This document shows positions 1 through 64,000 of a stretch of DNA of 64,000 nt, one piece after another. The stretch is from Phellopilus nigrolimitatus. Its lineage: Eukaryota > Basidiomycota > Agaricomycetes > Hymenochaetales > Hymenochaetaceae. The stretch spans positions 1,072,491-1,136,490 of the forward strand of contig JAJOHG010000008.1 of NCBI GenBank assembly GCA_021029095.1. The letters run 5' to 3'. The notes below the pieces were generated by a model, which was given only the letters and a program-made list of their open reading frames with translations, ran no database searches and was not told the DNA's origin. The translations under genes were made by a program, and so were the position numbers. Numbering within the stretch: position 1 is the stretch's first letter; each line of letters begins with the position of its first letter.

Positions 1-529
1 TTTGGAATTCTTGATTACAGTGTAATGACTTATGAACTACTGGTTGGGAAGAGTCCATTCTACGACCCTGGCAACAACTCAAAAATAGAAGAGGAAAAAA
101 ATCTTTTAATCCGAAACATAGACTACTCAAGCCATGTATGGACAAAATCAGGTAAGCACATTCCAAACAAAACAGTCACGTTTATCCGTTTATCATTTTC
201 CGTAGCTCTCGATTTCGTCCGGCATCTTTTGATGCGCGACACTGGCTCAAAACGTCGCCTGTCAGCAAACAAGGCATTAATGCATAATGTATGGATTCTC
301 AATTTAATGTGTTTAGATGTTTATATCAAACTTGGCCTTAAAGTGGATTCCAACAGGTCCAGAAAGTCGGGAGACACCCCGTGGCGTAGATTACTACAGG
401 CAGACTCCCTGCACATTTGAAAATTGTGAACCTGAACGACAAAGACTTATGCATGACGTAAAGGAAGTATTCTGGAATCCTGCAGACCCACGGGCATACC
501 AAGAACCTGCAGATCGTAGACGTCGATAA
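1..529 (+). CDS. Protein kinase, C-terminal part (gene runs off the left edge)
   Basis: This is the C-terminal lobe of a Ser/Thr protein kinase, probably of the CAMK type. Bases 1-20 look like the end of an intron (acceptor ..ttacag). Exons are 21-151, 206-288 and 344-529. The spliced reading contains GVMTYELLVGKSPFYD (subdomain IX-like, G-V-x-x-Y-E-L-L-x-G) and then ALDFVRHLLMRD with RLSANKAL, the usual F-x-x-x-L-L.. and R-L-[ST]-x-x-x-A-L pattern of subdomain XI. It ends with a 61-residue tail finishing in RRRR. The first intron has a multiple-of-three length, so the unspliced frame also stays open. Splicing at 289-343 restores the expected H-x-W (HNW) closing motif and removes an alternative stop at 418-420. 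The ATP-binding lobe and catalytic loop lie outside the window, so substrate and exact subfamily cannot be told. Confidence 0.72.
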
Positions 530-2112
530 GCCACTTCGCAGAAATGAAAGAGCGGGTTCTGATACTTGCAGGACTCCTTTCATAATCACTGGACTGTGCA
601 CAAGCAATACAAGGACCGGATTCAAGACATATTTCCGTACAAGTAATCGGATATATTTGTGTAGTTAGAATCTTCGTACAAAAGCCACACTATACATATA
701 ATTACAGTTTGAGTATATCTGGAGCTGGCTTACACACCTAACACTTTTTGCAAAGTTTATATCGGTCTGATTTAAGAAAAGGTGTAATAAAGAAGAAAGC
801 AAACATAATACCGTACTGCGAGGATTTGAAACCGCATGGTCCTATAGACATAATTTCGGCGTGCTAGTGAGCTCAACGGTCTATCAGAGGCGCTTCGAGT
901 GTTCGACATACACAGAATCGATGGTAAAACCTTTCTGTTATCCGGCTTTCGAGGGTTCAGCTCTTTAAAGTAAAGGAAGCGACGTCCCCTTCTCTGCCTG
1001 ACACGAAACATAAATTAGCGGCGTCTAGATTACAAGAATTTTAAGAGTCCGCTAGAGCCCGTCGGTCTGCTAAATAATAGTGAGCAGTACAGTTTCGAAC
1101 ATCTGTATGTAAATACGTATCAATGATACCATCCATAACAGAGTAGATTCGGAAAACCAAGGCGGAGTTTGCGATTTGAAGCACAGCACCAAAAACATCA
1201 GTACATACATGACGAGCAGGAATAAACATCGACTACGAGAAGCCAGTAAAGTGGTAAAAGCAGAGTAAAATGGGATGACTTACCTTGGTGAGCAATTTTT
1301 GGACAAGTTCAAGTGCTCAATCACTTTTCAGTGGTTAGTACTAAGATTAGTCAGCAGCCACATGCCGGACGATGTGCCCGTCGCCCGAAGAATGATTCAA
1401 ATTAGCAAGTTAGCCGACGCGGCCGACCCTCCGTGCAGTCTAGGACACGCAACTTAGAGGCATGTGGAGTGGACTATGTATCAAATCGGACATACGTAGT
1501 CTTATGATTTCGATGAGCTATCATTCCGCTTCCTCGCTTCGCCGCTGTCTAAATAATGGGGTTTCTTCTATCCCGCTATCCAGAAAAAGCTCGGTACATG
1601 CAGATTTTCACCTGCAGACATTGCATTCATATTGATTGGAAAACTACTCTTTCTTCATCCGAGTTTAGCCAATAACCTCTAAAAATGAGAACTTGGAGAA
1701 ACGTCGTTTGAGACCAACTGGGAGTATATCCATCATGTTACGGATGGCACGTGTAGTCGCCGCCTTCCTTCTTCAATGTAATCGCGTCTTGGCGTAGATT
1801 GCCTCGTGCGAGAAATGAGGATATGTGGCCTATGCGTGAGAGCACGCGCAGGCCCGCTCACGCATAGGCCCGCCTCTATCGACACTTGTACTATAGCTGT
1901 GCGTGCGGGTCTAAGGACACAGACTGAGAAACAAATGCATAAAGGCCCATGCTAACGAAGGAGGGTGAACAGCTTGGCTCATCTACCCTCCCCCTACCCC
2001 TCTCTTGATCAGTCCGGCCGTCCTCGACATTCTCTCTGCGAGTTCTACAGACAGGCCACAGCGGCGTCAGTCTGAGAACATACACTCAGAGCACAATTCT
2101 TCACGATCGGCG
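530..2112. other. Intergenic region without a recognisable gene
   Basis: Only short overlapping reading frames without family resemblance occur here. A perfect 14-base inverted repeat (1827-1840 and 1857-1870, 16-base loop) is the one notable structure. The last few hundred bases should hold the promoter of the gene starting at 2113. Confidence 0.6.
1827..1870. repeat. Perfect 14-bp inverted repeat (hairpin)
   Basis: ggcctatgcgtgag at 1827-1840 is the exact reverse complement of ctcacgcataggcc at 1857-1870, with a 16-base GC-rich spacer. It lies about 250 bp upstream of the next start codon. It could be a cruciform, a small foldback remnant or a binding site for a dimeric regulator. Confidence 0.7.
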
Positions 2113-3633
2113 ATGTTGGAGTCGATCCCCGCTCAGGCTTACGGGCCTACCTCGTATTATCCATACGAGTATGTCCAGCCTTTCCAGCCTCTGGGACAGC
2201 CTCAGGATGCCGCAATTGCCCTCGGTATGATTAGTCCCTATGAGTGGCAGAGTCCGGTGCCTATGGGAGATACGTTTTCACTGTCTCCACCAGTCAAATA
2301 TGTCGTCGGTACACCTATGCCTGGCTCGCTGCATTCGCAGTCCCGCTCCAAACTCCGAAAGCACCCTCATCGTGAACATAATCATACGCAGCCACAGACG
2401 CTACACCTTGCACCTTCCGTTCCCTACAATCTTACTTCATACCCTGACTATTATGCGCCGCAACCTGGTCTGCGCTCGCGGGCTTCGATGTCTTTCCCTG
2501 AACCTCAGCTTTACCTGAGCCCGCTTCGTGGTGGACCGAGCCCCTCCCACTCAGGAAGGACTAGCTCCGGAGTTACCTCGGGAGATATCTGGGTAGAGCC
2601 CGAGCACTGCGATTACCTCGTCAAAGCGGTAAACGAGATGGCGCTATGCAAAGACATATTTTCGAAATGGGTCGAGCAGCTCAATCAGTGAGTAAATAGC
2701 ATGCTTTTCGAGACCAGATGATTTCTTCTATGACTTTGAACTGACTCCGATGCTTGGTGCAGCGCTGATCTAGGAAAGAAGGACAAAGTCGAGAACAGCA
2801 TTATTGACCAGATAAACAGTCTTGCCGAAGACGCGGTCTCTGCACTCTCCTCCTCTGAGAATATGCTGCGCACATATCAGGCTCTCGCGCGGCTTATGGA
2901 CAGACGACTCTCCTCCATTGCCTCCTCGGCGAACGGCGGGGACCTTTTTGCCAGCTCCTCTCGGTCGCGAAAGAACGACGATTTCCAGACGCTCGCGATC
3001 GACATCAAGGTGCATTCGTCGGAGATCTCCCAGTTCGCGAGAGATATGTTCAGGAAGCTGTATGCGCTGCAGGATAATGTGAGGCAGACCCGCGACAAGT
3101 ATTCCTTCAGAAAAAAGATCTGGGGCGGGCTCTGCTTTGTCTTCAGATGGGTCGCACGGGTGCTCGCATTCTCTGGAACGGTCTCTACGTTCGTGCATCC
3201 GCTTGGTTTGGTCGGCACAGCAGCCATGCATGCATCCTCAGGCATAGCGTCTCTGGTTTCCTCTGTGTGTGATAAGATCCGGGAAGGTATGTTCCTTTCG
3301 ATACGCCTTCACTAAGGAAGCCACTTATCTGATATCTTGCTTTTTCCCAATTGTGTCCCAGGCTACGAGGAGTCCAATATGGACGGGGTGCTTCATCTCC
3401 TGCGCGAGCACGTACCTCAGTCCGTAGAAATCGCGCTACAGAGCTTAAGAAGATTTCACGCGGCGCAGGCCATATTTCGGTTTCATCTTGACGTTCAGCA
3501 GGGCAAGGCGTCCGGGTACATGGCCCCGAACGAGGCTGCGCGCGCACGGCGTAACTGGCGGAAAGCAGCGTCGCTGCTCAAACTGAAAGATGGATATTCA
3601 CTTATATCGGATGGAGACTCCTCGTCATGGTAG
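2113..3633 (+). CDS. Unrecognised 456-residue helical protein with a central hydrophobic hairpin
   Basis: Exons are 2113-2687, 2763-3286 and 3362-3633 (GTGAGT and GTATGT donors, all phases agree). The start is the first in-frame ATG, 2113; the frame is open upstream but has no earlier ATG. Residues 1 to about 160 are rich in Pro, Ser, Tyr and His and look disordered. The remainder is predominantly helical with coiled-coil character (Leu/Ala/Asp/Glu periodicity). At about residues 320-370 there are two hydrophobic stretches (GGLCFVFRWVARVLAF and VGTAAMHASSGIASLVSSV) joined by a His-Pro-Leu-Gly turn, followed by more amphipathic helices and a basic end. No enzyme motif is visible. The layout of long helices around a hydrophobic hairpin recalls helical membrane-inserting proteins, but that is an analogy only. 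Function unknown. Confidence 0.8.
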
Positions 3634-3899
3634 TGGCATTCGGTCTACACACATTCTTATACCTTTGTTCGGCTTTGATTTCTTCGTCAGCCCACAACTT
3701 ATACTTCCAACTTATGCATCTGCGCTCACCTTTATCCTGTCTGGCTTTCTTCAGTTTCCAGTGTACTTGCTGAGCAACGTTTAATGCTGTCTTTCTGTTC
3801 TTTTTCAGATATATAATATCGCAGCCTATGTATCGGCTTCTAGCCGCTGGATCACATACAATATTACACACCTTTCCTATATTCCGCCAAAACAGTTCT

Positions 3900-5476
3900 T
3901 CATGACCTTCCCGCAAGGCCGAGCTCCATAGGCATCTCCTCACCTAAAACACCTGCTATGACATTTCGCGCGGCGAGCGTAGCCATGGCGGTTCGAGTTT
4001 CAAAGGTCGCGCTTCCGATGTGCGGAAGGACGACGCATCTGTAACACCATAATGTTCAGGTGAATAATATCTGTGCTTATGAAATGGTAGGACTCGCCTC
4101 GGCTCCTTCACTAACGGATGCTCCTTCCCGACCTGCGGCTCGCCCTCGACGACATCGAGCCCCGCGCCCCAGATCCAGCCGTCACGCAACGCGCGCGCGA
4201 GCGCGTTTGAGTCAACGAGCGTCCCGCGCGCCGGGTTCACAAGGACTGCGGTGCGCTTCATGTGTCGGAGGAACGCCTCATCGACGATGTGGTGCGTCGC
4301 GCGCCCGCCTGGCGCAAGCAGAAAGAGCACGTCTGCGCGCGCGGCGAGGTCCTCCAGAGAGACGCGCGCGATCGAGCCTGCGGGAAGGGACAGCGATGCC
4401 GCAAGCGCGTCGTCGCGAGCGGAGGAGCCGGGTGAGGATGCGCTAGAGGGATTACCGGTGTAGATGCAGCGCCGCACGCCGAAGGCGATGAGTCGCGCGA
4501 GCGTGGCCTGGGCAATGCGACCGAAACCGAGGAAGCCGACTGTCCTTTCTGGGGACGTCGAGAGATCGGAGGAGGACGGGGCCGCGATGTTGGGTAGTAA
4601 GCTGGAGCTAATCTGCGGTCCGCAGAATCCAAAGGGCGACCAGGTGTAGTTGGGCCACTGTATATGTGCTTATTATATTTGCTGAGAATCGTATACGAGT
4701 CAGAACGCCGCGCACCTGGCCTTCGTGGACGAGCCCCGTCGTTGCCTTCACGTTCCGGCTTGCCATCAGAGCGAGCATCACGGCTATGTCTGCCACTGAA
4801 GCAAGTATAAATGTCGATTTTGATTTCTTTCTTCCAAACTCTCAACGAAAAAAAATATTACCTGCATCGGTCAGAACATCTGGCGTGTAGCCTAGACGAA
4901 CCCCTCTCTTAGACAGGGCAGGGAGCGAGACATGTTCTTCATCAAAGTGAGAAAGTGCCCCTTTAGCAATGATGAAGTGCATACCATATCCAACGGACAT
5001 AGTCGACACGACCTTCAATGAGGGACCGGCTGCCGACAATTTAGAATACCAAGTTGAATTTGAATTTGAATCACTACGGCATGCCTTTGTTTAGCAGTTC
5101 TTCATCAACCTTCAGTGCAAACTAAGCTTCTATATTTTTTTCGCTTTTAGTTTGAAGTGCGCTCACTGGTTCTCCGAACATGACTATCAATCCCGTCGCA
5201 CCAGAAACGTTTTCCAGTAGCCAGCTCCGTTCGCACTTCCTATCTTCGGGCCATACAATAACCTGTAATTTTACCATGCGGGTTCAAGGGTACAATCGTG
5301 AAGAAACACTTATGTATACACACGTCAAGATCATCTCTCTCCCGCAAGACGGCTAAGGCTTCGGTACCCAGGTCACGACACACGACGACCTTGTGCTTTG
5401 TTCTAAGATGTCGAGCAATTGCAGTCAGTCGCGACGAAGATCGGGATAGAAGAGGGGACTGTAGCGACCCTGTCAT
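3900..5476 (-). CDS. Glyoxylate/hydroxypyruvate reductase (D-2-hydroxyacid dehydrogenase family)
   Basis: NAD(P)H-dependent reductase of glyoxylate or hydroxypyruvate, GRHPR class. Exons in coding order: 5324-5476, 5167-5262, 5085-5109, 4985-5029, 4862-4936, 4716-4795, 4098-4657, 3900-4038; 390 residues. The spliced protein shows [44 protein letters not shown], the Rossmann loop GFLGFGRIA, the catalytic Arg region [21 protein letters not shown] with the catalytic Glu, and LPHIGSAT with the catalytic His. The first 27 residues are rich in Arg and Ser and lack acids, so mitochondrial targeting is possible. Two introns (5030-5084 and 4039-4097) fit only with GC donors. Exon 3 is only 25 nt. The 48-nt intron 4937-4984 lacks in-frame stops. 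The gene is transcribed divergently from CSN5. Confidence 0.9.
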
Positions 5477-5695
5477 GCTTGTCGTAAACTAACGTCGCGT
5501 CAATGTTGTCGTGGTATTTGTAGGAAATCATCGACTGCAGACGGTCCGTACGGAGTCCGGGCAAGATGGAGAAGGTCGCGTGGGAGGCACGTGCAAGCGG
5601 GCGCGGATAGAGCCGACGACGCGTACGCCGCCGCGCCCGCTCCGAGTAACAGTCCGAATCCTTTGCCAAAGACATCGACGTCGATCTCGCGTACA
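5477..5695. promoter_or_regulatory. Shared divergent promoter region
   Basis: Only 219 bp separate the start codons of the hydroxyacid dehydrogenase (-, 5476) and CSN5 (+, 5696). Both 5' UTRs and both core promoters must lie here, so the two genes may be co-regulated. I see no clear TATA box. Confidence 0.6.
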
Positions 5696-7297
5696 ATGGC
5701 GACTGCCTCGTCGTCTTCGTCGACGGCGTTCAAAACGTTCTCGCTTGAGAACAGCGTCCTCGATGTCAGCCCGCAGGACGAGATCTTCCGATTCGACGCC
5801 GAGGCGAACAAAGCCATCCTCAAGGAGCAGCCATGGAAGAATGAGTGCGTGCGCGTCCATTTACAGCCGCCGATATGAACAAAATTTCTTATTTTATTAT
5901 TATTATGGTCTTAAGCCCACATTATTTCAAGTCATGCAAAATTTCCGCCGTCGCGCTGATCAAAATGGTATGCGCTTCGTGTATGCCACTAAGGAGACTA
6001 GATCTAGTGCTCACGCCGCTCGCAGGTGATCCATGCGCGTTCGGGCGTGCCCTGGGAGATCATGGGCCTTATGCAGGGCAAGGTCGTTGGCGACGCGCTC
6101 GTTGTCATAGATTCGTTCGCATTACCCGTGCAGGGCACCGAGACGCGTGTCAACGCAGCCGAAGCTGCAAATGAGTACATGGTTGAGTACGTCGGCGGAA
6201 GCGAGAAGGTTTGTTTGCTGCATTGTTCGATCTTAACCCGTCTAAATGACCTGTGCTCTATTTGGCGGGGTGTAGGTCGAGCGAAAGGAGAACGTGATCG
6301 GATGGTACCACTCGCATCCAGGCTACGCATGCTGGCTATCCGGCATCGACGTGAACACACAAATCACTAACCAAAAATACCAAGATCCATTCGTCGCCGT
6401 CGTTGTACGTTTCCATCATTTTGCCTTTTATTCTTCAGATATGTTTACCCGCATCGTACTCTCCTCCCCAGATTGACCCAAACCGCACGATCTCTGCAGG
6501 CAAAGTCGACATCGGCGCATTCCGCACCTACCCGGAGGGGTACACGCCGCCGGGCGCGGGATCAAGCGAGTATCAGTCAATCCCGCTTGAGAAAATAGAG
6601 GACTTTGGCGTGCACGCGAACCAGTACTACGCGCTGACCGTCGAGGTGTTCAAGTCGAGCCTCGACAATGAGCTGCTCAGCCGCCTGTGGAACAAGTACT
6701 GGGTCAACACGCTCAGCACAAGCCCGCTGATATCCGTAAGCCATTTCCCATCCTTTCACCTGGAGAATATTTGAAACTTGAATTGATGTATGGGAATACA
6801 GAATCGCGCATACGCGGCGTCGCAGCTTTCAGACCTCGCGCAGAAGCTAGGGAAGGCGCAGTCAACTGTTGTGAACACACGCGCATCAATCCCGCGACCA
6901 CCGAAGGATGAAAAGGACAAACACAAAGAAAAGGTACAGTGCCCATCACCATTATTCGCATCATGCTTTTCTGACTTTATCATATATGCAGGGCAAGCAG
7001 GACGAGGATAAGAAAGAGGACAGCCAGCTCTTGAAGAGTGTGAAGGACAGCACGAAGCTGGCGGCAGAGGCTCAGCACGGGCTCATCGCGCAGGTGCTCA
7101 AGGATGTGCTTTTCTCGTCGCGGCCGGGCCAGGGCCGGAGCGCAGACGCGGGTGCTGCTGCGGTAGCGAGCGCCGTCGCAAGCGCAGCAGGTACAGGCGC
7201 TGCGGCAACGGCAGCGACGACTGCGCCATCAGAGACGGAGATCGTCGTTACGAGTGGAAGTACGGCATCAAACGATGCGGCTATGACACTGTCGTAA
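5696..7297 (+). CDS. CSN5: COP9 signalosome complex subunit 5 (JAMM isopeptidase)
   Basis: Catalytic subunit of the COP9 signalosome, which removes NEDD8 from cullins. Exons: 5696-5844, 5916-5967, 6026-6208, 6276-6404, 6472-6735, 6802-6933, 6992-7297; 404 residues. The MPN+ domain is complete: EIMGLMQGK supplies the metal-site Glu, and [14 protein letters not shown] supplies the two His and the Asp of the JAMM zinc site. The usual Gly after the Tyr is Ala here, not a metal ligand. [19 protein letters not shown] before it and [10 protein letters not shown] after it are typical of Csn5/Jab1. The C-terminus is a charged Lys/Asp segment followed by an Ala-rich tail. The start was taken at the first in-frame ATG, which gives MATASSSSS; the frame upstream has only a non-ATG start. 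Confidence 0.97.
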
Positions 7298-7614
7298 ATG
7301 AGAATCTCTGCTACATTTACATACTGTACTATTAGACAATATTGCTTTCTTATGTTTTTTCACGAAGAGTGCCAACTTGTCAGATAAAAACCAAGTCGAA
7401 GCCACAACTAAGCATGCTTGACTCAGAGTTTTCAGCATATGAAAGAGCAGGAATACATAGCCCATATCATATGCATATGCGAATGTAAAAAGGTAAGATA
7501 CAAGCATGCGTGCAGACTTTTTCGTCGGTACCGCGCCCTTCCCTTCTAACGGCAACAGTAGCCCACCTGATTCCAAACCCAACCTAAACCTGTGTCCAAA
7601 CACGCAAAGCGCGC
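7298..7614. other. Convergent intergenic region
   Basis: This separates the 3' ends of CSN5 (+) and eL20 (-). It holds 3' UTR sequence only and no gene. Confidence 0.7.
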
Positions 7615-8187
7615 CTAGAAGGTGGTGGGCCTGTGGGCGGCAAAGACCGACCTCGATTTTGAGACCCGGCGAGGGAGGGGGAAACGCAGCTTGGGGGTGA
7701 GGAGCTGCTTGATGTACGGGCGGCGGACATCGTCCGCCTTGGCGATTTCGACGACACGAAGGATCTGAACGAGGATAAGTACGATAGGAAAATGGAAATA
7801 AAGGGAAACAAGTGTTGCGCGTACGTGGATGGACCGGAAGCGGGCACGGTGGCGGGCGGCCATGTCCTGGTAGAGGGACTTGACTGCGTCTGCGCGGGTG
7901 AGCTCGCGGAACTCCTTGTACATGTTGTGCGTCCCCGAGCGCGAGTCGTATCGGATCCAAACGCCAAAGTTCTTCACCTTGAGCGGGCGACGCTCGGCGA
8001 TCTGGTTGACGGCAACGATCTCGCCGTTGGCTTTCTTAACCTTCTTGAGCTTGCGGAGGAAGTACCAGAAGCGCGACTTTGCGACGACATCGTTGATCGC
8101 GAAAATGCGCATGCGGTACAGCTTGGGCGCGGGCTCTGCCGCGGTGGGCAGATGGCGCCCGACGACCTGGTATTCCTTCAGACCCAT
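7615..8187 (-). CDS. RPL20: 60S ribosomal protein eL20 (L18a/L20)
   Basis: Structural protein of the large cytosolic ribosomal subunit. Exons in coding order: 7825-8187 and 7615-7764; 170 residues. The start ATG at 8187 gives [11 protein letters not shown], matching the family N-terminus. Core motifs are [53 protein letters not shown] and the closing AHRPTTF. The 60-nt intron 7765-7824 falls in the conserved SIH|ILRVVEI sequence. It has no in-frame stop, so a retained-intron message would encode 20 extra residues in the middle of the protein. It converges with CSN5. Confidence 0.96.
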
Positions 8188-10165
8188 CTGCAGAAACGGG
8201 TGCCAAAGAAAGAGTATCCGTCAGTGCGTGTACGAATCCACCGGGAGTAGCGAGAACAACGGCCGGAAAACGAGCACAGATTAGAGATCTGGGTTCTGGC
8301 AGGCCGTATCGTCAAAATGGAGGGGCGTGGACTGACCAGTGCTTCGTCGTCGTTGGTTGTCTTGAGGTTGTCGGTGTCGTTCGTTTACTTTGGAGCCTAT
8401 CCAGGGCGGTGTTTGTGACTATTTGGCAAAATCCAGCCGGCCTTTGCCGATTGAAGAAGTCTTGCTCACGGATTTTGCACGCGACTTGCAACAACGCAAG
8501 TCGGTTCGAGAACCAAGTGAGTACTTGAAGCTACTCAAGATCATGAAGTATGTCGGCGGACGAGGGTTATCTCTAACAAGGCTACGTAAAGGCCGAATCT
8601 TCAGAAATATGGTCTCAGAAATGAAGGCTTCGGATACACATGTATCGCACTTGTGTTGGGACGTTGCAGCCGTAACTTCAAATGGACAACGAAAACTCGG
8701 AATTGATAGCCAAAAGCAAACCACCGTCTCCGGAGGATGTCAGTCATGCTTCGGAGTTGTTTTCTGCTTTTTTCCTAGGATGAAGGTAGCGACGTTTCTT
8801 GTTCTCGATTTGCGCACCTTTCGCTCGGGACGACACGCATAAGGAAGGCGGGGAAAAGCCTGCGCACCCAAGTGGTTCAAACATTGCTGGAAAAATATGA
8901 AACCCTCCAATAGGGCCTCATTCAGCGTCTTTCGACAGCGATGCATATACTCAACTCCAATATCTTCGCAACAAATTCACTCAAGTCGTATATATCCGAA
9001 CTACTTGAGCTTTCATCCACAAATTCAGCCGTCGTTATTCTGTCGGGTCGCATGCGGGCTGTCAAGAATTCGTAGTCTTACAAATCGTAAATCTATCGAT
9101 GGGCGAAAACTCAACAACAGCACCGAAGGTTTTCCAACTCTCTGGCTCGGCGCAAGATGCCGTTCAAGACGGACTGATGAGAAATATTGGTGGCTAGATG
9201 TTGGTCTAGACGGCGTCCGAAGCTCTTTTCAATCCTCCTTCGAGACAAATGCTTGGTGCGAGGTAGTGAGGCCGGTTGTGCGCACCGAGATCCGGCTCTT
9301 GAATAGCTCGGGTATAGAAGCAAAAGTCAGGGTAACTCGCTCTTTTCAGATCTTTTGGAGGGCGTGCGCGCCGGTTCTCCGACGCTGACGCGGCTCACAG
9401 AATCTGTCTCTAATCATTTTTCGTGGGCGGAAAGGGGAAGTGCGTAACTGTCGGGCAATCACACTAGCTCACCATATCCGCAGATCTACAGAGACGAGCG
9501 ACGGCATATAGATTGAAACCGGCTAAATGGTGGTATTGCCATTCCGAAAGGTAAAAGCACATCATATTCTCCGAACGCATTCCACTTCGGGACACTGGTG
9601 CTGACGTACAAGCATAATTCAGGCCTGTAACTGTTTGAAGGGAGCAATCGTGGTTTCGCATTGGCAAATGCAACAAAACAGATGGGAGACACGTATGTTC
9701 GCGCCTTGATAACAAACTGCTTTGTCTAATTCGAACTTTTCTAGCCAACCCTTTGTTCTAGACTTTGTCAATTTCGTTGCGGATTCAGCGTCAGTTATAA
9801 AGTCAGTCTCTGGACTCCCTTACGTTGCTCTGGAATCTATCTAACCATGAGTTTTCAACATTCAAGGTAGCTTCCGTCTAATTTTTTCTCTGCGACTAGC
9901 AGTGAGTACTACCAAGATCTGCGTTGTTTACATTCAGATATTGAACTGAAACATAGAGATGGCCCTATTACTCAGCAATTCGTACACGTGAAGTTCTTGG
10001 GATGACTCACCTTCTCGCGTTCGCTGAGGCATGAGCTTGCAAATCCATTTGTGTTTGTCAGAGAGGGACATTAGCAAGAAAGGTGGATTTCGTTTCAATA
10101 TAAGAAGACGATGTCGAGGTATCCACACCTCATCTTCGTATCCACTCGTCCAGTACTTAGCAAAC
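8188..10165. other. Long intergenic stretch with orphan reading frames
   Basis: About 2 kb without a gene I can support. A 150-codon frame at 8390-8842 (+, non-ATG start at 8390) contains DFARDLQQRKSVREPSEYL and looks protein-like for about 70 residues. The opposite strand is open over much of the same interval and no family is recognisable. A 163-codon frame at 8897-9388 (+) is similarly anonymous. The proximal part holds the eL20 promoter and the distal part that of the oxidoreductase at 10166. Confidence 0.5.
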
Positions 10166-11457
10166 ATGCAGGCTCTCGTCACTCTTTCGGATTCACAAGC
10201 TGGCGTGCGCTCAGTGGCGATCCCGCAGCCTGGAGCGAACCAGATCCGTGTACGCGTCAAAGTGGCTGCTCTAAACCCTGTTGATGCGCTTTACGTCGCT
10301 AAACCCGCAGCCCCTCCCGGACGCGTCGTCGGGAGCGACTTCGCGGGCGTTGTGGAGACCGTCGGCGAGGACGCCAAAGGAGCCTGGAAGAAGGGTGCCA
10401 GAGTCGCGGGCTTCCTCCATGGAGGTGCGCATTGCCATCGCTTTTTGTTTGGAAACGAAATTTGACGTATGTATAGCTTGTCAGGAGAATGATCTACCTG
10501 GCGCATTTGCTGAGTTCTTAAGCGTTGATGCAGACCTCGTCTACGGTATTCCAGATACAATGAGCTTTGAGGAAGCTGCGACTCTCCCGCTTTGCATAAA
10601 TACCGCTTCAAATGTAAGCTGTCTGTCGGTTCCTCGAGTTTATTCTGACTGACATGTCGGAACCCAGGGCATCTACAGAGTCCTCTCACTTCCTGCGCCT
10701 TGGGACTTGGCACAATCCCCTACGTCCTTCGGGAAGCGCCCTGCCATCATTATCTACAGTGGCGCGACCTCCGTCGGCTGCTACGCGATCCAGCTTGCGC
10801 GGCTCTCACCAGCCAACCTACTCATCCTTACCACCGCGTCCCCGGACAACGCGGCGTATCTCCGGTCTCTCGGCGCCGACCACGTACTCGACTACCATAC
10901 CCCAGACTGGGCGGCGCAGGTTGCGCGCATCACCGAAGAGAATAACGCCGAGCTTCTTTACGGCCTCGATTGCATATCCGAGGGCCCGACCGTGGGCGCG
11001 CTGAGTCAGGCGTTCAAGGACAAAGGAAAAATTGCAACGGTACGCGGGCCGACGCAGTGGGACGGCGCAGCCGTAAAGGCGGGTGTCGTCGCGGAGTACA
11101 TGGCCGTGTGGACTTTACTCGGGCGGGAGTTTTGGTACAACGGTCTGCTGCCATTCCTTTCGATCTTGGGGACACAGACTCACGATTTTATCTTCAGGCG
11201 GAATTCATTTCCCCGCAGAGCCTGCGCACCGTGCACTCGCGGCGTCCCTTTACGCATATATCTCTGACACGAATCCAGCGTCTCCGATTGTCTCTGGTGC
11301 CCTCAGAGCGAACAAGGTACGCCTTATGCCTGGTGGTCTTGCGGATGTACCCGAGGCCTTTGTGCTTCTCGGATCAGGGCGTGTAACTGAGAGGAAGGAG
11401 ACTGCGACTCTGAGGTCGCTGCGCGCGGAGAAGATGGTGTATCGACTAGAGAAATGA
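10166..11457 (+). CDS. Zinc-less medium-chain (MDR) quinone/enoyl reductase-like oxidoreductase
   Basis: Member of the medium-chain dehydrogenase/reductase superfamily, closest in appearance to fungal ToxD-like enoyl or quinone reductases. Exons: 10166-10424, 10477-10613, 10668-11142, 11198-11457; 376 residues. The N-terminal GroES-like part shows VAALNPVDALY and VVGSDFAGVVETVG, followed by GAFAEFLSVDADLVYGIPDTMSFEEAATLP. The nucleotide-binding part shows IIYSGATSVGCYAIQLARL (a variant glycine loop), SLGADHVLDY, and the C-terminal HFPAEPAHRALAASLYAY and AEKMVYRL. The zinc-binding Cys/His set of true alcohol dehydrogenases is absent. The C-terminus carries about 12 extra residues between GSGRV and RAEKMVYRL. 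A truncated copy lies at 19340. Substrate unknown. Confidence 0.87.
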
Positions 11458-12280
11458 TGGGCAGTGTATGCCTTTTACTAGTCAATCACGATACATCCAG
11501 ATGTCTTTTGGAAGCAAGCGAACAGGGGATGTAATCCAGGTGCTGCCTGGGTCCGAAATACAGCAAGCTTGCATATAATAATATCCACATTACTTGTCAT
11601 CGCAGGCTCTACGAGCAGAAAGCTAAACAGTGGCAGAAATACCACTGTTTCAGCTTATTAAGCTTCTTTAAAACGGCGTCTTCGGCAGGCTTTTGCCCTG
11701 CAGCGACAGCTACAGAGCATTCAGTCGGTTTCCATTGTTTCGCAGCAAGAAAGAGATACGGAGTGTATTGTAAGCAGGCAAAAAGCGGTACCTCTATATG
11801 GGTCGCTATTTTACGAATGTTGGCTTGGGATTTTACTTTCATAATAGAGGTGGGTGTACATATTTTGACTGCTTACACTGTAATCATCGCCCAGACCCTT
11901 TCTTACTTTCTTTCGAGGCCGAAACCGGGAAGGCTGCTCTACATACAATACCACTCTGACCATATACGTCACTCGATGATCCCGAGCATTTCAGATTGGA
12001 ATTTGTTTCGTATAATACAGCAGTCATATCTCAATCCTTTCCTCTTCCTAATAGGCAGTCATCAGCAAAACATAATTTTACTCAAGATGTCTTATTTGAC
12101 CTGTATAAGGCACTGCAATGTGGTTAAGGCACATATGTAAGTGTGGAAGGAGCTAATGCATATCAATTTTACAAGTCCTTAGCCTACTTACTTCCACTAA
12201 TTGCCCATATTTCAAGTTTGTAAGACGTGAATAAGGGTGCATGAGTGCTCTAATGCATGTCAATTTATGTGATCCACACA
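11458..12280. other. Intergenic, AT-rich, with part of a dispersed repeat
   Basis: No gene is recognised. Bases 11458-11642 are duplicated behind the oxidoreductase pseudogene at about 19.9-20.1 kb. Bases 12075-12246 belong to a dispersed repeat described separately. Confidence 0.6.
12075..12246 (-). repeat. Dispersed repeat, copy 1
   Basis: Read on the minus strand, this interval matches 62727-62910 on the plus strand with many substitutions and small gaps. Shared blocks include gtaaaattgayatgcattag, the gtcttac and atgggc words, and a gcagygccttrya-agtcaaataa block. No coding capacity is seen, so it is probably an old transposon or solo-element remnant. Confidence 0.6.
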
Positions 12281-13060
12281 GTCATAAACTCGCATTTGCT
12301 TTTTTTATCATGCTCATATATGTGCTCTAAATCTTCCCTCCTATGTTGTATCGCACAGCTTATTACTTATCATTGCGGGTGGGAAGCAAGACTTACAATC
12401 ACAATCCCTAGTCTCAATTTATCGAGCATGTTCCATCTTTTCTGAGCTCATCAAGCTTCTTGTCCATATCAGCCATTGCACACTTTGCTGCTTCGGAGTC
12501 GCAGTCCTCGAAGTTTGCAGACTGGCAGAGAAATTTCCCCTGAATATTCGGATTGGTCCGCGTCTCTCTCGCTATAAATTGAGGTGTATCATAATCGAAA
12601 GAAAAATTTCTCATTAGGATCGTTGTCAGTGTGGACGGACAAATTATGCATACCTATAAGAGTCCATTCCTTACCGCTAGAAATTTCGATATACACCTTA
12701 CCTTTGGATTTTTCTTGCCAGTCTGGTAAACAGATTTGCATACATTATTTGTAAGATTACGAATGACGGAGTACGCACATTTCCTGAAGGCCCACGGGTC
12801 TGATGTGTTCGATTTTCCCGCCTTTGATAAGAAACTGTCGCTTAAGAGGAAATAATCAAAACTTACCTTTAAGGTGTTCCTTTTCGAGGACTTCAAAGCT
12901 TGATTCGCTGCTGTTAGCTGATCCTGTAACCATCGGGAGAGATCGGGCTTCTAACAGGTTCTGGGTCTTTTAGAAATTTATGGACCATATCAGACTCGAT
13001 GACCGTCCTATATAGCATTGAGGATTGCCCAGCAATGGAGCAAGTAAACATAATCATTGA
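12281..13060 (-). pseudogene. Unknown small gene family, decayed copy 1
   Basis: Exon-like blocks on the minus strand read QNLLEARSLPMVTG..EVLEKEHLK, then RQFLIKGGKIEHI, then DPWAFRKCAYSVIRN, and finally a cysteine-containing end (CAMADMDKKLDELRKDGTCSIN broken into its parts: CAMADMDKKL and DELRKDGTCSIN) that stops at 12414. The same order of blocks occurs at 14357-15244. Compared with that copy, a 2-base deletion just after KIEHI shifts the frame, and the N-terminal exon cannot be joined in phase. The blocks keep amino-acid similarity between the copies, which suggests an ancestral coding gene. Family unknown; no signal peptide or domain recognised. Confidence 0.5.
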
Positions 13061-13185
13061 AAAAATGTAATGTGCTTCGCTGAATATGCAAACTTGTTTA
13101 TTCAGGAGGCCAGAACTGCAATGAGAGACATTGCAAAGTATCCAAGAACATTCTTGTAGGGTTGTGGCAGGCAGTAGTTACTATG

Positions 13186-13318
13186 TAGTGCTAGGCAAGG
13201 TGAGGCAAAGTCCACGCTCGATCCAAATTACTTGATTTGGATGAGCATCTAGATTGAGTAGCCATTTCTACTTACTTCAAGGTTGACCTTGCCTCACCTC
13301 ACTTCTGGCAGCACTAGC
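13186..13318. mobile_element. Possible MITE with imperfect terminal inverted repeats
   Basis: The left end (tagtgctaggcaaggtgagg...) and the reverse complement of the right end (ctagtgctgccagaagtgag...) share tagtgct and the words gtgaggcaa and aggcaaggt with gaps. The interior is about 80 bp and non-coding. The element is short and sits in the repeat-rich island next to a second foldback element. Confidence 0.45.
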
Positions 13319-13457
13319 GGTTACGAGCCTATCATTTTCTAGCCAATTGCCGCAGAGCAGGTCGAGAGATAGACGACACGTATCTCTTTCTTGTCTTTAC
13401 GCCGGCTGGCTACGAACCCACTTTAACCCGAACAGATTGTTCGATACTAGCACTAGG

Positions 13458-13559
13458 GTCACTTCAGGTACCCCCCTTGGGCTACCCCTCTTAGGGTTAA
13501 CTCTGCCCAAGTGGGAACTGACCTAAGAGGGGTAGCCTAAGGGGGGTACCTGAAGTGAC
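13458..13559. mobile_element. Foldback element with 38-bp inverted repeats
   Basis: Arms 13458-13495 and 13522-13559 are reverse complements over 38 bases with a single mismatch, separated by a 26-base loop. The arms begin gtcacttcaggtacccccct. The sequence actagg occurs immediately before the left arm (13452-13457) and at 13558-13563, partly overlapping the end of the right arm, which is compatible with a short target-site duplication. There is no coding capacity, so it is best explained as a non-autonomous foldback/MITE insertion. Confidence 0.75.
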
Positions 13560-14356
13560 TAGGCAACTGTCAAGCGCACGTCACAGTATCATAGGCCAGT
13601 CATCAAAGTAGATCAGTACGTGGTGCAAAACATAGACTGTGTTGTCCGTCGGGGCATTCCTCATCAATAAGTAACGGCCCCGAAGGTGTCGAGACTTGTT
13701 TTATTTATTCAAAAACTATAGAAATTGTATAAGCTCTAGCGAAATATACGTAGTTGGCCTATAGCTGGTTGGATATATGGTTTTTCCCAAGACACATTTC
13801 ACTCAAAATCAACTCACTCCTCCTCACGATAGTTAGACATACCCTTCCAGCTCATAACTGTGCTTTGTACGGCCGACATGTGACCTTTGAAAAACAATTA
13901 CTATTAGAAAACACTCAAAGGGTGCCATTTTGTGATTGCATAATTGTCTAAAGTCGAATTTTATATCCTCCTCAAGCAGCGCCACGAAGAGAGCTGTCCT
14001 TCTTGACCATGGAGTGAGAATCGAGCAAGTTGTGGATTTTATTCTTTGAGCTGGCACTTAAAAAGAGATGCTGTATGCAATGATCACTGCCAGTACATAT
14101 GATAACAGCAATACAGGTTGGACAAGCATTGTCTTCTATTTAAGTATAAGACTCGACGAGACAAAGATCAAGCCACAAGTTGTCTGGAGATCGACGCTTT
14201 GCTCAGCCAATCACAGAGAAGTGGCTTGTCTTGCGCTTGCGCAATCAGAGTCCGAACGTGGTCCACCGTCTCTTATTCCACACCCTACAACTAGTGCATG
14301 GTAAATATATAGAAGAGGTGCTCGTAGATCCGCTGATACAGCCTGGTGCAATTCTC
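13560..14356. other. Intergenic, no gene recognised
   Basis: AT-rich sequence between the foldback element and the second decayed gene copy. It holds only short frames without family resemblance. Confidence 0.55.
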
Positions 14357-15244
14357 GTTATGAACTCGCATTTGCTCTATATGCTCTAAAATTGCCTCCC
14401 GATGTAGGTACAACAAAGCTTATTATCTATCATCGCCAGTAGGAAGCAAGACTGCCATATTACTGCCTTACTCTCAGCTCAGCAAACATACTCCTGGCTC
14501 TTTGAGCTTTTTCTCAATTTCTTTGTCCATGGCAGCCATTGCTTTCTTTGCTTCGTGGGAGCCATCTTTATCGAATGTACATTCACTGAAGGGGACCTTC
14601 GAATTCTTCAATTTTGCTATACTTTTATCATGATCAAAAATTGTCCGACAGGACAGCTGCTGGTGTGGATGAATGAATTGTACATACCTTTCAGAGTCGT
14701 TTTACCCACACTGTAATGATATTCGATATATATTGCATTGGTTTTTTCATGCCAGTCTGTCAGTGGCAGTCAGATACGCTGTACCATCAGCATTTTGCAG
14801 TAATTGCGAGATAAATGGCAGAGTACGCACAATCCCTAAAGGTGTCCGCGTCTGTGATGTGTTCGATTTTCCCGCCTTTGATGAGAAACTGCTGCTTTAA
14901 AGGACCACTGCAAGCTCACCTTCAAGGTGTTCCTTTCCGATGACCTCAAAGTTTGAGTTACTGCAGTTAGGGTTTGATGACATCGAGAGAGATCGGGATT
15001 CTAATAGGTTCTGGGTCTTTCAGAAACTTATGGGCAATATCAGACTCGATGACTGTCTTATATAGCAGTGAAGGTTGTTTGGAAATCGCGCAAGTAAACA
15101 TGAGCATATGGAGATGTATATGGAGATGTAGTTTGTGGAATGTGCAAACGAATATATTTGCAAGGCCGGTAGTCCCTTACCTGTCGCTAGTGCATATACT
15201 GCATCCTCGTAACCAGTCGCTCCCAACGCTTCAATGACAAACAT
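14357..15244 (-). pseudogene. Unknown small gene family, copy 2
   Basis: This is the paralogue of the locus at 12281-13060. A plausible first exon (15181-15244) reads MFVIEALGATGYEDAVYALAT with a GTAAGG donor. Later blocks read QNLLESRSLSMSSN..NFEVIGKEHLE, QQFLIKGGKIEHITDADTF.DCAYSAI and finally AKKAMAAMDKEIEKKL..EPGVCLLS. Homology to copy 1 also includes non-coding sequence beyond both ends (for example 15276-15380 against 13320-13440). The duplicated unit is therefore about 1.1 kb. Exon phases cannot be reconciled at the second exon, so I treat it as probably non-functional. No domain recognised. Confidence 0.45.
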
Positions 15245-16368
15245 TGCAGTACGTTCTCACAGGCTGTGGCGAGCGGCCACGAACCTATCGCTTTCTGGTC
15301 AATTGCCATGGAGCAAGTTGAGGGATAGATAACACGTATCTATTTCTTGTCCTTATGCCGGTGACTACGAGCCCACCTCTCGTCCTGGCCAATTTTCCGG
15401 TACTATTACTACGCAGCCGAAGAGCATACTTTGCATGTTATCAAGCTCTAGTCGTCAAAAGAGTTAAGAGGCGTAAATCGTGTATTATTTTTGTCCGTCG
15501 GAGGTACTTCTTGTCAAAAAGGGACGGCCGCGACGACGTTGAGGCCAGTTCTGCGCCACGAGCCGTAAACAAGCGAATTGGCCGGTTACACCGCCTGGGA
15601 GACAGAGGTACGCCACTTGGCCGTTCTGACTTTTAGAGCCTGCAATATCGTGGCAACTTGGCAACCAGTGACTTTGCTAGATGTTCGCCAATGTCTTGCA
15701 CAGTCGCGCAATTTTCTTATCACGAGGCCATAAGCAGTCTAGAGCACATAGCTTGCTTGAAGGAGATGGGGATTATAGCAATCACACGATGCACAATTGT
15801 ATGATTTTTGTAGCGTAACAACTCGGAAGACCTCTGCCGACCTGAAAAATATTTCAATCATGACGTAATCTTCCCTTCTGGGCTCGTGACCAGCCACCAG
15901 TCTTTTCCGACAGACTACCGCTGGGTGCAAGCCGGGATTAGAACAGCGGGCACTCTATAAATCCTCTTCCTTCTTGATTGCTTGTGCTTTTCCTTGAGCG
16001 AATCGTTCTGTCAACGTCTTCGCTGCATCTCGCATTGACCACTTAGCATGTCTTCTGTCCGACGCGGCAGTCCGCTACCCAGCAGACTCTTCCGATCATG
16101 TGTATTTCCCGCAGACTCCTCCGGTTGAAACTTCACCAGCCTCTCCTTCATCTTTCGATCAGGCTCACAGGTTCTGCGCGTCTGTCTTCGCGTCTGGAAG
16201 AAATCTGCGTCGGCCCGTCTACTGCTTGTCATGCAAAGATTTTGTCCAAGAATATAGGAAGCAAATACATGCGCTCTATCATGGGATGCGAGTTATATAT
16301 TGCAACGCTCATTAAATAAGACGGCTATTGAGCTTGGGTGCAGCAAGCATTCTCTGGGCCCAATCAAA
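15245..16368. other. Intergenic region upstream of the esterase
   Basis: No supported gene. The first 140 bases are homologous to 13320-13440 (duplication flank). A 93-codon anonymous frame lies at 15355-15636. Confidence 0.55.
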
Positions 16369-18915
<2,547 letters not shown>

Positions 18916-19003
18916 CGGGGCGCGGCCGGCGGCGCGCTCTTCACTTGTGTAAAACAAATATTGAAAATATCTGGTTTGGGAGGATTTGGTGAAATTTAGC
19001 GGT

Positions 19004-19333
19004 GGAGATACTTGTGCCGAAAAGGGTTAGAATATATAAATTGTGAAAGGTTTGGATTTTGATTTGCTCCCGCGTTGATGGGGAAATAGATGTTGATGGG
19101 GAACGATCTGCGGGACTATTCGTGGACGCCCGTTGTAATCGTGTACTTTGGATATGAAGAGAGCAAGGAAAAGGCGGAAAGGAAGAAAGGAAAAAGAAAG
19201 AGCGGCTGTGTGGCTGGGACTCGCCATTTAGGGGAATCATAAGCCGACAGCCGACCACCGACAGCTGCCCGCCGCCGTGTGCAAGCGTGCCGGCCGTAGC
19301 GTAGTCGAAGGGCAAGATCCTCGTGGGCTCGTG
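19004..19333 (+). repeat. Duplicated upstream region, copy A
   Basis: About 330 bp matching 20422-20739 with substitutions and small gaps. Shared blocks include cgaaaagggtta, agaatatataaatt, gatctgcggg, gagcaaggaaaaggcggaaa and gccggccgtagcgtag. Copy B is the upstream region of the GPI-protein gene. Copy A instead runs into the truncated oxidoreductase. Confidence 0.8.
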
Positions 19334-19339
19334 TCGTCG

Positions 19340-20128
19340 ACCTCCGTCGGCTGCTACGCGATCCAGCTTGCGCGGCTCTCACCAGCCAACCCACTCATCC
19401 TCACCACCGCGTCCCCGGACAACGCGGCATATCTCCGGTTTCTCGGCGCCGACCACGTACTCGGCTACCACACCCCAGACTGGGCGGCGCAGGCTGCGCG
19501 CATCGTCGAAGAGAATAGCGCCGAGCTTCTTTACGGCCTCGATTGCATATCCGAGGGCCCGACCGTGGGCGCGCTGAGTCAGGCGTTCAAGGGCAAGGGA
19601 AAAAAATTGCAACGGTACGCGGGCCGACGCAGTGGGACGGCGCAGCCGTAGAGGCGGGTGTCGTCGCGGAGTACATGGCCGTGTGGACTTTACTCGGGCG
19701 GGAGTTTTGGTACAACGGTCTGCTGCCATTCCTTTCGATCTTGGGGACACAGACTCACGATTTTATCCTCAGGCGGAATTCATTTCCCCGCAGAGCCTGC
19801 GCACCGTGCGCTCGCGGCGTCCGTTTACGCATATATATCTGGCACGAATCCAGCGTCTCCGATCGTCTCTGGTGCCCTCAGAGCGAACAAGGTACGCCTG
19901 CGACTCTGAGGCCGCTGCGCGCGGAGAAGATGGCGTATCGGACTGGAGGAATGATGGGCAGTGTATGCCTTTGACTTGTCAATAACGATACATCCGGAAG
20001 TCTTTTGAGAGCAAGTGAACAGGGGATGTAATACAGATGCTGCCCGGGTCTGAAATACGGCAAGCTTGCGTAAATATTCATATAACTTGTCATCGCAGGC
20101 TCTGCGAGCGGACACTGACAGAAATACA
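19340..20128 (+). pseudogene. Truncated duplicate of the MDR oxidoreductase, fused to a foreign upstream region
   Basis: This interval matches 10767-11642 at very high identity, including coding sequence, the last intron and about 185 bp of 3' flank. It starts abruptly inside the nucleotide-binding domain, so the first half of the gene is missing. A 2-base gain in the A-run after GKGK shifts the frame. About 79 bp (equivalent to 11325-11403) are deleted near the C-terminus. The 5' junction is with copy A of a repeated upstream region, and an in-frame chimeric ORF (19277-19651) crosses it. It is a recent segmental duplicate without a complete enzyme. Confidence 0.88.
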
Positions 20129-20421
20129 GAAAGTGTCGCATCCTGCCTTATATGGAAATATACCGATGGAAATCAACCGACATGTCGAGTTAAGTTGAAT
20201 ATATCTGTATTCTTGTACAACAAAGGCTTCCACGGCTTGCATGAAGTCGAATTGCAAGGCGGCACATTGGACTCTGGAGTGTGTTGATTGGTTTCCACAG
20301 GCGGATGGGAATAGATTTGCATATAAGGCAGGATACAAGACTTTTTGGACTTCCTGTACGTACCTGTAACTAGCTGGATCAAAATAGAGTCTTGTACCGT
20401 CAAGCAGATATTCATTAGATA

Positions 20422-20739
20422 GATGTACTTATGTCGAAAAGGGTTATGTAGAATATATAAATTGGAAAAGGGTCTGAATTGGATTTGCTCCCGCCAGCGC
20501 CAATTCGATTATTGATGGGGAATGATCTGCGGGTCTATTTGTAGACCCTCGTTGTAGTCGCGTAACTTTCCGGATGAAAGGAGCAAGGAAAAGGCGGAAA
20601 GGGAGAAAGGAGGAAAGGAGGAAAGGAAAAGAAAAGAAAAGCGCGGTCGCCATTCGGGGGAATTACAAGCTGACAGCCGACAGCTGCCCGCCGATGCCGG
20701 CCGTAGCGTAGCCGAAGAGCAAGATCCCCGTGGGCTCGT
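20422..20739 (+). promoter_or_regulatory. Duplicated upstream region, copy B (probable promoter of the GPI-protein gene)
   Basis: Lies 130-450 bp upstream of the start codon at 20873 and matches copy A at 19004-19333. It contains a purine-rich GGAAAG run and the TATAAA-like string atataaatt. This is the likely core of the promoter/5' UTR. Confidence 0.55.
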
Positions 20740-20872
20740 CACAGCACAGCGCAACGAGCTTCCTGCCTTCCAGCCCCTAAGTAAGCCTCTCGCCGTCCTT
20801 CCTCTCTTTCCAACCACACGCTCTTTTGCCTCCGTCCCCCCCTCGAAACAAAAACAAAGAAAGAAAAAAGAA

Positions 20873-21712
20873 ATGCTCGCGCGCACCGCCGTCGTCCTCG
20901 CCGCCGCTGCCGGCTTCGTGTCCGCGCAGCTGCAGGTGCTCGTCCCCGGCGGGCCGAACCTGTGGTGGGGTGCGTGCTGTCCGCGCTTGCCCGGCCTGTG
21001 GGCTGGCTGCCGCTGCCGCTGACTTGACTTGATTCCTCGACCGCGCAGTCGCCAACTCGGAGAACAACATCATCTGGAACTGCAAGGAGTCGCAGGTCCA
21101 GGACTTCACCGTCCTGTGCGTCCCTCTTTCCCCTCCCTCCCTCCTCCCTCTCTCCCTCTCGCACGCGCGACTGGGCTGACTGCCTGACGCTGATGCGCGC
21201 GGCCAGGCTGTCCAACTCGGACCCGAAGGTGCTCACCTCCGCCGAGGCGATCGTCGCCATCCAGCAGAACTACGTCTGCTCGCAGACGCTCACGACGCAG
21301 CAGGCCAACTTCAGCGTCGCGCAGAACTACAAGGTCCAGTTCGCGAACCCCCTCAACGCCTCAGACGTGCGTCCCCCCTCCCTCTCCTTCCCTTCTCCTT
21401 CCCCCTCCCTCTCCTTCCCCCTCCCTTCTCTTCCCCCTCCTTTCGCGCCTCGTCCTCTGAGCCGCCACCCCGCAGGTCTACGCCGAGTCCGACTTCTTCG
21501 AGGTCAAGCCCGCCGGCTCGACCTACCCCGCAAGCTCCGCGACGCCCACCGCCGGCGCGTCGTCCACCAGCGGCTCCGGCTCCGGCTCCGGCTCCGCGAC
21601 CGCCTCGGGCGGCGGCGCCTCCGCCTCCGGCAAGTCCTCCGGTGCCGCCCCCGTCTCCGCCCCGGCGCTTGGAGCGCTCCTCGCGGGCGCCGTCGCGGCG
21701 CTCGCGCTCTGA
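20873..21712 (+). CDS. Small secreted, Ser/Gly-rich GPI-anchored surface protein
   Basis: Exons: 20873-20969, 21049-21115, 21207-21366, 21476-21712; 186 residues, phases agree throughout. Residues 1-18 form a signal peptide (ARTAVVLAAAAGFVSA). The mature N-terminal domain (about residues 19-120) contains VLVPGGPNLWW, NIIWNCKES, two Cys and ANPLNASDVYAESDFFEVKP, the Kre9/Knh1-like Ser-Thr-rich membrane-anchored pattern. It is followed by a low-complexity Ser/Gly/Ala/Thr linker and a hydrophobic C-terminus (APALGALLAGAVAALAL), the expected GPI-attachment signal. It probably sits at the plasma membrane or cell wall. Introns 2 and 3 are strongly pyrimidine-rich. A role in beta-1,6-glucan or wall organisation is inferred only from the family resemblance. 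Confidence 0.85.
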
Positions 21713-22132
21713 GGGAGAGGCGGTGATGGGATTTGCGGGCTTGCTTGGTTTGGCTTTGAACTTTGGGCCAGGGGTGTCGCGCTCCGGCCTCTTTGTCTTT
21801 CTCTCTCCAATTGTTTTCGGCCGCTTACTTATTGGGCCTCTACGGTACGGTGTTGTTCTGTCGGACTAGCTAGGGTAGTTTTCTTTCTTTTTTATCTTGG
21901 TCTGTTGGGGGAAATAGCTATTCGCCGCTCGCTCGGGACACGCACGCAGACACACACTTGCCCATTCGTATTTACGTATTACGTAGCCCCCTTTTTTCCC
22001 CCGCTCCGCGTGTAGCCGCCCTGTGGTCGGCGCTATCAGCCGCGCCGTCGCGCGCTCTGCAATGACATTCATTCGTTTGGTACCGCACTTGTAGTTATAC
22101 ACTCGCGCCGCGTATACGAAGAAAATTATGCC
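21713..22132. other. Convergent intergenic region
   Basis: 3' flanks of the GPI-protein gene (+) and the large disordered-protein gene (-). No further gene. Confidence 0.65.
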
Positions 22133-24850
22133 TCATGCCTCACGCCCCTCCGCGTCCCCGGCTCCAGCTCCGGCACACTCCCCCACACCACAGCCGCGCC
22201 AAAACACGATCTCGATCTCCCGCCGCCCGCGCGTCCCGCCGGGGCCGGCGTCGCGGCAGGGCACCCCGCAGCTCGCCAGCCCGAGCGCGTCCCACAGCGC
22301 GCGCGCCGCGGCCTTGCGCTACTGCGCTCGGCGCGAGCGAGCGAGAATCAGCCGTCGTTTTTTTTTGTCTGAAGAGGGGACGGGGCAAAAACGCACCTCG
22401 AGCATGGCCGCGCGCACGCCCGGGTAGGCCCGCGCGACGCGCGCGGCGTCGAACGCGACGGAGACGTCACCGGCGCGCTCGGGGGCGGAGCTGGTGCTCG
22501 TGTTGGTGCTGCTGCTGGCGAGCGTTGTTGGAGCGTCGGAGGAGTCGCTTGGCCTGGATTCGGACGCGGCCGCCTCCTCCTCCTGCTTCACGCCCGCCCC
22601 CGCAACCGCGCCGCGCGCGTGCTGCACCCGCTTGATCGACCACCGCGCGGCGGGCGCCGCCTGCGCGTGCACGTGCACGTCCCGCGGCGGCGGCAGGTAG
22701 GTGACCACGCGCTGCTGCTGCACCCCGTCGCGGGCTGCCGGGGCCGACGGCAGCGCCGCGGGCAGCGCGATGGGGAGCTGGAAGCGCGCCGACTGCTTCG
22801 TCGCGCCAGCGTTCTTCGCCCGCTTGCGCGCGGGCAGCGTCGACCAGCCCGCGTCGCCGTCCTCGTCTGCGAGCGCCGCGTACGCGTCTGGCGCGGCGCG
22901 GACACGCTTGGGGGGAGAGGGCGCGGGGCGGACGGGCTTTGGTGTGGGGGGCAGCGCGCGGCGCGCTGCCGGCGGGGGGTGGACGAAGGAGGTGAAGGAC
23001 GCCGCGGGGAGGGGCGCCGCGTGCGCCGCGGAGCGGTCCTTTTCTTCCGTTTCGTCCCTGGGAGCTTCTTCGTCTTCGTCTGCTGTTTGTGGACGAGGAT
23101 TTGGGCAGGCGCCCGACACGCCCAGATGCGAGGTCTGGGAGAACGTGTGCTCGTTGGCTGCTGCGTACCTGACAAAGTCGCTCGCGCCGCCGTCCTGCCC
23201 ATGTACAAAGGTGCCAGGAACGGGTATGGCGTACGACAGCCCGAGCGCCGCCCGCCCAGGATGCAGCACGCCGTCGGAAGTGGGATACTTGGCCGGCGAA
23301 GAGAACGCGTGCAGCGGCGCGTCTTGTCTTGTGATTCCGTGCTTTCTCGGCGGCGGTGCCGCCTCGTCGTCGAGCCCGGGGGCTCGCACTCCGTGCCAAC
23401 GAGGGAAGGTCAGGCTTGCGCTGGCTTTCGCCGCCGCCGTTTGGTTGACTTGGGGAGTCGCGATGTTCGTCGGCGGCGTGGTCTGCCTGTATGCGCCCGT
23501 AACGTGACGCAGGGGCGATGAGAACGGTCCCTGCAGTCGCGCCTGTTGTGAGTTGGGCGCTGGGGCGTGCTTGTGTGAGTTGAAAGGCGCTAGTTTTGCG
23601 GCGCATATATTGAGGTCAGACACCATATTAGAAGCGGGAGGAAGAGGATGAGCAGCACTGGTACCTCGAGGTGCCGGAAACGTCTTCTGGTCTCCACCTG
23701 AAGATGGCTTATTAGCATATAATGATGGTTTCAGCGGTGCGAAGCGAGTTGGTCTTGGAGGAGTGGGACAATCGGTGAGCAAGCTAGTGTTTGGTTCTTC
23801 GTCAGGCCAGAAAGAGATAGGTGCAGCTCCAGGCTCCAGGTCCAGGTTTCTGGATTCATTAGTGTAATTAGCGTTATCGTTGTAGGTTAAATCATTTAGA
23901 GCTTGTGAATCTGGTTGAAGTTCAGCGTGGGTTGGAACATGAGTAGGGTAAGGAGCACAAGGAGCAAGAGCAGAGACGGTACGAGGACCAGAAGAAATGG
24001 GAGTTGGAAAGCGAGTTTGCTTTAGAGGAGAACGTCGGGATATCAGAGGTCGGGCGAATGGGTGAGACGGCGGAAGCGACTTCACGTCAGTGCGTTCACC
24101 AATAGAGCCGACAGGCTTGTTCGTGGGCCTGTTCGTTTTTTCAGCAGCAAAGAAACCCTCGATCGTCCGCTTCTTCATCTTCAGGTCCGCCTTCTTTCCG
24201 CTCACGGCAGCCGAAGCGCTGGCCGCCGCAGGAGGCGCGAAGCCACGGCCAGGCCGCGCGTCGGCGGGGGGCGGCTCGTGCGGTTTTGCCGCTGCTGCGG
24301 GCGTGAGGTCCGGCGCGAGGCCGGGGCCCGCGCTGAAGGACGCGTGCGCGTGCGCCGGCCGCGAGGCGGCGTTCACGCGCGCGATGCTCCACGGGTTCGC
24401 CTTGAACTCCGCCGCGTCCGCGTCTGCGCGCGTCGCGATGTCGAGGTCCCGCAGGAGCTGCGCGTCGTCCGAGAGCGCCGCCTTCCGCGTCGGCTCCAGC
24501 TGCCCCCGGGCCGCGCCGTCTTTTCCGTCCTTGCTGACTTGCTTGTCTTTGTCTTGCGCGTTGCTGGCGGCGGCGGTGTTGCCGTCGCCGCCGCCGCCGT
24601 CGTCGTCGGAGTCGCTCGAGTCGGAGTCGGATTGGAAGCCGCCGCCGCGGAACGAGAAGGACCATTGCGAGTCGGATTTGGAGCTGGAGTTGGCGGCTGA
24701 GGTGCCTGTGGGCTTGGGGTCGGAGGCGTCCAGCAAGAGGCCGGGCATGGTGGTGGTCGTGGACAGACGCGCCTGGAGTGCGAGGCTCGAAGCGCGTGCA
24801 GTGAATCCTTCCCACGTCTGCATACACCCAGCGTCTTGATACAAATACAT
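22133..24850 (-). CDS. Large, mostly disordered protein of unknown function
   Basis: Exons in coding order: 22397-24850 and 22133-22318; 879 residues from the ATG at 24850, or 845 from ATG 24748 (MPGLLLDASDPKP), which may be the true start. The protein is dominated by Ala, Pro, Ser and acidic low complexity, with a Ser/Asp run near residue 75 and a KMKKRTIEGFF patch. The only region that looks folded is the C-terminus: VSVAFDAARVARAYPGVRAAMLE, then RKAAARALWDALGL, and REIEIVFWRG from the last exon. The intron 22319-22396 is supported because the first-exon frame otherwise runs into a short basic tail. The middle third (about 23520-24060) is clearly less GC-rich than its flanks. No domain recognised; nuclear localisation is plausible from basic patches. 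Confidence 0.72.
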
Positions 24851-25075
24851 GCATGTTATTTCAGCGGAGTACTAGTATGAGTACAGACACAAAGCAGTAC
24901 ACGACGTAGGGGAGGCGAAAGAGAAAAGCCGGGCAGACAGAACAGAAACATTAACAGAGCGTGTAATACTAGGGAATATCGTGCCGCATATAGCACCGCG
25001 CACGATGGAGAGAACGGGGTAAACAGTAACCAATAGCGAAAACAACTTCACCTCCTTCTAAGGGCCGGCGTATCA

Positions 25076-26781
25076 TCACCGGATGATGCTCTGAGACCAC
25101 ATGTCCTCCTCGACGCGAGAGTCAACCTCCTGCTTCCCGAACACCTTGTAAATCCTAATTGAGTCGTCCGAGCCGCACGTCACGAGCCGCGTCCCGTCGG
25201 GGCTCAGGCAGCTGTGCGTGATGCGTCCGTGCGGCGCGTCGAACACCTTGCCCGTCAGCTCCCCGCGCGGGTAGCTGTGCACGAGTATCGAATGTCTCCG
25301 GGGCGCGGGGAGCGCGACCGCGCCGTCCGACGCGGCGAACGCGTACCCGTGCGTCGAGACAATCTCCCGGCAGCTCGGCGCGAAGTGCAGCGAGGTCACC
25401 TGCGAGTTTGTGTTGATGACGAGCTTCTTCTGCCGGCCGTGCGTGGCGTCCCAGAAGCGGATCGCGCCGTCCTTTGTCCCGCCGCCCGTCGCGAGTAGAT
25501 CGGGCGACCAGGGACACCACGCCATCGCTTTCACGGTCGACAGGTGCTTCCGCGCGCGCCATCTGCACCCGAGGCTGTTTAGATCTGTGCTGCAGGCGTC
25601 GGGGGTCTGAGCGCCGCTTGCGCTTGGGCTGGAGCTGAGACTAAATGCAGTGTCTGAGCTTGCGGAGGATGGGAGATCGAGACCGAGGATTCCAAGCGGA
25701 TGTGATTTGCTTGCTCGGGCGTCCCAACAGACGACAATTCCGTCTCCGCCGCCGGTAGCGAGAAACCGCCCGTCGGGGCTCCACTCGACACCGCATATCC
25801 GAGCTTTGTGCGATCTGATATTCTTTCCGCCCTTCGGCACTCGTATGTCGAACTGACGCATCTGCCCAGTCTGGTACCCTACCGTCATCACATTCGAGTC
25901 CTTCCAGCTGAAGTCACCGACAAAGTCCTTCTCGTGGTGCGGCGCAAAATCGCGGACAAGAAGGTGCGAATCAGGCTCGTAGACGCGGACGTGCCCGCAG
26001 TCGTTTCCGACGGCGAGGCTGGCCGAGTCCGGACTCCAGTTGATGCACGTCGCGCTTTCGTCAGGGTTGATGCCCGCGACACGGCCGATGGTCTGCGTCT
26101 TCATGTTCCGGAAGACGACTGAGGATCGCATCGCAACTGCAAGGAGGTCCTTGTTGCTCCAGGCGGCCAGTCGCGAGTAGAAGTCATCATCCAGCCCGGG
26201 CGCGCCGAGGCATGTCTCGGGTGTCGCGCATAGATTTGTGGAGGCTGACGTCGCGGACGGAGGGGTGGGTATCTCGTATAGACTTCTTGTGAGGCGCTGA
26301 AACTCTCTGCGAAAGGGAACAGTATTTCGGGGTTGATCGGCTGGGTTCACGTTCTCTTGCGGCCGGAAGTACAGACGTCTGTCGCCTGCCTCTCCGATTG
26401 CCTTTGCAAGACGGCGAGACCGAGGTGTTGCGCACAGGGGTATCGTATGTTCGGCAGCATCCGCGACGAAGCGGTCGCGCTATATACGCACACATAAGGT
26501 CAGAGAGCGATGTTATGAGAGGTTGCAGCGCACCGAGCTCTTGCCCTTATAGAGTCTTCGCTGCTCACTCGGCCCGGCCAACTCGTCCTGCATGATCGCG
26601 AAGCTGGCCATGGAGCTCCGCCGCCGCTTAGACTGCCCATTGTTTTGTATTCGGAAGGGAAATAGTTTCTTGTCGAGCTTGCATTGCGGGCTCTCGTCGT
26701 CGGAACTGCTCAAGTCCGCTGGTCAGCATCGGCAGCTATGTCAGGAGGACAAGATAAAACGCGTTAATACCTAGCTGGCAT
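25076..26781 (-). CDS. Cdc20/Cdh1 (Fizzy) family activator of the anaphase-promoting complex
   Basis: WD40 substrate-recruiting activator of the APC/C ubiquitin ligase. Exons in coding order: 26771-26781 (11 nt, encoding MPA plus two bases), 26534-26705, 25076-26479; 528 residues. The propeller starts at GLDDDFYSRLAAWS, the conserved entry of Cdc20/Cdh1. It shows CINWSPDSASLAVG, VGDFSWKDSNVMTVGY, ICGVEWSPDGRFLATGG, VKAMAWCPWSPDLLATGGG and LVTCGSDDSIRIYKVF. The chain ends in Ile-Arg, the IR tail that docks on the APC/C. The C-box region reads RDRFVADAAEH instead of the usual DR[FY]IPxR. A Ser-rich insert of about 50 residues lies in the middle of the propeller. It could be the mitotic Cdc20 or a meiosis-specific (Ama1/Mfr1-like) paralogue; the divergent C-box leaves this open. 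Confidence 0.9.
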
Positions 26782-28374
26782 CCTGAATTTCCTGTCACGT
26801 TTAGTGTCCTAATCCTTTTCCTGGTATATTTCGTTAGTACAAATTGTGATAGAGATGTGCTGAGGGTGGGTCTATGAGAGTGAAGGACAACTTGAAGAGA
26901 CTGGTGGTAGTGATGCCGGAGCTCGGAAAGGCCCAGTGGAGAATCGGAGAGTGCGCGAGTCACATTCCCAAAACGCGTGACATAATCGCGTCTTGCCTTT
27001 GTCACGTTACTCTTACGTCATATAGTCAGTTCGTTGCAGGAATCCCAGATTTAAGAAAAATCTTCAAAAAACAAAAGGTTATGAATTACAAATCTGAGTG
27101 AAAGAGGAATCATGCAATAAGAAAACTGCGGCAAATTTCCTTTACTCACTTGCGTCACTTCTAATATGCCCATTGAGTCGCGGGGATTTATTTATTTATT
27201 TCATGTATTATGCAATGCACGTACGATCAAAGTGACATTTGGCTTTTAGCTTCTTGAGTAAATAGCTCTGACTAGTCCTCTTGGATGAGGTTTTTAATAC
27301 TTATTTTATCATCGTATCATTCATTGAAGCTCCAAGCATAAATACCGACCCCTTTCTTACAGCTAATCTGCATGTATTAACAGAATCATTGATCTACTCC
27401 AAGAGATATACTTGGAGCATTTTACTGGGAGTTCAATGGCACGCAGCGCAACATCACTGTCTGGCCAAGGCTTTTTACAAGAAGCTCCATTACACGTACG
27501 TATACGTAATCGTGGAGTTTTCCCCTATTTCATAAACTTGTCTTACCACTCAGCAAAATAATACTTGCAAAACCACACTTTAACTATTGCCATTCAACCG
27601 CGGAGCCTAGTGATCGTAGTAGCTTGTCGGCATTATTGAAATTGTATTGATATTGAGTCAGAATGACACCTTCCTTCACCATTCAAACCAACATTACCTT
27701 CAATTGTAGGACACTCGATTTCGAAATGTCCGTAATGAAAAACGGTATTTCAATCAAAGAAAACAATTTAGCACAGTTATGTTCAGAACGTAACTCATGT
27801 TAAGGGATCGTATGAACAGCAATCCTAACTTTTGACAAGCCGCCGCTAAAATAATGCGATAGCTAGCGACTTCCAGACAATGGGTCGGGCGCGACGCGTC
27901 GATCTTCGAACTCGGCCAGCATGGACCGCGTGGGGTGTCGAGCACATCCTCCACAACGTCAAATATTATCGTGTCGAAAGATAAACAGAAGATTAGACTA
28001 GATGAAAGGATGGCAGTGAGAATTTCTGTGTGAATTGTCTGCTCCATATTTTACAACTGACCTCTTAGCTTGCGAGAATTTTCAAGTTGCCTTCATGTCC
28101 CCGATCCGCTTATCTTTTCGCAGCTGTTCGATAGCTTCAGTCTCACAGAGTCGATAGTCGATGAACGTGTCCGCGGCATCCAATCTGAGGTTTGTGAGCA
28201 TTAGTGAGCTGATTGAAGACGTCACGTTCGCGGTCGTCGGACAGGTCATCATGATGTCGAAAATGTCGAGTCGGCCGGGCGTGGGGGACCGTGGGAACAC
28301 GTTGCGGACATGCATTTAACCAGGCCGCGATCGTCACTCACATTGACCAACCGCCTCCACCGACACTAACAATC
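26782..28374. other. Intergenic region between divergent genes
   Basis: About 1.6 kb, AT-rich in its centre. It holds the promoters of the APC/C activator (-) and glucose-6-phosphate isomerase (+). Only short anonymous frames were seen, with no RNA gene. Confidence 0.6.
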
Positions 28375-30204
28375 ATGCCTGGAACACTTGCTTCTGGTGA
28401 GAACAGATATCGAGTAAAATTCTCTCTGCATATCCCTGATGACAATGTGCAGAATACCCTGCGTGGAAGAAGCTCCAGCAGATCTATGACGAACAGCACT
28501 CGAAGCTGATCCTCAAGGATCTCTTTGCCCAGGATCCTGCCAGGTTCAGCAAGTTTAGCGCAGAGTACACCTCCAAGGATGACCCTGCGACGACGTTCTT
28601 GCTTGACTACTCAAAGAACCTCATCACTGAGCCCATCTTGAACACACTTCTCGAGCTCGTCAAGGAGGCCGGCGTCGAGCAGACCCGCGACGAGATGTTC
28701 AGCGGCAAGCACATCAACACTTCCGAGGACCGCGCCGTTCTTCACATCGCGCTCCGCAACTTCAGCCAATGGTCCATCCCCGTGGCCGGCACGGAGGAGG
28801 TCCCCAAGGTGCTCGACCACATCCGCACATTCTCCGACGCGGTTCGCAGTGGCGCATGGAAGGGCTACACTGGCAAGACGATCAACACGATCGTAAACAT
28901 TGGCATCGGCGGCTCTGACCTCGGCCCTGTCATGGTCACCGAGGCGCTCAGGCCGTACGCGAAGCGCGACCTCACCGCGCACTTCGTGTCTAACATCGAC
29001 GGCACCCACATCGCTGAGACGCTGCGCGCGTGTGACGCGGAGACAACGCTCTTCATCGTTGCGAGCAAGACATTCACGACTCAGGAAACTATTACAAACG
29101 CGGAGAGCGCCCGCGCGTGGTTCCTCGAACACGCTAAGGACAAGGTCCACGTCGCGAAACACTTTGTCGCGCTCAGCACAAACACCAAGGCCGTCACCGC
29201 ATTTGGCATCGCCGAGGAGAACATGTTCCAGTTCTGGGACTGGGTCGGCGGCCGCTACTCGCTCTGGAGCGCGATTGGTCTCTCCATCGCGCTCGTCATC
29301 GGTTACGACAACTTCGAGGCCCTCCTCAAGGGCGCCCATGGCATGGATAAGCACTTCCGCGAGACGCCGCTCGAAAGTAACCTTCCCGTTCTCCTCGCCG
29401 TTGTCGGCATCTGGTATAACGACTTCTACGGCGCCCAGACCCACGCACTGCTTCCGTACGATCAATACCTGCACAAATTTGCCGACTACTTCCAGCAGGG
29501 TGACATGGAGTCCAATGGCAAGTCCATCACCAAGGACGGGAAGCGCGTCGACTACCAAACCGGGCCAATCCTCTGGGGCGCAGCCGGGACGAACGGCCAG
29601 CACTCGTTCTACCAGCTCGTGCACCAGGGCACGAAGCTCATTCCCGCCGACTTCCTCGCACCCGCAACGACGCACAACCCGATCTCCCACTCGAAGCACC
29701 ACCGCATCCTGCTCAGCAACTACTTTGCGCAGCCCGAGGCGCTCGCGTTCGGCAAGTCGGAGGAGCAGGTCCGCGAGGAGCTCGGCGCCGGCGCGTCGGA
29801 AGCCCTCGTCAAGTCCAAGGTCTTCGAAGGCAATCGTCCAAGCAACAGCATCATATTTCCGTTGCTCACACCGTCGACGCTTGGTGCGCTCGTCGCGCTC
29901 TACGAACACAAGATTTTCGTGCAGGGTGCAGTGTGGGGTATTAACTCCTTCGGTGCATATAATTCTATTTATTCGTTCGCTAGTGGCTGACTGCGATATC
30001 CGTAGACCAAATGGGTGTCGAGCTCGGCAAGGTCCTCGCAAAGGCCATCCTTGCACAGCTCGAAAAGCCATCGGACGTCGTGGGCCATGATAGCTCTGTG
30101 AGTGTTCCTGACTCTGTTAATCTTATCGCATCTTTTCTAATTCTTGGTCAATGCCGCAGACGACCGGCCTCATTCACTACTATCAGAAGTACCGAAAGGA
30201 GTGA
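28375..30204 (+). CDS. PGI1: Glucose-6-phosphate isomerase
   Basis: Cytosolic interconversion of glucose 6-phosphate and fructose 6-phosphate in glycolysis and gluconeogenesis. Exons: 28375-28396, 28453-29952, 30006-30097, 30160-30204; 552 residues, the normal length. The N-terminus MPGTLAS joins to [15 protein letters not shown]. Diagnostic elements present are [25 protein letters not shown], the signature [34 protein letters not shown] with the catalytic Glu and Gln region, NPISHSKHH, and [15 protein letters not shown] at the second splice junction. Codon use is strongly biased to C-ending codons, as expected for a highly expressed gene. A polyadenylation-like AATAAA follows at 30228-30233. 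Confidence 0.98.
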
Positions 30205-30227
30205 CGATTATGCCGTGCTTCTCTTTG

Positions 30228-30233
30228 AATAAA
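30228..30233 (+). terminator. Possible polyadenylation signal of PGI1
   Basis: AATAAA lies 24 bases after the PGI1 stop codon. Fungal signals are loose, so this is suggestive only. Confidence 0.35.
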
Positions 30234-30795
30234 TGGGCTGGATGGAAGGAAGATCGGAAGAAGATCAATTGATCAATTTGTTGTAGTGCTATACGAACAA
30301 AAATAATAGAGAACCGCGATTGATACCTTTCTTCTGAAGGTTTGACGCGCGCCTGTGAGAAGTGCAGATAATCGAGAAAGGAGCTTTAGAAAATGGCAAG
30401 AAAATTAGATGACACTCTTCGCCTTCCAGATGTCTGTGCTCAGAGGGCTCTCGTTGTCTAGAGAAAAAAGCAAAGGATATGGAGTACAGAAAAGAGAAGA
30501 AATTTAGAAAAGGAACAAGGAACGAAACAAGCACTTTGTCGCTGAGCAATCATTCATGCCTGTCACGTTCATGTCACATCGTCCACCACTAAAGTTTGAA
30601 CAAGTCAAGCCCATCAAGTTAGCAGATTCATCACCTCTGTTCCTCTCCTCCCCGTCTACGATTGGCTTACTTGCCGCAGACAACATATACTGACGCGGAT
30701 AGGTTTGAAATCCGGTTGAATTCATACTTACACTCTCGCCGAACTCCCGACATAAACTTGTTTGATACTCGCGCGACTCAGATAATTTTCTCATC
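30234..30795. other. Intergenic region
   Basis: 3' flank of PGI1 and upstream region of the ten-module gene. No gene seen. Confidence 0.6.
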
Positions 30796-33700
30796 ATGAA
30801 AAACACCCTTGACGACGTCAGCTCCGACTCGCAGCCGCCGCCTCCGAAGAGAATCAAGCTCGAGACAGAGTAAGTATTATGCAAGAGTATCACGAGCGCG
30901 CATTAACGAGTTCCGCAGCGATGCGCAATTGCTATCAGGGTCAACGAAGAAGGGGAATAAGGGGAAGAAGTCGAATAAAGCATCGAAACTCGAAAAGCGT
31001 GCTCTGGGTCTACTGCAGGACCCGCGCATTAGCGCTGTCGAGCCGCAGCAGGTGATGTGCAGGATGTGCGGCCACTGGGTCAAGCTCTTCAAGCATACCG
31101 AGTTCTCCCCGGCTAACTGGAACACGCACGCGGAGAAGTGCGAGATCCGCTCGGGGTGAGTGACTTATAGTCTTATCCGCTAGTTCCGGCGGAGGGCTGA
31201 TGATTATCATGCGAACTGTCGCTTTAGGTGGAAGCTGCGCATCCAGAACGAGCCCGGGAGCACGTATACACTCACCATCCCTGCCGCCCCTCCCACTCCC
31301 CAGCCGAAGAAGGAACTTCCGTCCGGGCGCTATGTAAAAACGTCAGAAGAACGGAGGATAGAGTTGGAAGCCGACGAGCGCGCGGGGGCGCGAGAGGCGC
31401 ACCGCGTATTCTGCAAGTTGTGCGGTGTTTGGGTCAGGCTGCATAACACGCGTGAGTACGACCTGTGGAACTGGACAAGGCACGCGGACAAGTGTCAACA
31501 GAAGTTCGCGCTGCCTGCTGTGCCGTTCCCGATCCCGGAAGACGACTGGAGCATAGGATCGTCTTCCGCTACCCCTCCTGCTACTAGGCTTGAATCTCGG
31601 GTTACCACGTCGCCTGCGGTCAGAATTGAACCTCGGGTTACCACGTCGCCTGCAATCAGACTTGAATCTCCGGGCATGTCGCCGCCCACTGTGACGCACG
31701 AACGTCAGTATACTACTCGGCCTGCTATAATACGTGAACGTCGGATTCCCGTGCCGCCCGCTGTTAGACTTCGATATCAAGCGGCCGCGCTGCCCTCTCC
31801 GCCTGCTTCCAGGCTTCAAAATCATAATTCCTTGCCGCCTGCGAGCGGATCTGACTATCAGATTGCTACTCCGTCTACTGCTGAGCGTGAATCTCGGGTT
31901 CCCGCCACGCCCGTAGTCGATTTTAGGAATGCCGTTCCGCCGGCAGTTGAATGCGAGCCGTGGAATAATGCTCCGCCCACTGTCGAGTATGAACCTTGGT
32001 CTGCCATTCCTCCCGAACCTCAGTGGGCTTCCGCACATCCTGAGCCTTGGCATGCTGCTCCATCTACTGTCGAATGTGAGCCTCGGATTGCCACGCCGCC
32101 TGATATCGAGCATGAAATCGAAGCTTCCGTGCCGCCAGACGTCGACCAAGAGCCCCACTTTGATGCGCCACCTCCTGTCGAGTATGCGCCACCCGTTTTT
32201 GAACCTGGGCCTCAGGCTCCCGCGCCTCTCAGTGTCAAACATAAGTTGCGCATAAAGATTCCTCGTACCGTCGAGCCTAAGCCACAGGTTTTCGCGCAGC
32301 CCACTGTCGAGCATGTACCGAGTCCTGTCATTTCTTCCGATGTCGAGCCTGAGCCTTTGGCTCTCGCGTCTTCTGATGTCCGTCGTTCTGAATATGACAT
32401 AGCCTTTCCGTCCGCCGTCGAGCCTGAGCCTCAAGAAACTTCCAACGCGTCCTCCAACAAGCCTATACCTCAAGCTGCCATTCGGTTCACCATCGAACCT
32501 GAACCTCAAGCTGTCTTTACATCCGCCATAGAACCTGAACCTCAAGCTGTCATTGCGTCCGCCATAGAACCCGAACCTCAAGTTTTTGCTCCGCCCGTCA
32601 TCGAGCCTAAACGTCAAATGATCGTCGCGTCCAATATCGAGCCTGAACCTCAAGACCACGTTCCTACCGCTATTGAGCTTCAAACCCAGGTTGCCGCGCT
32701 ACCTGTCGCTGAACACGAAGCTCCTGCTTTGGCAATACCGGTAGTCGAACCTGAATCTCAACTCGATGTTCCGGACTCAGAAATGGCAGAGAACTCTCAG
32801 AGGGAAGCACCTGTTGTTGCCGGAGAGACCGGCGAGGCCAGTGGTGTGGAACAAAGGTACGTGTGTGACTTCCTCTCAACCCCCTTCAACTTCCCGACAC
32901 TTCGGATCCAGATCCTTCATGACGACTTTTCCGCAAGTCAAGGTCGAAGCAGAGGCGGACGATATGATGCTCATGTACCCTGTCGCAACGGAAGATGAGT
33001 TTACTTCTGCTTCCTCCAGACAGCGTAGAAAGGGACGCTCTGTAGAGGAGAGACGTCAGTCCTTCCTCGATGACCCGCGTTGCGGGGAGGTTCGCCCGCA
33101 TGAGGTCTTCTGTCTCTCGTGTAAAAAGTGGATTAAACTCTACAAAGAGGTAGCCTACATCGAGTCGAACTGGGTCCGTCACATCGAACGGTGTAGCGTG
33201 CGTATCAGCAGGTTTGTTCATTCCCAGATCTATCTTATGCTACTTCGTAATAATCACATACGGATATGCAGCAAACAAGCCAAGGCTAGCTCATCGAGCG
33301 CTCCAAAACCCACCATCCCGCGAATTATCGTCCCAAAGCCTATCATTCCGACACCACTTTCCGCGCTTGCAGCTACATCAGCGTCCTCTGCCGGTGGCAG
33401 TAGAGGCGAAACTTCTAAACGCGGGCCCGCGAAGAATGTAGAGCAGCGCCTGCAGGAGCTGCAAAGCGATTCACGCGTTTCAGAGATCCAGCCAAATCAA
33501 GTGCTTTGCGGAGTCTGCAAGCAGTGGATTAAACTCCAGGTCTACAGAGAATACGACACGTGGAACTGGCGGAAGCATATTCCACTGTGCGAGCAGCGTC
33601 ATTCGTACGTACACAAGCTTCTCAAACAATTCTAAAAGTTTATCCATTATCTGATAATCATTAATCTACTTTGTTAAATAGTGCTCAGAATAGCTCGCTT

Positions 33701-36700
33701 CAACTACATCCCGGTGTGAAGCTCGAAGAGCCCGAATCCGAGTCATCTTTGATCAGTGCACTTCGAACAGCCACTTCATCGACTGCTCCATCAAAGTATT
33801 CTCATGTGAAGGTAAAAGACGAAAGCAGCCCAGAGGAACGAAGGGAGGAACTAGAGCGTGACGGTCGGTGCGAACGCATCGAGCCGCACCGAGTCTTCTG
33901 CAAACTCTGCATGCGCCAGGTCGGTCTGCACGTTAAGAAAGACTATTCCCTATCGAACTGGTATAGGCATGTCAAAAGTTGTAGTAATAAAGCGATGAAG
34001 TTAGTGATGAAAACATTTGATACCTCTATATGTACTGATATTTTTATTACCCTTTTTAGAGCTGCGAAGGCACCTTTGAAGACACCACTGACCGCTCTCG
34101 GAATCACTCGCGCCGCCGCCGCTGCAGCGGCAGTGGATACTTCATCATTAGCCGGCCCTTCTACTTCTGCTTCGGCGCCTCCGATGCAAATCGATTTAAC
34201 ATCTCTAGAAGGCGTTACCATCAAACCGGAAATCACACCTATCTACACAGACACGCAACTTAAGAATGCCGATGAGCGCAAGAACAAGCTCCTCACTGAT
34301 CCGCGCGTCGGTGATTTGGAACCGACTCGCGTGTTGTGCAAATTGTGCCAGCGCTGGCTGAAGCTGAGCAATGATATGGAGTACGCACCTTACAATTGGT
34401 ACAAGCATATCTCGAGGTGTGAGGAGAGGTCTAGGTAAGTACCAGATCGTCCGATGTTATCCATATCTGATTACGCGATTACTAATACATTTCTATCTTC
34501 AGGACGGGCACGTCTGCTGCGGCGCCGATCGTCGTGAAAGAGCAGTCTCCGGAGGTGCAGCTACTCGATGTTCCTCCGTCCTCGTTTAACTCAGGCAGGC
34601 GCAAACGGTTCACGGCTGCGGAGCGTCTCGAGCGATTGCAAACAGACTCGCGGATCAAGACGATTGAAAAGCACAGAGCGCAGTGTGGACTCTGTAACAA
34701 GTGGGTGAAGCTGCAGAACAAGACCGAGTACGATCCGCACAACTGGTTTGCCCACATCAAGAAATGCGAGATAAAAGCGAGGTACATTCTTAGTCATGCT
34801 CGCCTCACTTTCGCCTCATGCTGACATGTTTTGTAGACCACCTGCGCCTCCTCATGAAGCGCGCACACAAGCGCTCAGCCTACCGTTACGCGCGCTTGAG
34901 GATTCGCCCATGTGGAATGACTCCGACTCTGCATCGTGTGGCATTGCTGAGTCATTGCTGCATAGTAATAACAAAGGCGGTCATATTAGTGACGATACCC
35001 GCCGTCAGATCCTCGAGACCGATACCCGTTCTTCAGTCGTTGAGCGACACCGCGTTCTCTGTGGTATCTGTCAACAATGGATAAAACTTCGAGACGGAAA
35101 AGACTACGTCCCGTATAACTGGTTCAAGCATAAAAACAAGTGTGAAAGGAAGCACGCGTAAGTGGATTCGATGGCTTTGTTTGTTAATGATCGTCGGTAG
35201 CTGACTTAGGAACTGGTGTCCCAGGCTTCCGCGGACTCAAATTCCGGTCATACAGCAGCCTGAGCCCTCTGCCGCTGCCGTCAAGCAGGAGCCCGTCGCG
35301 ATTGATCTCAGCTATGGATCACGTAAGAAGTCGGATGAAGATCGCGCTGCTGAACTCCGCGCAGATCCACGGTTAGGGGACGTCGAGCCCGGACGGGTCT
35401 TCTGCAGGATGTGCAACAATTGGATCAAGCTTAACATGGCGACAGGATATTTGCCGAGCAATTGGCTGCGTCATGCTCAGAGGTGCCAACGAAAGTCGAA
35501 GTGAGTTTGCGTTTTGCTCTGCTTGTCCAGCGCTGTCCTGACGTCGTTTTTGTTTATCTAGTTGGCAAGGCGAGTTACCTTCAGCCGGTGCTGAACCTCC
35601 TGAACTTCAAGCTGTGGAGGTCATTGACCTAGAGTCTGATTCGGGAAATGGTGTATTTGGTTATATTGAGCTTGGACACCTTGTCAGTGCATTTGAACCT
35701 TCGGTATCGTCTACAGACTATGGTGTCAGACCTTCAGAGATGCCTGAGGTTCTACAGATACAAAAAGAGACACCGATTCGGAACATCCCAACGCTGCGTG
35801 CACGTAATTCAAATACACCAACTCTTTCGTCTTCAAACGAGCCCAAAATCTCAGATTCCGGCAAGCGTATGCATCGCACAGAAGAGTCTCGCAAGGAAGA
35901 GCTCAAGAGTGATCCTCGCACGAGCAGTGTGCTCCCCAACAAGATCCTGTGCGGAATGTGTGATCACTGGATCCAGATGCGCCGTGATGTCGCTTATAGC
36001 CCACAGAACTGGCTTAAACATGCCGGGATCTGTGAAGTGCGGTCTGGGTGAGTGTCCACGAAACTATCGTTTACTTTTTTATTGGTCGTCTTCTAATGCT
36101 TTTTACCTCTCCAGTTGGTTGAAGAAAGCAAATAATGGTGTTTCTCTCAAGTCTGTTACGTCAACCAATCGCATCCAGAAGGAGAACGAAAATGAACTCC
36201 CGTACAATGCTCGGATTCACATGGAAGTTGACGAGGAAGAAATCCCTAAGCCTTCAGTTCCCTTGTTCAAGCCGGTGGATTGGGAACAAGAGGTGGTTTT
36301 TTCCGACGATGACGATGAGGACGAGGACGAGGACGAGGACGACGTGCTAAGCCCAGAAATACCTTTGGACGCTGAGCCAACAGTATTGCCAGTATCTGAA
36401 TCAGGAAATACGTCCGCGGGGATAGCGATCAAGATTGAGGAAATGTCGGCTTCCACTGATCTGCTCTCAGATAAATGGAAAACTTCCACGGTCCCAACAC
36501 CGCTGACACTGCTACGCGCGTCTAAAGCGAAGCGCCCAGTGACTAACGCGAGTGCCAGTTCTAGTGCTTTGGCATCGAGACCCAAAAAGACGCCTTCGAA
36601 ATCGCCGTCGGCTTCGGCGACGCCCACGCCTTTTACGACTGTCCCGCTCCCGCTTAATCGTCCTTCAATGTTTTCACCCGTTCCGTTTTTAGTCCCGAGC

Positions 36701-37420
36701 GGGGCATTGGCGCAGCCTACTCTTACACCTATGCCGCTTTCATCGCTCGCCAGACCGAGGTCGCAGTCGAACACCAGCAATACGCCAACAGCGCCAGATG
36801 TGCTTGATCCAGGGCTCGTGCCCGTCATGCCCAGTTCGATCGCACCTCACCTGCATCCACACCCGCGCCCGACGCCAATGCCCCCTTTCGGCCAGACGCA
36901 CTTGTCTACCTCGCCCGCTCAGTCTGACGCTCCTCATCCTGTCCAGCCCTCTCCGGTTACGCCTTCTGCTACTCTTCCTACTCCGCCCGCAACTGCGTCC
37001 ACATCGGACCATTCGGATCACAGTCATACATTAGACTCCGCTACTTCCTACCCTTTTTCGTCCATGTCTGCATTCATGTCCCCTTTGCTGCCGACGGACC
37101 GTGCAAAGGAAACGGTCGCTTCGGTAGCAGCGGAGCCTGCTTCTGTGGCGAGGAGTCCGACGAGCCCGACATTGACGACGTCGGTATCAGGGTCCAAGAA
37201 TGTCAAGTCGAAGTCTAAGGCACGGTTTGCCACGTCTCCACATAGCTTCGGCTACGGACCCGTCAAGCCAGGTGTTCTCCAGCTTGCGCCCACGCCCGCC
37301 CCGACGGCAACGTCGCTGGCCACGCCGTCGACACCTACCGCGCAGTTCGACACTCCCGACGTAGAGATGGGCACAGAGCTCGACTTCAGCAAAGGCTCAG
37401 AGGAGCCGATGTCGGTCTAG
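30796..37420 (+). CDS. Giant protein with ten tandem CCHC modules, one per exon
   Basis: Exons: 30796-30869, 30919-31155, 31228-32856, 32912-33211, 33272-33604, 33682-33999, 34060-34434, 34503-34781, 34837-35157, 35225-35500, 35562-36047, 36115-37420; 1,977 residues. Exons 2-11 each contain one module: a charged helix with a DPR-x3-VEP-like stretch, then [VFAIQ]-x-C-x2-C-x2-W-[VIL]-x-L-x5-[YF]-x3-N-W-x2-H-x3-C (for example CRMCGHWVKL followed by NWNTHAEKC). Module 5 has Gln for the first Trp (CMRQVGL) and module 10 has Met for Leu. Four invariant C/C/H/C residues suggest a zinc site. Exon 3 also carries about 450 residues of Pro/Glu-rich repeats (VEPEPQ-like). The last exon has an acidic Asp/Glu run and a long Pro/Ser/Thr tail. 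All eleven introns are phase 2. Basic KR patches suggest a nuclear, perhaps DNA-binding, protein. Family not recognised. Confidence 0.9.
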
Positions 37421-38425
37421 ACCTAAATGACCCGGACAGATACGCATAACGGTCGCCGTCCCTTTCTCCACCTTTTTTTGGACCGCCTCTTATTGTGTAA
37501 CTTATACAATCCCCGCGCGCGTCCAGTCCGAAGCTCGATCTACTTCGCTCTCTGAGCTGCTGTTACATTTTCAATCCGTCGCTTTCCATCACATGTTGTT
37601 CTATATGTTTTATCCGATTCACTCCCCTCTTTCGTCACCCGGGTGACGCTTTCCCTTCCTCACATGCGAAATTGTATAGAATACTCACAATGTAAGTATA
37701 TTCGACCTCTCGAGATCCCCATCCCTTTCTGTCAATAGTTGTTCATAATCCCTCCGTTACTTCCCGCGCCTTCTGTACTTAGTTTCATGCGATACTCGAA
37801 GAATGAAAATGAGAATATAGGTTTTTTCTGCATGCATATATTTGATTTGATTGAAAGGGTACGTCTGTAGATACCAATAAACAACTGCAATAAAGGCTCA
37901 GAACATCGCAAGGAGCAAGAGATGGACGTAGCCAATATGCGCAGAAGAACGGAGAAAGAGAATGAATGAAACGAAAAACATATCGACAACCAGGAAAGGA
38001 TTAGAAGGGAGCTAGGGTGGACAAAGAATCAAGTTGAATCAAACGTATGTACGCAGATGATATAGACAAGAAGGTATCAACAGGACAAGCCAGGTCAAAT
38101 CAAATCGAGAACATGGGGACATGAGATTTATTTTACATGCAAGGCTGAACAAAGCCAGCGAGTGGGGGAGGTAGAGGTATCGCACAATGGGAAAAGAGGA
38201 GGGCATGGATAATGCGGGATACACGTGCGTATGTGGACGTTAGATGATGATCTGATAAAAGCGTTGCCAGGACAGACTAAGATGCCTGCTATAGCATACT
38301 TTAAATAAATTTTCGATAATGAGAACGAGAATGATCTAAAAAATCGCGAATTACTTAAGCTAATGCAGCAGGCGGCATATAGAACGATGGACTCACTCTG
38401 GCTAGCCCATGACATCGTGACACGA
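37421..38425. other. Convergent intergenic region
   Basis: About 1 kb between the 3' ends of the ten-module gene (+) and the repeat protein (-). No gene recognised. Confidence 0.6.
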
Positions 38426-39570
38426 CTAACAGAACAATCTCTTCGGGGGCGACACATGCAGTTCGTCGTCATCGTCGCTGTCATTCCATTCGTCATCGGC
38501 ATGAGTTGAAGGTATCGCAGGGATAGGGCGCGCAGCACCCTTGCTTCTGCCGACAGGCGTGGGCGACGAGGGGGCACGTCGCTTATGCGCGTCAGCGAAG
38601 AGGAGTTTAGGAGGACATGCCGGGTCGGGCGAGTAGTCCGGATGGTCTACGGGAAGGAGGGCACGTTCGTGCACCTCAGGAGGAAGATTGTACATAGGGT
38701 TTTCAAACGTTGCGCGCACGCCACGGCTGGAAAACATTTTATGTAAATTCAACGGATTCGTTTCTTCAACGATGATGAAACGTACAAGACATATGTAATG
38801 GTTGGCTTTTCAGAGGTTTCGGTAGGTGTGCGTGGCTCAACTGGTTCGCCAACCACAGACCCAGGTGAGTCGTCTAAGAACGGGTTGTTGGGGGAGTCCC
38901 GCACTGGCGAGGTTTCCTCCCGTTTCTTGCCTTTGGGAGTCCGAGGGAGAGGACGGACCGGCCGCCCTTTAACAACGGTCTTCTGTCTGCGCGATGGGGG
39001 TGGAGAAACGGGAGCTTTACCGCGGAAGTGAACAATAGGTGGAGACTGCGATCGTTCGCGTTCGCGAGTCTCCTCGCGCGTTCCTTCCTCCTTGCGCACT
39101 TCCCCTTTGCGCACTTCCTTCTTGCGCACTTCTTCCTTGCGTACTTCCTTCTTGCGCACTTCCTCCTTGCGCACCTCTCCCTTATCCGAAGGTCCAGCGG
39201 GTTTGGTTGGTCCATCCCAGAACGGGTTGTCAGAGTCCTCTCCGCTCAGCGAGTCCAGCAACGCATCCAGCCTCGAGTCCACCTCCCCCACACGACGTTT
39301 CTTGCGGCCAAATTCCAACCGACGCCCGCTTCCAGTCCCCAAGGAGATGGCCCCGTCGCTGTCTGACTGTTCGGGTTCTGTCCCTCGCTGAGAACCACGT
39401 GAATTCGACCTAGACGGTCGTACATTCCGCTTGCCCTTCCTCTTGACGGTGCGCGGCGGAGTAAGCAGCGAGGCAGTCGAGGCTGAGCGCTTCAGATTGC
39501 GTCTGGGCTGCGGCGGAGGGATGCCACTGTTGTTGACAACGGGAGACGAGTCGAGCACAGCAGGCGCCAT
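38426..39570 (-). CDS. Basic, disordered protein with a five-residue charged repeat
   Basis: Exons in coding order: 38786-39570 and 38426-38726; 361 residues, GTACGT donor and CAG acceptor, phase agrees. The N-terminus has MAPAVLDSSP and PPPQPRRNLKRSAS. RKKRRVGEVDSRLDALLDSL follows, then about seven imperfect copies of EVRK[EKG], and RPVRPLPRTPKGKKRE. The second exon continues as FRGVRATFENPMYNLPPEVHE and ends in an acidic run (DDDDELHV) and PPKRLFC. Two bipartite-like basic clusters suggest nuclear location. NPFWDG and NPFLDD are short repeated motifs. No domain recognised; a chromatin or cell-cycle role (many SP/TP sites) would be a guess. Confidence 0.78.
39089..39185 (+). repeat. 15-bp coding minisatellite
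   Basis: About six imperfect units of cttgcgcacttcctc (period 15) on the plus strand. On the minus strand they encode the EVRK[EKG] repeats of the overlapping gene. The unit is a multiple of three, so copy-number change would not break the frame. Confidence 0.8.
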
Positions 39571-40135
39571 AATGAAGTAGAAGAAAATAAAGAGAATGAG
39601 TGATGAGGACGCTGTAGGTCGAGCTATATGCCGTGTGGAATGGCCTCAGCGTGAGGATGTGGTTGAAGATGAGAGCGGTGGTTACTGTCTGAGATGAAGA
39701 CAAGGCACGCGCGTGCCCGGCCACAATAGGGTTCAACACAGTGTGTCACGGTCGGTCACGTTACTATCGCTTGTACTCAGTCACCTTCCCCCCTGCGTAC
39801 TTCCTTGCTGAAAACCATGCATTTATAATGTAGTATCGTGTATGCCATACTCAAATTGTCCTTGTCTCCCTTCTACTCTGTAGTGACATCCGTAGGCAAC
39901 GATGACAAAAGCATCTCAAGTTGTGGCTCGATTACGGAACAATAGAACTAACTCGGATCGAGCCACGTGCTTAGCCACCATGCTTGAGCAGTAACTGTCA
40001 TGGGTGTCCGGAATTCAAGAAACAACGTCGTACACGGTATCGTACACGGTATCGTACAGAAAAAATACAAGTTATAGTCATACAGTCAACCACGCAGGCC
40101 GTCAAATGATACAGTACTCAGCCGCACATCAGCAT
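39571..40135. other. Intergenic region with a 12-bp tandem repeat
   Basis: No gene. Around 40027-40057 the unit tcgtacacggta is repeated about 2.5 times. Confidence 0.6.
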
Positions 40136-40615
40136 TCATAGTTCCCCTAGCTCCGTGATCTCCACCGCCGTCGCATGAATATCCTCGAGCACAAGCTTCT
40201 CCTCCTCACGCCTGATCGCAAGCTCCGCAGCAAACTCCGCGGCACGCCTTTTCACGCCGAGGCGGCACTTCATCGCGGCCTGGCGCGTCTCCACAGCGCC
40301 GAGCGCGCGCCTGAGATGTTCGATGCGCGTGCATACGCGGATGAGTACCATCACGAGGTAGAGGTACGCGCTTTCAAGGTCCTGGAACATGACAAGCAGC
40401 GAGCGCCGGCGATGCATCTGCTGCATCGACCCGTCGAATGGAATGAAGTAAACGCGTTGGAATTGCATTCTTTTGAAGTGGGCTGTTCAGAAATACTTTT
40501 CGTTGTAAGAGACAGGGTAGACGACTCACTGTAGGAAGTTATGGGTCTGCCACTCGATCTTCTCGCGCATACACATGGGATGCGTATCTTTCACATCTCG
40601 GCCGGAAGGAACCAT
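40136..40615 (-). CDS. Small unrecognised protein (139 residues)
   Basis: Proposed exons in coding order: 40530-40615 and 40136-40469, with donor GTGAGT and acceptor AAAAG. The spliced start reads MVPSGRDVKDTHPMCMREKIEW, then NFLQMQFQRVYFIPFDGSM. The rest is strongly helical: a hydrophobic stretch SAYLYLVMVLIRV, then charged helices ending EDIHATAVEITELGEL. An overlapping plus-strand frame (40175-40534) exists but has no such organisation. I favour the minus strand because of the splice signals and the amphipathic pattern. Function unknown. Confidence 0.45.
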
Positions 40616-41303
40616 TAGGCGAGTAACCATTGGGCAAGGAAAGGCGACCATCTCCGCTGTGCGAATATATGTGGGCCGCGAACGCTGAAAGGCGGTAAAG
40701 GACCAGAAGCGGAGAGGGGAAGAGGAAACTCGGTCCTAAGATTCGAGAACAACGCGCTCGCGTCTTATAATGCGTGAGGTCGGTGGCTTGTGGGTCCAGG
40801 AAGCAGAAACTCGGGGATAGTGTCTTCTGACTTGTGGCTGGAGTGCAATTGCGTTCGTTTTGTAGATTCTCGAGTTCTAAGCGGACTCACGGAAACTTAG
40901 ACCAGTGCGGCCTGTGCACATTAATCTATAGTCCAGGCTATGAAGCTGGTATACAAAGCACATTAATTTCACGAGGACACAGATCATACTTAGACTTAGA
41001 CGGCCTGAACTTGATCGAGGATCCCAAAACACCGATGTGGCTGATGACGACGCGAACACACGTGTTCTTGGAGGAAGATCGCTTTTTGATGGCAAAACAG
41101 ATGTGATGGCAAAACAGATGTCATCGATGTCCATACAATGAAGGTAGATAAAAGAAAGACGACAAAAACACACGAGTGAACATGCAGTAGCGGATACCCC
41201 AGACGCAAGCCAAGAACCAGACAAACAAAAGAGACAGTAACAGCAGAGCAATAAGGTCAGGCAGACACAAAGAGAGGTGTGTGTGACGGCGCGATCGGAG
41301 TGA
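40616..41303. other. Intergenic region
   Basis: No gene recognised; short anonymous frames only. Confidence 0.55.
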
Positions 41304-42235
41304 TTACCAGTACACGTACTCCGCGTTCCTCTTCTCAGATTCTGCGACAGCGATCGTTACGGTGGGAACAGACAGCCTACTAAGTGGACGCGGCAGATAA
41401 GGTGAACCGACGTATTGCACGGGAGACGGGATCCAAGAGTTGCACGCGGAGCGATTCCCACAAGGCTTTGGCCAGAAGCGCGCCTTGGGGAGACAGGCAA
41501 GTGTTGATGCCCGTTGAACGCCAGAAATTGATGTTATTGGAGCCTTAATATTTCGCAATGAATGACTGATCTCGTGTGCCGGACGAGGCTGACAGGAAGC
41601 GGAGACAGCATCGTCGACTCGTTCGGACGACACGGCGTTGTCTTTGCCATTGACGATACTATCCGGGCTCTTTAAGTTATTGGCTTCGAGATCGCTTCGG
41701 AAGTGAGCCGCATCTGGCGGGCGGGGAAATGCGTTGATCACCTCCGTCCATCGGGCCAGGTTCCAGACAGAGCCCGCTTCCTCGTTCACTTCGCCGTTTT
41801 TCAGGCTCGCTTGGGCTTCTTTTCGGCCCCAAAGCGGCCTCTCTTTGATCGTCATGAACGCGATTGACTGGCGGGGCAGGTTGTACAGGTACGAGAGGAC
41901 GCGCGCGAGCGTGGCGCCGTCCACAGGCCGATCTGCTGCTAAAGCTGGCTGCGATTTCTCCAAGTCAGATGCAGCTGTTCTGGCTTTCCCGGGTCCGAGT
42001 CGCCAAGGAACCGTTTCTTTCGAGAACGCGGGCGAGCTGATGCAGACTACGGACTCCAGGCGCTTGAGGCGATTTCCCTTGTGCTTGTATAGAATTGCGA
42101 AGAACGCGACGATGCAGACGATGATGGACAGATCGATAAGGAATAGAAGGGCTGGACGGTGGTGCGAAAATCAGATGGAGCGTCGGCTAATGAGCGGCTG
42201 CACTTACTTTCGCTGTGGATCGAGTCGTTTGGCAT
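41304..42235 (-). CDS. Single-pass membrane protein of unknown function
   Basis: Exons in coding order: 42208-42235 and 41304-42151; 291 residues. The start MPNDSIHSE leads straight into one transmembrane segment at about residues 10-31 (LLFLIDLSIIVCIVAFFAIL), followed by YKHKGNRLKR, whose positive charge suggests the C-terminal part is cytosolic. The remainder is hydrophilic with no recognised domain. It ends in SEKRNAEYVYW. There is no cleavable signal, so it should act as a signal-anchored type III-like protein. The intron (42152-42207, GTAAGT donor) is required to reach the membrane segment in frame. Confidence 0.72.
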
Positions 42236-42656
42236 GATGGCAACGAAAATGCGAGAAGTCGAAAAAGTATGAGGTAGGAAGAACAGGAGCAAGACAGTGG
42301 TAAAGCTAGCACGTCGAGCGAGAGGGGCAGACATTAGGTGTATTATATATGTCATTTTTGCGGCTGGCATTTTCGAGTGGCTGACCGTTACGCAACATTC
42401 AGCAGCTTTGATGGAATAATACACTTCCCGAAACGAAAGAATCAATTTGAGTTGTATAAGCTAAATATACGGCTGGACTCTCACCGTACCATATTAGCTT
42501 AGATCCTACAACAATTGTTCTTGTGGATTGACATTTTGTTACATATTCGGACGAGACTTAGAGCGAACATAACAACCATGTGTGGGGGCATGCAAGCCAA
42601 ATTCTCAAGGCAGAGAACAACTCATAAGGAGACGCACCAATAGGCGTCTAGCATTC
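42236..42656. other. Intergenic region
   Basis: Between the membrane protein and the phosphoesterase, both on the minus strand. No gene seen. Confidence 0.6.
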
Positions 42657-44612
42657 TCACTGATAATTGCTATCAAGAGTCACTTTCGCCCGCGTCTCGC
42701 CGTCTTCCAGTCTGATCCACGTATCGAGCGCCCCCGTCGGGTCCGGGGATGAGAACACTACATTACGCACACCATGGCCCCAGCCGGCGCTCGAGTAACC
42801 TCCGTATCTGTAAAGAGATCGTTCATATATGCGGGGCTGGGAAGTAATAAAGAAAATACATGTACGTACCCGGAATGTTTGTCGAAGCAGAAAATCACGT
42901 CTTTCGTCGGCTCGCGGACACACCATTCGTTTCCGTGGTCTGCAGCACAGGAATCAGGGTATATGCTTGACACGTTCTTGAAGATTGGCGGAATACATAC
43001 CATGCCCCGAGATGACAGCATGCAGGTTCTTGACATTCGCGTTCAACGCGTCCCAGAACGGGTCATCGTTTCCCGCAGAGGATGCCGCGGTCGTAGCTTG
43101 TGTAGACCCTGAACCAAGGAGATCGGCTGGAAGTCGAACAGCGTCTCAATTTACAACTCGGTGCAAGGCAGCTTAGGTATGCACACCGTTCAAGCCAGGG
43201 TCCTGAGTGCTGTTAAGCCCGGGCTGGAGAGCTTGGATAGTGTGTCTGGCCAAAAGTAATAAGGATTTCAAATCAAATGCTATCCCGTAAAAGCCCAAGA
43301 GTCTGTACGTACGGGGGTATGTGGACGAATGCCAGCGCGCCTCTATTCTCCGCTGGACCCCAAGCTGCGTTCATCGCGGCTGATTCGCTTTCGATCCAGC
43401 CGGCGACGGTTGAGTCGACCCAGTCAGGGACCGCCGTGGCCCCAGTTCCCTCTGAGAAACCTCCTTTATAACAGAAATTGCGACGTATGAGTGGATCTAC
43501 CTAGGTATAAAACTGCGATACTACAGTCAACTCACCCCGAGAATCGAAAAACCATAGGATCAAGGATGGTGCGGAATCTAGAGAACGTAAATCAACGCGT
43601 ATAAACTAACGTTGTCCCAATTATTGGCAAGTTCAGTACTGACCTGACTCTTTCGTGTAAACCTTTATGTCTGAGCGTGTCAGGAGCTACAAGGCTTTTG
43701 CATGCTAATGTATTATGCTAGTGACTCACGGGCACCCAGTATGTCCCAGGACCCTCCTCTCCTCCGATGCCAGGTGGTGCGACCCGCGTGTAGCTCCGCG
43801 GGGCGACCAAAAGCTCACGCTTGATCTCTTCGAGGTGCGTAATATTCGCTTCGTTGTCATGATTCTGAGATGCTCGCATGTTAGACTGGCATATACGAAG
43901 TATGGCGGCTGAACGAACGCACCCCGTAAGTTGACGAGAACTTCACTTGCGCCTCGTTGATCGGGACCATAATTTCGTCGATGAGCTTCGTCGAGTTCTC
44001 TCTGAACGTGTCTGGGAGATCGATCTCAGACACTAATAATGCTAAGAGTAATGGAGAGTTGAGCTCACTCTCCCCTGTTATGAGGTCGCCATTCAACACG
44101 CTTCGCACCAATGACTTTCAGTAAGCATTGGACGCGTAGCAGTACCAGTTAAGCTTACACATAATCCGGCTTCTCGTCGGCGAGGACTGTGCGCATAAGC
44201 CGGGTGCTGTTTACATCCTGCTCGGGGCCCCAGGCATCCCATGGGTTCTCGCCGAAGTGCAGGTCAGAGAAGACGGTCTGCTTGTCGACGCTCTCAATGA
44301 GTTCGAGGAAGAGCGCCGCGAGAAAAAACGCACGATCTTGAATGTCCCGTTTGAATTGAACGTGACGCGAGGCTTGTCGGGGTACGGGTCGGGCACATCT
44401 GCGCTGCTCGCCGTCGCCGCTCGCTCTGCGGGACGCGGCACGTCCAAATAACGTAAGCTTACCGAATCCAGGATACATGTGGCTGACAGTGATTACTCAC
44501 CGATGGCAAGCGCAACAGGCTCGCGAGGCGCAGCTGCAGGGAGAGCACCGACGGCTGGGACCGCGTATCTTGTCGCAAATGCCAGCAAGACTGATGAAGC
44601 TAGCAAGAGCAT
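42657..44612 (-). CDS. Secreted calcineurin-like metallophosphoesterase
   Basis: Binuclear-metal phosphatase of the purple acid phosphatase/Dcr2-like group. Thirteen exons in coding order: 44501-44612, 44334-44425, 44159-44277, 44069-44100, 43923-44011, 43730-43864, 43644-43686, 43536-43577, 43313-43463, 43187-43245, 43001-43108, 42870-42939, 42657-42807; 400 residues, every junction in phase. A signal peptide (MLLLASSVLLAFATRYAV) starts the protein. The metal-site motifs appear in order: VFSDLHFGENPWD (D-x-H), VVLNGDLITGEN (G-D), STYGNHDNEAN (G-N-H-D) and ISGHDHGNEWC (G-H-x-H). ALAFVHIPPH supplies the other conserved His. The C-terminus GYGGYSSAGWGHGVRNV is typical of the group. Several exons are under 60 nt. 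It is probably extracellular or vacuolar; the substrate is not predictable. Confidence 0.93.
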
Positions 44613-45586
44613 TTCGATGCGAGTGCCAGGTCGGAAAGGAGCCAATTTACAGCTTCGTCTTTGCTAGTACATTCCTATTTTTATTCATGGTCGCTTTAAC
44701 GCACGTTTGCACGTTTCTGTCGTAGACTCGAATTATGTCAGGAATATCTGATATCCACGAACCTCCGCATGGCGCGAAGCAATTGGAAGGTGTTCTATCC
44801 AAGGCTCTACAGTAATCTGGCCTAAGTCGGTCCAAGCCCTGGCGTCCCTGAAAGCTCGAGTCCGATAGAAGTTCAAGTTACTGTATGCTTAAAAATCCTC
44901 ATTCAACATTCGTTTAATGTTTCATGATTGTCGGCATGGTCTAGAGCGTGACGACTGTATCTGAAATATGTTCAGAACCCCTCAAGTGCTGAAGCACGAG
45001 CTCAGCATCCATTCCAGGAAGTGCCAGAACAACACTGCGTGTCGAATACAGTGATAATCGCACCACTGATACTTGTGTACCCACCCCTGTATTTGATATC
45101 TGCTGCGTCAGGACACAGAAATTTCTACTTTGAAGCAGAAGCTCTAGTGCCGGGACTTTTGGAAATTTAGAAGGCATGCTACATCTAATCTTGTAAGTGA
45201 ACGTGCCTTTACGAGTAAATATGCATTGTAAACCGGGAGGCTGGAAGACCCGTAAGTTGATAATAAAAGGCCGTCTGATACGACTTTTATTTTTAATTTT
45301 TAATTTTTAATATTTTCAATTATACGCTGCAGCTCCTCCGGCTACCTCCCACTCCTATCCGTCTAAAAGTGATCACATGGCAACATGTCTTCGAGTCCAG
45401 ACGCTGCGCCACCCCACACCGACACCCCAATACCGGATTCGTCAATCTGACCCCATCTGATCATATCGATTCCGAACTCCGATTGAGATCATCGCCGAAC
45501 ACAGTAGCTGGGGTGGCAGAATAAATATCGAAGGTGCGTTCCTCCAACCTTTCCTTCCTACCCTCACCATCGTCTCTGAAATCATC
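44613..45586. other. Intergenic region with an AT-rich run
   Basis: Divergent promoters of the phosphoesterase (-) and cyclophilin (+). The motif ttttaattttta recurs at about 45284-45318. No gene seen. Confidence 0.6.
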
Positions 45587-46366
45587 ATGTCGAACGTCTA
45601 CGTGTGTACTCCTTCCAGCATTTTTTTCCCCTGCGTGTCGCGTAGATTCGGTCGTTTGGAGCGTGTGGTTGACTGACGCATATATCCTGTTGTTTTCTTG
45701 CAGTTTGACATTGCGATCAACAGCCAGCCCGCGGGGCGCATCACCTTCAAGCTCTTCGACGACGTCGTGCCGAAGACGGCGAAGAACTTCCGCGAGCTCG
45801 CGACTGGCGAGCACGGCTTCGGCTACGCGGGCTCGGGCTTCCACCGTATCATCCCGCAGTTCATGCTTCAGGGCGGAGACTTCACCCGTCACAACGGCAC
45901 GGGCGGCAAGTCGATCTACGGCGAGAAGTTCGCTGGTGCGTTGCGATCCCCTTTTTCCTCTTTTAAAAACTTGTGCACGCAATTCTGACGATGGTGATCG
46001 CGATGACGCAGACGAGAACTTCAAGCTCACGCACGACCGCCCCTACCTCCTCTCGATGGCGAACGCCGGCGCGAACACGAACGGCTCGCAGTTCTTCGTG
46101 ACCACCGTCGTCACCTCTTGGCTCGATGGCAAGCACGTCGTTTTCGGTGCGTCGATTTTCTCTTCCCGCTCTTAGATGGCGTAGAGATTGTCATCGATTG
46201 CCATCTAATCGCGTGTTACGTAATGGGATCAACCCAGACTGATTCCGATCTGCCTACAGGTGAGGTCGTCGACGGTCAGAATCTTGTTAAGCAGATCGAG
46301 TCGCTCGGCTCGCAGTCTGGTCAGCCCAAGACAAAGGTCACCATCGCCGCCTCTGGCACCGTCTAA
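45587..46366 (+). CDS. CPR1: Cyclophilin A-type peptidyl-prolyl isomerase
   Basis: Cytosolic peptidyl-prolyl cis-trans isomerase and presumptive cyclosporin target. Exons: 45587-45601 (15 nt), 45704-45935, 46012-46146, 46260-46366; 162 residues, the usual single-domain length. It starts MSNVYFDIAI. Active-site residues are visible: the Arg in [16 protein letters not shown], Gln and Phe of the same motif, [14 protein letters not shown], and the cyclosporin-contact Trp in [12 protein letters not shown]. The C-terminus is [10 protein letters not shown]. No signal peptide or C-terminal extension. All four exons join in phase. Confidence 0.97.
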
Positions 46367-47497
46367 ATGCATTCATTATATGTAAATTTTATCGGGATCC
46401 GACTTGCAAGGAGGAAACGTGATGACGGAAGAAAATAATCGATTGTGTATTATTTAGGAAAAGTACGCTTGCTGCGTTTGCGTTTGCGTTTGCGAATGTA
46501 GGACTGGATGTTTCGTTGTCTTCTAGACTGCGTATTGCTCGATGCGCTCCGAAGCCTTCATGAGTAATAGGCGGCTGTCCGAAATTGACTTGGCCTTTCG
46601 CTTCAGTCAGGTGGTTAGTATTCAATATACGAAGTTGGAGGGCAGTGTGTTTCAGCTCCACCAACGCTCCATGGTATCACCGCCTATGCAAAGTATAGGT
46701 ATAAGCATCAGAGAAGATGTATCGGATGCCTTCTGCTGTACTCGTCCCGTCAATTCTTTGGACAGATGGCCAAACAACCGGTCCGCTCAGGCGTGCACCA
46801 AGATCGCGCAACGAGCACGGAATACACAGCAAGTTGGCAGGACGGATGAAAGAAAGTAGAAACTGCATAAAATGAAATACCCTGTCAAAGACCGAGTGAG
46901 TTACCGTGACCGCTTCCAGGGCAGCTTTTTTCCTATATTGACTAAAATCATTACCACTAGTAGTTTGTAGTCCCTTGAAGCGGTTGAAGCAGCCTCATGC
47001 TACTTGTGGCTGATCCCTGAATCTCAGCGGCTCAGCAATTGCCATCGACGCGGCGTATCCGGCATCTGCAGCATCGATGTTCCGTGAACTCGTTCATGCC
47101 CTGGAAACCATCTTTAGGAGTTTCTCTTTGTTTCTTTTTACCCCGGAACTATCGACCGAGACAAAGCGACCTGCAGGTGCGGCTTTGTGATTGTGTGTCC
47201 GTTGCCAAAGGCGGTAGGTGTTGTATCCAGGTTCCGATGGATTTTGTGGCTGGCAGCCACAATGTGAATCTGCCAAGCGAGCGGATTGCTCTAGATCGCC
47301 TTTCAACGTGTACTGTGGCTTGAATTCATTTTCGGTTGGTTCCGTCATGTTATGCCTGTCAGCGTATATAAGCTGCGTTGCCTGCACCAGTGCACACCAT
47401 CGGCCAAGCGCCTTCCACGTCTTCACGAACACTCTCTTTCTCGCTCTCGCCGTCGTCCCCAAGCCACGCCTCTCGCCAGACCCCACCGGCCACCGCC
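46367..47497. other. Intergenic region
   Basis: About 1.1 kb with no recognised gene. A few anonymous frames up to about 130 codons on either strand lack family resemblance. Confidence 0.55.
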
Positions 47498-47882
47498 ATG
47501 CTCGACAAGCTCTTCATCTGGTCCGCCAAGGCAAAGGAGGCGCGGCGCGCGGAACAGCTGCGCAAGCAGGTCGCCGGCGACGCGGCAGTCGCGGCGTACT
47601 GTGCGCGGCTGTACGCGGAGGGCTTCGAGCCCGAGGACGACCAGGAGGACCCGATCGACACGTTCTTCGGCCTCACGCTCACGCGCGAGGAGCGCCGCGC
47701 GCGCCGCCTCGCGCGCGAGGCGAACGAGAAGGCCTGCCCCTCGCATTCGCGAGGTGAAGGGCGTGTGGTTGACTGGGCTCGAGGGCCTCGGTAAGGCTGC
47801 GCGCGGAGTCGTCGGCTCCGTCGTCGCTGTCCTCGAGCGTGTCGACTACGTCGTCGTCCACGTCGTCTGCGCCCTCGCCTGA
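47498..47882 (+). CDS. Small charged protein, C-terminal frame uncertain
   Basis: The ATG at 47498 opens a single-exon frame: MLDKLFIWSAKAKEARRAEQ, AAYCARLYAEGFEPEDD, DTFFGLTLTREERRARRLAREANEKA. Read directly it stops at 47794 after 98 residues with an unremarkable tail. One base out of frame, from about 47745, runs IREVKGVWLTGLEGLGKAARG and then VVAVLERVDYVVVHVV, stopping at 47882. That tail looks more protein-like (amphipathic and hydrophobic). Either the short form is real or a one-base change in the run after GCCTGCCCC broke the frame. Codon use is GC-rich, as in neighbouring genes. No family recognised. Confidence 0.55.
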
Positions 47883-48724
47883 GCGCAAGGCTGCTCACCG
47901 GGCCCGGGCGTAAGAGAAGGCGTGAGAGGCGTACGGCGTACGTTTTTCTTGTTCTATGTGTCTGCTCCCCGCCCTCAGACTTATTTGCTTCTCCCCCCTT
48001 CCCAGCTTCCATCCACGCTCTTTATCGCGTTTCCGCTGCGCTGTGCGCAGCGTTTATTCTCATACTCTGGTTCTGGCCACGAGCTTATTATGGACACTCT
48101 CGATACCTCGCATCGGTAGATTTATAATTTAATTTCCTCCTTTTCTTACAGCGGTGACCGTGGCTTGGAGCCTCGGCCGCATATTTTTCCTTCTTTCTCT
48201 TTGTTTCATGGACTGAGTCACACTGCAAATTCTTCATTTTTTTCCCCATCCTTCCTCGAGCTTGAATACGTGCAATTATCTTACCCGTCTTCCTCTCCCT
48301 TTCTCTATGATTTCCATCTTCTGGATCTACTATCACCACTCATGCCTCCTATTTCTCTCTCGGACTTATCAAATTTATAATCTCATTGTTACTGCTGGCT
48401 GTAATGGACGTTGTATATAGTGAATCGTCAGCGAATGTGGCTTGTCTGCTTGCGGTGATTACATAAGTCATGGCGTGCACTGCTGCGCACTGCATGCTAC
48501 ACGGCATACATGTATGTACACTGGCATACACCGGCCTTCCTTCGAAATGTCAGATTCAGAACTCATATAAAAACATAGGCGGCACCCCATGATAGGTATC
48601 CCTATACCTCGAGACGCTCTCCGTAAAGTCTGTCTGGCTCCTTGATCACCAACTAGCATAACTACGCTGCGACTTCCCAACTGCTATTAGCCAAGCAACA
48701 TACTCGAACCCCGCGTAGGCAGCG
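47883..48724. other. Intergenic region
   Basis: Pyrimidine-rich in the middle (48190-48370), consistent with promoter sequence of the next gene. No gene seen. Confidence 0.6.
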
Positions 48725-49945
48725 ATGATCATCAAGGACGACAAGCTCGTGCAGCCAGAACTTGTACGTCCTGTAATACAAGCTACAACGTCCGCGAACG
48801 CACAACGCCGAGATCGACTCTGTTCTCTTGAACTTACCACCTTATATTGTGAGCAGGAGCCGGCTGTAGAGACCCCGCCGCCGTACTCTCTCGCGGCACA
48901 TGCGCCCGTCGATGTTACTGTTGCTGTAACCGTGCCCGGCGTGACACCAAGTCCGACTCACTTCAGGGATCCCTTTCCCGGTGGTCCTCCCCGGCCGGTA
49001 CAGGCGGCAGCGTCGGGCTCAAGCGCGAGTGCGCTCCCCGTGCCTGACGCCCATCCCCTTTCGGCATTGCCCCCGCCGCCCGGCGTCCCGCGCAGCGCGT
49101 GCACGCACGTGCGCCGCAAGAACGTGATGCTCACGGGGCGCTTCGTCGTCGACCCGTATCTACCCCTCCCGCCGCTCCCCCCAGACGCCGGCGCAGACGC
49201 GGAAGAGGAGGAGGACTATGGCGGCTTTGGCTTGTTCGACGAGGCGGGAGGGCGGGATGCCGGAGAGCGGCCGAATTTGAGGCTGGAGAACAAGAATGGG
49301 AGCATCGATGCGGAGGTGTGGGTCGTGGGCGGGGAGGGGAGAGAGAAGGACGATGAGGACGCGGGGAAGAAGAAAGCGACGATGGACGTGCGCGTGAAGA
49401 ACGGATTCGTCGCTCTCAAGATGGTGCGCTCCTTTCTTCTCTTCGTTTCGTTCACCGTCCAAGCATTTGACTGACAAAAGAAACCGCGTGTTTGCACAGA
49501 ACGCATCGCGCGCCGCGCCGTCCTTCGCGCTGCGTGTCGCAGCAAAGAACGGCGGCGTGCGCGTGTACGTACCGCGCAGGTTCGTCGGCCCGCTGACGAC
49601 GCGGACGCGCAACGGCTGGGTGCAGCTCTCGCCCGCGCTCGCGGCGCGCGTGACGAACTTCAGTGAAGTACGCGGAACGCGCAAGGGCTTCGTGGGCAAC
49701 TACGCGGCGTCGGGCTACGGTGCGCTGCTATCTTATCATCATGTCTGCAATTATATCTTTCAATTGTGTCCTGATACGTGTGATTTCAATTTCGTGTAGG
49801 TAATGGCGAGTGGCAGGGCTCGTCGCTCGATATCAGCTGCGAGAACGGGCGCATCAAGCTGTTCTTCGCTGATGAAGCGGGAGAAAAGGAGAAGGAGGGC
49901 AAGGGCGCGGGCGCGCTGCTCGGGCGCGTCTTTGGACTGTCGTGA
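48725..49945 (+). CDS. DUF7330-like protein of unknown function
   Basis: Exons: 48725-48763, 48857-49423, 49500-49719, 49800-49945; 323 residues. The layout is that of a family I recall from Agaricomycetes as DUF7330. A short disordered N-terminus contains TPPPYSL and a Pro-rich segment with RKNVMLTGRFVVDP. A beta-rich domain follows, with NLRLENKNGSIDAEVWV, VKNGFVALKM, AKNGGVRVYVPRRFVGPL and LDISCENGRIKLFF. The repeated N-G-x-[VI] strand-turn pattern suggests a beta-solenoid or sandwich. The 93-nt first intron has no in-frame stop and is a multiple of three, so retention would add 31 residues. There is no signal peptide, so it is probably cytosolic. Naming from memory; confident of coding, less of family. 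Confidence 0.83.
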
Positions 49946-50277
49946 AATAAAAACCCTGGAATTGGTCGGTATGTACTCTTTCTGGTCAGATCTTAGACAT
50001 CCGAGCATGCATAACATTGTATGTCTCTTTACTACTTGTACTTATTGCGAATCGTACTCTGGTACTTTTAGAACTTATTATTCAGTCTTCTCAACTTGAA
50101 CAGAAATTGTTCAAATCTACATTTTACATGGACAATGAGATGATCACATAATGCACGGTATGGATGAATCATGGGCGCTGCAATCCTGCCCGCAGAACGC
50201 CATGGCCATGATGTCGAAGTCAGGGACTCCTTATCTCCTACATAACAACTGTCTTGCAGCTAGCTCTCTGATCTATC
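49946..50277. other. Intergenic region
   Basis: 3' flank of the DUF7330-like gene (AATAAA directly after its stop, 49946-49951) and promoter of the next gene. Confidence 0.6.
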
Positions 50278-52014
50278 ATGTCTACAACGTCGACGCGCCC
50301 GACGACGCTTTTCGAACTCGAGAACAAGTTCGATGTGCGCTTCGTGCGCCTCACCTGGGTCGATCTCGCCAATTTCGTCCGCTACAGAGTCATCCCCATC
50401 GCGCACTTCAAAAGGCTCCTCGCCACGTCGGACTCACAATCTCAGGGCGTGCCGCCGGGCGCCTGGGATGACGACGACGTGGATGCGACCGCGGACCCGG
50501 GACCGCTGCTCAACCCGCACGGTGGGATCCAGCTCGGGAAGATCGCCCTCGGACTAGTCTACCTCGCGGCGGCGGACGGCTTTCCTCCTGTCGGCGAATA
50601 TGTGTACGCGCCCGACTTCGCTTCCGCGCGTCTACTTCCGTACGCCCCCGGACATGTGAGCGTCATGGGCTGGTTCGAGGAGAAGGAGGCAGTGAAAGGC
50701 TCCGACGGCAGAGACACGTTTCAGGCAGCGCTCTGCCCGAGAGCGCTTTTGCGGAGAGTCGTCGAGTGTGTATATATATCATAGGTCTGAAGAATAGCGC
50801 TAATGATTTCTGCGAAGAGATGCAAAGAAGACAGACGACGTCGAGTTCCTCGTGGGCTTCGAGACGGAGGTCATCTTCTTGAAGTCTGTAGACCCCATTG
50901 AGGCCGTCAACGAGTACGGCTGGTCCGAGTCAGCGGCAATATGCGCCGGCACGCCTGAGGCGAAGGCGCTCGAGGAGATCGCGGACGCGCTGCAGTTGGC
51001 CGGTATAGAGCTGCAAATGTATCACGCAGAGGCCGCTCCTGGGCAGGTCGGTCATGCAATGCTTGCGTCCTTTTTGAATCTTTTGAAAATGCTTATTCAA
51101 TTTCCTGCTGAAGTTCGAGATCGTCACGGGTCCGCTGCCGCCCCTCGAAGCCTGCGACACGCTGATAGCGACGCGTGAAATCATCATGAACGTCGCGGCG
51201 AAGCACGGAATGCGCGCCACACTCGCTCCGCGCGTGTATAGCAACAGCTGTACGCATCGCATTCACTTTTCCCTCCTTCAGCACCGGTCATGCTCACCAT
51301 CCACGTGGAACAGGCGGCAGCGCCGCTCACACGCACATCTCGCTGAAGTCGCCCAAGCACACCTCCCCGCGCGCCCGGGTCACAGGCACGCCCGGCGCCG
51401 CGCTCACGCCGCTCGAGGCCGCCTTCCTCGCGGGCGTGCTCGCGCACCTGCCCGGCGCGACGGCGTTCACGCTTCCGACCGCCGCGTCATACGCGCGCAT
51501 GGTCGACGGCGTGTGGTCGGGCGGCACGTGGGTCGCATGGGGGCGCGACAATCGCGAGGCGCCCGTGCGCCTGTGCGGGCGCGGCGGCGCGGACGCGCAC
51601 TTTGAGGTGAAGAGCGTGGATGGGACGGCGTGCCCGCACCTTGCGGTGGCCGCGCTTCTTGCGGGCGGGATGGCGGGCGTACGTGCTGGCGCACGGCTAG
51701 AGATACGTGGGCTGAACGGCCTGGCGAGCGAGCTGAGCGAAGGAGAGCGGGCGGAGCACGGCGTGGTGACGCGCATGCCGCTGAACATCGAAGAGGCGCG
51801 GGAGGCGCTCCGAACGGACGAAGTGCTGACGAAAGCACTGGGCGAGGAGTTTGTGAAGAGTTATTTGTCGGTGAATAAGGTGGAGCTTTATTTTTTTCCA
51901 TCCCCAATCTTATTTCTCGCTCATTTCATTCCCCCTTGTGATCAGACTCTAAACGAACAACTACAATGCTCGGACGTTGGAGAAGCCATGATTAAGCTGG
52001 TCAAAACGTTCTAA
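50278..52014 (+). CDS. Glutamine synthetase-like protein, FluG C-terminal type
   Basis: Ligase-fold protein of the type I glutamine synthetase superfamily, resembling the C-terminal half of fungal FluG. Exons: 50278-50767, 50820-51046, 51114-51249, 51314-51879, 51946-52014; 495 residues, all in phase. It shows FLVGFETEVIFL (start of the catalytic domain, metal-binding Glu), EIVTGPLPPLEACDTLIATR, NVAAKHGMRATLAPRVYSN, CGSAAHTHISL (metal-binding His region) and ACPHLAVAALLAGGMAGV. The N-terminal amidohydrolase domain of full FluG is absent; the protein begins directly with a short beta-grasp-like region. Whether it makes glutamine, gamma-glutamyl amides or a signal molecule cannot be told. An AATAAA lies 39 bases after the stop. 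Confidence 0.9.
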
Positions 52015-52476
52015 GGCTATATCGCTCAGTTTTCAGTCCGCATAGTGTCTTGAATAAAGGCGTCTTGTATTCTTGTATTTGTCTTTCGGAAAGCAGTAGG
52101 ACGGACGTGGTGAGTCCGTGCGCAAAGTAAAAGCAAAAATGGAAGGCGTGACTGGACAGGATCTCTAGAGGACTTACGTTTAGATAGACAGCTTGCATGT
52201 AAATCCGAAAAATATGGATATTTGTTAATCAAAAGAGTCTTACCTTCAGAGTAGTAATGAGAGTTGGAGGAATATTTTCTGCTATTTATGAGGATGCAGA
52301 TACATGGTGGTGGGATGGCTCACGGTTCTGGAGCGAGTAGAAAAGACTCAATCTAATAGACCTTCAAACGAGTTTTTGTCGCGTCATAAAAATTATGTAG
52401 GATTAAATTATGGTACCATATCCAACAGTACGCCTGATAAGGGTTTTCTTCAAAATTCTAACCATATGGTATAATC
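52015..52476. other. Convergent intergenic region
   Basis: Between the 3' ends of the GS-like gene (+) and the PTEN-like gene (-). No gene seen. Confidence 0.6.
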
Positions 52477-54617
52477 TCACTGATTACTTGCTTGCACAGC
52501 CTCGACAGCCTCTCTCCCACTAGCTTCAGTCATCACTGTCTGCAGACCTGCGACGATGCTTCCCGGGGCCGGCTCCCCTCCCTCTCCCTTCGCCGAATCC
52601 TCGCTAGTCTGCGTCTTCGGCGGCGGCACGGATGAGTCTGGACCAGAGACCCAGTCCATTGCCACATCAACGTCGATAATCGCAGCTCCTGCACCGATGG
52701 CAAAGTCGACCTCCTTGCGTGTCAGCACGAAGTGGGTCGTTGCCTGTTTCTCCGCAGGACACGTCGGTGGGCGGCGGCGGCATGTGGAACGCCGGAACGA
52801 ACCAAAACCAGCCCATGAAGACCTGGCCTATGTACAGTTTTGCGCGGACCTCGCGGCCGGCGTCAAGTATAACGCCCTCGTCTTCACGCGAGTCATCGAC
52901 GACCTGAGCCAGGTCAGTTACGGAGCTCGCTGTCGACGGCACGGCGTGTGCAGTCGCCGATAACGAGCCTCGTGTCTCGCCGTTAGACGGGAGCTCAGAA
53001 ATTTGTTCTTGAAGTATCCTCCCATTTCTGGTCCGACAGCGGTCTGAGCGTGTGGGTCACTATATGTCCTTCCTGAAAGCCACACAATACAGATGGTGTC
53101 AGATAAATAGGTTTTGGGACAACATTAGCAATAGAGTATATGCATACCTCTGAACGCTCTTTCTCGGGTGTTCCCCCAGTGCTCCCGAAGCGAGTAAAGC
53201 TTCTGATCATCTTTCCTTTGTCCCATTTTCCATCTGTGAAAACATCGCGAAGCATGTCGCCAGAAAGCTGTTCGGCGTCGCGCCGCCTCTTCCCCAGATT
53301 CCCGTCTTCAGACCGCGTGTACTTTTCCCACTTTTCCAGCATGCGCACGAATTCGTCATCATATCGAGCTAGCGACACCCATACGCGACCATCTCCCTTA
53401 TCATGCACTCCATGCTTTGCAGCAGTTGTCCTTTCAATCAGGGCGTTTGCAACTTTGAGGAAATTCATCTTCACGCCGCCTAGCTCGCGCAGCCGCACCT
53501 GTATCGCGCGCAGCCGGATACGAGGCATTGGCGCCTCCCAGAGATCGCGCGGCGCGGCGTGCGCAAAAAGGAGCACCCAGTAGTGTAGCCAGCGACGCTG
53601 GCTGGGATCGATACACCCTGCTTCAGCTTCTTGTCCGGTGCGGAGGGTGTTTTCATGCGCCGCGCCGTGTGTAATGCGAGAATGTCGTCGAGCGTGTTTG
53701 GCTTTGATTTCGCATTGCCTATTGATACGCCGCCGCCTATGTTTTCTGCCACAGAGCTGTCCGGAGGGGACATGCTTGGTGGTGTATCAGTAGTCGGTTT
53801 GCCAGTGATCGACGGCATCGTGTCTTTCGTCTTATATCTAATAGTCTCTTTGGAGTCTGCAGACTCTGGAAGAGGTGAGATTTCGGAATCAGTGTGTCCT
53901 TTTATAAGCGAGGGTTCGCTCTTCTCCTCAATAACCCTAGTTTTTTCGACGGCGGCTGCGTCTTCGTTCATCCCCTCAGTTTCGACGGTCTCCATAACTT
54001 GATCCGCGCGCTGCTTTGCCCACTCGTTTTTCGTCATGCTCCGCTGAAGCTTAGGAGCCGATGGAGACTCGTCGAGAGACAAGAGGTATGCGCATGCGAG
54101 CGTCCCTGACCTTCCTTTCCCAGCTATGAATAGGATTAAATAAACCTTGGGCCGTGGATTCTGTTAATTTCTGTACCTTTGCAGTGTAAGATAGCCACCC
54201 GATCCGTAGAGCCTCCAAGCCATTCGCGTGCTTCGCGCACGAAAAGAGGAATGATAGCAAGGGGCGGGGCGCTTTATTTGATTGATCGGTAAGGTTTGAT
54301 TTCTCTACCAAGACAAAAGCTCACTGGTGGTCGGGGAAAGGATAGCGACTGACGCGTCCGTCAAAGAAAGACGCAGGGTAGGAGTTTTCACGTAAAGGGC
54401 AGAAGTTGAATATCCAGTAGTTTTTTCCGTGACGATGTTCCAAGAATCTTTTCGCGTCCTCTCTATGATTTCTGTAAAGACCTTCAATTCCTATAGCCGG
54501 GAAACCCATGATGATGATTTGATCCGTCACATAAACAAGATCAAGTTCGACATCAAGGTGCGCGTCCTTGAAGCGCGCCTTGTTTCCAGATACAAGCCGT
54601 CGGACGAAGTTAGACAT
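52477..54617 (-). pseudogene. PTEN: PTEN-family phosphoinositide phosphatase, reading frame interrupted
   Basis: Lipid phosphatase that would remove the 3-phosphate of PIP3. Clean exons in coding order: 54325-54617, 54177-54271, 53148-54123 and 53072 downward. It begins RRLVSGNKARFKD, LDLVYVTDQIIIMGFPA and RYPFPDH. The signature HCKAGKGRSG is complete and spans a splice junction. A disordered insert of about 150 residues follows. In the linker the expected GVSIP-SQRRW is present, but one base is missing between the two halves (about 53603), shifting the frame. The C2 part continues as GGVKMNFLKVANAL. A second break follows DQKWED at about 53000, before the core strand REVRAKLYIGQVFMGWFWF. A third lies in a CCG run near 52785, before HFVLTRKEVDFAIG. 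Domain content is otherwise complete. It is either a young pseudogene or affected by sequence errors. Confidence 0.85.
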
Positions 54618-55030
54618 GTCTAGGAGATGCTTATTGTAAGTACGGAGAGAGCTAGGAGGAAGAGCTGATGATAGTCAAATAAGTCCAATGGCAGTGTAGT
54701 CACCTGATCGCCGTTCCTTATCGGTAGCTATTCGCACACGTGACGCCGCCACCAATTCACGAATTACGAGTCACTCACGCGCGGCACGAGAGCATGTTCT
54801 GCGCAATTGGATAAATGGATTAGATGTCCGTGATACAGGACACGTAATTTCACTTTATGTAGTTCAGATATAAGCTTCAAGTTGTTAGTACATAGTATAC
54901 TGCATCTTAAAGGATCTCAAAGAAAGAAAGAAAGAAAAGACGCGACTGGTTTGCGAAACAATATCAGCAGCAACCCTCCTTCTACCCTACACGTAGATAT
55001 TTACGTTTCAATAGTCCCGTCTTCAGAAAA
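54618..55030. other. Intergenic region
   Basis: Upstream of the PTEN-like gene and downstream of the membrane-protein gene. A short (gaaa)n run lies near 54920. No gene seen. Confidence 0.6.
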
Positions 55031-56983
55031 TCATGCCCTAGACCCCCATAGCACCCTCGGCGTCCTATAGCTTTCTCTCCGCATTGCCGCTGCGTTACGT
55101 TCCACGACGACAGTCTGCTCTATCCGGACTTGAACATCTAATTCGGACTGGGAAACCTCTTGACTACCAGGATGCGTGCTCTGGGAGCGTAACGACGTTA
55201 CGGCGAATGTGTCGATGAACGGGGACGACTTCACTGTTGTCTCGAACTGCGACCTCAACGCATTATTGATCTCACGTGTCGTGTCAAGAGCTAGAGTCAC
55301 CTCGTAGCTCCTTTCCGATTCCGCGTACTTTTCGGCATACTCTGGTTTGAGGATTGCAATGAGATGGAGAGCTAAGTGCTTCATGTGATCATGTACCTTT
55401 TTGTTTGATAAGGATTCTCTGGCTCATGATGAAGATGATCACATATCCGAGCGAGGCTCTGTTTCCCGTGATATAAGCATGAGTGTGATAATGTTACGCA
55501 TGAACGTACCCTGTCGACTTTTTTGGTGAAAGTAAGAGACGTGAGTGCAGAAACACACTAAATGGAACAAAACTCAGCACCTGTGTTGACTCGCTTTCCT
55601 TGAGATACAGAACGAGATTGAAAACATTGACAGCTTTGACATAAGCAGTAATCAGGATTATTCCATATTACCCTAGCGATTTTTTCTAAACATACCAGTT
55701 AGGATGACGAAATAACCAAGGCCCTCGTAGAGAAGGCTAGACAATATTCAGTCGATATCAAATCAGCAAACAACACAGCCGCGACTACACACATCTGGAT
55801 AAAGTGCGAGATTCTGAAGGCGCTACTTAGTACGATCCTCACTGAAATGTTCGAGTAGAGAACATACCTGGTCGCAGTCGAGCTATAAAACCATAGATAA
55901 CCCGTCGAAATACATATCGCGATCAAGTCAAATACCATGGCCACAGCGTAGTTGACCCATGCGATACGGTGCAGCGATGCATTTCCAGACGTACAACTGC
56001 TCTCCAACCGAAGTCAATCCGGGCATACAGATAATTGGCACAATTTTACACACTTATGCTGCGAATTCCAGGATAGCGAGTATGAGAGATTTCCTTTTCT
56101 CAGATGGGATAGAACGTACCGTTATCGGGTTATGAACAGCTAAAGATGAACTTAATCAGTTGTAGGGCACGAGGATACTCTCTCATACTCACGTGTTCTC
56201 TTGTAGATATCGGCAAAAAATTCGAGCTTGGATTGCGGACCATTGATATTTTTCAAAGTGATGACGGAGAACGGCGTACTGGTATAGCCACCAGAAAAAG
56301 ACTCAGCATCGTCCAAAACACCCATCGTGATCTCCGCGAAAGAGTGTGTGTCCTGAATATAATTCATGAGCGCGAAACAATGGGCATCTGTCTGAGGTTA
56401 GTACCTCGTGGAAAGGATCGTCTGAGACGCAGCCGTCTGCAGGGCTGCTCTGAAAGTGAGCGAATCCTCAAAGGAAGGGAGTGATGCAAAATCTAACCTT
56501 TAAAAATGGGCGAGACTAGCATGAAACGCCGGCAGGCTTCGAGTGAGGAAAATTGACCGAAGAATCCAACATTACTGATGACGATAACAGCAATGCTTAG
56601 ATACCTGACAGGAAATAAGATGTTAAGTGGCTCTGAATTTTCAGTAAATGCATAGGTCATTCCTGCTTACCGTATGAGAACAAATAGAAAAAACTGCTGG
56701 CTAATCAGTGCTGAAAGGTCAGATGTGCAAAGGATTTAGTGAGCGGCGAAAAAACGACCTGATGCCTTTGCGAAAATTCTGTGAGCGATAGAACCGAAAT
56801 GTAGCAGGAAAGGTACAGATCAACCTGCAAACGTAGACGTGAGCCGCGTCCGATATAACTCGAAGGAAACCCGGAAATTTACTCGTATCCCCCGATGGCT
56901 AAAGACGCAATTCTCAAGTAGGCTGCATCACGAAATCCAGGAGAGAGCACAGAATCAGCAGAATACGATATTAAGGGCTGCAT
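55031..56983 (-). CDS. Seven-transmembrane-like protein, DUF6533 family
   Basis: Integral membrane protein of the basidiomycete DUF6533 type, with at least ten short exons. The start ATG at 56983 gives MQPLISYSADSVLS, AAYLRIASLAIGGYE (DUF6533 helix). The order of segments is FFLFVLIRYLSIAVIVISN; ALQTAASQTILSTR; WVFWTMLSLFWW; LEFFADIYKRTPVHNPIT; CTSGNASLHRIAWVNYAVAM with a hydrophobic continuation; HFIQMCVVAAVLFADLIS; LLYEGLGYFVILTAVNVFNL; and SLGYVIIFIMSQRILI. A hydrophilic tail of about 110 residues ends at 55031. The join between the WVFWTMLSLFWW exon and LEFFADIYKR (about 56230-56290) cannot be made in phase with the GT-AG sites I see, so one exon edge is wrong or the gene is damaged. Function unknown. 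Confidence 0.7.
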
Positions 56984-57601
56984 GGTGGTGACTTGCAGAG
57001 AAGTCGCTCGGGGGGAAGAAGGGGGTTCGATTTCACCGCTGTAGCATTATAATAGGATACAACTCAATTAATGGGACTCGGAAGAATCAGCGCATCATGA
57101 TCACGTCGAGTGCTTTGGGTAGATCACTGGCATAAGCTTAATTCCCCAAAGAAGTTATCGGGAGCGTTTCAATTAAAAGAACCGGAAGTTTCGAAGGCCT
57201 AGAAACATGACCGGGTGCAGTACTTGCAGCTTCATTTTCTAAACTTGTTCACCAAAGATTCGCCAGACAAAGACACCTTGTTTTTTTCGCGTCTCCAAAT
57301 GATTAGAACATAGAGGTGTCATTTTCCTGCGTTTCACCATGTACTTCCGCGATAAAAGCATGGTTAGCATATCAATATATTGCAATTGAGCTCGAGAGTA
57401 AGACGCTCGTTACTGGCAGGCACATCGTATCCGGCAAGTCACCTGAACAAACGCATCTTCTTCAAGATCTCTTACACCCTGCGCTGCGCATTGCAATGAA
57501 TACAATATGGCAGGATACATTTATTTGATCCAGGTAGCCAAGAAACCAGTACTTGTCAATCATTGCTAAGCCTATCAGACCGGAGTATCGAGAAGGATCA
57601 C
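56984..57601. other. Intergenic region
   Basis: Promoter side of the membrane-protein gene and 3' flank of LYS2. No gene recognised. Confidence 0.6.
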
Positions 57602-60600
57602 CTAAGCGCCACTCCTCCCTACAGCGCGAGCACTCAAACCACTCTGCAGACTAGGCAATGTTTCAGCTGGAGAGGCGCTCGACGGTGCTGGCATAAAGCC
57701 TGCCTCAATCAGCCAAGCGAAATACAGTCCCACGAGTTTTGTGTCCACAGTCATGCTTTCCGGAAGTTGCCGGCGCGCGAGAAGCAAGCGTGTATTTGTG
57801 TCGCTGAGCTCTGGTGCCTTTGTGTTGGTTGGCAAGTCGTCCAGGACGAAATGGAGAAGGGGAAAGAGCGCGTTGTCTTGGACTTTTAGGATGTGCTGTT
57901 CTAGTCTCCGTCGCCATACAAGATATTCGCATTGCTCGACCTCGAAACCGTAGGCTATGAGCGACAAGAAAAGATCGTTATATGTGGGTGGAGGGCGAGC
58001 GGTAACATGCAATACAGAGAGTGCGCTGTCTTCGAGAGGAGTAACCGCAGCCGCGGATACGATACGGGCGACGTGATCAACAGGCACCATATTTATAGTG
58101 TTGTTGATATCTGGCACAAGGCCGAGTTGGACACAGCCCTTGACGAGTCGCCAAATGAAGTCGTCCGTGTTGGTGACTACAAATAAAACTAAACTCAGCA
58201 CGCGAAACGCTCTTGGACAGACCGTTGTACCAACCGGCTGATTGCGAGTCTCCAACGACATATCCAGGCCGTATGATATGTCCTCGTAGACCCCTTTTCC
58301 CCGCTTCCTTCAGCAGCTTCTCAGATACCCATTTAGATTGCCCATAGCCAATCTTAAGAGTGGTCCGAGCGCCTTCAAGGTCATCGCTTTCAGGGATCCC
58401 TCGCGAATCACTACGCGCCAGCCTGTCGGATAGTTGCACGTAGTGATTAGATTCTACGGTTGCAGTAGATGAAACGAAGCCGACTGCTTTCTGCTTCCCG
58501 GTCGAGGCGAACTCAATTGCAGTCAGGGTGGCTAAGACATTGGCCGCTCGAAGTTTCTCATATGGGTATACCCAGTGAACCTGAGAAAGCCATCAGTGAT
58601 TTTGTTCACGAATGAAACGCTGTTTTCATGAAGACAAACGCACCAGAGCGCCGTTGTGCACAATAACGTCTGACTCGAGCGCGACGCGATCCCATGTCTG
58701 AGCGTCTAACCCAAACTTTCCTTTTGCGAGATCACCCACCACGACCTCCACACGTGAATTCAAGAGCCACTTGTCATCCCACACGCCACGATCAACAGCG
58801 CCCTCTTTGAGGCGCTCAAGTCCCTTTTCAGGCGTGGTAGCACGGACGTGGCAAATCACCTTCGTGACGCGCGACTGCTGCACCAGCAGATCGCGCAGGA
58901 TGAAAGCGCCAAGAAACCCGGTTGCACCAGTCAAGAAGACTGTCAACGGCTGGCTTGCGAAGGACGCGGGAAGGTCGTCGTAGTTCTCACGAAGCTGGGA
59001 AAGCAACGTTTCGAGATCCTTCGCATACTCGACAACCGGGGAAGGCTTTTTTAAAGTTGAACCTCCGGGAACATCCAGGCGATTCTGGTTGGCTTTCGCC
59101 GTCAATGGGGCGCTTCCTTTATAGTCGAGGCCGAGATCGGAGTTCCGCAGAGCATCGAGTTCGGCGGCCTGCTCTTGAATAGTCGGATAATCGAAAACGA
59201 GGCTCAGCGGCGCGTCGACGACAAATGCCCTTCTGATCTCGAAAATGAGTCGCGTTGCCAAGATAGAATGTCCCCCGAGATCGAAGAAACTATCGTCAAG
59301 CGAGATTGCCTGGGGCGCACTGGGGAGGATATTAGCCCAAATAGACTGAATGAGCTGTTCAGTGGCTGACGCCTTCTCCGCCGGTTTGTTATCGTCGCGA
59401 CGAGATTCGGCCGTAACGTTTGCTGCCTCAGCAGTATCAGGGAATGGCAAGGCTGGCTTGTCGATTTTTCCGTTCGGATTCAACGGCATACGACTCAAAG
59501 GCACGAAGACTTCAGAAGCAAATGCCGAAGATATTCAGTAAGAATAAAGTAGATTTCTATAGGCGCAAAAAGCGCACCAGTAGGAACACTGTAGCTCGGT
59601 AGCTTCTTCTTCAGATGCTCTCTGATATCCTTAATGAGTCGCCGATAACGCCTGATGCCCCACGCAAAAGACCGTTCCTCGGAGTCGGGCGCATCGCTCG
59701 TGTAGTCATCCAATGTAGGGCCTTCCAGCGGCACGAAGTAGCTCACAAGCACCTTCTCCTCGTTCTTGTCGCGTCGCACAAGGGTGATATTTTCTCGAAT
59801 AAGCGGGTGTTGGCTCAAATGCGTGTCGATCTCGCCGAGCTCAATGCGGAATCCACGGATCTTGACCTGGTCGTCTGCACGTCCCGTGCACTCGACGATG
59901 CCATCGGGGAGGTACCGACCAAGGTCGCCGGAGCGATACATGCGGTCGCGAACGCCCTTCCAATATCGCGCTTCTGGTCCAGCGAGGCTCTTCGGCGGGT
60001 GGAGGAGAGTATCGGGCCACGCCGCCTTGCCTGCGGAGAACCAGTTCCAGACGAACTTCTGTGCTGTTGCTTCTGCATCCGAATAACCCTCCGCGAGTCC
60101 GCCCGAGCGCACGTAGATCTCGCCGACTTCGCCGACCGCGCACGGAACGGTGCGATCTTGCCTGTTGACGACGAGCAGCTGCACGTCAACCATTCCCTCG
60201 CCCGCGGGCATGATGTCCTTCTGCGTCGCGAGGAACGTCGGGTCCTCAGCAACGCTCGGGATTAGGAAGTATGACACCGCACGCTGAGTCTCCGTTGTGC
60301 CATACATGTTGACAATGTGCACGTGCTGTGCGAGACTTTGCAGACGGTGGCAGTCGCGCTTCGTGAGCACATCTCCGACGAAAAACGCTGCACGGAGCGA
60401 AGGGATCTGTCGTGTCGCTTGCGCTGACAATAGTTGCCCCATGGCAGGCGTCAGGTGTGTGACCGTCACCGCGCTGTCCGCCATCCACTCCGCGAGGCGT
60501 CCGGGAGTTCCGATGTCCTCCGCTGTCGGCACGTGTAAAGATGCACCAAGGAAAAGCGGCGTGAACACTGTCCACGAAGATCAATTATTTTCTTTCTTTC

Positions 60601-62194
60601 TTGTGCCCGTAAGTCAACTCACTGTCTCGCTGTATAGGATCATGCGCAATCCCGCTGAGCATCGTGAACCGCGAGTTTTCGTCCAAACCGAAGCGCTCGC
60701 CCATCCAAGGAAAAAAGTGCGTGAGACTGTAATGCCTTCCACATACGCCCTTCGGGATTCCCGTGCTGCCCGTCGTGAACGAGAGGGTGCCGACACTATC
60801 AGGGCCAATGACAACGTTCGGATCGATGTCGGCCAGATGCGTGTGAGCCTTCAGAACGTCGTTCGTCAGTCCTGGGGTAACACCACCCACGATGGATCCG
60901 TCGGCGAGGAGCTCAAGAGCAGGAACTTCGACACGAATATTCACTTCTGTGGAGATGAATTCTCGGACGGTCGGGCTGAGCACACCGGCGCCCTTCAAAA
61001 CGATAAGTGCGCGCGGTTTCGCGACTTTGAGATAGACCGTCTGACGAGTTGGTGGGTACGCAGGGTCTTTGTGCGTATTAGTTTATAGTATGTAGTGACA
61101 TTGTGAAATAATGTGAGCGTACCGATGACAGAAAATGTCGCTCCGGCTTTCAGTACGGCCATCACGGCAACGACAAGGTCAACGCTGCGATGTGCGTACA
61201 CCATCACAACCTCTTCGCGCTGCACACCATTTTGTAGAAGGTGGTGCGCAAGGATGTTCGACGCGTTCCGGATCGCACTGTAAGTGAACACTATCCGCTC
61301 GTGCGTCGGCGTGTACTGGATCACGCAGGGCCTATCGGGGTGCTGGCGCGCATTTCGCGAGAAGACATCCGTGATCGCGCCTTTGAAGTCGCACCAATGC
61401 AAATCCGCGGTGGGGTCAGGCAACCGTGCGCGCTGAGCGGGAGTCAGAAGTGGGATCGAGCCTATAGCTGCCAGGGGCGAAGAACCCAACTTGCGCAAAA
61501 GAGCAGAAAGCTGATCGACAATGCAGGTGATTCGAAGCGGCGTGAATAGGAGCGAGTTGTACAAGATCCTAAGCGAGATGTGCGGTGCGAGTGAAGCGCG
61601 GGACGAGGCGGCGGCTGTGGGACGAACTATGAAGATCGTCAAGTCGGATGTCAGACTCGTCGAACGTATAAATTCATCCTGAGGCTCGTCTGTCTCGTCG
61701 AAGAAACGCACTCGGAAAAGCGGACGCGAGTCGTCTGTCTTTAATGCGTCCACGACAGCCTCGAACGGCACCGGATCCTCCTCGACCTCCTTCTCGACCT
61801 GCTGCACTCGTCGTACGACCGCCCAGAACGGATCTGTGGGATCGACAGAAAGCCTGAGCAACAGAGGATCGCTTGCAGATGCTGAAGAAGAGGCAATTAC
61901 GAGGTCTGTGTCGCCAGTGTATCTATGCAGCAGCACGACGAACGCAGCGAGCAGGAGATGGAACGCCGACGGTCGATCTTTGGCGACATCTTCCGGCTCA
62001 TCCTGGCCGTCTTCGGTATCGTCGAACAGAGCAAGCTTGAGCAGACTGAGAGAGGCCTGTTCGCTGAGCTCTACGGTCTGTACGGCCTCAACGACCTTGC
62101 TCGTTCCTGACGGCCTCGGGTAGTCTGTCGGCAGCGCTATCGCCGGCAAATTTTGCAGTCTCGAAAGCACGCGCTGAAGGCGAGCGTCGCCCAT
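57602..62194 (-). CDS. LYS2: L-2-aminoadipate reductase (alpha-aminoadipate reductase)
   Basis: NRPS-like enzyme that activates alpha-aminoadipate, tethers it and reduces it to the semialdehyde in fungal lysine biosynthesis. Exons in coding order: 61123-62194, 60623-61066, 59578-60567, 58644-59509, 58235-58580, 57602-58176; 1,430 residues, in line with Lys2. An N-terminal condensation-like part comes first. The adenylation domain shows [38 protein letters not shown] and [29 protein letters not shown] closes the domain and [14 protein letters not shown] carries the phosphopantetheine Ser. The NADPH reductase domain shows [17 protein letters not shown], the catalytic YGQSK and [15 protein letters not shown]. 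The start [15 protein letters not shown] was preferred over an in-frame upstream extension with no family resemblance. A separately encoded phosphopantetheinyl transferase would be required. Confidence 0.97.
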
Positions 62195-64000
62195 GCTACA
62201 GGCCACCCGGAGAGCAGATGACCGTCTCAATGAAATTCTCCTTCTTTGCTCACTCAGGCCGAAATTTCGGCCGTTCGGGCTTGACTCACTCGTGCCAATT
62301 AAGGAAGTCGCAAGGACATTTTGGGATGAGAATTTAAATCTAAGGTGGCGAAACATTCTCGTTGGATTCTTTTTACAAACGAACCGCTGTGGTCTGTGAA
62401 TTTCATTTTTGGATTTGAGAAGTATCGGTTTGCCATAACGTCTCGCATGTGTATTCCAAATTTGTTAACAAGGCGGCTACCCAAGCTTTTCCAGCCACAT
62501 TTAATATTTACGTCAGAAAGTTCCGAGGACTAATTTTGCAGGATCTATTATTATAAGGCACCCTCGATTTCTCCTGAATATCAGGGGAAGGGGAAATCAA
62601 AAGATTTAAAAAAACCGACATGATCACGTCGGTCTCTCAGCTTCCTGGCCTGCTCCGTCAGACTTCTCAGCCGACGGAGGATGAGCAAAGCATCAGCAAA
62701 GCTATTCTCGGCTCAGCCGGATTGATATGCATGAGTACCTACGCACTCTTATTCTAGTCTTACGGGCTTGGACTATGGGCGCTAAGCGGAGATGAGCAGG
62801 TTAAGCACCTGTAAAATTGACATGCATTAGCTCCTTGCATACTTACACGATCTAACCACCTTTGCAGCGCCTTGCACGAGTCAAATAATACCTCTCAAGT
62901 AATATTACATTTTTCTGATGGAATTAGGCGTATCATATCGGCATTATCCTCGTTGACGTCCCTCAGCAGTTTCCTGCCAGATGAGCTGCCGCCGCTGACG
63001 ACTGCCCCCGAGCGCCGCTTCCTAATTTAAGCACGCCATCTGCTCACTCGGAGGCCATCAAAGCTCCCGATAATCAACTTCTGCTTGTCTAAACTTCGAG
63101 TTCTTGAAAACGCCGCGAAGCTCATCAGTGGATATATTTCTACTGCCACACTCCTGGATTTCAAGGCGTGCTCGAGGAGGGCAATCAGTAATAGTGCGAC
63201 CAAAGCGCTGTTGGGATCGAAGTCGATCCCTCCCTATCTTCTGTTTCATTTACTTCTTGATTCATTAATTGTCCGGCGGAAGAGACGCCCTTATGCCGGC
63301 TGCGAAGTACAAAGTAATTATGACTCTGAATAGCATTTGCTTGTCTCTTATTTTATATTTGGGTCGGGACCGGGGGGTGTAAGGCACTTCTAGGTAAACA
63401 TACAAGCACTCTTTTATTATTATCGATTGTTTCGTTTACACGAGTTGTCACCTTGCATGATTCTCGTGGCCATATCGCAATATATACTTGCAAATAGGAC
63501 CTATGTACACAGATCAGATACAATCAACGACAACGCGACGACAATGACAATGACAACAGAAAATCCAAATCCAAATAAAAATCCCGGATATAAGATATGA
63601 CATACAAAACGCCAAGAAAAACAAAGAGAGAAATTAAAGGGGAGTGGGGTGGCATATAGTAGCACTTGCGCACAATTGGCCAGCCTGTGATAGATTGGCG
63701 GACTGCTCAGGCCCGTAAGCTCATTTTTCGAACGTACGCGCTTCGAGGTCCAAATAGGATGCTCCGCCCTCAGACTGCTGCTCGTTTCAGACAGGGTACA
63801 ATCCAAAAGAGCAGGTTAGGCGATGAGTCAATTAGCAATTGATATCGCCTGTACGCACGCTCTTTCTTTTTGGATCGTATCCATCGGTCATGGTCTCCGT
63901 GTTGACTGAAATGTTGACTACGCGAGGATTTAAGCTCTATAAAGAAATAATGGCACATGTGCGATTAATACTTGCATACCAGAAGAGATAGCATATCGGC
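62195..64000. other. Right-end intergenic region
   Basis: About 1.8 kb without a gene I can support. It includes the LYS2 promoter and a dispersed-repeat copy. Short frames at 63085-63333 (+) and 63501-63806 (-) are anonymous. Confidence 0.55.
62727..62910 (+). repeat. Dispersed repeat, copy 2
   Basis: Matches the reverse complement of 12075-12246 over its whole length with many substitutions. Best-preserved blocks are gtaaaattgacatgcattag with the ctcctt word that follows, and gagtcaaataatacctctca. It is 50 kb away and in the opposite orientation. Confidence 0.6.

What the first reader, a model, noticed from the sequence alone, without database searches (positions are those of the whole stretch)
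30796..37420. Ten-module CCHC protein built from symmetrical phase-2 exons
The sequence shows ten copies of C-x2-C-x19-H-x3-C with fixed Trp, Leu, Tyr/Phe and Asn-Trp positions. All eleven introns are in phase 2, and exons 2-11 are each a multiple of three and carry one module ending just before the splice site. This is the exon architecture expected from repeated exon duplication or shuffling. The module does not match a zinc-finger class I can name. The copies are well diverged, so the array is old yet all metal ligands are kept, implying selection. A nucleic-acid or chromatin role is inference.
Basis: partly seen in the sequence, partly recalled or inferred. Interest (0 to 1): 0.88.

Follow-up and report, generated by a model that had tools for sequence, protein, structure and literature searches.

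The report
Ten-finger fungal protein from duplicated exons
A wood-decay fungus carries a gene for a protein with ten related, probably zinc-binding modules, nearly every one ending its own exon; the module is shared by many mushroom-forming fungi, and the gene is probably an uncharacterised nuclear regulator.

Summary
The gene (30796-37420, 12 exons, 1977 aa) encodes ten C-x2-C-x19-H-x3-C modules; all 11 introns are phase 2 and exons 2-11 are multiples of three. One detail fails: in exon 3 the module ends 1361 nt before the splice site. The window is Phellopilus nigrolimitatus. Three relatives (two genera) keep all ten modules position by position; Rickenella has eight. The module is not wholly unclassified: Pfam Rua1_C matches the protein above its cut-off, though only through its last third, and the module recurs, mostly four per protein, in many Agaricomycetes. 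Exon modularity is real: a duplicate gene lost exactly exon 9 (module 8) by a deletion between the flanking introns. Modules are constrained (dN/dS 0.18, linkers 0.62). The predicted finger has no clear PDB match. New here: linkers are enriched in SUMO-site motifs (5-8 per protein, about 0.6-0.9 expected), not seen in 120 other module proteins. Most likely a SUMO-regulated nuclear nucleic-acid-binding protein; that function is inferred.

The parts
30796..37420 (+). whole coding gene, 12 exons: 30796-30869, 30919-31155, 31228-32856, 32912-33211, 33272-33604, 33682-33999, 34060-34434, 34503-34781, 34837-35157, 35225-35500, 35562-36047, 36115-37420
   Evidence: open frame of 1977 codons plus stop, GT..AG at each intron, all introns phase 2
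30835..30864 (+). PPPPKRIKLE, Myc-like monopartite nuclear signal that also contains an IKLE SUMO-site motif
   Evidence: PPxK[RK]IK[LV]E at the same place in the four ten-module proteins and in Rickenella; the likeness to the c-Myc signal is recalled
30965..31153 (+). module 1 (exon 2)
31325..31507 (+). module 2 (exon 3; not at the exon end)
31590..32582 (+). Pro/Glu-rich part of the linker between modules 2 and 3, with 36-nt tandem repeats at 31590-31670 and 32467-32582
   Evidence: first-Cys spacing of modules 2-3 is 548 aa here against 179-235 aa in P0001-P0003
33018..33206 (+). module 3 (exon 4)
33414..33605 (+). module 4 (exon 5)
33809..33994 (+). module 5 (exon 6), lacks the Trp
34253..34432 (+). 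module 6 (exon 7), structure predicted
34591..34782 (+). module 7 (exon 8)
34970..35155 (+). module 8 (exon 9)
   Evidence: absent from the C624 and C446 copies
34795..35163 (+). 369-nt stretch (most of intron 8, exon 9, first bases of intron 9) missing in the duplicate copies; both ends lie in introns and share AGT, so the ends can also be read 3 nt to the left
   Evidence: same junction on contigs C624 and C446
35319..35498 (+). module 9 (exon 10)
35620..35631 (+). VIDL in VEVIDLE: SIM-like motif in the linker of modules 9-10
   Evidence: present in all four ten-module proteins; as a count SIM-like motifs are not enriched
35857..36045 (+). module 10 (exon 11)
36115..37420 (+). exon 12: tail of about 435 aa without a module or Pfam match

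Best explanation
This is a real, conserved single gene for a nuclear multi-zinc-finger protein of Hymenochaetales. Each of ten modules (about 57 aa: N-terminal helix, beta hairpin with Cys-x2-Cys, third short strand, C-terminal helix with His-x3-Cys) probably binds one zinc and presents a mildly basic helix. The modules are separated by linkers of 39 to 109 residues (one of 495), so the protein probably holds DNA or chromatin at several separate contacts rather than reading one continuous site as closely linked C2H2 arrays do. The linkers carry a partly conserved set of SUMO-acceptor motifs and one SIM-like motif, so its activity is probably set by SUMO, most likely as a transcriptional regulator. 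The array arose by duplication of phase-2 exons from a finger that is widespread in Agaricomycetes and distantly like the last finger of Rua1_C. Shown: open gene structure, conservation, constraint, exon loss as a unit, motif enrichment. Inferred: zinc binding, nuclear location, DNA or chromatin binding, SUMO control, the duplication history.
For: Gene model and ten modules. Ten modules 1:1 orthologous in P0001-P0003: mean identity 0.76 at the same position against 0.39 between positions within a protein (P0002 and P0003 are close congeners); each position of window, P0001 and P0002 is a clade, support 0.58-1.0. Constraint: dN/dS 0.18 in nine modules, 0.62 in linkers; 36 of 36 ligand codons keep their residue in the duplicate; interspecies identity 0.73-0.79 in modules, 0.34-0.48 in linkers. 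Exon unit: loss of exon 9, same junction on two contigs, 0 stops in 1416 codons over exons 1-8, 10 and 11 of the duplicate. Rua1_C match 67.1 bits; Rua1 is called a zinc-finger transcription factor (PMC7673458, passages). Fold: pLDDT 87.1. Helix charge 0 to +4 in the ten window modules. SUMO motif [VILF]KxE in linkers: 7, 6, 7, 8, 5 in five proteins, expected 0.64-0.94, 0 of 2000 shuffles each; reversed motif 1, 1, 2, 3, 0; 12 (reversed 11) in 47404 linker residues of 120 other held module proteins.
Confidence: 0.58

Rival explanations
1. RNA-binding protein: the modules act like the single U1/matrin-type fingers of SF3A2, ARS2 or TUT4 and hold RNA at several points.
Against: All Z are below 4, where a common small-finger arrangement is enough; Foldseek E >= 0.71. 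The only characterised relative by sequence, Rua1, is a transcription factor.
Confidence: 0.17
2. Protein-interaction scaffold: the fingers bind partners, not nucleic acid; the linkers recruit SUMO pathway proteins.
For: Long linkers with SUMO motifs and VEVIDLE; a linker stretch FGYIELG..EP..SSTDYG between modules 9 and 10 seen in relatives; modules differ from each other yet each position is conserved, as for different partners.
Against: The Rua1_C likeness points to nucleic acid; no direct evidence for partners.
Confidence: 0.2
3. Gene-model artefact: two or more genes or wrong joins read as one array.
For: The only deposited protein found here for this locus is a partial 406-aa piece with modules 9-10 (P0005), and Fomitiporia has a 629-aa model with the same two (P0006).
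Against: Three deposited models from two other genera have all ten modules in one protein with co-linear positions; every join here keeps the frame.
Confidence: 0.03

Closest known systems
Pfam PF14616 Rua1_C (C-terminal region of Rua1, regulator of ustilagic acid / cellobiose lipid synthesis in Ustilago maydis)
   Same: C-x2-C-x2-W ... W-x2-H-x3-C finger; whole-protein score above the curated cut-off; Pfam label precomputed on P0001-P0004
   Different: the best stretch is positions 74-121 of 122 and the first half of Rua1_C is not matched by it; this genome's own Rua1 has 23 residues instead of 19 and an intron inside the finger (my reading); ten copies
Unnamed four-module Agaricomycete family (e.g. 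P0011 Scleroderma, P0042 Taiwanofungus; own-genome member on C168, L032)
   Same: same module by profile (115 of 128 held proteins have four); phase-2 donors after two modules in L032
   Different: four modules, the first weak; C-terminal winged helix in the P0011 model; no SUMO-motif enrichment in linkers
BED-type zinc finger (ZBED)
   Different: no zf-BED match in Pfam at E <= 1
CW-type zinc finger (MORC3)
   Same: C-x2-C-x2-W-x-K-L ... W segment aligns
   Different: E 0.39 in PDB, 0.06 for 1 of 10 modules in Pfam; the third and fourth ligands here are His and Cys on a helix
Tandem C2H2 arrays
   Same: array growth and loss by duplication
   Different: classical C2H2 spacing and short linkers absent; linkers here are 39 to 495 aa (the comparison is recalled)

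Membership tests
Rua1_C (PF14616) | profile score over the curated cut-off for the whole protein | tested here: met
   67.1 bits against 27, E 2.2e-18
Rua1_C (PF14616) | match along the whole domain, including its first half | tested here: not met
   best stretch covers 74-121 of 122; no exon of this gene is reported in the own-genome family search, whose 4 matches lie on C179 and C626 (5 candidates scored)
Rua1_C (PF14616) | single modules recognised | tested here: inconclusive
   6 of 10 match at E <= 1, best 0.00059; own profile against this genome's Rua1: hhalign probability 13.9
four-module Agaricomycete family | same module by HMM | tested here: met
   a profile of ten-module proteins finds L032 and other loci; one profile built from the held proteins finds modules in both
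four-module Agaricomycete family | C-terminal winged helix | tested here: not met
zf-BED | Pfam profile match | tested here: not met
   not among matches at E <= 1 for the protein or any of 10 modules
zf-BED | same fold | tested here: inconclusive
zf-CW | Pfam profile match | tested here: not met
   1 of 10 modules at E 0.06, none significant
zf-CCHC retroviral-type knuckle | C-x2-C-x4-H-x4-C spacing (recalled) | tested here: not met
   spacing is C-x2-C-x19-H-x3-C in 10 of 10
any zinc finger | binds zinc | not testable with these tools
   ligand residues conserved and placed on hairpin and helix of a model without metal; distances were not measured
SUMO substrate | conjugation in vivo | not testable with these tools
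   motif enrichment only

The most novel reading that the evidence does not exclude
A Hymenochaetales-specific SUMO-decorated chromatin hub: a finger widespread in mushroom-forming fungi was multiplied to ten by duplication of phase-2 exons, each copy then fixed to its own target, while linkers gained SUMO sites that the four-module family lacks. The array evolves by gain, loss and perhaps relocation of whole exons through recombination in short introns, caught in the act in the duplicate gene that lost exon 9, and in Rickenella where a module nearest to number 8 lies before number 6 (support only 0.68).
Probability: 0.33. Interest if true: 0.68.

Novelty: new variant of a known kind. Interest (0 to 1): 0.52.

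Why it matters
Clear one-exon-one-module arrays are known mainly from animals (recalled); here is one in a fungus with short introns, with a natural exon deletion whose breakpoints can be read. It exposes a finger common in Agaricomycetes that Pfam describes only in part (39 of the 120 listed relatives carry the Rua1_C label), and it offers a testable link between a lineage-specific finger array and SUMO signalling.

Tried and rejected
Rfam: no match in the window at gathering scores. PDB sequence search with the module profile: 4 sequences, all MORC3 CW fingers, E 0.39-0.67. A CW origin was considered and dropped, because the ligands and the helix differ and the scores are not significant. 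Fold search of one module: no family stands out; absence of a family from those rows is no evidence against it. Fold search of the 580-residue four-module model brought mainly the winged helix; its finger part was barely tested. Homology to Rua1 through my own profile was weak. SIM-like motifs as a count: not enriched. First exon-4 acceptor and some exon ends were wrong, corrected. A first splice scan used a wrong spacing pattern and was redone; the second pattern still did not cover L035 and L037. A first tree gave no output, probably from a repeated name, and was redone. Whether all-phase-2 is unusual for this genome was not measured; under equal phases eleven of one given phase has probability (1/3)^11, a rough figure only, and the one deposited paralogue model mapped has phases 2,0,2,0,2,2,2,2. 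Literature, listings only: Rua1 with ustilagic acid (24 papers, 15 listed; passages of PMC7673458 seen), Rua1_C/PF14616 (0 papers), Phellopilus nigrolimitatus genome (none opened), 'transcription regulator Rua1', exon duplication with intron phase and zinc finger in fungi, Rua1 in Agaricomycetes, zinc fingers in Hymenochaetales. The titles and abstract starts listed show no description of this array; only open-licence PMC papers are searched. The original Rua1 paper was not held.

Full report
What is there. The spliced gene has 12 exons, 1977 codons, introns of 49-77 nt, all GT..AG and all phase 2; exons 2-11 are multiples of three. Ten matches of C-x2-C-x19-H-x3-C occur, against a mean of 0.001 in 2000 shuffles. 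In nine module exons the last Cys codon ends 14 or 17 nt before the donor. Exon 3 is the exception: module 2 is followed by 1361 nt of coding sequence with 36-nt tandem repeats. The module is about 57-60 aa; the majority consensus of the ten is EERxxELxxDPRxxxVEPHRVxCxxCxxWIKLxxxxEYxPxNWxxHxxxCExR.

Where it is from. Contig lengths tie the window to Phellopilus nigrolimitatus (Hymenochaetaceae): C614 is 1136490 bp, the contig length of deposited protein P0005; C624 is 110284 (P0007); C18 is 86879 (P0009). The deposited protein found here for this locus is a partial 406-aa piece with modules 9-10 only.

Relatives of the whole protein. The first search (candidates of about 1087-3460 aa; 7986 scored) gave three proteins at E <= 0.001: Coniferiporia weirii 63%, Sanghuangporus vaninii 52% and S. 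weigelae 51% identity over residues 680-1545. Each has exactly ten modules. Same-position modules are 0.76 identical on average between the four proteins, different positions within a protein 0.39 (the two Sanghuangporus proteins are alike and raise the first figure). In a tree of 79 modules each of the ten positions of window, P0001 and P0002 forms a clade, support 0.58-1.0 (P0003 not included). Rickenella mellea P0004 has eight modules, nearest to 1, 2, 3, 5, 8, 6, 7, 9 in that order; the placement of the 8-like one has support 0.68 only. So the array predates the split of these genera and its make-up seems to change by whole modules.

Known family. Pfam PF14616 (Rua1_C) scores 67.1 bits on the window protein, cut-off 27, best stretch positions 74-121 of 122. 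Single modules: 6 of 10 at E <= 1, best 0.00059. The genome's Rua1_C genes are on C179 and C626; on C626, as I splice it, the last finger reads C-x2-C-x2-W...W-W-K-H-x3-C with 23 residues between the second Cys and His and an intron inside. My profile of 404 modules aligns to exactly that finger but weakly. I conclude: same kind of finger as the end of Rua1_C, probably distant kin, not a Rua1_C domain in full. Rua1 is described as the zinc-finger transcription factor that regulates cellobiose lipid synthesis (PMC7673458, passages seen).

Exon units. Candidate donors in phase 2 within 8-14 nt of the last Cys also occur in other module genes, with a stop in frame soon after: two of four modules in L032 and two of three in L029/L030. 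The deposited model of the C18 gene, mapped to its DNA, splices in phase 2 directly after its first and third modules. Against this: the other two modules of L032, the second of the C18 gene and a fourth one there, the third of L029/L030 (phase 0 only), L031 and L036 (phase 0 only) show no such donor, and L035/L037 were not covered by the pattern. A duplicate of the window gene on C624 (84-94% identical; no phosphoglucose isomerase match in 27 kb around it) lacks window bases 34795-35163: most of intron 8, exon 9, and the first bases of intron 9. The ends share AGT, the fused intron keeps GT and AG, and contig C446 has the same junction. Exons 1-8, 10 and 11 of the duplicate have no stop in 1416 codons; exon 12 is more diverged and was not judged. 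Since three relatives have module 8, this is a loss. A third contig, C441, is 98.2% identical and ends inside the gene, probably the allele.

Selection. Between window gene and duplicate dN/dS is 0.18 in nine modules and 0.62 in linkers (nonsynonymous against synonymous, Fisher p 0.002); 36 of 36 ligand codons keep the residue. Part of the contrast comes from a higher dS in modules (p 0.001), notably modules 9-10 (0.47 and 0.36), where the copies are less alike. Between species modules are 0.73-0.79 and linkers 0.34-0.48 identical.

Linkers. The SUMO-acceptor pattern [VILF]KxE (recalled) occurs 7, 6, 7, 8 and 5 times in the linkers of the window protein, P0001, P0002, P0003 and P0004, expected 0.64-0.94, never reached in 2000 shuffles each. 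The reversed pattern occurs 1, 1, 2, 3, 0 times, [VILF]RxE 2, 0, 0, 1, 0; Rickenella has 2 more of the forward pattern in modules. In 120 other held module proteins (P0005-P0008 left out; modules masked with a looser pattern) [VILF]KxE occurs 12 times and the reversed pattern 11 times in 47404 linker residues. Three sites are at the same alignment column in all four ten-module proteins. VEVIDLE (LEVIDLE in Sanghuangporus) between modules 9 and 10 looks like a SUMO-interacting motif (recalled), but such motifs are not enriched as a count. The N-terminus PPxK[RK]IK[LV]E resembles the c-Myc nuclear signal (recalled) and is kept in all five.

Mechanism. Best reading: a nuclear regulator that grips DNA or chromatin through several separate fingers on long linkers and is tuned by SUMO. 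Structure of the gene, conservation, exon loss and motif enrichment are shown; zinc, location, ligand and SUMO are inferred. RNA binding or a protein scaffold are live rivals.

Verdict.

Noticed in passing
window 34795-35163; L025; L028: The duplicate gene on C624 is 94-97% identical over exons 4-8 (91-94% over exons 1-3) but 88% over exons 10-11 and 79% over the matched part of exon 12, a step at the lost exon that suggests conversion or a mosaic origin.
   Followed up: partly
window 35562-36047: The linker between modules 9 and 10 holds a stretch like FGYIELGHLVSAFEPSVSSTDYG, similar in Coniferiporia, Sanghuangporus and Fomitiporia, more conserved to the eye than other linkers.
   Followed up: no
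P0011-P0128: Most of these relatives look like one strongly conserved four-module protein without a name (winged helix in the one model made), seemingly a core gene of Agaricomycetes.
   Followed up: partly
window 10028-11267 and 19232-19985: Two similar zinc-dehydrogenase-like stretches; by eye the second repeats part of the first's sequence and is split between frames, so it may be a broken copy (Pfam checked for part of the first only).
   Followed up: no
window 28443-30200: Phosphoglucose isomerase gene directly upstream on the same strand (PF00342, 723 bits over its main exon).
   Followed up: partly
window 25076-26479 and 60995-62464, minus strand: CDC20/Fizzy-type WD40 protein, and an AMP-binding/condensation-type protein.
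   Followed up: no
P0006 Fomitiporia, P0005 and P0007 Phellopilus: These deposited models hold only modules 9-10 of the array; the gene may be cut short in public annotation.
   Followed up: partly
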